NCBI RefSeq assembly: GCF_963082495.1
Contig: NZ_CAUJAN010000005.1
Coordinates: 36,001-100,000, forward strand
Source of the DNA: Methanobrevibacter sp. V74
GTDB taxonomy: Archaea; Methanobacteriota; Methanobacteria; Methanobacteriales; Methanobacteriaceae
Length of the DNA: 64,000 nt
Reading direction: 5' to 3'
This document shows, piece by piece, positions 1 through 64,000 of the stretch. The notes beneath the pieces are model-generated. The model saw nothing but the letters and a program-made list of their open reading frames with translations. It made no database searches and had not been told where the DNA came from. The position numbers and the translations under genes were made by a program. Each line of letters starts with the position of its first letter. Position 1 is the stretch's first letter.

Positions 1-2657
1 GTTAATCTTTGTTTGGCGAATGCTTTATTATTTGCTTTTAAAGTAACAGAATATGTTTTAAATTCATTAGGAACCATAGAAATACTGGGAGCAGTGATTG
101 AAGTAGCTGTTTTATCCACTTTAACTTTACCATTAGAAACAGCCTTTTTATATATTTTACTTCCTTTATAAACTGCTTTTACTTTATAAGTTTTTAATTT
201 ACTAAATTTGACTTTTATTTTAATCTCGCCTTTAGAATTAGTCCTTTTAGTGAATTTTTTGCCATTGATTTTAATAATAACTTTTTGTTTAGCTATTCCT
301 TTTGAATTTCCATCTTTCAATGCAATTTTATAATATTTAGCGATTTTTGGAGGAATAGTTATCTTTGGAGTTATCAACTTGGCGGTTTTTGAAGAATATT
401 TAACTTTGATTTTATTTGTTTTTGAGATTGAAGCGTATTTGTTGGATCCTTTGTAAGTGATTTTAATTTTATAATTTTTATTGTTTTTATTAAATCTGAG
501 TTTGACTTTTGCAACACCCTTATTATTAGTGGTTTTGGTGTAAGTTTTGCCATTGACTTTGAATGTAACTTTTTGATTAGTTAATACTCCACCGAATGCA
601 TTTTTTAGAGTAATTGAGAAATATTCAGCCTTTTCAGGAATCATATTCAAATTATAAGAAATCATTTCAGTAGCTGTTTTTTTAACGACAACACTGGCAG
701 ATGAAGTATTGCCATTATATTCCACATCATCCCCTTCGTATTTTACTTTCAGAGTATAATTTCCCACTTTTGACTCAGAGATTTTTATTTTAGCTTGACC
801 ATTACTGTCAGTTGCAACATTACATGTTTTCGAGTTAATTGTAAATGTCAATACTTCTCCAGCAACAGCCGCTCCATATTGATCAACTAATGTAGCTATT
901 ATTTGTTGATTTGAATTTGGATAGGTGTTTAAATTATAAACTTTAATTGAAGTGTTTAATGGAATTCCCGGAATTTCAGAATCCTTAACATTGAATGTTT
1001 TTGATACTTTAGCATCGAGTGTTGTGCCAGGTGTTGGGAAAACAGCCGTTATAACATTACCGCTTTGTGTGAATTCATCCATATAAAATCTGACAGTTGC
1101 AGTTCCATTAACCAGCATTACAGTTTTATAAATCTCCCCCTCTTGAGGAGAAACGCTATTTCCAACCTTATTAAGATAAAATGTTACTGGAACAGAGCTC
1201 AAGTCAGTTGCAATATTGCCTTTTGCATCTACAATTGAAATTGAATAAATTCCTTTTTTAATTTGTTTAATATTGCTTAATAGGAGTTCATAGTTTCCAC
1301 TTTTTGACCATATTTTAGCTGGAGAGTAATAAATATTCGGGCAACTTACAAATTCATTTATTTCAAATACATAACCTAAATACATTATTCCCTGATGACC
1401 GTAATATTGGCCATTGCCATCTCCAACATATACATAAACGTCTTTACTTTCATCGTAATTATAATTCCCTATATTAGGATTATATTCATAAATCTGAGTC
1501 CAAACCGGCCTATCAATATCTGCAGTACCTCCTCCACCATAGTTAATCATATAATTGTTTGTAATTACTTCTAAACTTTCTACATTCTTAAGAGATACAT
1601 CATTTATATTCAAAACATGGAAATCATTGAAAACTTCCCATAAATGATTCTGATTAAAGAAATTTCCTTTAATTTCGATTTTTGTAATGTTATAATCAAC
1701 ATAAACTCCATTATTTGTATTGAAAGCGATGTAATTACTTAAAATATATGCATAGTTAGAACAAGTCAAATTAATTCCATTAAGATTACTTGTAATATTA
1801 TTATAATTTACAGTTAAATGTTTACCATTTCCTGAAAATGCAATTCCCGAAACTGTATTGCCGGAAATATCGTTATAGGCAACCGATGTTGATATGGAAT
1901 TGATTATTTTAACTCCAATTTTTGAATTTTTAATGCTGGAATTTTTTACATTGAATCCCTGACAATCAACAATTCTAATTCCATTGTTAGCATTAAAAAG
2001 AGTCACATTTTCAACTAAAGAATTTTTTGCATTTTCAAACCTTATAGCATCTGAAGAACCCCTGTGGACAATTGTACAATTTCTTATTATAACATCAGAT
2101 GCTCCATTTACAAAAACGCCATAATCATCTGCATTTGAAACATCATTATTGATTGAAAAACCCTCTATAACTGTTCCACTAGCACTTGGAGATATGTAAA
2201 ATATCCCATGATGTCCTGAACCTTGAGTATTGCTTGGACAAACCTTCATAGTAGTTCCAACATTGCTTAGAATTGTTAACTTTTTATCAATTACAAAATG
2301 GCAATGAACATAACTTTTTCCATTGACAATAATTGTATCTCCAGCACCAGCCTTATTTATTGCAAGTTGAATTGTTGAATCCGTCATCTCATTGTGATTT
2401 TCTTCAACTTCATCAACAACCCATGTTTTAGAAGAAGACAATGTAAAATTATTTTCACTAACACTGCCCAACACATCATCATTATTTTTTAAGTCTTCAT
2501 TTAATATGTCATCATCCTGATTCACCTCTAAATTAATATTAGATGAATCAGTAGTTAAATTATTATCCATATTCCCATCAACTGCCATGACAGACCCCAT
2601 GAATAAAAATATAATTAATAAAAATGACAACACAACTAACCTTTTATTAAAATTCAT
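1..2657 (-). CDS. Adhesin-like surface protein, C-terminus off the window
   Basis: My own reading of the minus strand gives one open frame from an ATG at 2657 to the window edge, about 885 codons with no stop seen. It starts with a signal peptide (MNFNKR, then a hydrophobic stretch ending near VMA). An Asn/Asp-rich linker follows, then parallel beta-helix repeats over roughly residues 90-400 with many N-V/I-N and G-I-x-F/L motifs. At least four Ig-like domains follow, each with a K-x-Y-x-x-x-x-x-Y-x-G-x-x-x-Y signature. This is the architecture of the large adhesin-like proteins of Methanobrevibacter, which are exported and thought to bind host or bacterial glycans. The ligand is unknown. No cell-wall anchor is visible because the C-terminus is missing. 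Confidence 0.8.
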   Translation of the reverse strand, partial: MNFNKRLVVLSFLLIIFLFMGSVMAVDGNMDNNLTTDSSNINLEVNQDDDILNEDLKNNDDVLGSVSENNFTLSSSKTWVVDEVEENHNEMTDSTIQLAINKAGAGDTIIVNGKSYVHCHFVIDKKLTILSNVGTTMKVCPSNTQGSGHHGIFYISPSASGTVIEGFSINNDVSNADDYGVFVNGASDVIIRNCTIVHRGSSDAIRFENAKNSLVENVTLFNANNGIRIVDCQGFNVKNSSIKNSKIGVKIINSISTSVAYNDISGNTVSGIAFSGNGKHLTVNYNNITSNLNGINLTCSNYAYILSNYIAFNTNNGVYVDYNITKIEIKGNFFNQNHLWEVFNDFHVLNINDVSLKNVESLEVITNNYMINYGGGGTADIDRPVWTQIYEYNPNIGNYNYDESKDVYVYVGDGNGQYYGHQGIMYLGYVFEINEFVSCPNIYYSPAKIWSKSGNYELLLSNIKQIKKGIYSISIVDAKGNIATDLSSVPVTFYLNKVGNSVSPQEGEIYKTVMLVNGTATVRFYMDEFTQSGNVITAVFPTPGTTLDAKVSKTFNVKDSEIPGIPLNTSIKVYNLNTYPNSNQQIIATLVDQYGAAVAGEVLTFTINSKTCNVATDSNGQAKIKISESKVGNYTLKVKYEGDDVEYNGNTSSASVVVKKTATEMISYNLNMIPEKAEYFSITLKNAFGGVLTNQKVTFKVNGKTYTKTTNNKGVAKVKLRFNKNNKNYKIKITYKGSNKYASISKTNKIKVKYSSKTAKLITPKITIPPKIAKYYKIALKDGNSKGIAKQKVIIKINGKKFTKRTNSKGEIKIKVKFSKLKTYKVKAVYKGSKIYKKAVSNGKVKVDKTATSITAPSISMVPNEFKTYSVTLKANNKAFAKQRL

Positions 2658-2940
2658 TTTATACCTCAACTTATTTTTTCAAACATTGAAATTATCAATA
2701 TATACATATATAACTATCGATATATATTAAATATTTCTATTTGATTAAAAAAACAAGGAAAAATAAGAAGATTAAAAAAATGAAATGAAAATAAGTACAT
2801 AAAGATAAATAATATTCACACAATTATTTAAATTTAAGTTGGTTTTAACCTTTGATTAACAGCCATTTTATATTTACCGACTTTTAAGTTTTAAAAACAA
2901 ACAGCTGCAATGCCTTATTTATGGGTTTAACAAAAAAAAT

Positions 2941-2970
2941 AAGTGAAGCATTTGAAAATGCTTCCACTTA
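2941..2970 (-). terminator. Stem-loop at the end of the small membrane gene fragment
   Basis: AAGTG-AAGCATTT pairs with AAATGCTT-C-CACTT around a two-base loop, with one bulged base. The stem overlaps the stop codon of the adjacent minus-strand fragment. An A-run lies on its left side, which reads as a T-run on the minus strand. This fits a terminator for that strand. The rest of 2658-2940 is AT-rich, with TATA-like runs near 2700-2735 probably serving the adhesin at 2657, and no gene is seen there. Confidence 0.45.
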
Positions 2971-3179
2971 AACAAGTTTATCGTATATTTTTTTACCTAA
3001 AGCTGCAGCTAAAGCCAAACCTATTATACCAATTGGCCTAAGTGAATCAACGTGATTATCCACAGCATCTCCAAAAATCAATATTAATATTATTGACATT
3101 GCAAGAAGCAACAGAAAGACAATAATTATACTTATAGTTACTAACCAAACTTTTATTATAGATGTCGGATAAATTATAA
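2968..3179 (-). pseudogene. C-terminal fragment of a small membrane protein
   Basis: A minus-strand frame ends at 2968 and is open back to about 3179, where the IS630-like element begins. The translation has a hydrophobic helix of about 25 residues ([20 protein letters not shown]), then GDAVDNHVDSLRP, a second hydrophobic Gly/Ala-rich segment, and a basic end (GKKIYDKLV). No convincing start codon with a ribosome binding site lies in the open stretch. An internal ATG at 3099 would give only 43 residues. I read it as the tail of a two-helix membrane protein cut by the IS. It could also be the far side of the adhesin truncated at 4505, but it does not look like adhesin sequence. Family not recognised. 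Confidence 0.35.
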
Positions 3180-3182
3180 AAT

Positions 3183-4497
3183 ATGTCTGGAAAATCTAAA
3201 ATTAATGTTTTTAACAAAATGACAAAAATCGCTTTGGATGAAGAAATCAGCAATTGTGTGGCTTACCATAGGTATTATCAAAGGCTAATTGCAGTCAAAA
3301 TAGTTAGTGAAGGAAATACCATAACTAATACCGCAAATATATTGGAAAATCCTACCAAACAGTTCACAGATGGATTAAAACATGTGAATCTGATAGGATT
3401 AGAAAGTTTAAAACCATCTTTTAGTGGTGGAAGACCATCAAAATTAACTTATGATCAACTAATTGAATTAGATAAACTCATTGAAAAAACACCCAATATG
3501 TCAATGAAAGACGTACATAAACTTGTTAATGAAAAATTCAATGTAAATTATAGTTTAAAGCAAATAGGAAAAATTATAAAGAAATTAGGATACAATTATA
3601 GCAAAGCATATCCTAAATTTTCAAAATCCCCTGGATGCTGAAGAACAGTTAAAAAAAAAACTTAGAAGAATATAACGTAACAACAAACGATATTATAGTC
3701 TTATTTGATGAAGCATCATTCCAAAATGAATCCTATACTCAAAAATCACTATATAAACAAGGAACAAAACACACACAAACTGTAAATCCATACAAATTCA
3801 AAATCAACACCACAGGGCCACTAACAATAAATAGAAATTCAACCATCACAATCACAAATTCATCAACAGCACCAGAAATTGCAATAACACTTTTAAAATT
3901 AAGAATAGCAAATACAAACAACAAAAATACAGTAAAAATATTAAACAAAATAATATCCAATGTTAATCTAACTGATAAAGACATAAACAAATTATTAATG
4001 GAAAATAACGAAAATAATGAAATTTTTACAGCAAAAATTTTAAAAACATTAGAAAAAATATAAAGACAATACAACATCCACAATCACTAGAATCATTGGA
4101 AAACACAGCAATAGAGAATCCCTCAATAATGTGAAAAAAAGAAGAGAAATAAGAAGAAAAATAACATTAAACCTATTACAAAAAGAAGACATAATAACAA
4201 AAATACAAACCGAACAAAGAATATGTTTAATTCTAGATAATTACAATGTCCACAAATCCGTATTTATCAAAAAAAATAGCATTATATCTTAATATTGAAC
4301 TAATATACCTTCCACCATACTCTCCTCACCTAAATCCAATCGAACAAATATGGAGACAAATTAAAAAAGAAATAAAACATTATTACCTTAAATCAAAAGA
4401 ATTTCTACAAGAATTAACTATAAAAACATATAATGAATCGATTTCTGGAACAAAAGTTTATGACAAATGGCTCGAAACATTTATACCAAAAGTTTAG
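3183..4497 (+). pseudogene. Broken IS630-family transposase
   Basis: Pieces of one DDE transposase occur in order but in different frames. First comes an N-terminal helix-turn-helix region (3183-3641), including GGRPSKLTYDQL and a second HTH around KDVHKLVNEKFNVNYSLKQIG. Next is a central block with the first catalytic Asp (VLFDEASFQ, near 3703), then the second (LILDNYNVHKS, near 4230). The C-terminal block has the IS630 signature LPPYSPHLNPIEQIW with the catalytic Glu. Frames break near 3630 (one extra base in CCCCTGG) and at a run of ten A (3651-3660), with a stop near 4061. Clear terminal inverted repeats were not found. The element is dead and lies against the truncated adhesin at 4505 on one side and a truncated membrane gene on the other. 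Confidence 0.8.
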
Positions 4498-4504
4498 TAA
4501 TTAA

Positions 4505-5498
4505 CTATAAATCAAGATATTGTTCTTTTGAAATATTATAACCCAAAATCACCAAATTATCCGGCAAATTATGATAATTTTCAATATGTTTTTTAATCTC
4601 ACAAGCAGATGTTTCAATGTCATCTAAACCAAAAGAAATAGCTTTAGAAGAATTTCCCATTATTTTAACATCACAGGATTTACTAGAAGCAGCATAACAA
4701 TTATCATCATTAAACTTAATAGTTGGATTATATTTTCCTGGATCCATATTAATTCTAATTGATGTTTTACCTGCATTATCTGTAGTTCCACTACCATAAC
4801 TAACACTACCCACCATTAATGAAACAGTTTTACCATTAAGAGGCGTGTTTTTATTATCATATAAATAAACAATAAAACTACTCCCATCACCATAAACCAT
4901 GTTCACATTATTAACTACCAATTTTATACTTCTTTTTGTAACTTTTACTGTTACTGTTTTACTAGATTTTGCATAACCTGATGCACCTGCAAAAACAATA
5001 GAAGTAGAATAACTTTTAGAATCAAGTTTCAACGGCAAATACACATATCCTTTGGAATTTGTAGTTTTACTATATGACTTACCATTTATTGTTATCTTAA
5101 GCGTTTTACCAGAAACCGCTTTATTAGCACTTGTTAATAAACAAACAGTTAATGAATCACCATAAACAACAGAAGTACTACTAACAACAATTTTAGTTGA
5201 AGTTGTAGAAGCACTCAAAATTTTATTATCATTGATTGACAAAGACAAACTACCATTATCTTCATGATTTAATAATAATTTATCATTAAATTTCTGATAA
5301 TGGAAATTATCCGAAACATTACATTCATCATTAATTTCTATATTATCATTTTGATAACTATTATCCATCTTCATATTATCCGATGAATTAGCAGATAAAT
5401 TATTATCCACATTGCCAGCAGCAGAAACTGAACCAATAATAATCAAAAGACAAAAAAAATATTAGAATTAAAAATAATTTATCAATATTTTTATACAT
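4505..5498 (-). pseudogene. Adhesin-like protein with pseudomurein-binding repeat, frameshifted and truncated
   Basis: An ATG at 5498 follows a strong GGAGGT site and starts a signal peptide (MYKNIDKLFLILIF). The frame is lost in a run of eight T on the coding strand (5452-5459). With seven T it continues straight into IIIGSVSAA and the main open frame of about 310 residues. That frame carries two Ig-like domains (each with VVYGD or MVYGD) and ends in a pseudomurein-binding-type repeat: ETSACEIKKHIE, then LPDNLVILGYNISKEQYL. In this family the repeat is normally followed by more repeats or a transglutaminase-like domain. Here the gene stops just as the IS630 relic begins, so it is probably truncated. 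The T8 run could also be an on/off switch or a sequencing error. Confidence 0.7.
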
Positions 5499-5641
5499 AT
5501 AAATACCTCCAAAAAAATAAATTAAACAAATTCAAGCAATTAAAACTAAAATAACCATCAAATAATGATAATTAACTTAAATTAACCACATTAATATTTA
5601 ATTTTAAAAATATATAAAATTAACCAACAATTGGCTCTTGT

Positions 5642-5812
5642 CTCTTTCAAAAACTTGTGTGATAAATAGTTTATTCGATTAATCTATTCATTTAAAATTT
5701 TCAAAATAACTGATAAATTAGCTTTAAATTATTAAAAATAACTCCAAATATTAAGAAAAAGTTTTTAATAAAAAAACTTGCAGATATTTAAATCCCTAAG
5801 TTTTTGAAAGAG
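5642..5812. repeat. MITE-like element, copy A
   Basis: A 171-bp AT-rich non-coding unit is bounded by 15-bp inverted repeats: CTCTTTCAAAAACTT at 5642-5656 and AAGTTTTTGAAAGAG at 5798-5812. A near-identical unit lies at 59489-59657. The left end (CTCTTTCAAAAACTTGTGTGAT) also matches the end of the IS4/IS5-type element at 23894, so the unit is probably a non-autonomous derivative mobilised by that transposase. It directly precedes a decayed copy of the same transposase. Confidence 0.75.
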
Positions 5813-5814
5813 CC

Positions 5815-6762
5815 GGATTTTGGACTTAAAATTAACAATGAAACTCAAGAAGAAAAACTATTTTTCATTGCTAAACATGAAAATATGCTGTTAAATTTTG
5901 TTGAATTAACCTATAACTATTTCCAAATGGATTTTTCCAAAGTATTCCTGTGATTACAGCAATCATTTGTACGATCAACCACAATTATTCACTATTTTAG
6001 CAATGAAAACTTATTTAAAGACAACCTATCGCGAGATAATTGAATGTTTGGAACTTATGGATAAAATAAGAAAATTCCTAGGTCTTAATAAGCTACCACA
6101 CTTCACAACTATTCAAAAATTCTTTGTAAGAATGTCAGACACCATAATTAAAAGATTTAAATGACTTAATTAATTTTTATGCATCCATCAGAATGTAAAA
6201 TTAGTTGCCATTGGATGGAACTGGGCACACAAGCGACTATGCTGATAAAATTATTATGCACAAATAAGAGGCAAATCACGAAAAAGCTTACATTAAAAAC
6301 CAATATTGCAATCAAATGTTGACACACGAATGATCCTAAAATTACGCAGCAAATAAAAGTCCAAAACATGATACACAATTCGCATTACCTTCAATTAGAC
6401 AATTAATACCATACAAACCCCCTATTACATACTAGCAGACAAAGCCATATGATTTCCGAAGAAATAAGAAAAATGCATAAAATGAAGAAGTAGGAGCATT
6501 CGACCAAATACCATTAAAAAAAAGGTGCGACAACAGGACATTATAGATTAAATAGCGCTACAATCTTCTGGCATGATGTCTATGCACGAAGAATGAATGT
6601 TGAAAGCGTAATTTCCGTAATAAAAAGAAGAATTTAATGGCGTTAATTTTAGTAGAAGTACAAGACTACAGAATAAAGAAACAAAACTCAAAGATGTATT
6701 ATATAACATTTATAGCCATACAAGTTTTTTAGAAGAGGGTTTCTACAAGGTTATTATTTAAA
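5815..6762 (+). mobile_element. Decayed IS4/IS5-type transposase, copy 1
   Basis: The plus strand carries a heavily mutated DDE transposase alignable to the copy at 23.9-24.9 kb. Recognisable blocks are NMLLNFVELTYNYF (near 5880), QPQLFTILAMKTYLKTTYREI (5967 on), TTIQKFFVRMSD, a garbled region that should hold the first catalytic Asp (MDGTGHTSDYAD in copy 2), GHYRLN and the ARRMNVESV block near 6590. The tail is NKETKLKDVLYNIY, ending near 6760. Many frameshifts and stops make it non-functional. The motif GGTTTCTACAAGGTT lies at its end (6738-6752) and again, imperfectly, at 6806-6820. Confidence 0.75.
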
Positions 6763-6871
6763 TAAAAAAAGCAAAAAAATTCGATATTAATCTAAATTTA
6801 AACATGGTTTCTACAATGTTCAAAATAATTAATTTTGACAACATCCAATTAAAAAAATAAAAAGAAAATAG

Positions 6872-8692
6872 TTATTTTTTAACAACTATTTTACCAGTTT
6901 TTGATATTGCTTTGTAGGTAGCGTCACCAGCAAAGTTAACTTTGTATTTGAAAGTGCCTTTTTTCTTAAGTACAACTTTAAATGTGACTTTACCTTTAGA
7001 ATTAGTAATACCATAGTAGGTTTTACCTTTAACTTTAAGAGTGACTATTTTACCTTTAATAACATTACTGACAGTTTTTAAAGTAATTACAACTTTTTTA
7101 GTCTTTTTAACTTTAAATGTCTTATTAGGAGCAGTGAGTTTAGTTGTTTTTAAAGTTGGTGTAACAGTCTTAGTATTTAAAGTAATTGCTGTTTGGGAGC
7201 CTGCATATTTACTAGTTTCAGCGAAATTAATAGCAACTTCTTTACCAGATTGTCCAGTAATTGTGAAAACACCATTTTCATTAGTAGTAATAGTTTGAGC
7301 ACTTCCACCACCAATAGTATAAGTAATATTTTGGTTGTTTAAAGCCTTACCATAAATATCTGTTAAAGTAGCAGTAATTATCATGTCTTTTACATTGGTT
7401 ACTTTAATTTGAGTTTGAACTAAATCAGCAGCAGGAATTACAATATCATCGCCGTTTTCGGTACCCCATTCAGTAGACCATACAACAACGACATTTACAC
7501 CTTTAGCAACATCATTTCCAGTAACTGTAATATTAGCATACGGGTTTAAAACACTTTTTTTACAATTAATATGTAATAAAATGATAGAACCTGCAACAAC
7601 ATCACTACTGTTTAAAGTTACTTTGTTATTAGTTACATTAATGTCACCAAGACTACTTGCATAACCATGAGCAGTGTTACCTTGTTCAGCAGCAATTAAG
7701 AAGTTATTATTGATTGCTTTAAATGTGTTATTGTCAATGTAAACCCCAGATGCAGCTTTTTGAATACTGATTACCGGGAATTTGTCCCAGTAAATACTAT
7801 TTTCTTTAAAATAACCGCAAGTATCAAATATGTTATTTTTAATAAAAGTGCCCTCGGTTGATGCTCCACCGAAGAAAATTGAATAGACATTATTTATAAA
7901 TTTGTTTCCGATGATTTTAGCATCTCCACTACCTCCTGCAATAGAAATTGCATCAAGTACTGAACCATTAAAAGTATTGTTCTCAATATGGGCGAAATAA
8001 GAACCCATAATACTAATTACTTTAGAGCCTTTTTCCTTGTTTACACTAGGATCATTAACAAGTTTAGTAGCATAACCACCATCAAAGTAAGAATTTTTAA
8101 CAGTGATATTGTTTGCAGATTTAACTACAACAGCCTGATTGAAGTTTTTGAAATAACAATTATCAACTACTCCACCCATAGCAGATCCTCCATTGAAATT
8201 AACACCAAAACCTGCTACAGTACCGTTATATGTAAAATTATTTTTAGGATTGTTATCTATAAATTTAATTCCTTGAATTGTGACATTTTGAGAAGTAATA
8301 TAAAAAAATCCATCATTGTCGCCATAACCAAAAATAGTTGTAGTACCATTACCTTTAATAACTAAATTATCTTTATCAGCAACCTTTATAGTATGATTCT
8401 TAATATCATAAGACGCAAAATCACTTAAATCAACTATGCCTCCCGCAGTAGCTGTATCAACTGCTGTTTGAATAGCATCTGAAGTATTAGTGGTAGGTGC
8501 AACAGGATTAGCAGCCAATACATCCGCATTATCACTTCCAGATGAGATATTCAAGTTTTCATCCATTGCCACAACATTAGAAGCATCATCTGATGATACA
8601 ACATCAGATACGTCTTCAGCTGAAACTGAACTAAGAGATAAAGCAATTAAAACAACTAAAAGGAAAGATAATAAAATCTTTTTGTTATCCAT
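6872..8692 (-). CDS. Adhesin-like secreted protein with beta-helix and Ig-like domains
   Basis: This intact 606-residue protein starts with a clear signal peptide (MDNKKILLSFLLVVLIALS, cleavage near SVSA). A linker follows, then a right-handed parallel beta-helix over about residues 60-400 with N-N-x-F and V-K-N-S-Y-F type turns. There is an Ig-like domain around 415-505 (KALNNQNITYTI). A second, Lys-rich Ig-like domain (about 515-606) ends in KIVVKK. No membrane anchor or pseudomurein-binding repeat is visible, so the protein is either released or held by its basic C-terminus. The ligand is unknown. It is monocistronic. A TATA-like TATATATCGATA element lies about 95 bases upstream, and a similar one precedes the adhesin at 2657. 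Confidence 0.85.
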   Translation of the reverse strand: MDNKKILLSFLLVVLIALSLSSVSAEDVSDVVSSDDASNVVAMDENLNISSGSDNADVLAANPVAPTTNTSDAIQTAVDTATAGGIVDLSDFASYDIKNHTIKVADKDNLVIKGNGTTTIFGYGDNDGFFYITSQNVTIQGIKFIDNNPKNNFTYNGTVAGFGVNFNGGSAMGGVVDNCYFKNFNQAVVVKSANNITVKNSYFDGGYATKLVNDPSVNKEKGSKVISIMGSYFAHIENNTFNGSVLDAISIAGGSGDAKIIGNKFINNVYSIFFGGASTEGTFIKNNIFDTCGYFKENSIYWDKFPVISIQKAASGVYIDNNTFKAINNNFLIAAEQGNTAHGYASSLGDINVTNNKVTLNSSDVVAGSIILLHINCKKSVLNPYANITVTGNDVAKGVNVVVVWSTEWGTENGDDIVIPAADLVQTQIKVTNVKDMIITATLTDIYGKALNNQNITYTIGGGSAQTITTNENGVFTITGQSGKEVAINFAETSKYAGSQTAITLNTKTVTPTLKTTKLTAPNKTFKVKKTKKVVITLKTVSNVIKGKIVTLKVKGKTYYGITNSKGKVTFKVVLKKKGTFKYKVNFAGDATYKAISKTGKIVVKK

Positions 8693-9242
8693 AATTTATT
8701 TCTCCATTTTTAAATTAACTAATAAAAATAAAAACTATTCATTCCAATATCATCTTTATTAATATCAGTTAATTTAATATTATATCGATATATAATATAA
8801 AGATTATTATTTATTGAAAATTTTGAAAATTCTTAAAATAAAATTAAAAATGAAATTAATTATTTTAAATACTTATTTTAATATATAAAGAAAGATATTG
8901 AATTAATATAATTATTTATTTATTTTTTTAAAGTATTTAATTAAAATAAAAAAATATACTAAAAATTAAAAATATGAAATATAATTCATAACGATTAAAA
9001 ATGGATTTATCTAAAAAATTATCCAATAATATAAAAATATAACTAATAAAAACTTATAAATATTAAATAATTTACAAAATTAATAGATTTATATAAAAAT
9101 AATTAAAAAAAAATATTTAATTAAAAAAAATCGAAGTAAAACTTATTATATAACAAGTATAAAAATTAAATTAACAAAATAAAAAGAATATTTAAAACCT
9201 AAAAGGAAGTGGTAAAAATAAAATTGACTAACATATTGTTTA
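8693..9242. other. AT-rich intergenic region between divergent adhesin genes
   Basis: About 550 bases of very AT-rich sequence contain no supported gene. They should hold the promoters of both flanking adhesins. TATA-like runs lie near 8780-8800 (for the minus-strand gene) and at several places in 9050-9190 (for the plus-strand gene). The ribosome-binding-like AAAGGAAGTGG near 9200-9211 precedes the plus-strand gene. No operator palindrome stands out. Confidence 0.4.
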
Positions 9243-10772
9243 ATGTTACTAATTATCCTAATATCTTTAAATTCGGTTAATGCAATGGAGGATAATCAAA
9301 CATCAACTATGAATATGAATGAAATTTCATTAGATGATAATCAAATATTAAGAAATTCGACTTTAAATCTTGAAAAAGAAATTTTAAATAGTGACAATCA
9401 TGCAACAATCAAACTTAATCCTGGAACATATTACATTAACCATCTTGAACTAACTAAAAATTTAACAATTCAGGGAAACGGCAATCCAAGAGAGATTATT
9501 ATTGATGGACAAAATAAATCTGGTATTTTTATAATAATGAATGACTCAATTCATATAACATTTAAAAATATCACATTCACAAATGCAAATAGTGAAAGAT
9601 TTGGTGGAGCAATATCTATTGAAACTGGACATGTATATGTTGATAATTGTATTTTTGCCAACAATAGAGCCGGTGTTAATGCTGGAGGCATTTCAAATTA
9701 TGGAACTGATGAAAATAAAGGTTATCTGTTAGTGAATAATTCATTATTTATAAATAATCATGCCGAACATGATGGTGGAGCCATAACAACCTGCTATGCA
9801 GATTCATATATTTATAATTCTGTTTTTATTAATAATTCAGCGCATAGAGATGGAGGGGCTATTCGGGTTAGTGTTTCCGGATATGGGAATGTTGAGGATT
9901 GTATTTTTATGTTCAACCATGCTGATGAATGGGGTGGAGCATATTATAGTTGGTCAGGCATCTCCCACATCAATAGATGTGTTTTCTTAAACAATAGCGC
10001 TGGAACAAATGGTGGAGCAGTAATGGTTTCTGGAAACTTGGATCTTAAAAACTCCATAATCATGAACAACAATGGGAAAAAAACTGGCGGATCATTTTAC
10101 ATTCAACAACCAATGTATGATGCTAAAACCATTATAAATGTACATGACAATCTCATAACAAACAACACTTCACCATATGGTCGGGAAATATTTATTAAAT
10201 GGGACGACATTGGAAATTTATATACCAAATTTAACAATAATGATTGGGGAGATGAAAATCCTAATGATTCATCCATAATAGATCCGAACAATGTTACAAG
10301 TAGAAGTAAAGTAACTTCAACTATTAAATCTGATTTATTAAAAATTTTAAACTTAAATTTATTAGATAAATACGGTGATTTGATTAATAGTTACTTCCCA
10401 AATAATTCACTTAATGAATTTAAAAGCCTATTTAATAATAAACACACAAATCAGAATACAATTGAAAGTAAACCTAAATTAAGCACTATTAACCAATCTA
10501 TTATAAATAATGAAGAAAAAACCAATATTGCTGGTAAAAATGATAATATAGATAAAGATAATAATTTCCATATTGTTAATTCCAGTGATAAAATAATTAT
10601 TGAAAACACAACCAGCCATGGCAATGATAAAGAAGTTTATGAATTAAATGAACCTGACAGTTCAGTATCTAAACAAGTTAATGTTGTTTTAAGAATATTT
10701 ATCATAGGCATGGCGGCAATGGTTATTTTATTATCAGTTGGATATAGAAAACAAAAGAATAAGAGTAAATAG
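9243..10772 (+). CDS. Adhesin-like membrane-anchored protein with beta-helix
   Basis: The product has 509 residues from the ATG at 9243. It has a hydrophobic start (MLLIILISLNSVNA), a parallel beta-helix over about residues 50-340 with repeated N-N-S-A / GGA turns (for example FINNSAHRDGGAI), and an Asn/Asp/Lys-rich linker. One C-terminal membrane helix (VVLRIFIIGMAAMVILLSVGY) is followed by basic KQKNKSK. This places the helix domain outside the cell on a stalk. The signal peptide lacks the usual basic residues. Reading from a GTG or TTG near 9209-9224, just after AAAGGAAG, would give a normal basic n-region (KIKLTNILF) if one base were removed near 9241. The start may therefore be frameshifted. 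Function beyond surface adhesion is not known. Confidence 0.78.
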   Translation: MLLIILISLNSVNAMEDNQTSTMNMNEISLDDNQILRNSTLNLEKEILNSDNHATIKLNPGTYYINHLELTKNLTIQGNGNPREIIIDGQNKSGIFIIMNDSIHITFKNITFTNANSERFGGAISIETGHVYVDNCIFANNRAGVNAGGISNYGTDENKGYLLVNNSLFINNHAEHDGGAITTCYADSYIYNSVFINNSAHRDGGAIRVSVSGYGNVEDCIFMFNHADEWGGAYYSWSGISHINRCVFLNNSAGTNGGAVMVSGNLDLKNSIIMNNNGKKTGGSFYIQQPMYDAKTIINVHDNLITNNTSPYGREIFIKWDDIGNLYTKFNNNDWGDENPNDSSIIDPNNVTSRSKVTSTIKSDLLKILNLNLLDKYGDLINSYFPNNSLNEFKSLFNNKHTNQNTIESKPKLSTINQSIINNEEKTNIAGKNDNIDKDNNFHIVNSSDKIIIENTTSHGNDKEVYELNEPDSSVSKQVNVVLRIFIIGMAAMVILLSVGYRKQKNKSK

Positions 10773-10786
10773 TTAAAACTATTTAC
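10765..10786. terminator. Bidirectional terminator between convergent genes
   Basis: GTAAATAGTT and AACTATTTAC form a perfect 10-bp stem with a two-base spacer. It spans the stop codons of the adhesin (plus) and the DUF3021-type protein (minus), with T-rich sequence following on the plus side. Confidence 0.6.
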
Positions 10787-11199
10787 TTATTTACAATTTT
10801 TTTATTTAAGCTTCTCGCAAGTAAGTAATAATATATATAAAAACCACACCATGAAATAGCCGCAAATACACATGCAATTAAAATCCATGTTATTACTGGA
10901 CCAACACCTAAATTAGTAGGCATCCACTTTAAATATATTGCAACTAAAAACAATACAGTCATTCCTATAAGCATTTGGAAAATTACCTGCAAAGGCATGG
11001 TAAGATTTTCTTTTTCATATATGAATCCACTTAAAGAAAATGCCCAACCAATAACAATGCCCCCAAGGAACAAATTAATCAATTCAGTACCTGAAAAACT
11101 AATATTTTGAGGCCCTGCATGAAGAGATATTAAAACAACTGCTAAAAGACAAATAAAAGCACCTAATGCCAAATGTTTAATTAAATCTGAAATATTCAT
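10783..11199 (-). CDS. DUF3021-type four-helix membrane protein
   Basis: The 138-residue protein has four predicted membrane helices: about residues 8-28, 40-60, 70-90 and 100-125. It ends in a basic tail (ARSLNKKIVNK). The layout and the position directly after a LytTR regulator gene match the DUF3021 family. In Firmicutes that family is co-transcribed with single-domain LytTR proteins and is thought to modulate them at the membrane. It lies 8 bases downstream of the LytTR frame, the last gene of a three-gene unit. Such pairs are bacterial in flavour, so acquisition from gut Firmicutes is plausible (inference). Confidence 0.65.
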   Translation of the reverse strand: MNISDLIKHLALGAFICLLAVVLISLHAGPQNISFSGTELINLFLGGIVIGWAFSLSGFIYEKENLTMPLQVIFQMLIGMTVLFLVAIYLKWMPTNLGVGPVITWILIACVFAAISWCGFYIYYYLLARSLNKKIVNK

Positions 11200-11207
11200 T
11201 TAATCAC

Positions 11208-11649
11208 CTATAAATCCAAAGCCTTTTTAAAATCAGGCAAATATTTTCTAGAGATGTTATCCTTTAAGCCATTTTTAAGTTCAATAAACATCATTCCTTT
11301 AAGTGAAGGAGCAACCCTTTTAATTCTTTTCAAATTAACAATAGTTGTTTTTGAAATTCTTATGAAATCTGAAGGCAAATCCTCCTCCACTTGATATAAT
11401 GGCTTTTTGATTTGATATTGATTGTTTTGCGTGTAAACATTAACTTGCTTATCCTCCACGCGAAACATGAATATCACCCCAAATTCTAAAAGAGTAATAT
11501 CCAAACCTTTTTTTTACAGCAAACATATCATTTGAATCCTCATTTTCAAGAATTGACATTGCTTTTGTAATATTATCAGTCAATTCATCGGTGTGAATAT
11601 CAGCATAAGGTTCTTCAACATCTCTTGAAACAAACAAATTCACTTTCAT
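11208..11649 (-). pseudogene. LytTR DNA-binding regulator, frameshifted
   Basis: Two overlapping frames make one small LytTR protein. The first (start 11649, MKVNLFVSRDVEEPYADIHT) is the typical N-terminus of Firmicutes-style LytTR-DUF3021 regulators. The second carries the LytTR fold: FRVEDKQVNVYT, then LPSDFIRISKTTIVNLKRIK and a C-terminal SRKYLPDFKKAL. They join if the run of eight A on the coding strand (11508-11515 on the plus strand) were seven. The intact product would be about 147 residues and would bind direct repeats in promoters, perhaps its own. It is 4 bases after the 2TM gene and 8 bases before the DUF3021 gene. It may be a real loss, an error, or slippage-dependent. Confidence 0.7.
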
Positions 11650-11652
11650 ATT

Positions 11653-11925
11653 TTAATCACTTAATTTTTCCATTTCTTCCTGTATCTTACGTTCTCTGTA
11701 TTCCTCATCATCAAAACCATCAACAAATACAAATGCTTTTAAGAAATCAACTAAAACTCCGATTCCCCAGAAAAATAATGGGAATACTACCCACCAAAAA
11801 CTTGGTGATGAAAACCCGTTAATAACTGCTAAAATTGCATTAACAATTAAATATGCTTTAAGATTTCTATAAAATTTAATTTTTTTATCAACTCGCTCTT
11901 CAGCTCTTGCACGTGAATCCGACAT
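11653..11925 (-). CDS. 2TM-domain membrane protein
   Basis: I start it at the ATG at 11925, which follows GGAGACGAT; an earlier in-frame start lacks support. The 90-residue product begins with a charged segment (SDSRARAEERVDKKIKFYRNL). Two membrane helices follow (about 25-43 and 47-68), then an acidic/basic tail (DDEEYRERKIQEEMEKL). This is the 2TM domain layout, often found beside or fused to LytTR and histidine-kinase signalling genes. Here it is the first gene of the 2TM-LytTR-DUF3021 unit, so it is probably a membrane partner of the regulator. No enzyme motif is visible. Confidence 0.65.
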   Translation of the reverse strand: MSDSRARAEERVDKKIKFYRNLKAYLIVNAILAVINGFSSPSFWWVVFPLFFWGIGVLVDFLKAFVFVDGFDDEEYRERKIQEEMEKLSD

Positions 11926-12294
11926 GATTATCGTCTCCAATTTAAGTTCGATAATAATACTTACTATAACTATATATAAATGAGTAATTATCAACTTTAC
12001 TAAACTGCAGAATATACAAACTGAAATGCAAAAAGAAGACAATGAAAAATATTTTTAAATTCATATAGTGTTATATACCTATTCAAAAACCATTAATAAT
12101 CAACCGGATTTTCCATTAAAACCATTGAAAAAATTCCAATTTAGGAAAAATATCTTCGTATAGATGAATTGATTAGATATAAGAAAACAAATCATGTGGA
12201 TGATATTTATAAAAATAGCTGAATAATATTGCCATTATGCTATTGATTGTTCTAAAAACATTTGAAATGTAAAAAAAAAGGAGATTAGTAGGAG
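11926..12294. other. Intergenic region, possible gene remnant
   Basis: No intact gene is seen. A short coding-like stretch on the plus strand near 12153-12222 reads LRIDELIRYKKTNHVDD and ends at a stop; it may be debris of a lost gene. AT-rich runs near 11940-11990 could be the promoter of the 2TM unit. Confidence 0.25.
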
Positions 12295-12993
12295 TTATAA
12301 TACAGCTACTAAATAATACAAAATAGAAGTTATTGCTGGAACTGTCAAATTATCAATTCCACCATAACTAAATGCTTCACAGAGCGTTGCAACTAATGAA
12401 ATCATAATTATATTAACAATATTAAATTCAGGCATTGTACATCCAATTGAAACGAAAACCATCCACACAAATACACTCATTACATTTGTTACAACAAACA
12501 TTGTAAGTGATCCTTCAATGGATTTTGTACCTCCAAATACCTTGTATTTGATTTTACCAAATTTTTGACCAATTAATGCTGCAAATCCATCACCATATAC
12601 CATTGGAACTATTGCTAAAGCAACAATCCAAATAAAGAATTTAAAATCATTTGCTGGTGAAAGCATAGAATATATTGCAATTAATAAAGTCCATATTCCT
12701 GCATAAAAAAATAACCCTAAAGCATGTCCGGATTCGGTTACACTATTGTCAATTTTAATTGGAGAATATTCTGTTAAGAAGAATAGCACTATTGTGATAG
12801 GAAGTGTTAAAAACCAAACCATTACCCATGGATCTGAGAAAAATGGCATTGCAAATATCATGTTACCTATCATAATATGTAAAAATTTACGTGAAACTTC
12901 AGGCCTAGTCTTTAAAACCATTTCAGCCACAATAAAAATAATTACTATATAGATATATACAACAATTAATGCGAGTACATCAAAGAATATCAT
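12295..12993 (-). CDS. Phytol/dolichol-kinase-like CTP-dependent membrane kinase
   Basis: The 232-residue protein is almost entirely membrane-embedded (six or seven helices). Two family signatures are visible: SRKFLHIMIGN near residues 34-44, and the nucleotide-binding block VYGDGFAALIGQKFGK followed by FGGTKSIEGSLTMF near 130-165. These are features of the dolichol kinase / VTE5 phytol kinase family, which phosphorylates polyprenols with CTP. In an archaeon the substrate could be geranylgeraniol or another isoprenoid alcohol for lipid salvage (inference). A GGGGGT site precedes the ATG. The gene overlaps the end of the tocopherol-cyclase-like gene by 14 bases, so the two are translationally coupled. 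It could instead be a CDP-alcohol-forming cytidylyltransferase. Confidence 0.65.
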   Translation of the reverse strand: MIFFDVLALIVVYIYIVIIFIVAEMVLKTRPEVSRKFLHIMIGNMIFAMPFFSDPWVMVWFLTLPITIVLFFLTEYSPIKIDNSVTESGHALGLFFYAGIWTLLIAIYSMLSPANDFKFFIWIVALAIVPMVYGDGFAALIGQKFGKIKYKVFGGTKSIEGSLTMFVVTNVMSVFVWMVFVSIGCTMPEFNIVNIIMISLVATLCEAFSYGGIDNLTVPAITSILYYLVAVL

Positions 12994-14110
12994 TCGTCAT
13001 CATACCCCCATATTCACATCCGGCATTTTCGATTTTTACATGGTCGATTAAAGTTCCATCTTTTTTATATAATTTGAGTTCACCCCAACCATTTCCACCA
13101 TTCCATAATCGATTATGTCTCTTTTGACCATCTGGAGCTTCATAATTAAATAACATCATTTCATCACGTTTACAATAAAGAACTAACTCCATTTTAGAGT
13201 TTTTATTACTTGCATTAACATGCCAACTGTGAACTTCATCTCCCTCTTCAAAGTCAAAATTGATTTTTACAAGATTCCAGAATCTTGCAAAATTGTATTC
13301 ATACATAGTGCCTTCATAATAAAATCCAATAAGCAATTTACGTGGAATTTCAATACCAAATGCTTTTGGTCTTCCACCACCTGCCTCAAATGCAGAATTA
13401 TTTAATTTTTTACCAGATATAAGACTGGCCATATTGCATGATGAAATCCATAACCATGGAGAGGTAAAATCCCCTCCCCAGTTTTTATCAGCATAACCAT
13501 ATGATTTTTCAGGAATTACTTCATATTCCTCCCCATCCAACCAAATAGTTCCACTGTATTGAGTTTTGATTCCTTCAGCATGCCAAAACATTTCGAATGA
13601 ATTTAATTTTCTAAATATTGAACTAGCACCATATCCAACATTAAAAGTGATTTGCTTATCGATGTCTAAATCCCACATCATATCTCCAGCATCACACATG
13701 TATTCCGGGTGATTTTTAGCATCTTCTTCAGAAACTCTTGCAAATCCACTCATATGAGTTTCTGTTAAACTACAATCCCCCACCTGAATATTTAACTCAT
13801 CATCAGGACAGTTAAAGTATTTCATTGAGTAAAAATTGTGAATCTGTTTAGGGTTTTTACCCCAAGTTCCCGCTTTAATCATGCAATATGATGGTTTTTT
13901 ACCTGTTTTTTGGTTTTCCGGCAATTGTCCGAGTGTTGGTTCTTCTTCAGCTAATGCTGGATTACATACAAAGTATTCTATAAAAAATGGTCTTTCTTCA
14001 CCAGTTTTCTTATTGTAAGCCGTTAAAGAATGCCACCACCAATCATAACCTTTTTTAGCAAGTGGTCCTTTGAGCATATAATAATCTCTTTTCAAATCAC
14101 TTTTATTCAT
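12980..14110 (-). CDS. Tocopherol-cyclase-like protein
   Basis: The 376-residue soluble protein has the hallmarks of the tocopherol cyclase family (VTE1-like). These are WWWHSLTAYN near the N-terminus, EGIKTQYSGTIWL in the middle, YGYADKNWGGDF with SPWLWISSCN near residues 205-230, and GGGRPKAFG with LLIGFYYEGTMYEY after it. In plants and cyanobacteria the family closes the chromanol ring of vitamin E precursors. Distant prokaryotic members, like this one, have unproven substrates and may bind or modify isoprenoid lipids. A GGAGG site precedes the ATG. Overlap with a phytol-kinase-like gene suggests a shared isoprenoid substrate. The specific reaction is unknown. Confidence 0.72.
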   Translation of the reverse strand: MNKSDLKRDYYMLKGPLAKKGYDWWWHSLTAYNKKTGEERPFFIEYFVCNPALAEEEPTLGQLPENQKTGKKPSYCMIKAGTWGKNPKQIHNFYSMKYFNCPDDELNIQVGDCSLTETHMSGFARVSEEDAKNHPEYMCDAGDMMWDLDIDKQITFNVGYGASSIFRKLNSFEMFWHAEGIKTQYSGTIWLDGEEYEVIPEKSYGYADKNWGGDFTSPWLWISSCNMASLISGKKLNNSAFEAGGGRPKAFGIEIPRKLLIGFYYEGTMYEYNFARFWNLVKINFDFEEGDEVHSWHVNASNKNSKMELVLYCKRDEMMLFNYEAPDGQKRHNRLWNGGNGWGELKLYKKDGTLIDHVKIENAGCEYGGMMTNDIL

Positions 14111-14199
14111 ATTAATCCTCCAGTAATATAATATAATATTTGTTAAAAATCGTTTTAAATAATTTATTATAAAATTAGAGTTAAAAATAGTAAAAAAAG

Positions 14200-14213
14200 A
14201 AGATAATTATCTT
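14200..14213 (-). terminator. Palindrome at the adhesin stop codon
   Basis: AAGATAATTATCTT is a perfect 14-base palindrome spanning the stop codon of the adhesin gene on the minus strand. On that strand it is followed by a run of T. It is probably a terminator, though the stem is short and AT-rich. Confidence 0.35.
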
Positions 14214-16303
14214 TTGGAATTCAATTCTTTAATATCATCACGATAATAAAAAGCAACAGTTAATATTATTAGCAATATTATGAATGACATGCCGGTGACT
14301 CTAAAGAAATCATCTTCATCAAGCAATATTTGCTTTACAACAGATCTGGATTGAGAACCCGAAATACTCTCATCGGAACTTCCTCCGTAACCACTATCTT
14401 GAAAAGTAGTGTCTTGTGTTTCATAATTTTGTGAAACATGATTTTCTTGGTTTTTAACATTATTACTCAAATCTTGTTTTTGACTGCGAGTACTGTTTTC
14501 CACATTATCATTATTCCCATTACTAGAACCCTGTCCTGAACCACCCTCACCATTCCCATATTCTTTACCTATATCCTCATAAAGTTGATAATGGGGAATA
14601 TTTGAATAGGAATATTTGGTTGTTTGACCATTAATGGGTTTAGAAGTAGATTTGCTATTAGAATCATATGCATTATTCACCCTAGCATCATCCACAGTGG
14701 TTTTAACAATGACTCCATTTGAAAAATCGACATTGAATGTTGCAGCCCCTCCACTAATTGTCATTGTAACTTTATGGCCGTTGTCAATCCAATAGGATAA
14801 AGTTCTATCTGGAAGCAAGCTTGCAATATTTCCGTTCGAGTCTGTAAAAGTAGCTTGGAATGTATTAGTTCCTATTTGTGATACAGTAAATTTAAGGTTG
14901 TTTGATTTGATTTTAGGGCAAATTACTCCAGCACCCCCATACCAATTATCCCCAATGTCCAATCGTTGACCATTTTCACTATAATAAGTTTCTTTAGCTT
15001 CAACTTCACGATGTCCATTACCAATGATTGCATTATAACTAATATCCTGATTTTTAGGTTTTACATAGTCGTCATTGAATTTAATTCCTACATATGCATT
15101 ATCTGCAATTACATTAGATTGAATAGAGTTGCTTCCAATAGAAGTTATTGAAATACCACTTTTAGTATTAGATTTTATGGAATTGCCTTTAATCTGGATG
15201 TTATTTCTGGCATTATAAACATGAACTCCATTATAATCATTTTTCGAAATAGTGTTTTTAGTTAAATATATGTTATCCGGACCACGGCCATAATTTACAC
15301 CATTGATCTTTTTAGCTAAATAAACACCGTTTTGATTATTATTTGAAATAGTATTTCCATGAATATAGACTTGACTAGATTTTGCTATTTGAATACCGTT
15401 TTCACCATTATTCCTAATATTATTATTGAAAATATAAGTATAAGTTGAATCAGCAAGACTTATTCCACTTTTAGTGTTTTTGGAAATATCATTTTTGGAA
15501 ATATTTAGATACTTTGTTCCTACTGCCACGATACCTTCACCACCTGAAGCAATATCATTATTAATGATTTTTACATAATCCACATCTCTGAGACTAATTC
15601 CATCACCACCGCATTTAATTTTGAATCCTTTGACTGTAGTAAGGGATGCGCTTTTTCCTTTAACTGTAATCACAGGATTTGTGGAACTTGTTAAGGTAGT
15701 GTCAACATTGCTTAATAATATTAAACTTTTGGTGATTATAAGATTGATATCTGAATAACTTGAACCTTCAAATAATATTACATTGTTTATTTTTGCATTA
15801 TCTATTATTTGTTGGATTTCCGAGCTGCTTAACCCACTTGCAACTTCACGAGTATTATCCATTGTGATTTTAGTTGTAATGGATGAAGATTTGTAGTTAG
15901 AATTTCCCGCAAATTTAGAAACAATTTTGTATGTGCCATCATTTAACCTAATTTGAAAAGAGGCTATTCCATTTGAATCCGTATTTTTGTTATAGCTAAC
16001 TCCATTTACAGTGAATGTGATTTTAGTATTTTTTAAAGCTTTATTATCCGCGTCTGTTAATTTAACTTTAAAGTAATCTCCAACAACATCAAAATCAACT
16101 GTACTGTTAACTGTAATTCGTGTATTTATCTGACCTGAAGTTTTAAGGGTTGTTTCAATTACATCACTTGTTTTTAATACATCCCAATCAATGCTGGTTG
16201 GCGAATCATCACTAGTTAAGTTATCAACTTCATTAGCCGCACTAAAATTTATTGTTAATAAAACCAACACAAGCAATGCAATAATAACCTTTTTATTTAT
16301 CAT
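14207..16303 (-). CDS. Adhesin-like membrane-anchored protein
   Basis: The 698-residue protein has a signal peptide (MINKKVIIALLVLVLL, ending near SAA). An Ig-like domain at about 60-145 (NKALKNTKITFTVNGVSY) is followed by a parallel beta-helix at about 155-440, with I-x-x-N-x-I and N-G-I/V turns typical of pectate-lyase-like carbohydrate-binding folds. A second Ig-like domain lies at about 470-550, then a Ser/Gly/Asn/Gln-rich stalk (about 575-655). One C-terminal membrane helix (GMSFIILLIILTVAFYY) ends with RDDIKELNSKR. It is a cell-surface protein displayed on a flexible stalk. The helix may bind glycans, but no catalytic residues could be assigned. It is monocistronic. Confidence 0.85.
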   Translation of the reverse strand: MINKKVIIALLVLVLLTINFSAANEVDNLTSDDSPTSIDWDVLKTSDVIETTLKTSGQINTRITVNSTVDFDVVGDYFKVKLTDADNKALKNTKITFTVNGVSYNKNTDSNGIASFQIRLNDGTYKIVSKFAGNSNYKSSSITTKITMDNTREVASGLSSSEIQQIIDNAKINNVILFEGSSYSDINLIITKSLILLSNVDTTLTSSTNPVITVKGKSASLTTVKGFKIKCGGDGISLRDVDYVKIINNDIASGGEGIVAVGTKYLNISKNDISKNTKSGISLADSTYTYIFNNNIRNNGENGIQIAKSSQVYIHGNTISNNNQNGVYLAKKINGVNYGRGPDNIYLTKNTISKNDYNGVHVYNARNNIQIKGNSIKSNTKSGISITSIGSNSIQSNVIADNAYVGIKFNDDYVKPKNQDISYNAIIGNGHREVEAKETYYSENGQRLDIGDNWYGGAGVICPKIKSNNLKFTVSQIGTNTFQATFTDSNGNIASLLPDRTLSYWIDNGHKVTMTISGGAATFNVDFSNGVIVKTTVDDARVNNAYDSNSKSTSKPINGQTTKYSYSNIPHYQLYEDIGKEYGNGEGGSGQGSSNGNNDNVENSTRSQKQDLSNNVKNQENHVSQNYETQDTTFQDSGYGGSSDESISGSQSRSVVKQILLDEDDFFRVTGMSFIILLIILTVAFYYRDDIKELNSKR

Positions 16304-16535
16304 ATTTTCACCTCCTTTACAATCAATTTGTAAGAATTAAATATTGAAAATAATCCTTATAATATAGTATATAATATTTAATAATATATATTATTAATTA
16401 TTTTTAAGTAAATCCAATATTTTATAAAATTAAGATATAAAAATTAATTTAATATGAAAATAATAAGTTTAATAATAAAAATAAAAAATGACATATACAA
16501 ATAGTTATATCGAAAAATAAAAAAAATAAATCAGA

Positions 16536-16877
16536 TTATAATGGATTATAATCTGCCGGAACCGGTGCAACAATACTTACAAAAATAAAGTCTTCATCAC
16601 CAGTATTAGTAGCTCCATGACAAAGTCCTTTAGGAGTTACTGCAACTTGACCTTTTTTAATTGGAATATGATCTCCAACTTCAGGGTAGAATACTCCTTT
16701 CCCCTGAATACAAATCCAAATATCATCGGAATTGTTGTGAGTGTGACAAGCTACTTCCTGACCTGGTTTTACACACCATACAGACCCACTTGTTGAATCT
16801 GTTGAATAGAATACTGTTTTTACTGCTTCTTTTCCTTCAATTGCAAATTCTAAAATATCATATACTCTTTCATCCAT
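16536..16877 (-). CDS. Small cupin-domain protein
   Basis: The 113-residue product is a single cupin barrel. The metal-binding motif pieces are GQEVACHTHNNSDDIW (two His and a downstream acidic position) and, in the second half, P-K-G-L-C-H-G-A with one His. Proteins of this size are metal-binding enzymes or small-molecule sensors, and the substrate cannot be told. A GGAGG site lies just upstream of the ATG. It stands alone between an adhesin and the upp-uraA operon, with no obvious partner. Confidence 0.75.
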   Translation of the reverse strand: MDERVYDILEFAIEGKEAVKTVFYSTDSTSGSVWCVKPGQEVACHTHNNSDDIWICIQGKGVFYPEVGDHIPIKKGQVAVTPKGLCHGATNTGDEDFIFVSIVAPVPADYNPL

Positions 16878-17260
16878 AATAGAACCTCCAAGAACTAGTC
16901 AATTATTTAAATATTATTTTATAAAAACTTTTTGTTTAACCATCATATTCGCAATTATAGAATTAATATTGCCATTAATCCATCCAAGAACCATATTTAT
17001 GATATATCATTAGTATAACGGCCTAAAAATTAATTATAAAATGATATGAATCCCGTAGAAATCTTGCCTCAAAAATAGATGAATCAGACATATCATCAAA
17101 AGGATGCGACATGACTCAAAATTTCAAACTTTGTATAAATTATCTAAATAAAATTATACACTATTTAAACAATTCAAAAAAAAATATAATTAATCTTAAA
17201 AACAACACCTATGTGGATCATCACTTAAAAGAATTAAAATTAAGTGAAGATTTGACTTCA
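16878..17260. other. Intergenic region with a possible gene fragment
   Basis: The region holds the upstream side of the cupin gene and about 380 bases before the end of upp. The plus-strand frame 17045-17308 is open and reads like coding sequence in its middle (MTQNFKLCINYLNKIIHYL at 17111). It runs into the end of upp on the opposite strand, has no ribosome binding site and matches no family I recognise. I treat it as a possible remnant only. Confidence 0.25.
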
Positions 17261-17887
17261 CTATTTCGTTCCATATACTCTGTCACCTGCATCCCCAAGA
17301 CCAGGTAAAATATATGCATTTTCATTCAATTGTCTATCTACAACTGCACAGAATATTTTAACATCAGGATGCTCCTTTTCGATACATCTAATTCCCTCCG
17401 GAGCAGCGACAATGCATAGTAATTTAATTTCAGTTACTCCATCTTGTTTGAGCCTTGAAATTGTCGCTGATGCACTTCCTCCGGTTGCAAGCATTGGGTC
17501 AATGACAAAGACCTCCCTTTTATCAATTCCATCAGGCATTTTATAATAATATTCAACAGGCTGAAATGTTTCCTCATCACGATAAAGACCAATGTGACCT
17601 ATTTTTGCATTTGGAATTACATTTAAAACACCTTCAACCATACCCATACCTGCCCTTAAAATCGGTACAAATGCATACCTATCTTCATTTAACATTCCAG
17701 TATCCATTTCTTCTAGCGGCGTTTTGATTGTTCCTTTTTCTAGTTTTGCATCCCTCATTGCTTCATATAGAAGAATTGTTGAGATTTCAGTTACTAATTC
17801 TCTAAATTCTTTTGTTCCAGTGTTTTCATCTCTTAAAATAGCTAATTTATGAGTTATCAATGGATGATTTAATACAAATTCATTCAT
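17261..17887 (-). CDS. upp: Uracil phosphoribosyltransferase
   Basis: The enzyme converts uracil and PRPP to UMP in pyrimidine salvage. The 208-residue length is normal for the family. The PRPP-binding loop is VFVIDPMLATGGSASATI near residues 125-142. Other family features are ILRAGMGMVEG near 78-88 and the C-terminal GLGDAGDRVYGT, which contacts uracil. It overlaps the end of the upstream permease gene, and the two form a transport-plus-salvage operon. Regulation is not visible in the sequence. Confidence 0.95.
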   Translation of the reverse strand: MNEFVLNHPLITHKLAILRDENTGTKEFRELVTEISTILLYEAMRDAKLEKGTIKTPLEEMDTGMLNEDRYAFVPILRAGMGMVEGVLNVIPNAKIGHIGLYRDEETFQPVEYYYKMPDGIDKREVFVIDPMLATGGSASATISRLKQDGVTEIKLLCIVAAPEGIRCIEKEHPDVKIFCAVVDRQLNENAYILPGLGDAGDRVYGTK

Positions 17888-19169
17888 GCTGTTCCTCCGG
17901 TATTAAAAGATTTAAAAGTACGCCAATAATTGCTGCAAGAGACATTCCAGATATTGAGATGGATAAATCACCAGACACGATAGATAATGTTGCCCCACCT
18001 AAACCTAAAACAAGCATTGTTGCAGCCACTACTACATTTTTAGTATTATTAAAATCAACTTGATGACTAATTAAGATTTTAAGTCCATTTACACAGATAA
18101 ACCCATATAATAATACTGAAATTCCCCCTAAAACCGGTGCCGGAATAGCTGTTAGGAGTGCTGTCAAATGTCCTGAAAATGCAAATACAATAGCAATTAA
18201 TGCTGCAAGACCTAAAACATGAGTTGATGCTACACGAGTCATACCAACAACAGACGTATTTTCACCATAAGTAGTGTTTGCAGGACCGCCAATAACAGCT
18301 GCTAAAAATGTAGCAAGTCCATCACCAAGAAGGGTCTTATTAAGTCCCGGATCTTCGATTAAATCACGGCCAATAATTTCACTTAATACTTTATGGTCAC
18401 CTACATGCTCCACCATTGTTACTAAAGCAATTGGAACAATAGTTAAAACTGCTGCAAAGTTTAAATCATAATGCATAAATGGCAGATAGAATTTTGGAAC
18501 TTCAACAATACTTGCTGTTAAAGCTTGTGAAAAATCAACCATCCCCAATACTGCCGCTACAACATAACCTACAATAATACCTAATAAAAATGGAATAACC
18601 CTTATAATTCCTTTTCCATGAATCGCAATAATTGCAGTTGTTAAAAATGAAACAAATGCAACCAATATATTGTTCAATTGGACAGTTGTTAAATTTAATC
18701 CAATTTCAGAAATAGCTGTTGGAGCAAGTGATAAACCAATAACCATAATCATTGGACCTACAACAACAGGAGGCAATAACTTATTAATCCAACCAGGACC
18801 AGAAAGATGGATTATCAAAGCAATAATCATATAAACTATACCTACAATCATCAGTGCAGTGAATACACTTCCAGTACCTCCTATTGCATATCCTGCAACC
18901 ATTGGAGTGATGAATGCAAAAGAACTTCCCAGATAAACTGGACTTCTATTACGAGTACAAATAATGTAAATTAACGTACCTATACCTGATGATACTAATG
19001 CTACCGGAATTGACAAGATATCTGCTCCAGCCGTTGTATTGACAACAATTGGAACCAAAATTGTAGCTCCGAACATTGCACATACATGCTGAATAGCAAG
19101 TAAAATCCATCTAAGTGTAGATGGCTTATCAGCAACACCTAATATCATATTACTATTTTCTTCAACCAT
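17880..19169 (-). CDS. uraA: Uracil/xanthine permease, UraA type
   Basis: The protein is a 429-residue transporter of the NCS2 family with about 14 membrane segments. It begins near the family's usual QH motif (LLAIQHVCAMFGATILVPI). It contains the conserved VEHVGDHKVLSEI segment and the GGPANTTYGENTSVVG motif that lines the substrate site. It most likely imports uracil with protons, since it is directly coupled to upp (overlap with the upp start). I chose the ATG at 19169, preceded by GTGAT, rather than an upstream GTG at 19178. Confidence 0.92.
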   Translation of the reverse strand: MVEENSNMILGVADKPSTLRWILLAIQHVCAMFGATILVPIVVNTTAGADILSIPVALVSSGIGTLIYIICTRNRSPVYLGSSFAFITPMVAGYAIGGTGSVFTALMIVGIVYMIIALIIHLSGPGWINKLLPPVVVGPMIMVIGLSLAPTAISEIGLNLTTVQLNNILVAFVSFLTTAIIAIHGKGIIRVIPFLLGIIVGYVVAAVLGMVDFSQALTASIVEVPKFYLPFMHYDLNFAAVLTIVPIALVTMVEHVGDHKVLSEIIGRDLIEDPGLNKTLLGDGLATFLAAVIGGPANTTYGENTSVVGMTRVASTHVLGLAALIAIVFAFSGHLTALLTAIPAPVLGGISVLLYGFICVNGLKILISHQVDFNNTKNVVVAATMLVLGLGGATLSIVSGDLSISISGMSLAAIIGVLLNLLIPEEQHE

Positions 19170-19382
19170 ACATATCACAAAATTCTCATAAATTGATCAA
19201 TAATTACCAAAAAATCTATTTAATAATATAAAAATATCTAAAATTTGTAAAAACTTATTTCAAATATAAAATAATAATTTTTGACTATTAATATATCTCT
19301 GAATAAAAGTATAAAATATTTATCTTTTTAGAAATGTGATTGAAAAATAAAAAAAAGTTGGGAAAATAAATCCCTAAAAAAT

Positions 19383-20024
19383 TTAAATTTCCACAGATTT
19401 TCCTTTTTTAGCCCACCTAACAGTCATTGAAGTAAATGGTTGAGCTATTGCACTCCAAATTAAACTTAATACCCAATGTGAAATAATCATTATTAAAATA
19501 TCCACTACAGAATATACTCCAACAAATGCCAAACCGATAAATATGAAATTATCTATTAGTTCACTTAAAGCAATAATCCCCAAGTTTTTAACAGAGGAAT
19601 ACTCCTCGCCAGCGTTTACCATAGTAGTAATTCTTGCATTTACAAAGTTACCGATTAAGTAACTAATGTAAGAAGCTATAAGAATTCTTGGAGTTTGAGT
19701 AAATACAAATGCAAGGCTTGAATCTCCAGTATAGAATGATGGAGAAGGCAAGAACAATATTAATGTTGTCATAAATACAAATAAAACATCTACACAAAGA
19801 CCTAGAATAATGGTTCGACGTGCAGTTCTCTCACCATAAACATCTGCAATTACGTTAGTTAAAATATAAACTAAAGGATAAATTAAAACTCCAGCAGGAG
19901 TTTGCATACCTATAAAGTCTATACTTATGATTTTAACAGTGATTAAGTTTGCGATTGTGAATGCCATACAGAAAAATGCAGTAATAATTACTCTTTTTTC
20001 GGTAAAGTCAAAATTCAAATCCAT
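19383..20024 (-). CDS. Queuosine-precursor transporter family (YhhQ/VUT)
   Basis: The 213-residue protein has six or so membrane helices. It carries the family signature with PAGVLIYPLVYILTNVIADVYGE near residues 40-62, a central RILIASYISYLIGNFVNA segment and SELIDNFIFIGLAF. The bacterial members (YhhQ) import queuosine precursors such as preQ0/preQ1. In archaea the likely cargo is preQ0 or a related deazaguanine for archaeosine in tRNA (inference). It is a single gene. Its start lies very close to AT-rich promoter sequence, so the message may be nearly leaderless. Confidence 0.85.
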   Translation of the reverse strand: MDLNFDFTEKRVIITAFFCMAFTIANLITVKIISIDFIGMQTPAGVLIYPLVYILTNVIADVYGERTARRTIILGLCVDVLFVFMTTLILFLPSPSFYTGDSSLAFVFTQTPRILIASYISYLIGNFVNARITTMVNAGEEYSSVKNLGIIALSELIDNFIFIGLAFVGVYSVVDILIMIISHWVLSLIWSAIAQPFTSMTVRWAKKGKSVEI

Positions 20025-20230
20025 ACAAAATATATTAACTTTAAAAGTATTTAAATTTAATTAAACAAAACTTGACAATATTAAAGTAGAATTCAATTAA
20101 TATAACTGTTTTTAAAATAAACAATGAAATAATTTAAGGTTATAAAATAGTTTAAAAAGCAATCAAAACCCTAACTCTAAAATCATCTCATTAACCTTCT
20201 GCTTTGCCCATTTCATACACAGATTAAAAT

Positions 20231-20856
20231 GTGACTAAAACTTCAATTAGTAGAAATGATTATATTAATGAAGAAATTCCACTTTCTAAAATTCATGAAG
20301 TTAATGCTGATTTAAATCATTACATAGAATTTTGTGAACATACTAGTGAAACAGTAAAATATGCAATAGAAAACGTTGAAAAATAATTCCAATGAGGATG
20401 TTCACAGGAAGCTAATGAAAAACTGCATAATTTGAAATAAAACTATATACCATGTAGAAATTTCATCCACTCTTCACAAAAAACCAAATTGACGAATGCC
20501 TATTAAAATAAATAAGTTTTAAATCCAAAAAAGATGATTGTGAAGTTTACAGCAGCGCTTATCTTAATTTAGAAGAAAGCAAGGGAATAATTGCTGAAGC
20601 TATAAAAGTAAATAAATTAGTAACTAGTGTTCAGTGAGATTCTGCAATTTATGGTGCTGTTGGCAAGTAAATTATAGAATTAACAAACAGCATTGAATGA
20701 TCCATTATTCATGGTGTAGGTTCTTTATTTGGAACTGTTAGCATGCTTGGAACTGAATTAATCTTACAAAACGTAATTATTACAAGACCAGAAGTTAGAA
20801 CTCAAAAGCAAGATTTGAAAGCATTGCAAGCTTTTCTAAACATCATACCACAATAG
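20231..20856 (+). pseudogene. Decayed gene of unknown function
   Basis: Coding-like sequence on the plus strand lies in two blocks separated by a frame change. From a GTG at 20231 the first reads VTKTSISRNDYINEEIPLSK and stays open to a TAA near 20385. The second, 20533-20856, is 108 codons in one frame with three internal stops (two TGA, one TAA). It includes CEVYSSAYLNLEESKGIIAE, a Gly/Ser hydrophobic region HGVGSLFGTVSMLGTELIL and ends LQAFLNIIPQ. I do not recognise the family. The stops with little indel damage suggest recent inactivation. It occupies most of the 840-base gap between the transporter and GtrA. Confidence 0.55.
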
Positions 20857-20864
20857 GCATCTTA

Positions 20865-21242
20865 TTATTTAAAAACAATGAATTTGCTAAAAACATAATT
20901 AACAATGACAACAATGACCTGTATTATAATTTTAGATATAAAATCATTAATAAACAATATATCAATAAATAGATACATGAGTCCGGTATCTAAAACTCCT
21001 GAAAAAACCCGACCTCCATAAAATAAAGTTGCTTCTTTAATTATATTATTGCTTTTCCGCTCAAAAACCCAAATTCTATTAGTTACATAAGCAAATAAAA
21101 CAGAAAAAAACCATGCGAAAATATTAGATATTATATAATCAATATTTAAAAACTTGGCAAAAATTAAATAAACTACAATATTAACAATTGTAGTTAAAAT
21201 GCCGAATATTAAATAAAGTATTAATTCTTTTTTCAATCCCAT
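20865..21242 (-). CDS. GtrA-family membrane protein
   Basis: The 125-residue protein has four membrane helices. It shows the GtrA pattern: N-terminal YLIFGILTTIVNIVVYLIF, a central FAYVTNRIWVFERK between helices two and three, and a C-terminal YVFSKFIVFK. GtrA proteins are thought to flip polyprenyl-phosphate-linked sugars across the membrane. It is the last gene of a GtrB / GT39 / GtrA cassette, so it probably flips the lipid-linked sugar made by the GtrB-like enzyme for use by the GT39-like enzyme. Confidence 0.85.
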   Translation of the reverse strand: MGLKKELILYLIFGILTTIVNIVVYLIFAKFLNIDYIISNIFAWFFSVLFAYVTNRIWVFERKSNNIIKEATLFYGGRVFSGVLDTGLMYLFIDILFINDFISKIIIQVIVVIVNYVFSKFIVFK

Positions 21243-21286
21243 TACAATAACCTAGACCGCTATTAATTGATTATTAATTCAATTAA

Positions 21287-22825
21287 CTACTTATTTTTAA
21301 TAATATAAATATCACTATTTTTTCCAGAAATCTTTATAGTATCTATTTTTTCAAAATTATCATTTACTTTTCCACAACCAATATAGTAAATATTTTTATC
21401 ATTATTTTCAATAATCAATTGATTTAACTTATTTGAGTTAATATCTTTAAATTCAATGGCATTATGTAATGTATGATTATCTAACACTATTCTATTAGTG
21501 TCTCTATTAAAATTATACTCTTCAGTTTTATCTAAATATCCATGATACCTTAAAAGTGTTACTCCATCCTCATAAATAACTGTATTATCTTCCCTATTCA
21601 TTGTTTTAAATATTTTTTCATCATGAACTGTAGATTTATATATTGAAATATCTTTTGATATCGCTTGAGAAACTCCACCTATGGATAAAATTAATATAAC
21701 TATTAGAACCATTATGATATTTTTATTATTATCTATTTTTCCTATTGATATAGCAAATACCAACCATAAAACACCAATTGATGGTAAAAGATATCTATCA
21801 ATAATTATAGGTTGAGAAATTAATGAAAACCCAATTCCAATAAATATTACACCTAAAAATACACAAATTCCGGTTATAATATAAAAGTTTTCATCTTTTT
21901 TATTTTTTTTGTATTGAAAAATTACTAAAGATAAAATAATAATTAAACAAAATATTGCAAGACCATTGTCACTATATGAATTAGTTATCGCAAAAATAAA
22001 AAAGTTAATAGTTTCATCAACACCTATCGGTTTTATCCAAAAACTATCATTTACATTAATCATCTGTTGTAATAATATTGGAATCCAAGGAATATATAAT
22101 ATTATTAATGCAATAACCGAAATTATCCATTTCTTAAACTCATTTTCTCTTAATTTAGGTACAATATTATTTATTTTTCCTTTAATATCAATTCCACCAT
22201 TATCTTTATTTATTTCATCATCTTTAATAAATAAAATGTATACTAATAACAGAAAATAAATTATACTTGAAGATAATGCTACAAAATAATGAGTATATGC
22301 CCCTAAAATTGTGAATAATGTAAGAAGTACCCAAGATTTTTTATTGGATTTCAACATGACATCTTTTAAATATATAAAAGACAACACAAAAAATAATAAT
22401 GCCCAACTATACATTCTCATTATCATATAATTTATAAAAAAATCAGACATTACTCCTATAACAAATATAAAAATCCCTGCTGTAAACCAATCATAATCTT
22501 CTCTTATTTTTGTTCCAGAAATAATTAATAATATGAAATAAGGAATTACTGAAACAAATTTTGAAACAAAAATACTTTTTAATGGAATTTGTAATAAACT
22601 TACAATTTTTATTGAAAATTTTAATATTATATAATAAAGTGGAGGGTGAACATCACTAGAAGTGATTGATATTAATTGAAATATTGATGTATTAACTAAT
22701 CCTAATGTAAAATATTCATCATACATGACAAAAGGATGTTTTATCAAATAAACCATAAAACTTAATATAATCAGACTTATTAAAAATAAACTTATCCCTA
22801 CCCAATCTTTTTTAATCTTAATCAT
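21287..22825 (-). CDS. GT39-like integral membrane glycosyltransferase
   Basis: The 512-residue protein has about 11-12 membrane helices. The first extracellular loop has the acidic motif expected of dolichyl-phosphate-sugar-dependent enzymes (YDEYFTLG near residues 35-42) and SSDVHPPLYYIILKF near 57-71, which matches the HPPLYY signature of the family. The soluble C-terminal part (about 400-512) would be outside the cell. It should transfer a sugar from a polyprenyl-phosphate donor to a surface polymer or glycoprotein. The acceptor is unknown. It sits 18 bases after the GtrB-like gene and 44 before gtrA, in one operon. Confidence 0.8.
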   Translation of the reverse strand: MIKIKKDWVGISLFLISLIILSFMVYLIKHPFVMYDEYFTLGLVNTSIFQLISITSSDVHPPLYYIILKFSIKIVSLLQIPLKSIFVSKFVSVIPYFILLIISGTKIREDYDWFTAGIFIFVIGVMSDFFINYMIMRMYSWALLFFVLSFIYLKDVMLKSNKKSWVLLTLFTILGAYTHYFVALSSSIIYFLLLVYILFIKDDEINKDNGGIDIKGKINNIVPKLRENEFKKWIISVIALIILYIPWIPILLQQMINVNDSFWIKPIGVDETINFFIFAITNSYSDNGLAIFCLIIILSLVIFQYKKNKKDENFYIITGICVFLGVIFIGIGFSLISQPIIIDRYLLPSIGVLWLVFAISIGKIDNNKNIIMVLIVILILSIGGVSQAISKDISIYKSTVHDEKIFKTMNREDNTVIYEDGVTLLRYHGYLDKTEEYNFNRDTNRIVLDNHTLHNAIEFKDINSNKLNQLIIENNDKNIYYIGCGKVNDNFEKIDTIKISGKNSDIYIIKNK

Positions 22826-22843
22826 AATTTTCCCATTATATAT

Positions 22844-23785
22844 TTAATTACTCTTAAAATTTTTTTCTTTAACTAAATAAATCGGCCTTTTTTTAGTTTC
22901 AATATAGGTTTTTTCCAAATATTTACCTAATATTCCAATAGATAACAATTGAATACCGCCTAATAATAAAATAACACATATTAAAGAAGTCCAACCTTGA
23001 ACAGCATCACCAAAAACTAAATTTTTAAATACAACAACACCTATTAAAATAAAAGAAATTATTGAACATAAAATGCCCATAAATGTTGAAATTGATAAAG
23101 GAAGGGTTGTAAAAGCAACGATAGCCTCTATGGAATATTTAAATAGTGACCAAAATGACCAGCTTGTCTCACCATTTATCCTTTCAATATTTTCATATTC
23201 AAGCCATTTATTTTTAAAACCGACCCATTGAAATATTCCCTTAGAAAAACGATTATATTCATTTAATTCCAGAACAGAATTAACAACTTGTCTTTTCATC
23301 ATCCTATAATCTCTTGCACCATCGACCAAATCCACGTCTGAAAAACTCATTAATTTATAAAATAATCTTGCAAAAAATGACCTGATAATGGGTTCTCCCT
23401 TTCTTGAAACTCGTCTAGTAGCTACACAATCAAAATCTGAATCCTCAAGAATACTTATCATTTCAGGAAGTAAACTTGGAGGATCTTGTAAGTCCACATC
23501 CATTATAACTACATAATCCCCAGAACTATTTACAAGACCTGCATATAACGCAGATTCTTTCCCAAAATTTCTTGAAAATGAAATGAACTTAACATTGTTA
23601 TCTTGTTTAGATAAAGTTTTAATATTTGATAAAGTATTATCACTTGAACCATCATCTACAAAAATAAACTCATAATTAATTTCATTATTAGAAAAATTAT
23701 CTAAAATATGAGTTGTTTCCTCATAAAAATCAAAAATAGCGTTTTCTTCATTAAAACATGGAACGATAACACTAATAAGAAACAT
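22844..23785 (-). CDS. GtrB-type polyprenyl-phosphate glycosyltransferase (GT2)
   Basis: The 313-residue protein has a family 2 glycosyltransferase domain at residues 1-225. It starts ISVIVPCFNEE, then EFIFVDDGSSDNT, SFSRNFGKESALYAGL, and VVIMDVDLQDPP carrying the metal-binding Asp residues. Two membrane helices follow (about 228-252 and 265-288) and a basic tail. It makes a polyprenyl-phosphate sugar on the cytoplasmic face, like bacterial GtrB or archaeal DPM synthases. It is the first gene of the cassette; the sugar identity is unknown. Confidence 0.9.
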   Translation of the reverse strand: MFLISVIVPCFNEENAIFDFYEETTHILDNFSNNEINYEFIFVDDGSSDNTLSNIKTLSKQDNNVKFISFSRNFGKESALYAGLVNSSGDYVVIMDVDLQDPPSLLPEMISILEDSDFDCVATRRVSRKGEPIIRSFFARLFYKLMSFSDVDLVDGARDYRMMKRQVVNSVLELNEYNRFSKGIFQWVGFKNKWLEYENIERINGETSWSFWSLFKYSIEAIVAFTTLPLSISTFMGILCSIISFILIGVVVFKNLVFGDAVQGWTSLICVILLLGGIQLLSIGILGKYLEKTYIETKKRPIYLVKEKNFKSN

Positions 23786-23893
23786 GATGCATCACAAAAT
23801 TAACCTTTATAAAAATATTACATTTTAATATTTTACTTCATCATATTTATAATTATAGTTTTACTTTCATTTTTTGATGGTTTTTGGGTTTGT

Positions 23894-24905
23894 CTCTTCC
23901 AAAAACTTGTGTGATTTGAATTTCCACTAGTTTTTGAATCACGAAATTTTTTCTTTATTTTAAAAACCTTGTAGAAACCATCCTTTAAAATATTTGTAAT
24001 GCTCTGTAAATGTTGTATAATACTTTTTTGAGTTTTGTTTCCTTATTTTGGAGTGATGTACTTCTACTATAGTTTCCACCGCCAAATCTTCATTTTATTA
24101 CAAAAATAACACTTTCTACATTCATTCTTCGTGCGTAAACATCGTGCCAGAAGATTGTAGCGCCGTTTAGTCTGTAATGTCCTGTTTTTGCTCGTGTTTT
24201 TAATGGTATTTGGTCATGCTCCTAATTCTTCGTTAATGCATTTTTTTATGGGTTCTGTATCGTATGCTCTGTCTGCTAGGGTGTAGTGTGGTTTGTATGA
24301 TTTTAATTGTCTTATTGATGCTATTGCGAATTGTGTATCGTATTTTGGACCTCGATTTGCTGCGTAATTTAAGATCATTCTTGTGTCGACATCGATTGCA
24401 ATATGTTTTTTAATGTAACTTTTTCTGCATTTTCCCCTTATTTTTGCGTAATAATGGTCAGCATAGTCACTTGTGTGGCCAGTTCCATCCATTGCAGCCA
24501 ATTCACAATCTATTGGATGTATAAATAATATTAAATTGTTTAATTCTTTCAATTTTGTGGCTGACATTCGGACAAAGAATTTCTGGATTGTTGTGTAATG
24601 TGGTAACTTTGTAAGTTTTAGAAATTTGGTTATTTTATCAGAAACGTCTAAAAACTCAATTATTTCACGATATGTTGATTTTAAGTAAGTTTTCATTAAT
24701 AAAATAGTAAATAATTGTGGTTGATTATAAATATGATTGCTATAATCACTGGAATACCTTGGAAATATCCCTCTTGCATAGTTAAATGTTAATTCAACAA
24801 AATCAAGCAATTTATTTTGGTTTTAACCAATTTTAAATAGTTTTTCCCCATTTGTTTTTCCATTAATCTCAAGTCCAAAATGTTTAAATGTCTAGAATTC
24901 AAATA
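23894..24905 (-). mobile_element. IS4/IS5-type insertion sequence, inactive copy 2
   Basis: The minus strand encodes the best preserved copy of this transposase. The open part (24214-24810) has QPQLFTILLMKTYLKSTYREI, the first DDE motif AAMDGTGHTSDYADHYYAK, the second in YKPHYTLADRAYDTEPIKK and then EELGA. Two lesions kill it. An in-frame TAA near 24832 lies inside an N-terminal extension (FGLEINGKTNGEKLFKIG). A two-base deletion after EELGA (GCATGACC against GCATTCGACC in copy 1) cuts off the part containing GHYRLNGATIFWHDVYARRMN. The left window-side end, CTCTTCCAAAAACTTGTGTGAT at 23894, matches the MITE ends. GGTTTCTACAAGGTT lies at 23965-23979 on the minus strand. Confidence 0.8.
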
Positions 24906-25391
24906 GTAATATGGAGAATAGTTTATTTTACTATACATATTAATAATTATTCTCCATTCTACTATTTATAACTTTCCATCATGTTTTTTGATTAATAGCA
25001 AGTATTATTTCAAGTGTAAAAAAATTAAAGCAATAAAATCGCTTAAACTCTAAATTTAAGCATTCTTGAAAAAATTTTTTGCGAAGAACAAAATCAAGTG
25101 TAAACCAAAAAGAAGAATAAAATATTAAAATCAAAAATAAAGAGAAAATATGAATTATCTGACAAAATAAGCAAATATTAACGATATTCACTCAAATTTT
25201 GACATGGTTTCTACAAGGTTAAAAATTAAAAATCAGTACCAAATCGGACACTTCCAATTTATAAATAGAATCCCCCAAAACTTAACTTTCTAGTAATGCT
25301 GAAACAAAGGGGAGATTTAAAAATAACAAAATTATGAAAAAAATTTTTCTTTTAAATGCATAGATTCGCATGGACATTTAATCACAAAAAA
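24906..25391. other. Intergenic region with IS debris
   Basis: No intact gene is seen. The motif GGTTTCTACAAGGTT recurs at 25206-25220, and the plus-strand sequence before it resembles degraded transposase tail coding. The remainder up to the end of the epimerase gene is AT-rich. CTAACTTTC-type and poly-A runs are present, but no operator or promoter can be defended. Confidence 0.35.
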
Positions 25392-26387
25392 TTAAAATTC
25401 AGTTGACTCTTGAATATTGTCCCAATTTTCACAGAACCACTCATGAGTCCTTTCAAGTCCCTCGTCAAATGAAACTTTAGGAGAGTATCCTAAGATATCT
25501 TTTGCTTTATCAATTGAAGATAATAACTTAGTTTTTGCATCCCAATCACGACGGGCAACATAATTAATACCTGCTTCGTTTCCAGTTAATGTATTTACCC
25601 TGTTAGCCATGTCGATTACTTTGTGATCTTTACCTGAACCTAAATTGATAGCTTCACCTATAGCTTCTTCTTCAATGCCCATAGCAACCAAACCATTACA
25701 GATATCATCGACAAAAGTCCAATCCCTTGTTTCTGAGCCATCTCCAGTAATTGGTAAAGCTTGCCCATTTTTAGACCAGTACATAAAGTTTGGAATAACG
25801 TTTCTGTATTTACCTGGAACTTCACCAGGACCAAATACATTAAAGAATCTTGCATTTACAATGTCCATATCATATAAGTTATGGAAATAATTAGTATAAA
25901 GTTCTCCTAAGAGTTTTGTTACCTGATAAGGAGTGTGAAGTGAAATTGAAATATCGTGTTCTTGGAATGGCATTTTAGAGTCAAGGCCATAAACACCACA
26001 TCCAGATGAAGAGTAAACAAACCTATCAACACCAGTAAGTTGTGCATATTGAAGTACTTTTAAAATTCCAATACCGTTAACCATTAAATCTTTTTCAGGA
26101 TTATCAACACTGTTTTGATTTGCAAAGTGGGCCGCTAAATGATATACGTAATCTGGTTTTTGTTTAAATACTCTTTTTAAAACAGCATCATCTAAAATAT
26201 CCCCTTGGATAAACTCAATATTATCTCTAGAAGGAATATTCCATTCATATGCAGATGAAAGATTATCCAAAATAATTACTTTTTCAGCACCTAAGTCTGA
26301 AAATTTACGGGTTAGATTACTTCCAACACAACCTGCCCCACCAGTTACAAGGATTGTTTTATCTTGATATTCCATATATTCTTTCAT
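25392..26387 (-). CDS. NAD-dependent sugar-nucleotide epimerase/dehydratase
   Basis: The 331-residue short-chain dehydrogenase of the extended type has a Rossmann motif TGGAGCVGSNLTRKF near the N-terminus and DNLSSAYEWN for NAD binding. The catalytic Ser is in VYSSSGCGVYG, and the Tyr-Lys pair is in TPYQVTKLLGELY. It resembles UDP-glucose 4-epimerases and dTDP-glucose dehydratases, and its exact substrate cannot be read. I start it at 26387 (after AAAGTGAT); a longer frame has no ribosome site. It follows the CBS gene by 16 bases, at the tail of the eha-linked cluster. Confidence 0.85.
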   Translation of the reverse strand: MKEYMEYQDKTILVTGGAGCVGSNLTRKFSDLGAEKVIILDNLSSAYEWNIPSRDNIEFIQGDILDDAVLKRVFKQKPDYVYHLAAHFANQNSVDNPEKDLMVNGIGILKVLQYAQLTGVDRFVYSSSGCGVYGLDSKMPFQEHDISISLHTPYQVTKLLGELYTNYFHNLYDMDIVNARFFNVFGPGEVPGKYRNVIPNFMYWSKNGQALPITGDGSETRDWTFVDDICNGLVAMGIEEEAIGEAINLGSGKDHKVIDMANRVNTLTGNEAGINYVARRDWDAKTKLLSSIDKAKDILGYSPKVSFDEGLERTHEWFCENWDNIQESTEF

Positions 26388-26403
26388 AATTATCACTTTA
26401 AAT

Positions 26404-27039
26404 TTATTTTTTAGCTCTGCCAACTCTGCGAGCAATAACCATTTCTCCAACGGAAATTAACCCTGCAAAGAATTTTTCAAGTCCTCCTGTTGCCCAAATT
26501 GCTTCACCAAATGTAGAACTCATAATATTAGCTTCATATTCTTTAGGGGAAACTTTTTGGCCAGTTGTCTTTTTAGATACTAAAGCAGATGCCAACATTA
26601 ATTCATCCCAAGTTACTCCCTTGAGTTGGTTTTGCATCGCCTTATATAAACTTTCAACTTTAATGTCATATAAATCTGATAGCAACACCACAATATCACA
26701 AGAACGAATCATACCTATTACCTGATTATCATCATTCAATACAGGAACTGTAACAAATTTATTGTTTGCAGTTAAAATTACTGCTTTTCTTGCAGGATCA
26801 TCTTCATGAACTGTAGAAACTTGATCAGAACTATTCATTACTTCTGAAATTTTTTCATTACCTTCCCTTAGACCTTTTGTAATGTCAAATGCTGTAATCC
26901 ATCCAATTAATTGTTGTTTATCATTTACAACAGGACAAGTAAACCGTCTAACTTCCTCCATAGCTTTTGAAGCTTCAACAACACTATCATTAGCGTTTAA
27001 GTATACGAAATTTTTATCCATCAATTCTTTTGCTTTCAT
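26404..27039 (-). CDS. CBS-domain protein
   Basis: The 211-residue protein begins with two CBS motifs. One is KAKELMDKNFVYLNANDSVVE to ITAFDITKG (about 1-60); the other is ISEVMNSSDQVSTV to GMIRSCDIVVLLSD (about 65-125). A C-terminal region of about 85 residues of unknown fold follows. CBS pairs usually sense adenine nucleotides. It lies 14 bases after a polyferredoxin gene downstream of the eha operon, so it may report energy state to that electron-transfer system (inference). Confidence 0.8.
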   Translation of the reverse strand: MKAKELMDKNFVYLNANDSVVEASKAMEEVRRFTCPVVNDKQQLIGWITAFDITKGLREGNEKISEVMNSSDQVSTVHEDDPARKAVILTANNKFVTVPVLNDDNQVIGMIRSCDIVVLLSDLYDIKVESLYKAMQNQLKGVTWDELMLASALVSKKTTGQKVSPKEYEANIMSSTFGEAIWATGGLEKFFAGLISVGEMVIARRVGRAKK

Positions 27040-27053
27040 AAACAGACACCTTT

Positions 27054-27884
27054 TTATTCAATTTCAACTCTTTTAAGCGCTCCTACCGGACAATGATTAG
27101 TACATTCAACACATCTTATACATTTATCATTGTCTAAAACAACTTTACCATCCACTAATTCAATAGCGCCTGTTGGACAATTCTCTTCACATAAATAACA
27201 ATTTACACAAGATTCATGATTTACCTCAATGAATCTGGAATGTAAGACTGGTCCGATATATCTGTCTAACTCAATTGCAAAGTCATTTAGTGAGATTTCC
27301 CGACAAGCACCACATCCTATACACATTTTTTCATTGATATAGGGATATAATTCATCTTCAATTAACTCAATTCCCCAATCAATATCTAAATTTTCAAAGA
27401 ATTCTTTAAATTCAAGAGTAAATGCATTTGTAGGACATAAGTTTGCACAATCATCCCAATTATTATCATCGACTGAATAATCAATTGAAATACTGTTCAT
27501 ACGAACTACTCTATGGGCACAACTGACATTTATTAAATCATATTCAATTACTTCCCTTTCATCTTCATGATTATAACTAATCTTATTATCAATCAGTTTA
27601 ATTGCTGAAACAGGACAAGTTTGAACACAAATTTCACATTTAACACATTTTTCAGTTATTTTAGCCATTCTAAAAATATTAGCTGGTTCGATTGCATTAA
27701 CTGGACATTCTCCAACACAGGTATTACACCTTACACATCTAGGTGAAACAGCAAATATTTCTTCATCTGCACTAAAATCGTCTAGTGCAAACTGAAAATC
27801 ATCACCATCATCATCTAACTCAACAGATTTTAAAAGAACTTCACGTTCTAAGTTTTTTACCTGTTTTATAAAAGATACATTCAT
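27054..27884 (-). CDS. Polyferredoxin-type iron-sulfur protein
   Basis: The 276-residue soluble protein has four clear [4Fe-4S] motifs in two pairs: RCVRCNTCVGECP and KCVKCEICVQTCP near residues 50-100, and SCVNCYLCEENCP and KCIRCVECTNHCP near 222-265. Between them are two degenerate sites (DDCANLCP, and CIGCGACREI lacking the final Cys-Pro). It probably carries low-potential electrons. It sits 26 bases after the PfkB gene at the end of the eha gene run, so it is a candidate electron acceptor or donor for Eha. Confidence 0.85.
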   Translation of the reverse strand: MNVSFIKQVKNLEREVLLKSVELDDDGDDFQFALDDFSADEEIFAVSPRCVRCNTCVGECPVNAIEPANIFRMAKITEKCVKCEICVQTCPVSAIKLIDNKISYNHEDEREVIEYDLINVSCAHRVVRMNSISIDYSVDDNNWDDCANLCPTNAFTLEFKEFFENLDIDWGIELIEDELYPYINEKMCIGCGACREISLNDFAIELDRYIGPVLHSRFIEVNHESCVNCYLCEENCPTGAIELVDGKVVLDNDKCIRCVECTNHCPVGALKRVEIE

Positions 27885-27910
27885 TTTAATACCAACTAAA
27901 TAATTTATTC

Positions 27911-28870
27911 TTATAATTGTATATGATTTTCATTATTTAAAAAAAATTCCTCTAAATCTTTTAAAGTAGGAAATTTTTCCATTCCAAATCCTTCAATAGA
28001 TTTACTAGCTACCCAATTTCCGATATTGCATGATTTTTCCAAATCATATCCTTTTAAATATGAATATAAGAATCCGCTGTTGAAACTGTCTCCAGCACCA
28101 GTGGTATCGACAACATCGCATTTAAATGATTCAACTTCACATTCTCTTGAATTGTTAATTGCAAATGCTCCTTTTGATCCTCTTTTTACAACAACAGTCT
28201 CTATTCCCATGTCTAAAAATCCAATAGCCAATTTTTTTAAAGGATCTTTATTATTATTACATAATAATCGCAATTCTGATTCATTTATCAGTAATATATT
28301 AGTTCTCTCAAGTATGGGCTTTAATTCGTCAAACCCTTTTTTAACATACAGCATTCCAGGATCAAAACTTAATATGCATTCATCATTGAGTTTTTCTAAT
28401 AGATCTATTTGAGCTTTAAATGAATCTCCAACAAAGGAAGTATAATGCATTATTTTACATCTCATAATGTTTAACGGATTAATCTCACCAATTTTTATTT
28501 CATCATTAACCCCTGGGTCAATGTAGAGACCACGATTACCTTCCCCATCGACAAAACCTAAGCATTTTCCAGTTGATCCTGTTTCTGAGTAGATTAAATT
28601 ATTAGTGTAAACTCCATTTACAGCTAAATGATACTCCATTAAATCCCCATCCGCATCTTCGGCAATTTTACCGATAATTGAAGTTGAACAACCTAAACGG
28701 GCAAGACCAACAATAGTGTTAGTTGCTGATCCCCCCGGAGTGTCAGTTTCACTTTTAATAAAACTTTCCCCATCTTTTGAGACTATATTCTCTACTGAAT
28801 AGAGCTTATCTACATTTAACGCTCCAAATCCGATAATTTCAGCGTTTAAATCATTGTCAAAAATTTCCAT
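27911..28870 (-). CDS. PfkB-family carbohydrate/nucleoside kinase
   Basis: The 319-residue ribokinase-fold protein has PfkB signature 1 around TPGGSATNTIVGLARLG (residues 45-61) and signature 2 with the catalytic Asp in DVVDTTGAGDSFNSGFLYSYL (about 247-267). The substrate is not obvious; archaeal relatives act on sugars, nucleosides or phosphosugars. It follows the Ftr homologue by 10 bases in the eha run. A ribokinase-like gene in this place is, to my knowledge, conserved in related methanogens. Its link to the hydrogenase is unexplained. Confidence 0.85.
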   Translation of the reverse strand: MEIFDNDLNAEIIGFGALNVDKLYSVENIVSKDGESFIKSETDTPGGSATNTIVGLARLGCSTSIIGKIAEDADGDLMEYHLAVNGVYTNNLIYSETGSTGKCLGFVDGEGNRGLYIDPGVNDEIKIGEINPLNIMRCKIMHYTSFVGDSFKAQIDLLEKLNDECILSFDPGMLYVKKGFDELKPILERTNILLINESELRLLCNNNKDPLKKLAIGFLDMGIETVVVKRGSKGAFAINNSRECEVESFKCDVVDTTGAGDSFNSGFLYSYLKGYDLEKSCNIGNWVASKSIEGFGMEKFPTLKDLEEFFLNNENHIQL

Positions 28871-28880
28871 CTTTAAAACC

Positions 28881-29771
28881 TTACTTTAAAATATCTAATA
28901 GATTAATATTTTTATCTCCAAGTTTACCATCAAAGTTGCCTGCAGATATTCCCATTACACCATCAAATTCTAAAGCAGCATCAATACCTGCTTTGACAGC
29001 TTCATTCATGGATTTTTCATCAATTGCATTTATTACAACTTCAGGAATATACTTGACACCTTCTGGAACTTTAGATTCATCACCTAAACGTTCTTTTAGA
29101 GAAGGACAATAAACATGATTTGTAGTCGGACCGATTTCTGGATAATTGGTTTCTGGTTTTGAAGCGGCAGAACATATATCGAATGGTGTTGTTGCTCCTT
29201 CCACATTCATGATAGCTTCAATAATGGCATCACCAGCATCCAAGACTGCTTCTTGAGTTTTGCATAAATACCAGAAATTACCTCCCATAGTTCCATCATT
29301 TATTTTAAATTTGTCTTCAATCTGAAAATCCGGTACAGCAATTGGCACATTAATCATTTTTCTTCCATATTCTTCAACAACCCATTCATATCCATCGCCA
29401 CAGTGCCCTACAATCCCCATCATTTCAATATATCCATCACTTGGCTTATCCGAGTAGTCGAAAATGCGTGTGAATGGTTTAACTAGTACATCTTGTCTCA
29501 ATCTATAAGATAGTTCAAATGCAAATTTGTCTACATCGTTGCCACCTAACCAGTATTGTACAATTGCTCCAAATCTATTATCTGGAGTCTGTGATTCATC
29601 TAAAAATCCTTCTACTCCACCTTCCACTCTTCCAATAACTGCACTTGGAGTTGAAGTTGAGTCATATGCCGCTCTTTTTACAATAGCTTCATTAGGGCCT
29701 GTAATTAAGGCTCTTACATATTTTCCTTGAAATGCTTCAAAGAATGTGTCTTGCACGTTATCATAATTCAT
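28881..29771 (-). CDS. Formylmethanofuran:H4MPT formyltransferase homologue in the eha operon
   Basis: The 296-residue product matches the length and sequence pattern of Ftr, which moves the formyl group from formylmethanofuran to tetrahydromethanopterin. Recognisable blocks are ITGPNEAIVKRAAYDSTSTPS near the N-terminus, EGGVEGFLDESQTPDNR, and MGIVGHCGDGYEWVVEEYG in the middle. An eha-linked second Ftr is known in Methanothermobacter. Whether this copy is catalytic or structural is not known. I start it at 29771, after AGGTGT, rather than at a GTG at 29780. Confidence 0.88.
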   Translation of the reverse strand: MNYDNVQDTFFEAFQGKYVRALITGPNEAIVKRAAYDSTSTPSAVIGRVEGGVEGFLDESQTPDNRFGAIVQYWLGGNDVDKFAFELSYRLRQDVLVKPFTRIFDYSDKPSDGYIEMMGIVGHCGDGYEWVVEEYGRKMINVPIAVPDFQIEDKFKINDGTMGGNFWYLCKTQEAVLDAGDAIIEAIMNVEGATTPFDICSAASKPETNYPEIGPTTNHVYCPSLKERLGDESKVPEGVKYIPEVVINAIDEKSMNEAVKAGIDAALEFDGVMGISAGNFDGKLGDKNINLLDILK

Positions 29772-29780
29772 TTTATACAC

Positions 29781-30824
29781 CTAACCTAATCCACCTATAT
29801 CTTGACCGCGAATATTATTTCTCATCTCTTTACTGGCTTTTAATAACTCCCCATAGTTTTCGTCAGTTATTATCTGAATTATTGGATAGTTTTTAGTAAA
29901 TGCCGTGAAAAACTTATTTTTAATATCCGCATTGATATTATAGTCATCGAATAGTTTTTTTAAATCTTTTGAAAAATTATAATCCTTAATAAATTGTAAA
30001 ACTTTATTTTTATCATATTCTGCATAAATATTTGCAATTACTGCGGTTGTTACAGCACTTGGAGATATTATTGCAATTTCAGCTGCTTTTAAAGGATATT
30101 CATTACCATTGAATGATATGCTGATGCCATTGTTTTTGCAAGCGAAATCTAGCGGTTCTACATCGGTAATGCTATCACCAATATAAAGTATTTCATTGGC
30201 ATTAATGTTGTCTTTTTCAATAATCTTATCAATAGCTAATTTTTTTCCTTGACCGCCAACAACTTCTATATCTTTGATTTTCTCATAAATTCCCATTTTT
30301 AGAATTTGATTAAATAAAATATCATCGAATAACTCATAATCTTCCGGATTAGTTAAAATTAAATCTTTAAATTCGATGATTTTTTGAACTTCCTCTTTAT
30401 TTAATTCCAATCCATCCACATCAACATTTGTATAATATGTATTTTCAAAAGGAACTTCCATATAATCAGAAACTGCTTTAATATATTGACCGTAACTTGT
30501 GCTTACAATATATGTATTCATAGCTTCTTTCAAATAATTTAATAGGAATCTTGAGTCGGGAACAGCGCAAATATTATTCTGTGAAAAATCAATGAAATCA
30601 TCATTAGTAAGATTTTCAACTACAAAGAACGGTAAAATTAACTTCAAAGTGTTGCCCGCTTTATAATTTTCCTTTTTAACTATATCTACTAAATAATCGT
30701 CATATGAACTAAGGATTTTAAATAATTCCCCACCATCCTGAATGAAATTAACTGCCAGTTCATAAGCGTTGTCATTTAAGGTCAGTGGACCTTCACAATC
30801 GGTAATAAATGATTTTTCGAACAT
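29781..30824 (-). CDS. ehaR: Eha subunit R, HAD-like hydrolase
   Basis: The 347-residue protein has HAD-fold landmarks: motif I ITDCEGPLTLND (Asp then Glu where most HADs have a second Asp), motif III Lys in GGQGKKLAIDKII, and motif IV ILYIGDSITDVEPLDFA. An eha gene of this type is listed as subunit R in related methanogens. It is hydrophilic and its substrate is unknown. It follows ehaQ by 3 bases and precedes the Ftr homologue. Confidence 0.82.
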   Translation of the reverse strand: MFEKSFITDCEGPLTLNDNAYELAVNFIQDGGELFKILSSYDDYLVDIVKKENYKAGNTLKLILPFFVVENLTNDDFIDFSQNNICAVPDSRFLLNYLKEAMNTYIVSTSYGQYIKAVSDYMEVPFENTYYTNVDVDGLELNKEEVQKIIEFKDLILTNPEDYELFDDILFNQILKMGIYEKIKDIEVVGGQGKKLAIDKIIEKDNINANEILYIGDSITDVEPLDFACKNNGISISFNGNEYPLKAAEIAIISPSAVTTAVIANIYAEYDKNKVLQFIKDYNFSKDLKKLFDDYNINADIKNKFFTAFTKNYPIIQIITDENYGELLKASKEMRNNIRGQDIGGLG

Positions 30825-30827
30825 GAT

Positions 30828-32189
30828 TCACCTAAAGTTAACTATCCTAATTGCATCTAGCGGACAAATTGCTTCGCAAGTTCTACAATAAATACATTTT
30901 TCACTGTCAAAATCTATTTTATCATCTTCAGTTAATGATAAAGCCTCGACTGCACAATTTTTAACACAAATTCCACAAGCCTGACATTTATCATCTGCAA
31001 GTGAAAAGTCCCCAATTCTTTGCTTGTATAAATAAGACCTTGCATAGTATAAGTCTTGATCTTTACTGTAGAAGTAATCATCATATGCTCCAATAGCATC
31101 AAATTGACATGTTTCAACACATTTTCCACAGTATATGCAATTATTGTTGATTGTAATTGGATTTGGACCATTTAATTCAATTGCATTAACCGGACAAACA
31201 TTGTAACATTCCCCGCAAGCTATGCATTTTTTATCATAAACCTCAATATTCCTATCCATTAGATAAGATCCAACTAATTTTGTGAATTTATCAATTTCTA
31301 TACGAGTATCTAAACTAATCTTTAACTCTCGCTCCATCATGTCATTAACTTTACATTCAATGAAATGCTCAAAGCTTTGATCATTGAATTCTAAAGCAGT
31401 ATCTTTTCCTACTTTTTCTAAAACTTTATTTAAGCTAATTAAATCTAGAGACAATTTTTTAACATCATAGTCTATGATGCTGGATACGATATCATAAGAT
31501 TTGATTTCACTATACATTCTGTAAGCTTTTTTACGTGAAGAATACTTTATAGCTGTTGAAGGGCAAGAATGCATACATTCCTCACATCTTGCACAATATC
31601 CTGGGTTGATATAAGGCAGTTTATTGGTTTTGCCTACATTAATAGCTCCCATTGACGGACATACTCTTGTACAGGTCATACAGCCAATACACTTATTTTG
31701 GTCAACAACAATGGCCTTACCTCCTTTAACTGTTTTAGGAAGCAATTCCCCATATTTAATCGCATCAGTGGGACATACTCTAAAACAATATCCGCATCTA
31801 ACACATGTATCCTTATCAATTTTACTGTGAGGTTCATGTTTTCCGTCGGATACAATATGAATTGAACCATTTTTACATGCCTGAACGCATGCTCCACATG
31901 CTTTACAAAGCTTAGTGTTAATGTTTGGAACATTTTCTTTTAAAGGAGGATCCATATTTACATCAAGAGATATTGCATCATAAGGACAAGCATTGCGACA
32001 CAATACACAACCAAAGCAAGTATTTCTTAATTTAATAAGACCATCGCTTTCATCAAGATAAATTGCATCAATAGGGCATGATTGAAGGCACGGTTTATCA
32101 ATACATGCCATGCACCTAGTTTGGTCAACAATATAATCCACATCAACATGCCTTAGTGGTCTTGGTGTTTTAGTAAAACTATCAATCAT
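30828..32189 (-). CDS. ehaQ: Eha subunit Q, 10[4Fe-4S] polyferredoxin
   Basis: The protein has about 453 residues and ten cysteine clusters. The first six run from [15 protein letters not shown] to [13 protein letters not shown] in residues 20-215; the other four, starting [13 protein letters not shown], lie in the last 135 residues. A helical segment without Cys separates the groups. Ten clusters match the large Eha polyferredoxin described for Methanothermobacter. It should carry electrons between the hydrogenase small subunit and soluble partners. The ATG at 32189 follows GGAGTGAGT, which I prefer to the GTG at 32198 that overlaps ehaP. Confidence 0.93.
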
Positions 32190-32194
32190 AACAC

Positions 32195-33223
32195 TCACTC
32201 CATAAATAGCTCACCATTTAGATTAGATGCCTTTACTGTAACGTGAATATTTTCACCATCATCAAGTGAAAACTTAGCAATGAAGTACTTAATTACTGAA
32301 AAGGGACAAGTTTGGTAACAAATACTGCATCTTAAACATCTATCTTTATCTCTCACAATTGTATCATTTTCTCCATCAAATGAAATACATCCAGTCGGAC
32401 AATCTGGAATGCATAATTGGCATTTTTTACATTTTGATTTATCCCAATCAATAATTCTGACTTTAAGCCTGTTAACAGCATTAGTTATTATTTCTAGAGA
32501 TATTTCTTCATCAGGAATTATTTTTAATGCCTTATCCAATATAACTGAAAGCGGCACGTCATACTGTAGAAGCCCATCCTTTTCTAAAGAGCGCAAGTCT
32601 TCCTCTTTTGAATTAATGTAATCCTCAAGATAATTTACACACAAAAGTATTATATCCTTTTGATCTTGGAGGTTTTCAATAAATACCCCTTTCATTGCAC
32701 CATTTACAGGACAAACATTAACACACTCCCCGCAAGAGATGCATTTAAGCTGATCAACAACCACTTTTCCATCATCTAGACCAATAGCTTCAACAGGACA
32801 TTGCTTCATACATTTTTTACATTTAATACATAAATAATCATCAACAATGTATTGCCTTTTTGATGGAATAATATTGAATTCCGGTAAAATTAAATGATTC
32901 AAACCACACTCTAATGTTTTTGGATCTGTCGGGCAAACTTCAGCACAAAAACCACAACGAATACATGCTCCTGCCGTGATTACAGGATATGTTAAACCTT
33001 CACCATCTTCACTGTCTTCATCACGAACTAATTTAATTGCATTTGGCGAAGGGCAAGATACAGTACATGCTCCACAACCGATACAGTATTCTTTATTTAC
33101 TTTTGGAAAGTCTCTGAAACGTTCCGGTTTTTCAACAATTTCAGGTTCGGATTTTGCATTGGCAAATGCATCTGCCCAAGCTTTTCTAGCAAAATCGTAA
33201 ATATACCACATTAATGAGGCCAT
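32195..33223 (-). CDS. ehaP: Eha subunit P, 6[4Fe-4S] polyferredoxin
   Basis: In its 342 residues there are six [4Fe-4S] motifs. The first four are [41 protein letters not shown] and [13 protein letters not shown]. After a Cys-poor linker come [13 protein letters not shown] and [13 protein letters not shown]. Six clusters match the smaller Eha polyferredoxin. It starts directly after the ehaO stop and reads into ehaQ. It relays electrons between the hydrogenase module and ferredoxin. Confidence 0.93.
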
Positions 33224-34348
33224 TTACCTCACCTCATCTAAACGTTTTGTAATCGTTTTTCCAGATTCATTTGTTATGGCTACTCTTTCAGCACATGCAA
33301 CACAAGGATCACATGACGCATAAGTAGATACGGCATCGGCAACTGTTGGAACATCACGAATCATGTATTTTGCACAAGAATCCATATTTGGAATACTTGG
33401 AGTTCTAATAGTTATGTTTTTGATTAAATTACCATTAGTTTCAACCATATAGGTAACTTCACCACGTGGAGCTTCATTTTTACGCATTGCATAACCCGAT
33501 TTAATTTCAGCAGGAGTACGAACTTCACCATCAGGCATATTTTCAATAGCTTGTCTAATTAAACTAATTGATTCTGGAATTTCATCGAATCTTGTTAATG
33601 TTCTTGCATAATTGTCCCCTTCCTTACGTCTTATAACTTTAAAATCAAAATAATCATCATATGTGTAATGTCCTATGCGGTAATCTTCCTTTACATCAGA
33701 TGCTCTTCCAATAGGTCCCACAGACCTTCCTTTAATAGCCTCTTTTTTAGACATATACCCTATGCCTTTGCACCTTAAACCAAGTGCAGAACCTTCTGCA
33801 AATAGTGCTCTGACTATATCAAAACGGTCTTCTATCTTTTTAAGATTTTCAAGAATTGGATTAAAATGGCGCTCATCTGCATCCATCCTAACACCACCAA
33901 CTACATTCCAACCCATATTAACTCTATTACCCGTTAAAAGTTCAATAGCATCCATTGCATACTCCCTTAATTCTAAAACATGCATGAATAATGTTTCATG
34001 ATCCATTGATTTGAAAAATGTGGAATTTGCAAGTAAATGACTCTGAATCCTATCAAGTTCATTGGTTATAACTCTTAAAAATTGAGCTCTTGGCGGTACA
34101 GAAACATCTGAAATTTGTTCGATAGATTCTGCAAATGTTTGTGTGTGTTCATATGAACAAATACCACATACTCTTTCAGATAGATAAATTCCTTTCTGCC
34201 AAGTCTTTCCTTCAATTATTTTTTCAATTCCCCTATGCACATAACCATATTCAAGTTCGGCTTTAACAACTCTTTCACCTTCAGTTTGAAGTTTTAATCT
34301 GATAGGTTCTTTTAAAGCCGGGTGAATCGGACCAATTGGTACTATCAT
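33224..34348 (-). CDS. ehaO: Eha [NiFe]-hydrogenase large subunit
   Basis: The 374-residue catalytic subunit has both CxxC motifs that hold the Ni-Fe centre: [13 protein letters not shown] near residues 58-70, and [15 protein letters not shown] near 345-359. All four cysteines are present. The short tail after the second motif is normal for group 4 hydrogenases. It splits H2 at the membrane and passes electrons to EhaN. It overlaps ehaN by ATGA, so the two subunits are made together. Confidence 0.95.
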
Positions 34349-34794
34349 TTTTGTTCCCTCCCACGATCAGCAATAGCTTGAGGTCCAACAGCTAAAATAG
34401 CTTCTAATATTTCATTAGGTCTTGGTGGACATCCTGGAATTTCTGCTGCAACGGGGATGAAATTAGATGCAGGTGCATTTACGTGACCTCCTTCCTGATT
34501 AAATACATCTCCAGATATTGGGCAGTTTCCAACTGCTACGGCAATTTTTGGTTCAGGAGCCTTATCATAAATTCTTTTTAAGTTATCCTTCCATTGTTCG
34601 GTTACAGCACCTGTTAACAATAGAACATCAGCTTCGCGAGGATTATTGTGAACATATATACCATACTGCTCTAAATCATATCTTGGAGATAATAATGCAA
34701 CACACTCTACGTCACACCCATTACATCCACCACAATTTACAATACAGACGTGAATTGAGCTTTTTCTCACAACATCCTTAATAGCGTCTAACAT
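34345..34794 (-). CDS. ehaN: Eha [NiFe]-hydrogenase small subunit
   Basis: The 149-residue protein is of the NuoB/Ech small-subunit type. The proximal [4Fe-4S] cluster ligands are visible as [11 protein letters not shown] near residue 20-30, NCPISGD near 96 and [11 protein letters not shown] near 120-130. It connects the Ni-Fe site of EhaO to the polyferredoxins. It overlaps ehaO by four bases. Confidence 0.94.
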
Positions 34795-34836
34795 CGTACT
34801 CCCTCTTTATTTCAATAATATAATATAAAATAAACA

Positions 34837-35238
34837 TCAATATTTAGCTTCTTTTTTTAATAATTCAAATAATTCTAATTGACCTTCTTTTAAGGCATCT
34901 TCATAAGATTTTCCATTTTTAATTTTATTTACCATGCTCATTTTGAGATTTTTAGCATCTTCATGAGTGATTAACTCCAAAGTATCGCTGAACCAGCACA
35001 ATCTCAAATCAGCATTTAATTTCTGATAAATACAAATATCCTGAGCAGATTCAAATGTTGCATGTAATGCTTGTAAATCCGACATATTTAATGAATTAAA
35101 TAATATTTCTTCTAATTCTTCAGTAGTGCAGTTAAATTCCTTAGAAAGCGGAACTATAATGTCCCTCTGCCAGGCATAACTTCTTATTATTCTAGTCTGC
35201 ATTAATTTCAATTTAGCATCGTCGTCCATTTCCATCAT
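34837..35238 (-). CDS. ehaM: Eha subunit M (DUF1959)
   Basis: The hydrophilic helical protein of up to 133 residues has TRIIRSYAWQRDIIVPLSKE near the N-terminus, typical of the DUF1959 family found only in eha clusters. Its role in the complex is not known. It overlaps the end of ehaL by an ATGA-type junction. An alternative ATG nine bases downstream is also possible. Confidence 0.85.
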   Translation of the reverse strand: MMEMDDDAKLKLMQTRIIRSYAWQRDIIVPLSKEFNCTTEELEEILFNSLNMSDLQALHATFESAQDICIYQKLNADLRLCWFSDTLELITHEDAKNLKMSMVNKIKNGKSYEDALKEGQLELFELLKKEAKY

Positions 35239-35543
35239 CCTATACTACTCATTTTCAATAATGCATATGCAATAATACCTAAAATTAATCCAGCTGCAGT
35301 TTCTTTTCTACCATATCCCGGCCTTTCACCCATTACAAATCCTGCAAGGAGAAAACCTACAGCCGATAAAATAATATTGCCTGAATTAAATCCTAAAACC
35401 CATCCTACAGTTGAAATTATGGCAAATGGAGTATTGAACCCGGTTACTGCTACAAATGGTTCAGCATGCTTACTATAACTGTAAAGTAAACCAATAATTG
35501 ATCCTGCTGCAAATGTAAGTAAATAAATCATATAATCAAACAT
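35235..35543 (-). CDS. ehaL: Eha membrane subunit L
   Basis: The small 102-residue protein has three or four membrane helices (MFDYMIYLLTFAAGSIIGLLY at the start) and a conserved-looking GERPGYGRKETAAGLILG near residue 72-89. Placement between ehaK and ehaM fits subunit L. It is part of the membrane arm; its individual function is unknown. Confidence 0.82.
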   Translation of the reverse strand: MFDYMIYLLTFAAGSIIGLLYSYSKHAEPFVAVTGFNTPFAIISTVGWVLGFNSGNIILSAVGFLLAGFVMGERPGYGRKETAAGLILGIIAYALLKMSSIG

Positions 35544-35550
35544 AATATCC

Positions 35551-35805
35551 CTACATCACCCTATAAAGCAATATAAATGAACAGATTATTGCCATGAACG
35601 TTATTATAAAACATAATTTCTCCATACTTTCTATTTTATGTGAAAAATTGCCTTTTGCTTGGAATAAAAACACAGCCAGGATAATTCCCATAATTACAAT
35701 AGGAGCAAGGACAGCTGAGTGCAAAAATGTTGCAAGTAAAGCAACGAATATCACGCCAACAGCAACCAATGCGGTCAAATACACAAATACATCTTCACTA
35801 TTCAT
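35551..35805 (-). CDS. ehaK: Eha membrane subunit K
   Basis: I start this gene at 35805 ([17 protein letters not shown]), whose ATG overlaps the ehaJ stop as ATGA; a longer frame would overlap ehaJ by 49 bases. The 84-residue product has three hydrophobic segments and belongs by position to the Eha membrane arm. Function in the complex is unknown. Confidence 0.8.
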
Positions 35806-36674
35806 ACTACCATTCCTGAAAATATCATTACTATAGTTCCAAAGAAGCAAATTGCTCCAATGGTAATTTGAGTCATGACTGAATGATTTGGACTTAATAA
35901 TGGAGTAGTTGCATTAATAAATCCGGTGACAAATGAAATCACAACCATTCCAATCAAATATCCCACAGCATCCAATGGACCGAAGAATATTGTTAAAAAT
36001 ACCCAAAGCAATACATACCATGCAATTGATTCGGAAAATAACATGAATCCTCTTAAGAATCCAAAGTGCTCAGTTTCAAATCCAGATATTAAAACTTTAT
36101 CTTTAGTTATTCCAAATGGAGAGTATGGGGATTTTGTAATAATCAACATGAAAAACATTAAGGCCGCAAGTGGAATTGAAAATACTAAAGGGCCATGAAC
36201 AGATTGGTAAGTAATTATTTCCCCAATATTCATTGAACCTGTCATCAAGTAAACGAATATAATGGCTGCGAATAATGGGAGTTCAGTTGCCGCTGAAAGT
36301 ACAGCCCTTACACAACTTAATTTACCATATGGCGAACCGGAACTTGACCCGGCGTTATGCTCAACAATTTTGTAAACTGCATAAACGCCAAATAATATTA
36401 ATAATGAATCATGAGCCACAGGTCCCGCAATAACACCAACAACCCAAATCAAAGCTAATATAAACACAATACCGACATAGAAAACTTTAGATGTAGTTTT
36501 TGGAATTGCTGTTTCCTTAAAGAAAAATTTTAATGAATGTATCAATTGCTGGACAATAGGCGGTCCTGGACGTTTCTGTACACGTGCCATTACTTTCCTA
36601 TGCAAACCTAGAAGCAAACTCCCTGCTAGAAATGCAATAATAACTTGAATTAATATTTCTGCCATTAAATTCAT
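35802..36674 (-). CDS. ehaJ: Eha membrane subunit J, NuoH-like
   Basis: The 290-residue membrane protein has eight or so helices and a cytoplasmic loop with [19 protein letters not shown] near residues 30-48, the hallmark of the NuoH/EchB family. This subunit joins the peripheral hydrogenase module to the ion-translocating arm. Charged residues lie between helices (for example GFETEHFGF, and [13 protein letters not shown]). Confidence 0.93.
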
Positions 36675-36683
36675 AATACCACT

Positions 36684-36899
36684 CTAATACCCAGTAAATG
36701 GTTCTTTAACCCTTTCATCCGCATCTTCAGGTTTTGGTTTGGCCATAGTTAATAAACCAAGAGATAAAACCCATAATGGAATACCAAATATAGCTACAGT
36801 ATAAACTACCCATGCATCGAAGTTGATTATCAAGCATGAAAGAATAGCTATTGATGATAATGCCAATAATATAATACACACGATTTTTTGATTTATCAT
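36684..36899 (-). CDS. ehaI: Eha membrane subunit I
   Basis: A small protein of 71 residues from the ATG at 36899 (75 from a GTG at 36911 that overlaps ehaH by 7 bases). Two membrane helices are followed by a charged end KPKPEDADERVKEPFTGY. Assigned by its place between ehaH and ehaJ. Confidence 0.78.
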   Translation of the reverse strand: MINQKIVCIILLALSSIAILSCLIINFDAWVVYTVAIFGIPLWVLSLGLLTMAKPKPEDADERVKEPFTGY

Positions 36900-36904
36900 A
36901 CTCT

Positions 36905-37576
36905 CTACCACAATACCAATAATAATATTTCAACAGCCCTTACAATAATAAACAATGAACTTAAGTGGATAATGACGATGAATGGAGATCCAGCAGTCCT
37001 GAACATCTCCGCTTTACTTGCAAAGAACGGTGCCACTCCACTTTCACCCAGAATACCAATCAACATCAATATTGCACCAAATACGACCATCGGACTTGCA
37101 GGCATTTGAGATAAAACCGCAAGAGACAATGTTCCAGTTGCAGCAAGAATAATAGCCGCACCACCAAATAACGGTAAACTACACATCATAGCTATTAATC
37201 CATAATTAAATGCAGAGTTCAGTACAGTAGTTTGCTTAACCGCCGATACGATACCAATGTTTAAAATACCTACTAACGCCATGAATAATGTGAAGTTAAA
37301 TAAATCCCCAGTAATCATTGCTCCTGCAGATGCAATACCGCAAATAATTGATAAAAATCTTCTTTGTTTAAATTCTTTAGGACCTACTTTTACCTCAGTA
37401 TTATTTAAATAATGCATAGTAGCTTCGATTTGAGTTTCGGGTTTACTTAATGCAATTAATAAGGTAAAACCAAGTAAAACTGCAAACAAGAACAAATTAA
37501 ATGGAGTTAAATATAATACGATATCTCCAAGTGGAATTATTCCAAGTAAATTTCCCCCTAATGTAACGAAATCCAT
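36905..37576 (-). CDS. ehaH: Eha membrane subunit H, antiporter-like
   Basis: This 223-residue, six-helix membrane protein has a [29 protein letters not shown]-type region (about residues 73-100) like the helix 5-6 region of NuoL/M/N-type ion-pump subunits. An internal Lys and Glu occur in membrane segments ([18 protein letters not shown]). It likely carries the ion path of Eha. It is shorter than full NuoL-like subunits, as is usual in Eha. Confidence 0.85.
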
Positions 37577-37584
37577 TTTCTCAC

Positions 37585-38268
37585 CTACTCATTATCAATA
37601 TCTTCCCTCATAAGCAGACCTATTAAACCTACTTTTGAAGCTACTTTTAATAATAATCCGCATGCCGCTAAAAATAAACTTAATATCCAATATTGCGGAG
37701 CTACAAAGAATAATAAAAAACCAATTATCCATATACACCATGCAATACCTGAAACTCCAGCAACACCATCCAACACCAAAACAGGAAGACCTCTTGCTTT
37801 TTTAGATAATGCATACAATACAATTCCTCCGCCAGCTACTGCTCCTCCAGTAAAACCAGTTAAGAAAATTCCATATACTATTAAGACCAGTGCTATAAAA
37901 TTGGGTGCAGTAGTCATAATTTCCATGTCTAAAGAGAATTCCTGTGGAAACATTGAAGAAGATTTAGTTAGATTAGCTCTTGGATCTTGTTCTATCTTAC
38001 GCATTTCTCTTGTAATCAAAATTTCAGAAATAGCCAAGGTTTCAGCCAACTCCACTACCAAACCTGGCAAGATTAATGCTTCTGCAAGATCGGTTCCAAC
38101 AGCAGAAACAACAAATATCATAGCAAGACCTACAATGTCAGTTAATATAAGAATGTGCAATTCTTTTCTTTTCATTGCTATAGCCATGGTAGCTATAAAA
38201 CCAACTATTAAACCAGCATAAATTGCAGGCAAATACATATCAACAAAAACATGAGGAACAAAAAGCAT
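37585..38268 (-). CDS. ehaG: Eha membrane subunit G
   Basis: The 227-residue protein has six or seven membrane helices. One contains [18 protein letters not shown] with buried Glu residues (about 68-85), and a cytoplasmic loop [19 protein letters not shown] follows. It overlaps the ehaF stop as TAATG. Assigned by order; it is part of the ion-translocating arm, role not defined. Confidence 0.83.
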
Positions 38269-38861
38269 TAATTATCCCTCCTCATTTGTTTTTTTCTTGC
38301 TTTATCATCGTTTGCCTTGACTTCATAAGCTACCTGTGCAGAACCATTTACTGCACGAGCAACATCTTTTTTAATCTCTTCAGCATCATTTTTTCTATTC
38401 ATCGTATAATTAATAGATAACCATGAAGCAATGATAAATGACATCATCAGGATACTAGATTCAAGTATAGTATCGAAACCTCTTGTATAATACAATATTT
38501 CATCTATAAGTCCACCTGGAGATGAATATATTGATGTGCCAAAGTAAGGAGATATTGATGATATCCACTCTGCCAGCGGTGACATATACCCAGTAATCAT
38601 TCCCAAACTAGCTGCATTTTCAGGATATTGAGGATTTATCTCACCTGCTTCCTTTAGTGGTTCTCCACCTCTATCATAAGGCGCTAAAGATAATCCATCA
38701 TCAATTTGCTCTTGTGGAGCAGGCCTAACATATAATTGATCTGGATTTAATGCTAATGGCACAATTAAACCGATTATTAAAATAATTCCAAGGCCAAATG
38801 CAAAAAGACGAGGAATATATTTCGGGTCTGCCAATTTATTCCATAAAACTCCAATCCTCAT
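38268..38861 (-). CDS. ehaF: Eha membrane subunit F
   Basis: The 197-residue protein has an N-terminal helix ([19 protein letters not shown]), a long extracellular or periplasm-side loop rich in Pro/Glu, a helix near residues 135-155 and a charged tail ([14 protein letters not shown]). It starts within an ATGA overlap with ehaE. Assigned by position in the operon. Confidence 0.82.
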
Positions 38862-39118
38862 ACATCTGCCCCCATTTCTTCTAAACGAATAATAGCTCTA
38901 AATAAAATTAAACTAATAATAACCGTAGTTGCAAGTAATGTTAATAAAGCTAAAACATGATTATAACATAATAAAACTAAACAAACACCAATGGATGCCA
39001 CTTCAGTATTGAATGTCCTAACAATTGGATCATTAACTCCAGGACCCCAAGCAGTTGCAATACTTCCAACAATTGCAAGAAAGATTCCGAAGTAGAAAAA
39101 TAATGAAACACTAACCAT
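38858..39118 (-). CDS. ehaE: Eha membrane subunit E
   Basis: I choose the ATG at 39118, preceded by GGTGATG, which gives 86 residues with three helices. It contains [22 protein letters not shown], reminiscent of the MnhG/EhbB-type small antiporter subunits. A longer start at 39130 would overlap ehaD more. Part of the membrane arm. Confidence 0.82.
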
Positions 39119-39380
39119 TAACATCACCATTTAAAAGTTTCTTTTCTCTAATCTCCTTAATTTTAACAATAGATAAAATAAATACTACAGTTGATAAAGG
39201 GCCTGCCAGTGCTGCAAATAAAGCAACATCCAAATATCTAAATAATACCACAGCCAAAAAAAATCCTGCATCAAGTATTGAAAACATTATGACCTTATCC
39301 AATGGTTTTTTCACAAATATTATGCCGAATGCGCCAATAATCATTAAAGCTATTGCAATAATTGATACTACAATCTCCAT
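39111..39380 (-). CDS. ehaD: Eha membrane subunit D
   Basis: The 89-residue protein has three helices: about 1-22, 30-48 and 55-75. It contains [20 protein letters not shown], a pattern like MnhF/MnhB-type subunits of multi-subunit ion antiporters. A GGAGTGAG site precedes the ATG. Confidence 0.82.
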
Positions 39381-39386
39381 CTTTTC

Positions 39387-39635
39387 TCACTCCAATAGTA
39401 TCTCATCATCTAGTCTTTTTAAAGTATGAGCAATAGCATTAGCACTAATTGTTGAGCAAATAAAGAATGCTGCAGCAACAATAAGGGCAAATGGAGTATT
39501 AATTAATAATGCAATAATTGCAGAAACCCCAAAACCTATAACATTTATATATAACAATCTTTCAGCCCTATTTTTTGCTACCAAAGCTCTTAATGCTACA
39601 AATATGACTATACCCCCAATAATTTCAACATACAT
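39387..39635 (-). CDS. ehaC: Eha membrane subunit C
   Basis: Started at 39635 (MYVEIIGGIVIFVALRAL), five bases after the ehaB stop and preceded by GAGTGAT; a longer frame to 39653 would overlap ehaB. The 82-residue, three-helix protein ends in a charged tail HTLKRLDDEILLE. Assigned by position. Confidence 0.8.
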   Translation of the reverse strand: MYVEIIGGIVIFVALRALVAKNRAERLLYINVIGFGVSAIIALLINTPFALIVAAAFFICSTISANAIAHTLKRLDDEILLE

Positions 39636-39639
39636 ATAA

Positions 39640-40137
39640 TCACTCTCTAGCATGCCTATTGAATTTTTCGGCTATTTTTCCTAAAACTACTGAGATTTTA
39701 ACTTGACTAATGCCCATTATGGTGAAAATAGAAATAACCATTCCAACAATGAACATTTCCGGAGTTAATCCAATGAAAGATGTTAAAAATATTATTGCAG
39801 TAGCAGTTAAACAGCCAGTAGTTCCGGCATAACCCGGATCAGCACATAACCTATTTCCAATAAACACTAAAAATGCCGCCATAATCCCTCCGGGAATTCC
39901 TAAAAGCAAATATCCAATAGAAGCCATTAATGTGCCGGCAGATGCATCTGGAGAACATAAAATGTTTCCCTGGAAGAATCCACCAGCAATATCCCCTCCT
40001 CTTTTTTCGACATCTTGTCCAACTATTCTAGCTCCTTTAACGCCAGGTTGCTCAGGAAGTCCAAAATATGCATCTACAATTACAAAATTCAACCAACAAA
40101 GAATTGAAGCAATTATTATCCCAATTACCTCATTCAC
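39640..40137 (-). CDS. ehaB: Eha membrane subunit B
   Basis: This protein has about 165 residues from a GTG at 40137 that overlaps the ehaA stop (GTGAATGA) and follows GGGGAGGAT. An upstream in-frame ATG at 40161 is less likely. It has four or five helices. The hydrophilic part includes [21 protein letters not shown] near residues 45-65. Assigned by position. Confidence 0.78.
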
Positions 40138-40519
40138 CAATATCCTCCCCTGCATCTTCATCTAGAGGTTTTGGAAATACAAAATCAAATAAATATTTCA
40201 CAAATAAAGCTGATAAAACACCTATAATAATTGCTAAAACTAAACCATTATAGATAAAAGTATAATTTAAAACAAAAAATAATGAAAGAATACCCATAGC
40301 AATTATAGGAGTCGGATATATTGCACTTACATCAAAAGAGTACCTATATGGTTTGCTAGGTAGTAATGGTAACTTTAAAATTAAAGCTACAACAATAGAA
40401 CAAATAATAGCTACAATATATGCTAATATAATGTCCACTGATGACAGGCTTATACTGCTAAACCCATAAACATTACCATATGAAGCAAAATATATGGCAT
40501 TAAACACAAAATCAAACAT
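40130..40519 (-). CDS. ehaA: Eha membrane subunit A, first gene of the operon
   Basis: The 129-residue membrane protein has four helices and an acidic end ([12 protein letters not shown]). A strong GAGGAGT site lies 9 bases upstream of the ATG. It is the first of 18 tightly packed eha genes, most overlapping or separated by under 12 bases, so one transcript from the 40520-40633 region is likely. Assigned by position and general character. Confidence 0.82.
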
Positions 40520-40633
40520 ATTATTAGACTCCTCTTAATATAATATATATAAATATAAAAATATATAAATATTGTGACTCAAAAATTATATATAATTGCT
40601 TTAATGTAACAAAAGTTAATTAAGGGTGGCTTA
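40520..40633. promoter_or_regulatory. Divergent promoter region of the eha operon and an epimerase gene
   Basis: This is a 114-base gap between head-to-head genes. TATA-like runs include TAATATAATATATATAAATA (40536-40555) and TTATATATAATTGC (40587-40600). GAGGAGT serves ehaA and GGGTGG (40624-40629) serves the plus-strand epimerase gene. No clear operator palindrome was found. Confidence 0.5.
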
Positions 40634-41566
40634 ATGAAAAATAAAAATATTATGATAACAGGTGGACTGGGATTTATTGGCTCACACATCGCAGATGAGC
40701 TAATAAAGAATAATAAAGTTTGTATCGTTGATAATCTATCTACTGGAAAAATTAATAATTTAAAATGCAGGGAAAATGAAAATTTAAAAATAGTTAAAAA
40801 AAATTTAAATGACGTTAACTTAAATGATTTACTTAATGGAACTGATTATATATTCCATTTAGCTGCCATGGCAAGTGTTCCATTAAGTGTGGACAATCCA
40901 ATTGAATGTTGTCAAAGCAATGTTAATGCCACCGTTAAACTTTTAGACGCTGCCGCTAAAAATAATGTTAAAAAAGTTATATTTTCCTCATCATCTGCAG
41001 TATATGGTCAAAATAGAAATATGCCCCTAAATGAAACAGAAAATCCAATGCCCACCTCCCCATATGCCGCATCTAAAGCAAGTTGTGAATTATTTTTAAA
41101 GGCATTTTATGAAAGTTATGGACTTGAATATGTATCTTTAAGATATTTTAATATTTTTGGACCAAGACAAAATAAAAACTCACAATATGCTGCTGTAATC
41201 CCCAATTTCATTAGTGTCCTCCTTGAAGGAGGGCAACCTGTAATTTATGGCGATGGAGAACAAACAAGAGATTTTGTTTATGTTAAAAACATTGTTAAGG
41301 CAAACATTTCAGCATCAGAATCTGATTTCAATGGAATTGTTAATATTGCTTCTGGTAAAAAGACTACAATAAACCAGTTATATGAAATAATTAAGGAAAC
41401 ACTTAATAGTGACATAGAACCAAAATACCTTCCTGAAAGACAAGGAGATATTAAACACTCATTAGCTGATGTAGGCAATATGGAAAAAATTGGTTTGCAA
41501 ATTGATACTGATGATTTCGAGTCTCAACTCATAAAAACTATTAATTGGTTTAAAACTATTTTATAA
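40634..41566 (+). CDS. NAD-dependent sugar-nucleotide epimerase (UDP-glucose 4-epimerase type)
   Basis: The 310-residue extended short-chain dehydrogenase starts TGGLGFIGSHIADEL (NAD-binding). It has VDNLSTGKINNL, the catalytic Ser in FSSSSAVYG and the YxxxK pair in SPYAASKASCELF, then LRYFNIFGPRQ and GDGEQTRDFVYV, all typical of GalE-like epimerases. It should interconvert UDP-sugars for surface glycans. It is divergent from eha and followed by a CPBP gene. A GGGTGG site precedes the ATG. Confidence 0.9.
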   Translation: MKNKNIMITGGLGFIGSHIADELIKNNKVCIVDNLSTGKINNLKCRENENLKIVKKNLNDVNLNDLLNGTDYIFHLAAMASVPLSVDNPIECCQSNVNATVKLLDAAAKNNVKKVIFSSSSAVYGQNRNMPLNETENPMPTSPYAASKASCELFLKAFYESYGLEYVSLRYFNIFGPRQNKNSQYAAVIPNFISVLLEGGQPVIYGDGEQTRDFVYVKNIVKANISASESDFNGIVNIASGKKTTINQLYEIIKETLNSDIEPKYLPERQGDIKHSLADVGNMEKIGLQIDTDDFESQLIKTINWFKTIL

Positions 41567-41575
41567 AATGATATT

Positions 41576-42385
41576 ATGGATAGAAGTGTTAGAAATTTTA
41601 ATGTTCGTTTAAGGACTATTAGAATAAGGGAACTGATTATTGGAATTATAATAACCTTAATCGTAAGTGGAATATTAATATGGATATTCCCAGCAATTTA
41701 TGAATCTGATGATTTATATTTCATTGTAGTGTTATTGATTGGAGCATTACTATTTGTTTGGGCTTTAAGAGGTTCAACTGGGATTGATAGGAACTTTGAA
41801 AATATATTTGAAGATAGCAATAAAAAAGAAATACTTTATGTTTTTGCAATAAATCTTCTCTTTGCATTTTTATTTACATTACTTATATCCTTACTGGACA
41901 TGTTGATTGGATTCAATAATCCTACATGGACTTCAATTTTAGATATTGAAAGTGCAAAAATGGATTCCAGTGTGATTATTCTTGATGCAATTGCTTCAAT
42001 AATTTTTGCCCCAGTTATGGAAGAATTAATATTTAGAGGAGTATTATTTAATAGATTAAAAATTAGAACAGGTGTTGTTCCCGCCATGCTGATATCCTCA
42101 TTCATATTTGGAATTGGACATGATTTTGGAGGGATAACAAGTGCATTTTTATTTGGAATATGCATGTGTATTTTATACTTAAAAACAGATAATATTTTAA
42201 TTCCAATGAGTGTGCATTTTATCAATAATGTTGTTGCAACATTATTAAATTTAACAAGTTTCGATGTTGTAACCACCCAAATTCCCTGGATTATTCCAAC
42301 TATAATCGTTTCTCTTATTGGAACATTTTATCTAATAAAATACATTATTAAAGAAACCAGCAAACTGAAAAAGCAATATGCATGA
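41576..42385 (+). CDS. CPBP-family intramembrane metalloprotease
   Basis: The 269-residue protein has seven or eight helices. The three CPBP (Rce1-like) motifs are present: PVMEELIFRGVLFNRL near residue 143-158 with the catalytic Glu pair, FIFGIGHDFGG near 180-190 with His, and PMSVHFINNVVAT near 210-222 with His. Such proteases process prenylated proteins or peptides, or take part in immunity. The substrate is unknown. It starts 9 bases after the epimerase stop. Confidence 0.88.
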   Translation: MDRSVRNFNVRLRTIRIRELIIGIIITLIVSGILIWIFPAIYESDDLYFIVVLLIGALLFVWALRGSTGIDRNFENIFEDSNKKEILYVFAINLLFAFLFTLLISLLDMLIGFNNPTWTSILDIESAKMDSSVIILDAIASIIFAPVMEELIFRGVLFNRLKIRTGVVPAMLISSFIFGIGHDFGGITSAFLFGICMCILYLKTDNILIPMSVHFINNVVATLLNLTSFDVVTTQIPWIIPTIIVSLIGTFYLIKYIIKETSKLKKQYA

Positions 42386-42399
42386 AAAAAAAGAATTAA

Positions 42400-42771
42400 T
42401 TAGTGGAATCCGCATCCACTACAACTTTTACATTTTTCTTCTTCTAAAGGATCATATTTTTTATCTTCTTGTAAAGTAGCTGAGATAAAATATTGGTCAG
42501 ATTCATCTTTATTTTTTAAAACAGGTGAAATTCCTTTAAAATTACATTTTATATCGCCAGTTCCACCAATATCCACTAAAATTGGTTCACCTAATTTAAA
42601 TTTTTTAAAGTATGCTTCAACCTCATCTTTTAATGCTCCAGGTACTCTGAAATTAAAAGACAACATATTATTTTCCTTCATTTTTAAACCAACATATTTT
42701 TGGTCAATTTCATAGTTTAGACCTAACTGTTTTTTAAAAATTACATTAGTACCTATCTCATCAGATGACAT
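42400..42771 (-). CDS. Conserved hypothetical protein with a C-terminal Cys-rich tail
   Basis: I start it at 42771, where the ATG follows AAGGAG; the longer open frame lacks this. The 123-residue soluble protein is of unknown family. The body has beta-strand-like sequence (MKENNMLSFNFRVPGALKDE). It ends KCKSCSGCGFH, a CxxCxGCxxH arrangement that could bind zinc or an iron-sulfur cluster. It is a single gene, convergent with the CPBP gene. No function is assigned. Confidence 0.75.
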   Translation of the reverse strand: MSSDEIGTNVIFKKQLGLNYEIDQKYVGLKMKENNMLSFNFRVPGALKDEVEAYFKKFKLGEPILVDIGGTGDIKCNFKGISPVLKNKDESDQYFISATLQEDKKYDPLEEEKCKSCSGCGFH

Positions 42772-42899
42772 TTTATACTCCTTTAAATTATTAATAATAA
42801 GAATTATAGTTTGAAGTATATAAAACTTTCCAAAATTATTCAATGTAAAGTACTTTTAAAAAAATTTTGTTTAAGTAATTTTTAATGATTTATCATGAT

Positions 42900-42997
42900 T
42901 ATTCATAAACTTTATATAATTTTAAAATTAAAAAATAATATATTATAATAATATATATTATAATGAAAAAATCAGTTAGAGAAATAGGTGTTTATAA
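42900..42997 (+). promoter_or_regulatory. Promoter and possible operator of the regulator-acyl-CoA synthetase-vor cluster
   Basis: TTTATATAA at 42911-42919 is a good TATA box. Downstream a run of interleaved AATATATTATAATAATATATATTAT (about 42934-42963) is close to self-complementary and could be the operator of the XRE-cupin regulator encoded next. AGGTG at 42987-42991 is its ribosome site. The operator call is an inference from position. Confidence 0.4.
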
Positions 42998-43549
42998 ATG
43001 AATGAATACAACAAGGATATTGGAAATCGGATTAGAGAATTAAGAGAATTGTCAGACATTACTATTAAAGAAATTGCTGAAGAATTAAATATCAAAGAAG
43101 AAACTTACATCCAATATGAAAACGCTGAAGTAGACATTCCTGCAAGTTTTTTGTATGAACTTGCCCACATTTTCAAAGTTGATTTAGGATTACTATTAAC
43201 TGGTGAAGAAAGTAGAATGAGTATATTTGACGTTACTCGGGCAAATAAAGGAGTTTCAATAGATAGAAGAAAAGAATATACTCATCAAAACCTATGTTCT
43301 AAGTTCATTAACAAAAAAGCCGAAACGTTCCTTGTGGTTGTGGATCCTGAGAAAAATCCGGTGCCTTCACTAAATTCACACCCAGGACAAGAATTCAATT
43401 ATGTCCTAGAAGGTTCCTTAAAAATCTATATACACAATAATGAAATCGTGCTTAATGAAGGAGATTCAATATTCTTCGATTCCACACATAGACATGCAAT
43501 GGTTGCACTTAACGACAAACCTGCTAAATTTTTAGCAATTATCATATAA
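42998..43549 (+). CDS. XRE-family regulator with cupin sensor domain
   Basis: The 183-residue protein has an N-terminal helix-turn-helix ([20 protein letters not shown], residues 8-60) and a C-terminal cupin barrel (about 100-183, with [20 protein letters not shown] and [12 protein letters not shown]). The cupin probably senses a small molecule, plausibly an acid or its acyl-CoA. It heads a gene run with an acyl-CoA synthetase 19 bases downstream and the vor genes, so it likely controls them. Confidence 0.88.
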
Positions 43550-43568
43550 CAATTACGGAGTACCTTAA

Positions 43569-45236
43569 ATGACATCATTAATAGGAAATTTTGTAGAAAG
43601 AGTTGATTTTAACTCTTACGAGGACTTTTATAAAAATTTTAAACTTACATACAATGAAGATTACAATTTTGGATTTGATGTTGTAGACAAATACGCTGAA
43701 ATCGATCCAGACAAAATAGCATTAATTTGGACTAATGATAAAGAGGAAACACATACTTTCACATTTAAAGATATGAAAGAATATTCTAACAAAACTGCAA
43801 ACTTATTTAAGGGTCTAGGCATTGAAAAAGGTGATTGTGTAATGCTTACACTTAAAAATAGGTATGAATTTTGGTTCTGCATGGTTGCATTGCACAAAAT
43901 TGGAGCAATAGCCATTCCAGGAACACACATGCTGAAACTTCATGATATTGATTTTAGAATAAAAGAAGCTAATGTTAAAATGGTTGTTTCAGTAGAAGAA
44001 GATTCGCTACTGCCAGATTATGAAGAAGCAATGAAAGAATTAGAAATTGATTTGCCCAAACTAGTTATAGAAACTGAAAGAGACGGCTGGATTAACTTTA
44101 ACAAAGCTATTGAAAAAGAAAGTGATGTGTTTGAAAGACCAACTGGTGAAGATAAAACTTATGCAGAAGAAATATTCTTAATTTACTTTACATCCGGAAC
44201 TAGCGGAATGCCAAAAATGGTTTCACACAAACACACTTACTCATTGGGACATATTCCTACCGCCAAATATTGGCACAATGTTATCGAAGATGGAATCCAT
44301 CATACCGCAGCAGATACCGGTTGGGGAAAAGCTGTTTGGGGAAATCTTTATGGACAGTGGATTAGCGGAACCGGAATATTCATCTATGATTATGACAGAT
44401 TTAACGGAATTAAATTACTTGAAAAGATCATTGAAAATAAAGTAGACACATTTTGCGCTCCACCAACAATCTATAGATTTATAATTAAAGAAAACATTAA
44501 AGGATACGATTTATCAAACTTAAAATATGTAACAACTGCTGGAGAGCCATTACCTCCGGAAGTATCTGAAAGATTCCATGACCTTTCAGGTTTGAGAATC
44601 AAAGAAGGATTCGGTCAAACTGAAACCACTTTATCAATAGGCACATTCATATGGTTAGATGCAAAAGTAGGTTCAATTGGTAAGCCTTCTCCTTTGTTTG
44701 ACTTGCATTTGCTTGATGAAAATCATGAAAATGTAGACCTTGGAGACAAAGGAGAACTTTGTTTTAAAATAAATGATGGGCCAAATCCTGGTTTATTTAA
44801 AGATTATGTTAACGATGAGGAAAAATACAAAAAACAAATCCATGACGGATACTACCACTGCGGAGACACCGCATGGGTGGATGAAGATGGATATGTCCAT
44901 TTTGTTGGAAGAAATGATGATATTATTAAATCATCAGGTTATCGTATTGGACCTTATGAAGTAGAAAGTGCAGTATTATCTCACAAAGCAGTTTCAAACT
45001 GTGCAATTACTGCTTATCCTGATGAAGTCAGAGGTCAAATTGTAAAAGCAACAATAATATTGCAGCCTGGCTTTGAAGCATCAGAAAAACTTACAAAAGA
45101 CATACAAAATCATGTTAAAAAAGTAACTGCTCCTTATAAATACCCTAGAATGATTGAATATGTTGATGAAATTCCAGAAACAATCAGCGGAAAAATAAGA
45201 AGAGTAGACATTAGAGAAAACGATAATAAAAATTAA
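43569..45236 (+). CDS. AMP-forming acyl-CoA synthetase
   Basis: The 555-residue protein activates a carboxylic acid with ATP and CoA. It has the AMP-binding motif YFTSGTSGMPKMVSH near residue 208-222, then YVTTAGEPLPPEV and EGFGQTETTLSIG. GRNDDIIKSSGYRIGPYEVES is the hinge and CoA region. The conserved catalytic Lys is in ETISGKIRR at the C-terminus. Sequence character fits medium- or short-branched-chain acyl substrates more than acetate, but specificity cannot be read. It lies upstream of vorCBA, consistent with making the acyl-CoA that Vor carboxylates. Confidence 0.88.
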   Translation: MTSLIGNFVERVDFNSYEDFYKNFKLTYNEDYNFGFDVVDKYAEIDPDKIALIWTNDKEETHTFTFKDMKEYSNKTANLFKGLGIEKGDCVMLTLKNRYEFWFCMVALHKIGAIAIPGTHMLKLHDIDFRIKEANVKMVVSVEEDSLLPDYEEAMKELEIDLPKLVIETERDGWINFNKAIEKESDVFERPTGEDKTYAEEIFLIYFTSGTSGMPKMVSHKHTYSLGHIPTAKYWHNVIEDGIHHTAADTGWGKAVWGNLYGQWISGTGIFIYDYDRFNGIKLLEKIIENKVDTFCAPPTIYRFIIKENIKGYDLSNLKYVTTAGEPLPPEVSERFHDLSGLRIKEGFGQTETTLSIGTFIWLDAKVGSIGKPSPLFDLHLLDENHENVDLGDKGELCFKINDGPNPGLFKDYVNDEEKYKKQIHDGYYHCGDTAWVDEDGYVHFVGRNDDIIKSSGYRIGPYEVESAVLSHKAVSNCAITAYPDEVRGQIVKATIILQPGFEASEKLTKDIQNHVKKVTAPYKYPRMIEYVDEIPETISGKIRRVDIRENDNKN

Positions 45237-45249
45237 ATTAGATGATATA

Positions 45250-45534
45250 ATGACAGAAGAGATATCATATCCTGTTATCAATAAAGAAATTTGCAAAGGT
45301 TGTATGAGGTGTATAGTTGGATGTCCTCAAAATGCAATATTACTTAGTGAAGAGATGAATAATGCAGGATATCAGTTTGCTTACTATAGTGGAAGTGGTT
45401 GTACAGGATGTAAAGATTGTTACTTTACATGCCCTGAACCATTAGCATTAGAAGTACATCAAATAAAAAGAATTATTGATGACAAAATTGGAAAAATGAT
45501 TAAAGCTAAAGTAGCCAATAAAGGAGGAAAGTAA
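45250..45534 (+). CDS. vorC: 2-oxoisovalerate:ferredoxin oxidoreductase, ferredoxin-type subunit
   Basis: The 94-residue protein has two [4Fe-4S] motifs: KGCMRCIVGCPQNAI near residue 17-32, and SGCTGCKDCYFTCPEP near 47-62. It is the delta-type electron-transfer subunit of the Vor/2-oxoacid oxidoreductase. Its stop abuts the vorB start. It could also belong to a 2-oxoglutarate enzyme, but the fused vorA gene downstream favours Vor. Confidence 0.85.
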   Translation: MTEEISYPVINKEICKGCMRCIVGCPQNAILLSEEMNNAGYQFAYYSGSGCTGCKDCYFTCPEPLALEVHQIKRIIDDKIGKMIKAKVANKGGK

Positions 45535-46650
45535 ATGAGTAATCAAATGGTAAAAGGAAACACCGCAGTTATTGTTGGTGCAATGTATGCTGGTTGCGAT
45601 TGTTTTTTCGGATACCCCATCACTCCTGCAAGTGAAATTTTACATGAGGCATCAAAATACTTCCCAATGGTTGGAAGAAAATTTGTTCAGGCTGAAAGTG
45701 AAGAAGCATCAATAAACATGGTTTATGGTGCATCAGGTACTGGACATAGAGTTATGACCGCTTCATCAGGACCGGGCATAAGCTTAATGCAAGAAGGTTT
45801 TACTTACCTGGCGGGAGCTGAATTACCTGCTGTTATTGTCGATATTATGAGAGCAGGACCCGGACTTGGAAATATTGGACCTGAACAAGGGGATTACAAT
45901 CAAATCGTTAAAGGTGGAGGGCACGGAAACTACAAAAATATAGTTTTAGCTCCAAACAGCGTTCAAGAAATGTGTGATTTAACAATGAAGGCATTTGAGT
46001 TGGCTGATAAATGGAGAAATCCAGTTGTAGTATTAGCTGATGGTACCCTTGGACAAATGGCAGAACCATTAGTATTCCCAAGTGAAGCCATCAAACCAGA
46101 AATTGATGAATCATGGACTGTAAGAGGAAATAAAAACACAATGGAAAACGTAATTACTTCAATTTTCAATGATTTTGACCAACTGGAAGATTTCAACTTT
46201 GAGCTTCAAGAAAAATACGCTAAAATCGAAGCTGAAGAAGTTATTATTGACGAATATCAAGTTGATGACGCTGAAATCGTTTTGGTATCTTATGGTATCA
46301 GCAGCAGAATTGCAAGATCCGCGGTTGATAAAAGCCGTGAAAAAGGTTTGAAAGTTGGACTTTTAAGACCAATTACATTATCACCTTTCCCTAGTGAAAG
46401 AATTAAGGAATTTTCAGACAAGGGAGTTAGTTTCATCTCTGTTGAAATGAGTAATGGGCAATTATTAGCTGATGTTCAATTTGCAGCTTTAAGAAAAGAA
46501 GGCACCTGTATCGTCAATAGAATGGGCGGTAACTTACTTGAACTTAAACATGTGCTTGCAAAAATCTATGAAATAGCTGGCGTTGAAGATGAAAGCATAG
46601 ATACTTCAAAAAGAAGTAATGAAAAGGCCAGTCCAAATATTATTGATTAA
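45535..46650 (+). CDS. vorB: 2-oxoisovalerate:ferredoxin oxidoreductase subunit alpha
   Basis: This 371-residue alpha chain has [28 protein letters not shown] at its start, [33 protein letters not shown] and [16 protein letters not shown], all typical of 2-oxoacid:ferredoxin oxidoreductases. With VorA it binds thiamine diphosphate and a 2-oxoacid. In methanogens it usually runs in the reductive carboxylation direction for amino-acid synthesis. Confidence 0.9.
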
Positions 46651-46662
46651 GGATGTGGAAGA

Positions 46663-48108
46663 ATGAATGAAAAAGAATTTAATGATAAAGATTACGAATT
46701 ACAAATACGCAGAAATCCACAATCCCTTTTAGAAGAATATCCTAGAAAAGGAACAAATATTGAATCAACCCATTACTGTGCGGGATGTGGACATGGAATT
46801 ATCCATAAATTAATTGCTGAGTGTATGGACGAACTTGGAATCCAAGAGAGATGCGTAATGATTTCTCCGGTAGGTTGTTCAGTATATGCATACTTCTACT
46901 TTAATTGTGGAAATTTTCAGACAGCTCATGGAAGAGCACCTGCAGTAGCTACTGGCATTTCAAGAGCTGAAGATAATTCAATTGTAATGAGTTACCAAGG
47001 GGATGGAGACTTGGCTTCCATTGGTTTAAATGAAACCCTTCAAGCTGCAAATCGTGGGGAAAAGATGGTAGTGTTTTTCGTGAACAACACCGTTTACGGA
47101 ATGACCGGTGGGCAAATGGCTCCAACAACATTAATCGGTGAAAAAACAGTTACTTGCCAAACTGGAAGAGATCCTAATTATGCAGGACACCCCACTCATA
47201 TGTGCGAATTAATTAACACTTTAAAGGCACCAGTATTTATTGAAAGAGTTTCTCTTGCTAATCCTTTAAAAATTAGACTTGCCAAATTTGCAATTAAACA
47301 AGCATTGACTGTCCAAAAAGAAGGAAAAGGATATTCATTTGTTGAAATTTTATCACCTTGCCCAACTAACTTAAAACAGGATGTAAGCAGTGCGCAGGAA
47401 TTTATTGAAAAAGAAATGGAAAAAGAATTCCCTGTTAAAAACTTCAGAAATGACCTATACAGAAAAGACCCTATTGAAAGACCTGTAAGTGATTTTAGCA
47501 CTGAATCATTAGATAAGATATTTAATGTAAATAGAGGTGAGGATTCAGGATATGCAGATGATGACATTAAACCATTAAGCATTAAAGTAAGTGGTTTTGG
47601 CGGTCAAGGCGTTTTAAGTGCAGGTTTAACAATATCTCAAGCTGCTTGTGCTGAAGGAAAACATGTTTCATGGTATCCTAGTTACGGACCGGAACAAAGA
47701 GGAGGAAAATCCAATTGTTCAGTTGTAATATCTAATGAAACCATTGGAACACCTGTTGTTGATGATATTGATATTCTCATTGCATTAAACAAACCTTCAT
47801 TAGAACAATTCTCAAAAGATGTTAAAGTAGGGGGAACAATACTTTACGATTCAAAAATTGGAGAGTTCGAAACTGATAAAGACATTAATGTTATTGCAAT
47901 GCCTTGTGTTGATATAGCTGAAGAACACGGAAATGCAAGAACTGCAAACACAGCACTTTTAGGTGCATTAAGTGAATTAAGCAATGTTTTAAAACGTGAA
48001 TCTTATGAAAATGCTATTCGTGAAATGTTTGTATCTAAGCCAAAAGTTATTGATGTGAATATTGCTGTGCTCAAAGCAGGTGCAGAATGGATTAAAAATA
48101 ATTCTTAA
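46663..48108 (+). CDS. vorA: 2-oxoisovalerate:ferredoxin oxidoreductase, fused beta-gamma subunit
   Basis: In this 481-residue protein the N-terminal part (about 1-285) is the beta, thiamine-diphosphate-binding chain: [29 protein letters not shown], and [18 protein letters not shown]. The C-terminal part (about 300-481) is the gamma chain: [37 protein letters not shown]. This fusion is the methanogen VorA arrangement. It follows vorB by 12 bases and precedes gatD by 10. Confidence 0.9.
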
Positions 48109-48118
48109 GTGTGATTTA

Positions 48119-49429
48119 ATGACATATAAAGAAAATGCAACAGAATATATAGAAAATTACGGTTTAAGTATAGGGGACACCATTAAGGTCAATAAAGAAG
48201 ATATCGCATATACCGGCATTTTGCTTGATAGACCTGAAGATGGTGATGACGGATATTTGGTTTTGAAATTATCAAGCGGATACAATATTGGCATAGCTAT
48301 CAAAGATACTACTGCAGAGCTTGTTGAAAAAGGGGATAAACCTAAGATTGGTTATGATGAAGAGGAAATTCCAAATGATCCATCTAAGCAAAACATTTCA
48401 ATCATATCAACTGGAGGAACAGTATCATCCGTTATTGATTACAGAACTGGAGCAGTACATCCTAAATTCACTGCATCAGATCTTGTAAAAGCAAATCCGG
48501 AATTATTAGACTATGCCAATTACAATGTAAAAGCATTATATAATATTTTAAGTGAAAATATGAAACCTGAATACTGGGTTAAAGCTGGAAAAGAAATAGC
48601 TAATGATATTTCTAACGGCAGCGACGGCGTTGTAATAGCTCATGGTACTGATACGATGCATTACACTTCAGCTGCATTAAGTTTTATGTTAAAAACCCCA
48701 GTTCCCATTATTATCACAGGTGCGCAAAGAAGTTCTGATAGGCCTTCAAGTGATGCCAATATCAACTTAATTGATTCAGTAGTTGCTGCCAAATCAGATA
48801 TTGCAGAAGTTTGTGTTTGCATGCATGGAAGTTTAAATGATGAGTTCACTTACCTCCACAATGGTACGAAAGTCCGTAAGATGCACACTTCAAGAAGAGA
48901 CACATTCAGAAGTATCAATGCTCAGCCAATAGCTAAAGTTCAAAATAAACAAGTTAACATTAACCCTGATTATCATTATACAAAACGTGGAGACAATGAA
49001 CTTGAATTAAATACTGCTATTGAAGAAAAAGTTGGATTTATTAAGAGTTTCCCCGGAATATCTGAAGAATACATTGAATATCACATTGACAGGGGATATA
49101 AGGGTTTAGTTATTGAAGGAACCGGACTTGGACATGTTCCAAATAACTTAGTTAACTCATTTAAAAGAGCACAAGAGGAAAATATTCCTGTAATTATGAC
49201 TTCCCAATGTCTTTATGGTCGAGTTAACATGAATGTTTACTCAACAGGACGTGAAATACTTGATGCAGGAGTGATTTCAGCTCTCGATATGACTCCCGAA
49301 ACCACATACGTCAAATTATGTTGGGCATTAGGTCAAAGTGATGATTACAATAATGTTAAAAAGATAATGCAAACCAATATTGCAGGCGAGTTTTCCGAAA
49401 AATCATCAATTAAGGATTTCTTAAATTAA
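48119..49429 (+). CDS. gatD: Glu-tRNA(Gln) amidotransferase subunit D
   Basis: The 436-residue L-asparaginase-like subunit releases ammonia from Gln or Asn for GatE. Two catalytic Thr motifs are visible: [20 protein letters not shown] near residue 98-117, and [17 protein letters not shown] near 175-191. There is an N-terminal small beta-barrel domain (about 1-85). I start it at 48119, because a longer frame lies inside vorA. GatDE is the archaea-specific route to Gln-tRNA. Confidence 0.95.
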
Positions 49430-49441
49430 GGTTGTGTTAAT

Positions 49442-51307
49442 ATGGATTATGAAAAATTAGGATTGAAAATGGGACTTGAAATTCACCAACAATTAAACAG
49501 TCAACATAAATTATTCTGCCATTGTAAAACAGAACTTGTTGATGATGAATTTAGTGAACTTGTTCAGAGAAAATTAAGACCAACACAATCAGAGCTTGGA
49601 GAAATCGACAGAGCCGCACTTCAAGAATCTTTAAGAGGACTTAATTTCAAATATGAAAACTTTGAAAAACATACTTGTCTTGTTGAAAACGATGATGAGC
49701 CTCCTCACAGTTTAAATGAAGAAGCATTGGATATTTGTATTGTTATTGCTTGTTTAATGAACATGCATATTGTTGATGAATTTCATACTATGCGTAAACA
49801 AGTAATTGACGGAAGTAACACAGGAGGATTTCAAAGAACCGGAATGGTTGCAACTGATGGCTACTTAGATACCCCATATGGCAGAGTAGTTATCGAAAGC
49901 CTTGGTTTAGAAGAAGATGCTGCAAGAAGAGTTGAAACCAAAGACGGATTTACCGAATTTAGATTAGACCGTTTAGGAATCCCATTAGCAGAAATTACAA
50001 CAGACCCCTCAATGCATCACCCAGACCAAGTAAGGGAAGTTGCATATATGCTTGGTCAAATCTTAAGAAGCACCAACGTCAAAAGAGGTCTTGGAACAAT
50101 CAGACAAGATTTGAACATATCTATTGCAGAAGGTGCACGTGTAGAGATTAAAGGTGTGCAAGACTTGGATTTGATGGCCGAAATTGTTAATCGTGAAGTT
50201 CAAAGACAATTAGCATTAATTGACATTAAAAAACAATTAATTAAAAGAAATGCGGAAGTTTTAGAAGAGATTTACAATTTAGATGAATTGTTCAAAGATA
50301 CTGAATCTAAAATCTTAAAATCCGCTGAAACAATTAAAGCAGTTGTTTTAAAAGGATATGGTGGTTTAATTGGTGTTGAAGTCCAACCGGGCAGAAGATT
50401 CGGTACTGAAATTGCCAGTTATGCTAAAAAACGTGGAGTTTCAGGTATTTTCCATTCTGATGAACTTCCGGCCTACGGAATTACCCAAGATGAAGTTGAC
50501 AGAGCAAATGATTTCCTGAATATTGGTAAAGATGATGCATTTATTATTGTAGCTCACGACGAAGATATTGCAATATCTGCATTAGAAGAGGTTAAAAGAA
50601 GAGCTGAGTTAGGTTTAGATGGTGTTGTTGAAGAAACACGTAAAGCACTTGATGACGGTAACACCGAATACATGAGACCTCTTCCAACTGCAAACAGAAT
50701 GTATCTTGAAACTGACATTCCATTATTTAAAATTACAAATGACAGAATCAAACCTATTTTGGATAATTTACCTGAACTACCTGATGTTAAACAAGCTAGA
50801 ATTACTGAAGAGTATAATTTAAGTGAAGATTTAGCAACACAACTTGTTAAAAGACAAGAAGCTGATATGTTTGAAGACATCCTGGCTGATGTTAAGGTAG
50901 ATGCAACTCCTGTTGCTTCACTTCTTGCATATGATTTACGTGAAATCAAAAGAGAAGGATATGACATTGGAGTTTTAAGTCTCAATCACTTTAAAGATAT
51001 TTTTACTCTCTTAGCTGAAGGCAAAATTGCAAAAGACAGTGTTCGTAAATTAACAATCGAAACCATCAACACTCCGGATGTGGAAATTGGGGAAATTGCT
51101 GAGAAAAACAATCTAGTCATGATGAGTGATGAAGATGTCGGCAACATTATCGCTGATATTGTTGCTCAAAATGAAGGAATGGTAAAAGAACGTCAAATGG
51201 GAGCTATGGGTCCTTTAATGGGGATATGTATGAAAAAACTTAAAGGAAAAGCTGATGGCGGACTTGTTAATAAAATTGTACGTGAAGAAATTCAAAAATT
51301 AATTTAA
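49442..51307 (+). CDS. gatE: Glu-tRNA(Gln) amidotransferase subunit E
   Basis: This 621-residue GatB-related subunit binds Glu-tRNA(Gln) and performs the amidation. It begins [22 protein letters not shown] with the zinc-type Cys pattern. It contains [28 protein letters not shown] and [14 protein letters not shown], an inserted domain around residue 290-400 and a C-terminal GatB-tail. It forms an operon with gatD (12-base gap) and is followed by a terminator palindrome. Confidence 0.96.
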
Positions 51308-51308
51308 T

Positions 51309-51326
51309 GAAACTCATATGAGTTTC
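51309..51326 (+). terminator. Terminator palindrome after gatE
   Basis: GAAACTCATATGAGTTTC is a perfect 18-base palindrome beginning two bases after the gatE stop, followed by T-rich sequence. The next 180 bases, to the IS at 51511, hold nothing recognisable. Confidence 0.55.
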
Positions 51327-51510
51327 CAATTAATATTTTCTTTATTTCTAAATCTTCAGAATATATGTTGTTTCATCAACAAATAAAAGAATGTATTTTT
51401 GAGTTATTTTTGCTTTTGTAATATTTTTTTTAAGATTTCCTCTTTGTTTTCTGGAGATTCCTTAAAAAGAAATCAAGATGTGTCGAAATAAAAATTTTTT
51501 TAGAAGTAGA

Positions 51511-53291
51511 GTGTCCGCCAAAAATGATTTTTGAGTGTGGATTCTAGTAAATGGTCACATCAAGCTTTAATTGGTGTGTAGTGGATATACTTTCACAAAA
51601 ATCAACAATATCTTCTTTATTATTTTGTTCTCCTTGAATAAGATTATATAATCTTTTTATATTGTATGCTAGTGCATCTAGGTTGAGTCTTTCTCCGGTT
51701 TTTACCATTCCGATTACTATTTCTTGTTCTACATGGTATTGTTCTTTGAATATTCCGAATGGTCCTTCTACACTTGGTCTTTTTTTGAATTCTTCTTTAT
51801 ATTCTTCTTTTTCCATTTTGAAGAACATTGCTCTTTCTAATCTGCCCCACCGTTTTCTGTGATGGTTTTATGTGTTTGTTTGTCTGTTAAGCAGGATTTT
51901 CTGTGAATGCAGTATTTACATGCAGTATAATTGTTGTAGAGTCTTTTTATTTTGTCGGGTTTGTCTGGTTCTTCGTTTGGTTGTGTGTATTCTTTGTAGA
52001 AGTACATTGGTTGTCCTGATTGGCACATAAATAAGTCTAGGTCGGATATGTAGTAAAAGTGGTCTTTATGGAATTGGTTTGGATTTAATTTGCCTATTTT
52101 TTCTTTGGATTGTTTTCTTGTTGGTATTAATCCATCTATTCCTTTGTTTACAAAGTATGATAGGCTTATTTGATTTAAATATATTGTATCTGCACTCATG
52201 TGTTTTGGTACTTTTCCTATGTTGTTTATTGCTTTGTCAGCTACTTCTGGTAGTTGGTAATGGTCTGTAGGGTTTTGTGTGACGTTTAATGCGCAGATTA
52301 GTTTGGTGTCGTAATCGACTGCAGATTGGATATTATAAGCAACCATGGAAGTTTCCTTTTTTGCCTTTCATCATGCGTGCTTCAATATCATTCATTGGTA
52401 TTTTATCCTGTCCTGTGAATTTGAATTGAGTTCTGATGTCATATAATATTTCTAATTTTTCATCATTGGACATTTCCTTGTCATTTAGTATTTTTTGAGC
52501 TGGTTTATTGAGTTTTTCAAGCTTTTTAAGGTCAACTTCCAGTCCTTTGTAGAACTGGACCAGCAAATTGGTTTCTTTTTTGCTGATCATATTTTGGTTA
52601 GAATTGAATGCTTTTTTGATGGTCCCATCGACTACAACATGATTAAATTCAGTGAATCCTTTTTTTACGGCCATTTTTAATGTCATTTGAAGCAATACTT
52701 CATAATAACGTCCAAATTCATCACGATACCTTTGAATTGAACGTTCAGAGGGTTTAATTCTATCACAAACGAATTTATATATGTCATGGTACTTTGTCAT
52801 TTCTGCAATGACTCTAGCACTTTCAATATGGTCTATTTTTGCATAAGCACAAGTAATTTTAACATGGAACATGGAGGATATGAAGGCCTACCGCCTTTTT
52901 TCTTATTCTCTTTAATTCCCAAAATCGGATAAAATTCTTCAATAAAATCAACCACAAAACGAGAAATATGATTCTCTGGAACATTAAAATCATAAGTCCT
53001 AATGCCTAATTCAGCCTGATTCTTAATAACTTTCTTACTAACCATAAATAACCAACACATAATAACTCATATCTAATATAAAATATGTACATCATAGTAT
53101 ATAAATATTACTATTCTAAAAATGACTAAAATCAAATATAAATAAATCATTATAATCCATATTAAAAATTATTAATAATAAATAATTAAAATTAAATTCT
53201 AATTAATTTAATGAAAAAAATTAACAAAACAAGAAAATTATAACGCAGTTATAAAAAATTCAAAATAAAAAAAATTAGTTTTGGCGGACAC
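51511..53291 (-). mobile_element. IS1182-type insertion sequence with intact ends and broken transposase
   Basis: The element is bounded by perfect 13-base inverted repeats, GTGTCCGCCAAAA at 51511 and its complement ending at 53291. On the minus strand four pieces of one transposase occur in order. The N-terminus (start near 53045) has GIRTYDFNVPENHISRFVVDF, the next piece carries FNHVVVDGTIKKAFNSNQN with the first catalytic Asp, the third has AYNIQSAVDYDTKLICALNV and ADTIYLNQ, and the C-terminus is VEGPFGIFKEQYH-VEQE. Frames break near 52860, 52340 and 51832. The flanks share no target-site duplication, so a deletion probably followed insertion. Confidence 0.85.
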
Positions 53292-56200
53292 CCAATACGG
53301 CTATTAAAACAACTATTGTAATTGGAGGCGGAGGTGCAATCTACACTAGAGGAACTACGACAATTAAAAACTCTACATTTATAAATAACTTCGCTGATTT
53401 ATATGGTGGAGCTATTCTAATGGCAGGTGGAGATTTAAACGTGAAACAATCCTACTTTAAAGATAACAAAGTAGGTGCTGAAGGCAGTATGGCTTCTAAA
53501 GCTAAAGATATCCAAGTCCAATCTGGCGTATATTATTATAATTTCAATGTTGAATATTCTGTATTTGTATCCTCTACTCAAGAACATTTATTTGTAATGC
53601 ATAATGGTAATTTAGATTATGCTAATGTAAGTGGAGAATATAATTATTGGGGTTCAAATTCACAAAATGCAAATACAAATATTAAATTCACTAACCAATT
53701 AATTATTCAAGCAATCACTCAAACAACTCCAGTTCATGAAGGTGATAATGTTAAAATCAATGTTGAATTTAAAAATAGAGATGTTAATGGCGTAATTTCA
53801 ACTTTAAAAGAAAATGTACATGAATACACTTTAGATGTATCATCTGGTTTAAATGAAATTTGCCCAGTTGTCACTATTGCTAATAATATCGGACAAATAG
53901 ATTATCATGCTAAAAATATTGGGGAAGAAACAATCACTATTAGAGGATATACTTACTCATTCAAAGTATTAAAATTAAATAAAGAGAATGCGAACCCTAA
54001 TATTGTAATTAATTCAGGTTATAGAACCCTCATTGTTGTTAATGTCCCAATTGACTTAGCTAATAATGTTACAATATGTGTAAACGGTATATCTTACTCA
54101 AGAGCTAATATTAATGGTAATGTAACCTTAGAAATATACACAATTCCAAATATTTATAATGTTAATGTAAGCTATGAGGGTGATGACAAGTATAATCCAT
54201 TTTCTAAACTTGATTCATTTAAAGTTGATAAATATGATTCTAATGTAGTTGTTGTGGCTGATAACATTTACAGTGGTGAAAATGCTATTATAAATGTCAC
54301 TGTTAATCCAGCTACTACCGGTAGTGTAACTATTACAGTTGATGCAAAACAATTCACAAAACAACTCGTGAATGGCTCATGTAGCTTTAATATTTCAGGT
54401 TTATACATCAAAGATTATGAAAATAAATTACAAGTTTATAGAGTTATAGCTAAATTCAATGGAAATAATTTATATGATGAAAGTACTGGTATAACTTCAT
54501 TTAACGTGACTAAAAAACCTACAGAACCGATTATTCCTGAAAAAGAAAAAGGTTATGCTGTTATTTATGTAACTCCTGGTGAAAATTCAAAAATCCTTAT
54601 TAGAGTTCCATATAACTTAAAAAACAATGTTACAGTTAAAGTTAACGATGTTGAATATTCATTATCTGAAAATGAAGGAAAAGTTGTATTAACTTTTCCA
54701 ACTAATAAAACAGGTAATTATACCGTCTCTGTAGATTATGCTGGAGATGAGAATGTAACTAATTTCACAGGTTTTGCTACCTTCAAAGTTGATGATTATC
54801 TCTGGTTTATTGATGATGTTGCATATAGGTCAATTTATGATGCTGTAGCTGCAGCTAAAACTGGTGATGTTATTAAAGGCACTCCTGGTGTTTATGAAAT
54901 TTATTCAACAATAGATATTGGTCATAGATATATGCCAATTGAACCATGGTCAGTAAATAAAACTGTTACCATTACTTCACTAAATAGTCAATCAGTCATA
55001 TTTAAATGTGATTCCCGTAGAATTTTCTTTGTAGATATTGGTTCTGATTTAACCTTGAAAAACTTAATATTTGAAGGAGCAAACCTTAAATATGGTGATG
55101 GTGGTGCTGTTGAAAATATGTATGATTCTAACTTAACCATTGAAAATTGTACCTTTAAAAATTTAAGTGCTGATAGAGGTGGAGCAATATTTGTATGGGG
55201 CAATACTACTATTAAAGACTCTAAATTTATAAATAATAAAGGTAAACTTGGTGGAGCAATATTTGTCTTAGGTTCATCATCTGTTAGTGGATCATTTATT
55301 GTTGACAATGTTGAATTTATAAATAACACAGCTACTTCCTTTGGTGGTGCACTCTATTTCGAGGGTTCAAACTGTTATGATGGATTTATTAAAAATTCAA
55401 AATTCATAGATAACGTTGGAAACTGGAGAGGTGGAGCAATTTATCTTTCATATTCCAACATGACCATTGATAACACAATTTTCAATGGTAATAAAGCTAT
55501 TAGTGAAAATTATGAAGTAGAAATTAAAGAAGGTGTAGTAACTGGTCCTTGTGGATGTATAATTGATACTAGTGATGTAGTTGTTAGAAATGCAACAGCA
55601 CATATTGATGCGGTAGGTGGAGCAATTTATGTATCTAATTATGCCAATGAATTTATTTCAAACTCTCAATTTAATAAGAATGTTGCTGAGTTTGGTGGTG
55701 CTTTGGGATTAAGCAATTCTATCACTGGAATTACATCTAATGGTGTTACAACATGGACTACTCATTGGACTACAATCAATAACTGTACATTTAAAGAAAA
55801 TGAAGCTAACATTTCTGCTGGTGCAATTTACATTGGTTATAGTGGAGTGCCATATGTAAACATATCAAATTCAGAATTTGATTCAAATGTAGCTCCAGAT
55901 AGTTCTGCAATATTAAATGATTTTGGAGCATTAAATATTAATAATACTGAATTTAAAAATCATGTAAATAAAAATGGCACATTAATTACAACATTCGGTA
56001 CTTTAAACATGATAGAAGAATTTAATGCGGTAACTGTAATTGAAAATTCAAGATTTATAAATAATAAAGTTGAAAGTGATATTTACCAATCGAACCAATG
56101 GACTGTTTTAAATTTAACTGATTCTATTTTTGATGGTGAAAACACAATATTAACTAATAGAGGTTTAACAACATTATCTAATGTTAGCGAAATCAATAAA

Positions 56201-56892
56201 ATTAGTTCAAAACCCGCTATTGTTAATTATGGAACACTAAGATTATTTGAATATTCATTTTTAAGTTCTGTTTATAATAATGGAACATTAACTGGATATA
56301 AAAATTCAAGTGATATGCCTAATAGTAAAGTTCCAACTAAATTTTCATTTAGTAATACTAAACTTGTTTATACAAAAATGGTGGAAAACAACTTATAATT
56401 ACTTTAAAAGACAGTAACAATAAAATTGTTTCAGACGCTAACATTGTAGTTACATTAAATAACAAAGTTTATAAATTAACTACAAATAAGAAAGGACAAG
56501 TTTCAATACTGGCCAATATTGTTCCAAAAACCTACAATATTAAATTGAGTTTTGCTGGAAACGATGAATACAACAGTGTTTCTTCTTCTGTTAAAATTGT
56601 TGTGAAAAAAGCTACTCCTAAATTAACTATATCTAATAAACCTTTTAAAGTTAAAGCAAAATATAAGAAAATAACTGCTACTTTGAAAAATAATAAAGGT
56701 AAGGCTCTTAAAAAGGCTAGAATTACTTTAAAAATAAAAGGCAAAATTTACAAGGCTAAAACCAATAAAAGAGGTGTTGCTACATTTAAAGTAAAAGTTA
56801 ATAAAAAAGGAACTTATAATGCTATAGTTAAATTTGGCGGAAGTAACTACTATAAATCACTTACAAAAAAAGTAAAAGTTAAAATTAAATAG
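53292..56892 (+). pseudogene. Headless adhesin-like protein next to the IS
   Basis: An adhesin frame starts abruptly at the right end of the IS: IKTTIVIGGGGAIYT, with no start codon or signal peptide. The first ATG at 53420 is internal to a beta-helix repeat. The open frame (992 residues from 53420) has Ig-like domains at about 70-470. A beta-helix region at about 480-950 has repeated FINN and GGAIF/GGAIY turns. It breaks at 56398; one missing A in a five-A run (56374-56378) would join it to a C-terminal frame of Ig-like, Lys-rich domains (KVKAKYKKITATLKNNKG) ending 56892. The gene has lost its 5' end and cannot be exported as it stands. Confidence 0.82.
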
Positions 56893-57560
56893 AGATTAAT
56901 TTCTCTATTATTCTCTTTTTGTGCGACAAGCAATTATCTTTTAAATTTTGTTATACGGGCTCATTTTTTTTGAGAGTTTTATGTCAGTACAACTATTAAT
57001 ATATTGTTAACCTTGCTATATGGATTATTCTCACTTGAAACTGCATCACTGACAACAGTAGGGAATTGCATGATAGTTTAAATTCTAATCTAATCATTAC
57101 ACAGATATTGTCTTTATTTGAGATGATATTTGATTGATGGCGAGAGAAAGACTAGCATGGTTAATGTTAAATGAACTTATATAAGCATCGTTAAGAAAGT
57201 CGACAGACAAAAGGTGTTGGAAAAACTGTCGTTAATACACATAGGCCATACAGATTAAAAAGGAACATATATCGGTTATAGCCCATAGGCGTATTGATTT
57301 AATGGTAGAGGCTAAACTCAAGCTGTATCTGACAGAAGATGAACTTGGTAAGTCCAGAATTGCCCCATTTCTTTTTTTTTATGATGAGTAGGGTGGCTTT
57401 GAGGAAGTCTGATGTTCTTTTCTGGATAAAGGATTCTGAGAAAGCAAAAAGGCCAATTGGTCTAAAAACAGTGAAAAAATGATAAATAATAACTATGACG
57501 AATATGCTGATTTCAGAAGGTGCATAACACGAATGATAAAACAAAATGTATCTTTAAATG
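56893..57560. other. Degenerate region after the adhesin
   Basis: A weak stem (AGAGA...TCTCT) right after the adhesin stop could terminate it. The rest holds no intact gene. Between 57290 and 57560 short coding-like runs are seen on the plus strand (VEAKLKLYLTEDELGKSRI, then VALRKSDVLFWIKDSEKAK), interrupted by stops. They look like one decayed protein that I do not recognise. Base composition is slightly richer in G and C than the surroundings. Confidence 0.35.
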
Positions 57561-57589
57561 CGATTGAGGATTGGTTTAAGTAATGAAAA

Positions 57590-58000
57590 CTGGAAAATAA
57601 ATATAATTTTGATGTTCATTCTGCTGAACTATTCGGAAATTGTATATTATGAATATGATGGGCCAATATGTACTAAATGTGGAAGTTCAATGAACAGTAA
57701 TGGTTCATATCGAGTCAAACCTAATAAATGGGAGAGAATACGTAAAAAAAGAATATATTTGTCCAAATTGTAATAAAAACAAAAGTCACTAATCTAGAAA
57801 ATTTCATCAAAAGATATTCCACATTATACCCGTTTTATTTGTGATTTAGGATTTAATCATCAAAGATGCACTTTCCATGCAATGAAAAATCTAATGGACA
57901 AAATAATAAAGAAACATAAAGAATAAGAAAACTCAAAGAAGTATTATGTAATATTTGCAGAACAAACCAAATATTAAATGATGATTTCTACAAGGTTCAA
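57590..58000 (+). mobile_element. ISM1-like transposase remnant joined to an IS4/IS5 tail
   Basis: At 57590-57775 the plus strand reads NFDVHSAELFGNCI, then a zinc-ribbon EYDGPICTKCGSSMNSNGSYR and KEYICPNC, broken by frameshifts. Near 57845-57915 HQRCTFHAMKNLMDKII follows, the MULE-like catalytic region. This pattern fits the ISM1-type (ISNCY) transposase known from M. smithii (from memory, not checked). From about 57925 the frame RKLKEVLCNICRTNQI matches the tail of the IS4/IS5-type copies, ending with ATTTCTACAAGGTT at 57984-57997. It is therefore a patchwork of two dead elements. Confidence 0.6.
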
Positions 58001-58034
58001 ATTTTATAAAAATATATTTCTTGATTACCATAAA

Positions 58035-58118
58035 TTTAGGTTTGCCTAAAAAATAGAAAGCTTTATATACTACTTAAGCAAAACTATAAAGTAGAGCTTA
58101 AATTTAGGTTTACCTAAA
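58035..58118 (+). promoter_or_regulatory. Promoter flanked by two metal-regulator-like palindromes
   Basis: Two palindromes, TTTAGGTTTGCCTAAA (58035-58050) and TTTAGGTTTACCTAAA (58103-58118), differ by one base in the spacer. Between them lies a TATA box, TTTATATA at 58062-58069. Transcription should start near 58090-58095, so one palindrome is upstream of the TATA box and the other just downstream of the start. The TTAGG-N4-CCTAA form resembles DtxR/IdeR/MntR operators; regulator and metal are inferred. No gene with a start codon follows before 58374. Confidence 0.6.
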
Positions 58119-58302
58119 TAACTCTCACATTATTAGTCAAATAATAATACTCTCCAAAATTAGAATGTGTTAAATTAGATTTCTCACAATTCTCTAATTT
58201 GATACAAGTCGTTAGGAAAATTTAAAAAAATCTGCCAAAATATAATTTTCCTCAATTCAAGGTGTTTAACATGTCGATTAAACACCTGTTATCTCTCTTT
58301 TT
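58092..58302 (+). ncRNA. Candidate structured RNA ending at a terminator
   Basis: The stretch downstream of the paired palindromes contains no open frame worth calling but has three possible hairpins. They are ATTATTA/TAATAAT (58131-58150), AAATTAGA/TCTAATTT (58172-58200) and a perfect 10-bp stem AGGTGTTTAA/TTAAACACCT (58260-58287). The last is followed by TTATCTCTCTTTTT, which looks like a terminator. A ~200-nt RNA under metal control, or a leader left after gene loss, would both fit. AT-richness makes the first hairpins weak evidence. Confidence 0.35.
58260..58302 (+). terminator. Strong stem-loop terminator upstream of trxB
   Basis: AGGTGTTTAA and TTAAACACCT form a perfect 10-bp stem with an 8-base loop, followed by a CTCTCTTTTT tract at 58293-58302. 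It separates the orphan promoter from trxB, whose own start follows 72 bases later. Confidence 0.6.
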
Positions 58303-58373
58303 AGAACCAATTTTCAGATATTAACCTAACTATTTTTAAATTATAATTGCCAATATTAATTTGAGGTTATACC

Positions 58374-59288
58374 ATGGAGAAATATGACATCATTATTATT
58401 GGAGCAGGTCCTGGCGGATTAACTGCAGGAATATATGCTGGTCGTCAAGGAACTAAAAACTTGATAATTGATAAAGATATGGCAGGCGGAATTGGTCGTG
58501 AAGTTCCTGAAATGGAAAATTACCCTGGTTTTGATAACATTTCAGGTTTAGAGTTAATAGAAAAAATGAAGGCACAAGCTATTAAAAACAATGAACTTCA
58601 TGAAATGGAAAATGTGGAAGAAATAACAAAAGATGATTCAGAATACCGCTTCACCGTTAAAACCGATAAAGACCAATATCAAACTAAATCTATTATATTG
58701 GCAACTGGAAGCTCCCGTAAGCAATTAAATGTAAAAGGTGAAGATGAATTTAAAGGAAAAGGTGTAAGCTATTGTGCAACCTGTGACGGATTCTTCTTTG
58801 CTGGAAGGGACATAATCATTGTAGGGGGCGGAAACAGCGCACTTCAAGAAGCAATTTACCTTAAAAATCTAGGAGCCAATGTTACAATCATTCACAGAGG
58901 AGATGAATTTAGAGCTCAGAAACAATTAAAGGATCAAATTAAAGAGTCAGGTATAAATTTTATCCTTAATGCAGTTGTAGAAGAAATCAAAGGTGATATT
59001 CTTGTTGAATCAGTTACTATAAAAGATACGCAAACCGGTGCGTTAATGAATCTTCCAACTAATGGAATATTTGTAAGCGTAGGTTATATTCCCCATACTG
59101 AACTTGCAGAACAACTAGATGTTCAACTAAATGAAACAGGACATATACTCACTGATAAAAATCAAAAAACTAATATTGACTATGTTTATGCTATTGGTGA
59201 TGTATGTGTTGGATTAAAACAATGGGTTGTTGCATGTGGTGAAGGTGCGGTTGCTGCAACTTCCGTGTTTCTAGACCTTCAAAATTAA
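58374..59288 (+). CDS. trxB: Thioredoxin reductase
   Basis: The 304-residue flavoprotein has an FAD-binding motif IIGAGPGGLTAGIYAGRQG at the start, the redox-active CATCDGFFFAG near residues 135-145, the pyridine-nucleotide motif IIVGGGNSALQEAIYL near 152-167, and YAIGDVC near 279-285. It reduces thioredoxin; in methanogens the donor may be F420H2 or NADPH. GAGGT precedes the ATG. Confidence 0.93.
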   Translation: MEKYDIIIIGAGPGGLTAGIYAGRQGTKNLIIDKDMAGGIGREVPEMENYPGFDNISGLELIEKMKAQAIKNNELHEMENVEEITKDDSEYRFTVKTDKDQYQTKSIILATGSSRKQLNVKGEDEFKGKGVSYCATCDGFFFAGRDIIIVGGGNSALQEAIYLKNLGANVTIIHRGDEFRAQKQLKDQIKESGINFILNAVVEEIKGDILVESVTIKDTQTGALMNLPTNGIFVSVGYIPHTELAEQLDVQLNETGHILTDKNQKTNIDYVYAIGDVCVGLKQWVVACGEGAVAATSVFLDLQN

Positions 59289-59433
59289 TTATAATGGCTT
59301 TGCAAGTATATGTAAATAAAGAATGCTATAATTAATACAACAAATAAAGGCAATAACCACATAAATACCTGAAGTAATAAAACAAAGCTATTAATATTGC
59401 AACTATAATAAATATTAAATCTCTAAGTTCCAT
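59285..59433 (-). pseudogene. Small two-helix membrane protein, frameshifted
   Basis: On the minus strand an ATG at 59433 lies about 25 bases after TTTATATA (near 59458-59465), so the message would be almost leaderless. It reads MELRDLIFIIVAILIALFYY. Near 59370 the frame shifts by one base into FMWLLPLFVVLIIAFF and IYIYLQSHYN, ending at 59285 against trxB. Joined, the product would have about 49 residues and two helices. The first frame alone gives 33 residues. Family unknown. Confidence 0.4.
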
Positions 59434-59488
59434 GTAATACAAATATATTAACGGTAATATATAAAGTTTAATGAATTATCATCACACT

Positions 59489-59657
59489 CTCTTTCAAAAA
59501 CTTTTGTGATAAATAGTTTTTTCGATTAATCTATTCATTTGAAATTTTCAAAATAACTGATTGATTAGCTTTAAATTATAAAATAACTCCAAATATTAAG
59601 AAAAAGTTTTTAATAAAAAACTTGCAGATATTTAAATCACCTAAGTTTTTGAAATAG
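59489..59657. repeat. MITE-like element, copy B
   Basis: A 169-base unit nearly identical to the one at 5642-5812, with ends CTCTTTCAAAAACTT (59489-59503) and AAGTTTTTGAAATAG (59643-59657). The right repeat has one mismatch. It has no adjacent transposase, which supports mobility of the small unit by itself. It lies between the small membrane gene and guaAA. Confidence 0.75.
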
Positions 59658-59728
59658 CCAATGCTCAATAAACTATATATAAATACAAACACCAAAAATA
59701 ATATCATTATATTTTGATGGAGTATAAC

Positions 59729-60286
59729 ATGACAATTTTAGTGATTAATAATAAAGGCCAATATAATCATAGAATTCAGAGAAGTTTGCAATACCTCAAT
59801 ATCCCGTCTGAAATAGTTTCAAACACTCTTTCAATAGAAGAAATTGAAGCTAAAAATCCAACTGGATTAATTTTAGGTGGAGGTCCGTCTCTTGAAGATG
59901 CTGGAAATAGTGAGGAATACATTAAGCATTTTGACACTCCGATTTTAGGAATTTGTTTAGGCCACCAATTAATTGCAAAAACATATGGTGGCGAAGTCAC
60001 AACGTCTGACACTGAAAGTTATGCTCAAGTTAAAATTAATATTAATGATGATGAAAACTTATTTAAAGGACTTGCCCCTGAAATGGATGTTTGGTCTTCA
60101 CATAAAGATGAAGTAAAAACAATCCCTGATGAATTTAAAGTCTTAGCTAGTTCAAACTTATGCGATGTCGAATCCTTTAAACATGCAAAAAAAGATGTTT
60201 ACGGAATACAATTCCATCCAGAAGTGCATCATACTCTAAAAGGAGAAATAATATTTAAAAATTTTTACGAAATATGTCAAAAATAG
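59729..60286 (+). CDS. guaAA: GMP synthase glutaminase subunit
   Basis: The 185-residue class I glutamine amidotransferase has the catalytic Cys in [18 protein letters not shown] and the His-Glu pair in [11 protein letters not shown]. It supplies ammonia to GuaAB for GMP synthesis; the split form is archaeal. I start it at 59729 after GGAG rather than at an ATG 12 or 15 bases earlier. Two small gaps connect it with guaAB in one unit. Confidence 0.94.
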
Positions 60287-60294
60287 GTGTAATT

Positions 60295-60555
60295 ATGATT
60301 GATAACGCTGATGATTTAAGAGATAAAGCAAATGAATTTAAAATTGGATTGAAAAAACAATATGTTACCCTCCCAATCGGTGATGGAGAATATGATTTTA
60401 AAATCTCAGGTATTGGTGCTAAATCTGTAAAATTAGAAAAATTTGTTAAATTTGATGATATCTTTGAAGCTATTGAATCAGGAAATGACAATGGGCTTGA
60501 AGCTATGATTAAACAAATTATTGAAGATTACGAAGAAGATGAAGAAGAGGAATAA
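60295..60555 (+). CDS. Small conserved protein between guaAA and guaAB
   Basis: The 86-residue acidic protein ([20 protein letters not shown] at the start, YEEDEEEE at the end) has no motif I recognise. It starts 8 bases after guaAA, with AGGTGT as ribosome site, and ends one base before the guaAB start. Position between the two GMP synthase genes suggests a partner or regulator of that enzyme (inference). Confidence 0.75.
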
Positions 60556-60556
60556 A

Positions 60557-61483
60557 ATGTTAAGTCCTAAAGAATTTATCGAAGATGCTGTGCAAAAAAT
60601 TAAAAAACAGATTGGTGATGAAAAAGCTATAATTGCATTGTCTGGTGGAGTAGATAGTTCAGTTTGTTCCGTTCTTGTTCATGAAGCTATTGGAGATAAC
60701 TTAACTGCGATTTTTGTTGATCATGGTCTTTTAAGAGAAGGGGAAGTTGAACAAGTAACCAATACTTTTAAAGACAGATTAAATTTCAAATTTGTTGATG
60801 CCTCTGATGAATTTATGGATGCCCTTGAAGGTGTTGACGATCCAGAAGAAAAAAGAAAAATTATTGGAAAAGTGTTTATTGAGGTATTTGAAAGAGAAGC
60901 AAAAAAATACGATGCCAAATACTTAGTTCAAGGCACTATTGCCCCTGATTGGATTGAAACCAAAGGCAAAATCAAATCCCACCACAACTTAGCTCTTCCT
61001 AGCGGAATGGTTTTAGAACTTTGTGAACCAATTCGTGATTTATACAAAGATGAAGTAAGAGAAATTGGTGATGAATTAGACTTGCCTGCAACAACTGTTT
61101 ACAGGCAGCCTTTCCCAGGACCCGGTCTTGGGGTTCGAGTAGTTGGTGAGTTAACCAGAGAAAATGTTGAAATTTGTAGAAAGGCAAATAAAATCGTTTG
61201 TGATGAAATTGAAGCTGCAGGCATCGACAAAGATGTATGGCAATACTTTGCTGTTTTAACTGATACTAAAGTTACCGGCGTTAAAGGAGACCGAAGAGAC
61301 TTTGGATACCTTGTTATAGTTAGAGTGGTTAACTCCATTGATGCAATGACTGCATCTGTTGCAGAACTTCCTTGGGAAGTTGTTCAAACTATTTCAAAAA
61401 GAATCACTTCAGAAATTTCTGAAGTTACACATGTTGCCTTATCAGTTAGTGATAAGCCACCTGCAACCATTGAATTCTGTTAA
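60557..61483 (+). CDS. guaAB: GMP synthase ATP-pyrophosphatase subunit
   Basis: In this 308-residue subunit the PP-loop is [21 protein letters not shown] near residue 25-45. Later come [50 protein letters not shown] and the C-terminal [11 protein letters not shown]. It adenylates XMP and aminates it with ammonia from GuaAA. I start it at 60557, since a longer frame overlaps the upstream gene. Confidence 0.95.
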
Positions 61484-61509
61484 AAAAATACTATTTAATT
61501 AGTATTTTT
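61484..61509 (+). terminator. Terminator after guaAB
   Basis: AAAAATACT and AGTATTTTT form a perfect 9-bp stem just after the guaAB stop, followed by a T-rich tract to 61526. The nre gene begins only 22 bases later, so its promoter must overlap this region. Confidence 0.5.
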
Positions 61510-61531
61510 AATTTTTACTTTTTTTAAAACA

Positions 61532-62713
61532 ATGAAAACAACTAAAAATGCATATTTAGCCAAATTAACAGAACAGATTCAAATGAAATCTGTTAAGATT
61601 GGAAAAAATCTTGAAGGAACAACACCCCCATCAGTTTTTATTGGTAGATGGTCATATCCTAAAGTTTACGCCGGACCAATGATGAGTTCGCAAATGGGAG
61701 ATACCTCAATTATGGATTCTCCAGAAGAGTGGATTGGAAAAAATAAAACTCAAGATGAAATCATTAATTACAGAATGAATCTAGTTAGAGGTAAGCAATT
61801 AATAAAAATTGATGATTTAGAAAATCCTTTTGTTGAAAAGCTCAGAGATATATCTCTTGCATCCAAATCCATAGATAGTGAAGCTACTTTTGGAAAAAAA
61901 CCAAGAGGGTCTTTGCTTACAGAAGACAGTATGCCTCATGGTCCAAGTGCTGTTATTGAAAAATTTGATATTGATGCAGTTAGATGGGATAGGCATCTTG
62001 AAAAAACATTTTATGATACAGACCTAAAAGCAACAGAAGCTGTTCTGAACCTGCATGATAAAGAGGTTCCTTTCACCGCAATGCAAAAAGCATTCTCAAT
62101 TGGAGCCATCGGTACTAAAAATAAAAGAAAGCTTGTTCCAACACGTTGGTCAATTACTGCCTGCGATTCAACATTAGCAGATGAATTTTTAAAAGAAGTA
62201 AGAAAATTTGAAAGACTGGACTCTTATAGAGTTTATGAATTCGGAGCCCTAAACAATTATTATATTATAATTTTAACCCCAACTGAATGGCAATACGAAT
62301 GGTATGAAGCATTCATTAAATTAATGAAAAATGAAGAATTAATATTTTCCGATTATGAAACCAATGGCGGTAAAAAGGAATATTCCATTGTTGGAGGATG
62401 TTATTATACTGCTAAAATGGCAGTTCTAGATTATTTACTTAAAATTAAAAAACAGTCAGGTTTATTGATACTTAGGGAAGCTTATGATGGATATGTACCA
62501 TTAGGTGTTTTTAATGTACGTGAAAACATTAAAGAAGCAATGTTAAGACCATATTTAGAGTTTGAAACATTGAAAGATGCTTTAAGATATGCAGGTACAA
62601 AGTTAAAAATACCTATTAGCAGATATGTTAAACAAGGAACATTGCTTAATGAAATGCTTCACACAAAACAAACCACATTAGACATGTACTTTAAAAGTGA
62701 AAACAATGTTTAA
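61532..62713 (+). CDS. nreA: Nre-family DNA repair protein with PIP box
   Basis: The 393-residue archaeal protein has [20 protein letters not shown] near residue 31-50, [20 protein letters not shown] near 114-133 and GHGP-type [13 protein letters not shown]. The C-terminus ends [14 protein letters not shown], a clear PCNA-interacting (PIP) box. Nre proteins act with PCNA in repair of DNA damage. No Cys zinc finger is visible at the N-terminus, which fits the NreA-like type seen in some lineages. Confidence 0.85.
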
Positions 62714-63653
62714 ATTTAAAAAACCATCCAATAAAACTTTGGAAGTGATGTGCGAAGTTGCAAAAGGAAATATTGAAAAAAACTATGAAGAAAGTTGTAT
62801 TGCTAAAATTAAAGAACTGACATGTAAAGAACATGTTAAAATTACTTCTAGTGGAAATAATAGTATTTTTATTGCTCTTGCAGCTATTGAAGGTGATGTA
62901 ATCATTCCTGATCAAGGCGGATGGCATGGATTTAAACAGATTGCGCGATTTTTAAATAAAAATATCATCACTTTAAAGACTGATGAAGGATTAATTAATA
63001 CTGAATATATGGATGACCTAAATTACAAAGACAATTCAGCACTGATATTTACAAGTTTTGCGGCATATACTGCCGAGCAAGATGTGAAATCAATTAATAA
63101 ATATTGCAATGACAGGGATATTTTAACTATTGAAGATGCTTCAGCAGGTATTGGGGACAACAAAAACAAATTAGGTCGGATTTCAAACATCGTTGTTGCC
63201 TCTACAGGTTCTCCAAAAATTATTAATGTTGGAGAAGGAGGATTTATCTCAACGAACAACAAAGAGATTTTCAATAAAACATCAATACCTCAAAAATTAA
63301 GTAAAACTTCACAAATTGTATGCAGTGGTGTAGATAGTGAAATTGATAATGTTAAAAAAAATTTTGACATGTCATTAAATGCAACAGAGTATGTAAAAAA
63401 ACATATACCTAATACATTACATTACAAAAAAAGAGGTCTTAATGTAATTATTCCCCATGATAATGCAAAATCAATTTGTTGGAATTTGAAAAAATCACTA
63501 AGTACAGATAAAAGTGGATTTATTACAGCCTGTCCAAATTATAATCGTGTGAAACAAAAAGCAATATGTGTAGAAATAAAAAATCTGGATTACAGTTGTC
63601 TTAAAAAAGAATATTTAGACATTATAATTGATACAGTTAATAATCAACTGTAA
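62706..63653 (+). CDS. DegT/aminotransferase-fold PLP protein
   Basis: The protein has about 315 residues. [15 protein letters not shown] near residue 48-62 is the small-ligand loop. [31 protein letters not shown] and [17 protein letters not shown] resemble the DegT/DnrJ aminotransferase fold, with a Lys in the last motif at the PLP position. Substrate unknown. The ATG at 62706 overlaps the nreA end by 8 bases; a GTG at 62697 is the alternative. Its coupling to nreA and nearness to Cgi121 is probably a conserved archaeal arrangement (inference). Confidence 0.7.
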
Positions 63654-64000
63654 GCTTAGTAATTCTATCAATTATAACCTCTTCAAGAGACATCATCTGA
63701 GTTTCAACATCATTTATATCATAGATTTCCATTAAATTTTTCTCATTTGGAATTAAAACATTATTATCTAAATTAAACATTGAAGATAACTCATTAGTGT
63801 AATCATTCGAGTTTATTAAAACCGCACATAAATTCATTTCACCCTCTTTTAAACCTAACATTTTAAAAGCTTTTGAAATTTGTCTTTGTGCAGAACATCT
63901 TAAAACAATTTCAACACTTATATCATTTGCCAAATTTTCGCCACGATTAAATGCTAAAAATGCCTGATTAACCCCATGAATTATATGATTCTTTGAAACA
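63637..64000 (-). CDS. KEOPS complex subunit Cgi121, N-terminus beyond the window
   Basis: The minus-strand frame is open to the window end: SKNHIIHGVNQAFLAFNRGE then VEIVLRCSAQRQISKAFKML, the Cgi121 pattern. Cgi121 binds the Bud32 kinase and the tRNA 3' end in the t6A-making KEOPS complex. The visible part is about 120 residues, roughly the C-terminal four fifths. An internal TTG at 63933 is not the start. It is convergent with the DegT-like gene, overlapping its end by 17 bases. Confidence 0.75.
   Translation of the reverse strand, partial: VSKNHIIHGVNQAFLAFNRGENLANDISVEIVLRCSAQRQISKAFKMLGLKEGEMNLCAVLINSNDYTNELSSMFNLDNNVLIPNEKNLMEIYDINDVETQMMSLEEVIIDRITKLTVDY

Follow-up and report, generated by a model that had tools for sequence, protein, structure and literature searches.

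The window analyzed here is a 64,000-nucleotide stretch of DNA from Methanobrevibacter sp. V74, and the locus of interest lies within it, ahead of a gene resembling thioredoxin reductase (Table 1). Two palindromes of the form TTTAGG-N4-CCTAAA, TTTAGGTTTGCCTAAA and TTTAGGTTTACCTAAA, flank the TATA box TTTATATA. Both are exact and have no other exact matches in the window; at up to two mismatches the window holds five, which is the chance level (shuffle mean, 5.4). Given the position of the TATA box, transcription would be expected to start at about 58090-58092, and the second palindrome would therefore lie just downstream, about 11-27 nt within the predicted transcript. A preliminary description of the locus had reported two near-identical operators flanking a TATA box, one upstream and one after the expected start, and this layout was found as described. 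It had also ended the unit with a 10-bp stem and a T tract; both are present, but the T tract sits about 10 nt past the stem of hairpin 4 and does not immediately adjoin it. The thioredoxin-reductase-like gene is on the same strand as the RNA and begins 72 bp downstream. On the other side, between an adhesin-like gene and the RNA, positions 56950-58000 contain broken frames that by eye resemble transposase remnants, and these leave the RNA gene undisturbed.

Table 1. Features of the studied locus (window positions) and covariance-model copies of the RNA in the same genome (contig positions)
Feature	Position	Strand	Basis
Upstream operator, DtxR-box-like palindrome TTTAGG-N4-CCTAAA	58035..58050	.	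exact sequence; conserved pair
TATA box TTTATATA	58062..58069	+	sequence
Transcription start, inferred	58090..58092	+	TATA spacing
Structured small RNA, predicted, about 211 nt	58092..58302	+	fold z -5.9; covariance-model matches
Downstream operator, in RNA 5' end, alternatively a hairpin	58103..58118	.	exact sequence; fold; conserved
Hairpin 1, loop GUCAAA	58129..58148	+	fold; covariation; loop unpaired 0.99
Linker CUCUCCAAAAUUA, mostly unpaired	58150..58162	+	conserved core bases; CUCUCCAAAA unpaired 0.82 on average
Hairpin 2, loop UUUCUCACAAUUC	58166..58206	+	fold; covariation; loop unpaired 0.97
Hairpin 3, loop with strongly conserved AUCUGCCAA, candidate pairing site	58214..58252	+	fold; covariation; unpaired 0.99
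Hairpin 4, terminal 10-bp stem	58260..58287	+	sequence; fold; covariation
T tract TTTTT, presumed 3' end	58298..58302	+	sequence; TCTCTTTTT-like ends in homologues
Thioredoxin-reductase-like gene, neighbor outside RNA unit	58374..59288	+	Pyr_redox_2 match
Own-genome copy at studied locus	C5:94125-94290		covariance model
Own-genome copy near feoB	C4:118301-118460		covariance model
Own-genome copy near cbiM	C4:126072-126232		covariance model

No ORF of at least 40 aa overlaps the interval, and the longest frame within the RNA has 13 codons and extends to the RNA 3' end, in agreement with the earlier statement that the interval holds no credible reading frame. Across 46 homologues, the longest closed frames averaged 14.9 aa, against 15.9 aa in shuffled sequence. 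On both grounds, a small-peptide gene was rejected. The RNA at 58092-58302 has a folding energy of -41.5 kcal/mol versus -23.4 +/- 3.1 kcal/mol for shuffled versions (z = -5.9), with 0 of 200 shuffles as good, and the predicted fold places four hairpins after the operator hairpin. Its loops are predicted to be unpaired at 0.97-0.99 and its linker at 0.82.

In a DNA search, 32 of 61 genomes (counting the host genome) had homologues; all are from the same genus, often with several copies each. A covariance model of 165 positions and 35 pairs, built from aligned elements, was then run across 138 genomes of the host's taxonomic family, giving matches in 62 of the 67 genomes of the window's genus and in none of the 71 others. 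These matches sum to at least 158, or 2.5 per positive genome, a lower bound because the filters were strict and 20 first-look candidates per genome were scored. Five genomes of the window's genus gave no match in this search, one of them 95% complete. When named genomes were scanned for the loop-2 pattern, 61 of the 65 stretches came from Methanobrevibacter, M. thaueri and M. millerae among them; the remaining four, from unrelated bacteria, are probably chance. At E values up to 5, an Rfam 15 scan yielded five matches, each scoring far under the gathering threshold, and no credible family. The locus is thus not the orphan that it had first been taken for, as it belongs to a conserved, multi-copy family.

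The host genome itself has three copies by the covariance model, and among the 30 loci fetched, copies sometimes stood in tandem arrays. Directly behind the cbiM-side copy, we observed an extra double-operator TATA promoter (L155:1235-990; G000 C4, minus strand, about 126,034-125,790). This heads a divergent RNA with several hairpins by eye and without a listed covariance-model match, possibly a second RNA type of the same regulon. Two type-II elements (L024:2117-2301 and L029:1788-1970) were also seen beside feoB in tandem with ordinary copies, with the same promoter layout and terminator and with differing loops. These two were omitted from the seed alignment (A1), as were the second, near-identical L024 copy and the insertion-bearing L016.

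Covariation was then assessed in alignment A4, which holds 46 copies in 45 distinct rows. Overall, 95.4% of cells were paired and 18 of 35 pairs showed double changes, counts that are biased towards the model because A4 was fitted to it. Not one of 500 shuffles matched any of the five measures, and sliding the pair partners lowered pairing to 38-51%. Hairpin 1 was the least uniform, with 80% of cells paired and double changes in four of its six modelled pairs. Paired cells reached 97.6% in hairpin 2 and 98.3% in hairpin 4 (A4), and all eight pairs of hairpin 3 were changed on both sides (A4). Early alignments mispaired hairpin 3, and a smaller seed set was taken for the model instead. RNAalifold, applied to a plain MAFFT alignment of 27 elements, recovered hairpins 2 and 4 (20 pairs, 5 double-changed), with hairpins 1 and 3 missing because MAFFT misaligned both. 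The conserved unpaired stretches lie around AGUCAA, CUCUCCAAAA, UUUUCxCACAAUUU, and AAUCUGCCAA, and they are suited to pairing, as looked for in an iron-sparing sRNA.

The promoter is conserved together with the RNA. Both operators, at up to two mismatches each, were found in 42 of the 44 copies with full upstream sequence (exact in 39), at a spacing of 67-72 bp; none of 880 mononucleotide shuffles of the upstream sequence gave such a pair (one duplicate row was merged in this test). The two copies not scored with both operators were L017 and L061, and L017 was missed, though both operators are present, because the model match ran into the second operator. Of 45 copies, 39 have a TATA match, offset by 26-28 from the upstream operator, and most of the 30 fetched loci have a TTTATATA-like box between the operators, ahead of the RNA. 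The palindrome search and the check for compensatory changes in relatives, both proposed in the preliminary description, therefore came out in its favor, and these sequence tests lend strong support to its suggestion of a metal-regulated small RNA. Collectively, it is very likely that the locus represents a genuine, conserved family of RNA genes preceded by DtxR-type operators, and its features point to a stand-alone non-coding gene with its own promoter and terminator.

To place these operators, we take TTAGG-N4-CCTAA to be the box consensus of the DtxR/IdeR/MDR1-type regulon. This palindrome stands at the promoter, and the genome encodes a DtxR-family protein, the product of a single gene near G000 C2:136797-137003 with Fe_dep_repress, Fe_dep_repr_C, and C-terminal FeoA domains. 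A one-mismatch operator lies upstream of this gene (G000 C2, L141:1963-1976), hinting at autoregulation. Genome-wide, there are 19 TTAGGNNNNCCTAA sites versus 8 for the reversed pattern; they include sites upstream of feoB, upstream of a rubrerythrin, and at the RNA copies, and several adjoin genes without an evident metal role. The rubrerythrin site (G000 C1:374168-374181; L032:1501-1514) precedes the first of two adjacent rubrerythrin genes (C1:374255 and 375306), and a likely iron-using protein may therefore be under direct repressor control.

Next, we considered the genes that neighbor the copies. Within 2 kb of a copy, feoB is found in L024, L029, L030, L058, and L154; it sits next to the copies of L024, L029, and L030, with tandem arrays in two of these three loci, and in L058 the distance is about 1.3 kb. 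Of 27 genomes checked, 11 have a rubrerythrin gene no more than 2 kb from a copy, a biased rate because these 27 of the 62 genomes were entered partly after the association had been noticed. All 19 rubrerythrin-RNA pairs are convergent, tail to tail, and for 10 of these 11 genomes a gap of 21-90 bp separates the closest rubrerythrin from the modelled RNA end. More generally, when the nearest downstream ORF of at least 90 aa was taken for each of 44 copies, 27 had a convergent one, 15 had one on the same strand, and 2 had none in the sequence examined (this count omits the second L024 copy and L055, which is in the same place as L005).

These neighborhoods bear on whether the RNA could act in cis on the gene downstream, as its leader or attenuator, or might be what the preliminary description had suggested, a leader left stranded by insertion-sequence debris. 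The same-strand thioredoxin-reductase-like gene a short distance downstream would suit a leader, and this order is repeated in L003 (G019) and L072 (G100). Most other copies, however, have a different gene downstream that is not thioredoxin-reductase-like, marker searches show differing neighbors, and a terminator-like hairpin stands ahead of the gene. Because the downstream gene is convergent more often than it is on the same strand, a general leader role is excluded, and there is no constant same-strand position upstream of one gene across copies. Stranding in particular is contradicted by the intact copies at many other loci, as well as by the two further cases upstream of a thioredoxin-reductase-like gene. 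We therefore regard a leader of either kind as highly improbable. Equally improbable is spread through the genus as a mobile or repetitive element that plays no part in metal control. Several copies per genome, tandem arrays, and restriction to one genus would be expected of such an element, whereas the compensatory changes, the fixed geometry of operators and TATA box, and the repeated occurrence beside feoB and rubrerythrin argue against it.

The identity of the metal was considered separately. DtxR/MntR proteins vary in metal choice, and the gene for the cobalt-uptake protein CbiM adjoins one copy, so the metal could be other than iron. Against a signal from manganese, nickel, or cobalt acting through the same DtxR-type protein, feoB carries an operator and neighbors several copies, rubrerythrin is associated with the RNA, and the regulator has a C-terminal FeoA domain. 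We infer iron, not manganese, from feoB, rubrerythrin, and the single DtxR-family protein, and consider another metal distinctly unlikely. In Methanococcus voltae, according to the accessible portion of the report, DtxR and FeoB increase together when a shortage of Fe(II) is apparently sensed (PMC8516115), which is also at odds with another metal.

Taken together, these data favor a DtxR-repressed, RyhB/IsrR-like, iron-sparing sRNA that acts by pairing, here in an archaeon, a reading to which we assign a probability of roughly 0.6. When iron is plentiful, a single DtxR-family repressor would occupy both operators and block the promoter; in iron shortage, the repressor would be released and an RNA of ~210 nt made. 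These two steps are drawn from the anatomy of iron-derepressed sRNAs and from the DtxR/FeoB response of M. voltae. The RNA would then use three conserved, unpaired stretches that contain C residues (CUCUCC, UCUCAC, and AUCUGCCAA) to pair with mRNAs of iron-rich proteins where translation begins, lowering the synthesis of these proteins in the manner of RyhB, FsrA, and IsrR in bacteria. In this way, the family probably aids the cell's iron rationing.

Candidate targets were scanned among 820 predicted genes sampled from about 0.8 Mb plus the window. Loop 3 is complementary to the AUGGCAGAU start of the rubrerythrin and hybrid-cluster protein genes. Ranked by energy, its best partner was a probably miscalled TTG start (-19.7 kcal/mol), followed by a second TTG start, which has a good ribosome-binding site and belongs to a gene outside any Pfam family (-16.7 kcal/mol), and by the rubrerythrin AUGGCAGAUUU (-16.5 kcal/mol; -17.7 kcal/mol with a longer loop). 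Next came two proteins that are membrane-type by eye (-15.0 and -14.8 kcal/mol) and the hybrid-cluster protein of the Prismane family (-14.6 kcal/mol), and the hydrogenase small subunit scored -13.2 kcal/mol. Two of the top three starts are not known iron genes. Across the 820 starts, the excess of loop-3 partners was not significant, as six starts reached -14 kcal/mol or lower and 30 of 100 shuffled loops did equally well or better. For the linker and loop 2, no clear advantage over reversed RNA was seen at starts. Most exact 10-mer complements of the loops in the own genome fell within genes or within the RNA sequence. One loop-3 complement of 10 nt, however, exactly takes in the TTG start ranked second above, which belongs to L175:403-1509 on the minus strand (G000 C3:139523-140629) and is a possible further target. 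A loop-2 complement just before the start codon of a fumarase-beta-like gene in one genome (L191, G034 C1:891177) was rejected as a target and treated as chance because it was not seen in 21 other start regions, read among 30 fetched loci, or in the own genome.

We also compared the starts of the two leading candidates across genomes. The hybrid-cluster protein start reads ATGGCAGA in 20 of the 30 genomes read from the genus versus 0 of the 19 read from other genera of the family, which lack model matches, a contrast that rests on few independent changes because the 30 starts come from the best-scoring, closest relatives, with divergent carriers such as G034 and G011 left out. For rubrerythrin, this start is retained by 31 of 39 genomes from the genus and also by 8 of 10 from g23, a genus without the RNA, so its conservation is not diagnostic. 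Between g23 and the window's genus (L352, L362, and L364), rubrerythrin is about 90-93% identical and the hybrid-cluster protein about 69%, and gene transfer between the genera is therefore possible. Genome-wide, 22 start-like ATGGCAGA sites versus 19 for the synonymous control ATGGCTGA gave no clear excess of iron proteins, in lists that contain some internal methionines and are annotated partly by eye. With no significant enrichment of targets, we therefore keep the targets as a hypothesis, with rubrerythrin and the hybrid-cluster protein as the best candidates.

The same data bear on a different mode of action, in which a metal-regulated RNA binds a protein, as a sponge or scaffold for, e.g., an Sm-like protein, and does not pair with mRNAs. 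The loops are strongly conserved, yet gave no significant target set, and tandem arrays would suit titration. On the other hand, there is no repeated, identical motif for a protein site, the loop sequences differ from each other, and the C-containing unpaired stretches resemble the pairing sites of bacterial iron RNAs. Binding of a protein thus seems unlikely, if somewhat less so than a signal from another metal.

For the preferred pairing sRNA, a more specific form can be proposed, with expected contact sites at the RNA stretch AUCUGCCA and the mRNA AUGGCAGAU. Pairing by the conserved loop AAAUCUGCCA would hide AUGGCAGAU in the mRNAs for rubrerythrin, the hybrid-cluster protein, and the hydrogenase small subunit, and perhaps also in that for heterodisulfide reductase; the latter two were named by eye. 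Masking of the start codons of these mRNAs by a DtxR-controlled, multi-copy RNA that arose independently of RyhB and IsrR, as the first archaeal iron-sparing sRNA, is a tentative proposal that we hold to be rather doubtful as a whole.

Several bacterial groups have iron-sparing RNAs, apparently with repeated origins, and the features of RyhB/PrrF and FsrA used for comparison here are partly general knowledge. As given in the accessible parts of PMC9410917, IsrR of Staphylococcus has two Fur boxes, one at the promoter and the other immediately past the start, is conserved genus-wide, and has three unpaired C-rich regions. The archaeal family is similar in its genus-wide conservation, its two repressor boxes with the second just past the start, and its several unpaired C-rich regions. 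It differs from IsrR, within that account, in its archaeal TATA promoter and its boxes, which are DtxR-type where those of IsrR are Fur-type, and also in its up to 5 model matches and tandem arrays per genome, its unrelated host, its lack of an Rfam match, and targets that are candidates only. RyhB/PrrF of Enterobacteria and Pseudomonas, in the same partial source, are likewise iron-repressed sRNA genes, duplicated in some species (PMC9410917); here, no homology to them was found in the Rfam scan, and the host is archaeal. FsrA of Bacillus subtilis also has a C-rich motif able to meet Shine-Dalgarno regions, as described in that portion of the source (PMC9410917), and differs in repressor type and host.

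Among archaea, sRNA162 and sRNA154 of Methanosarcina mazei are likewise methanogen sRNAs, but come from another genus and have no iron regulation described in the accessible passages of their reports (PMC3510493, PMC11549558). The methanogen DtxR/FeoAB circuit similarly brings together a DtxR-type repressor and feoB, but the available sections describe no RNA arm (PMC8516115). For M. smithii, antisense transcription has been reported, and no such RNA is named in the part of that report at hand (PMC4555090). Among the papers listed in searches of the open-licence literature on archaea, methanogens, and Methanobrevibacter with iron, DtxR, or sRNA, no archaeal iron-sparing RNA was found. On our best reading, and as far as these limited literature searches show, this would be the first archaeal iron-sparing sRNA. 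By anatomy, the family would fall in the RyhB/IsrR class, and what appears new is the archaeal host, the other type of repressor, and the absence of an Rfam relative.

An archaeal version under DtxR would extend the convergence of iron-sparing RNAs to another domain of life, and RNA regulation in archaea would become testable with a defined signal, promoter, and set of loops. The hosts are methane producers of the rumen and gut, and, if the start-masking proposal is true, the RNA would tie iron supply to the central redox enzymes of gut methanogens.
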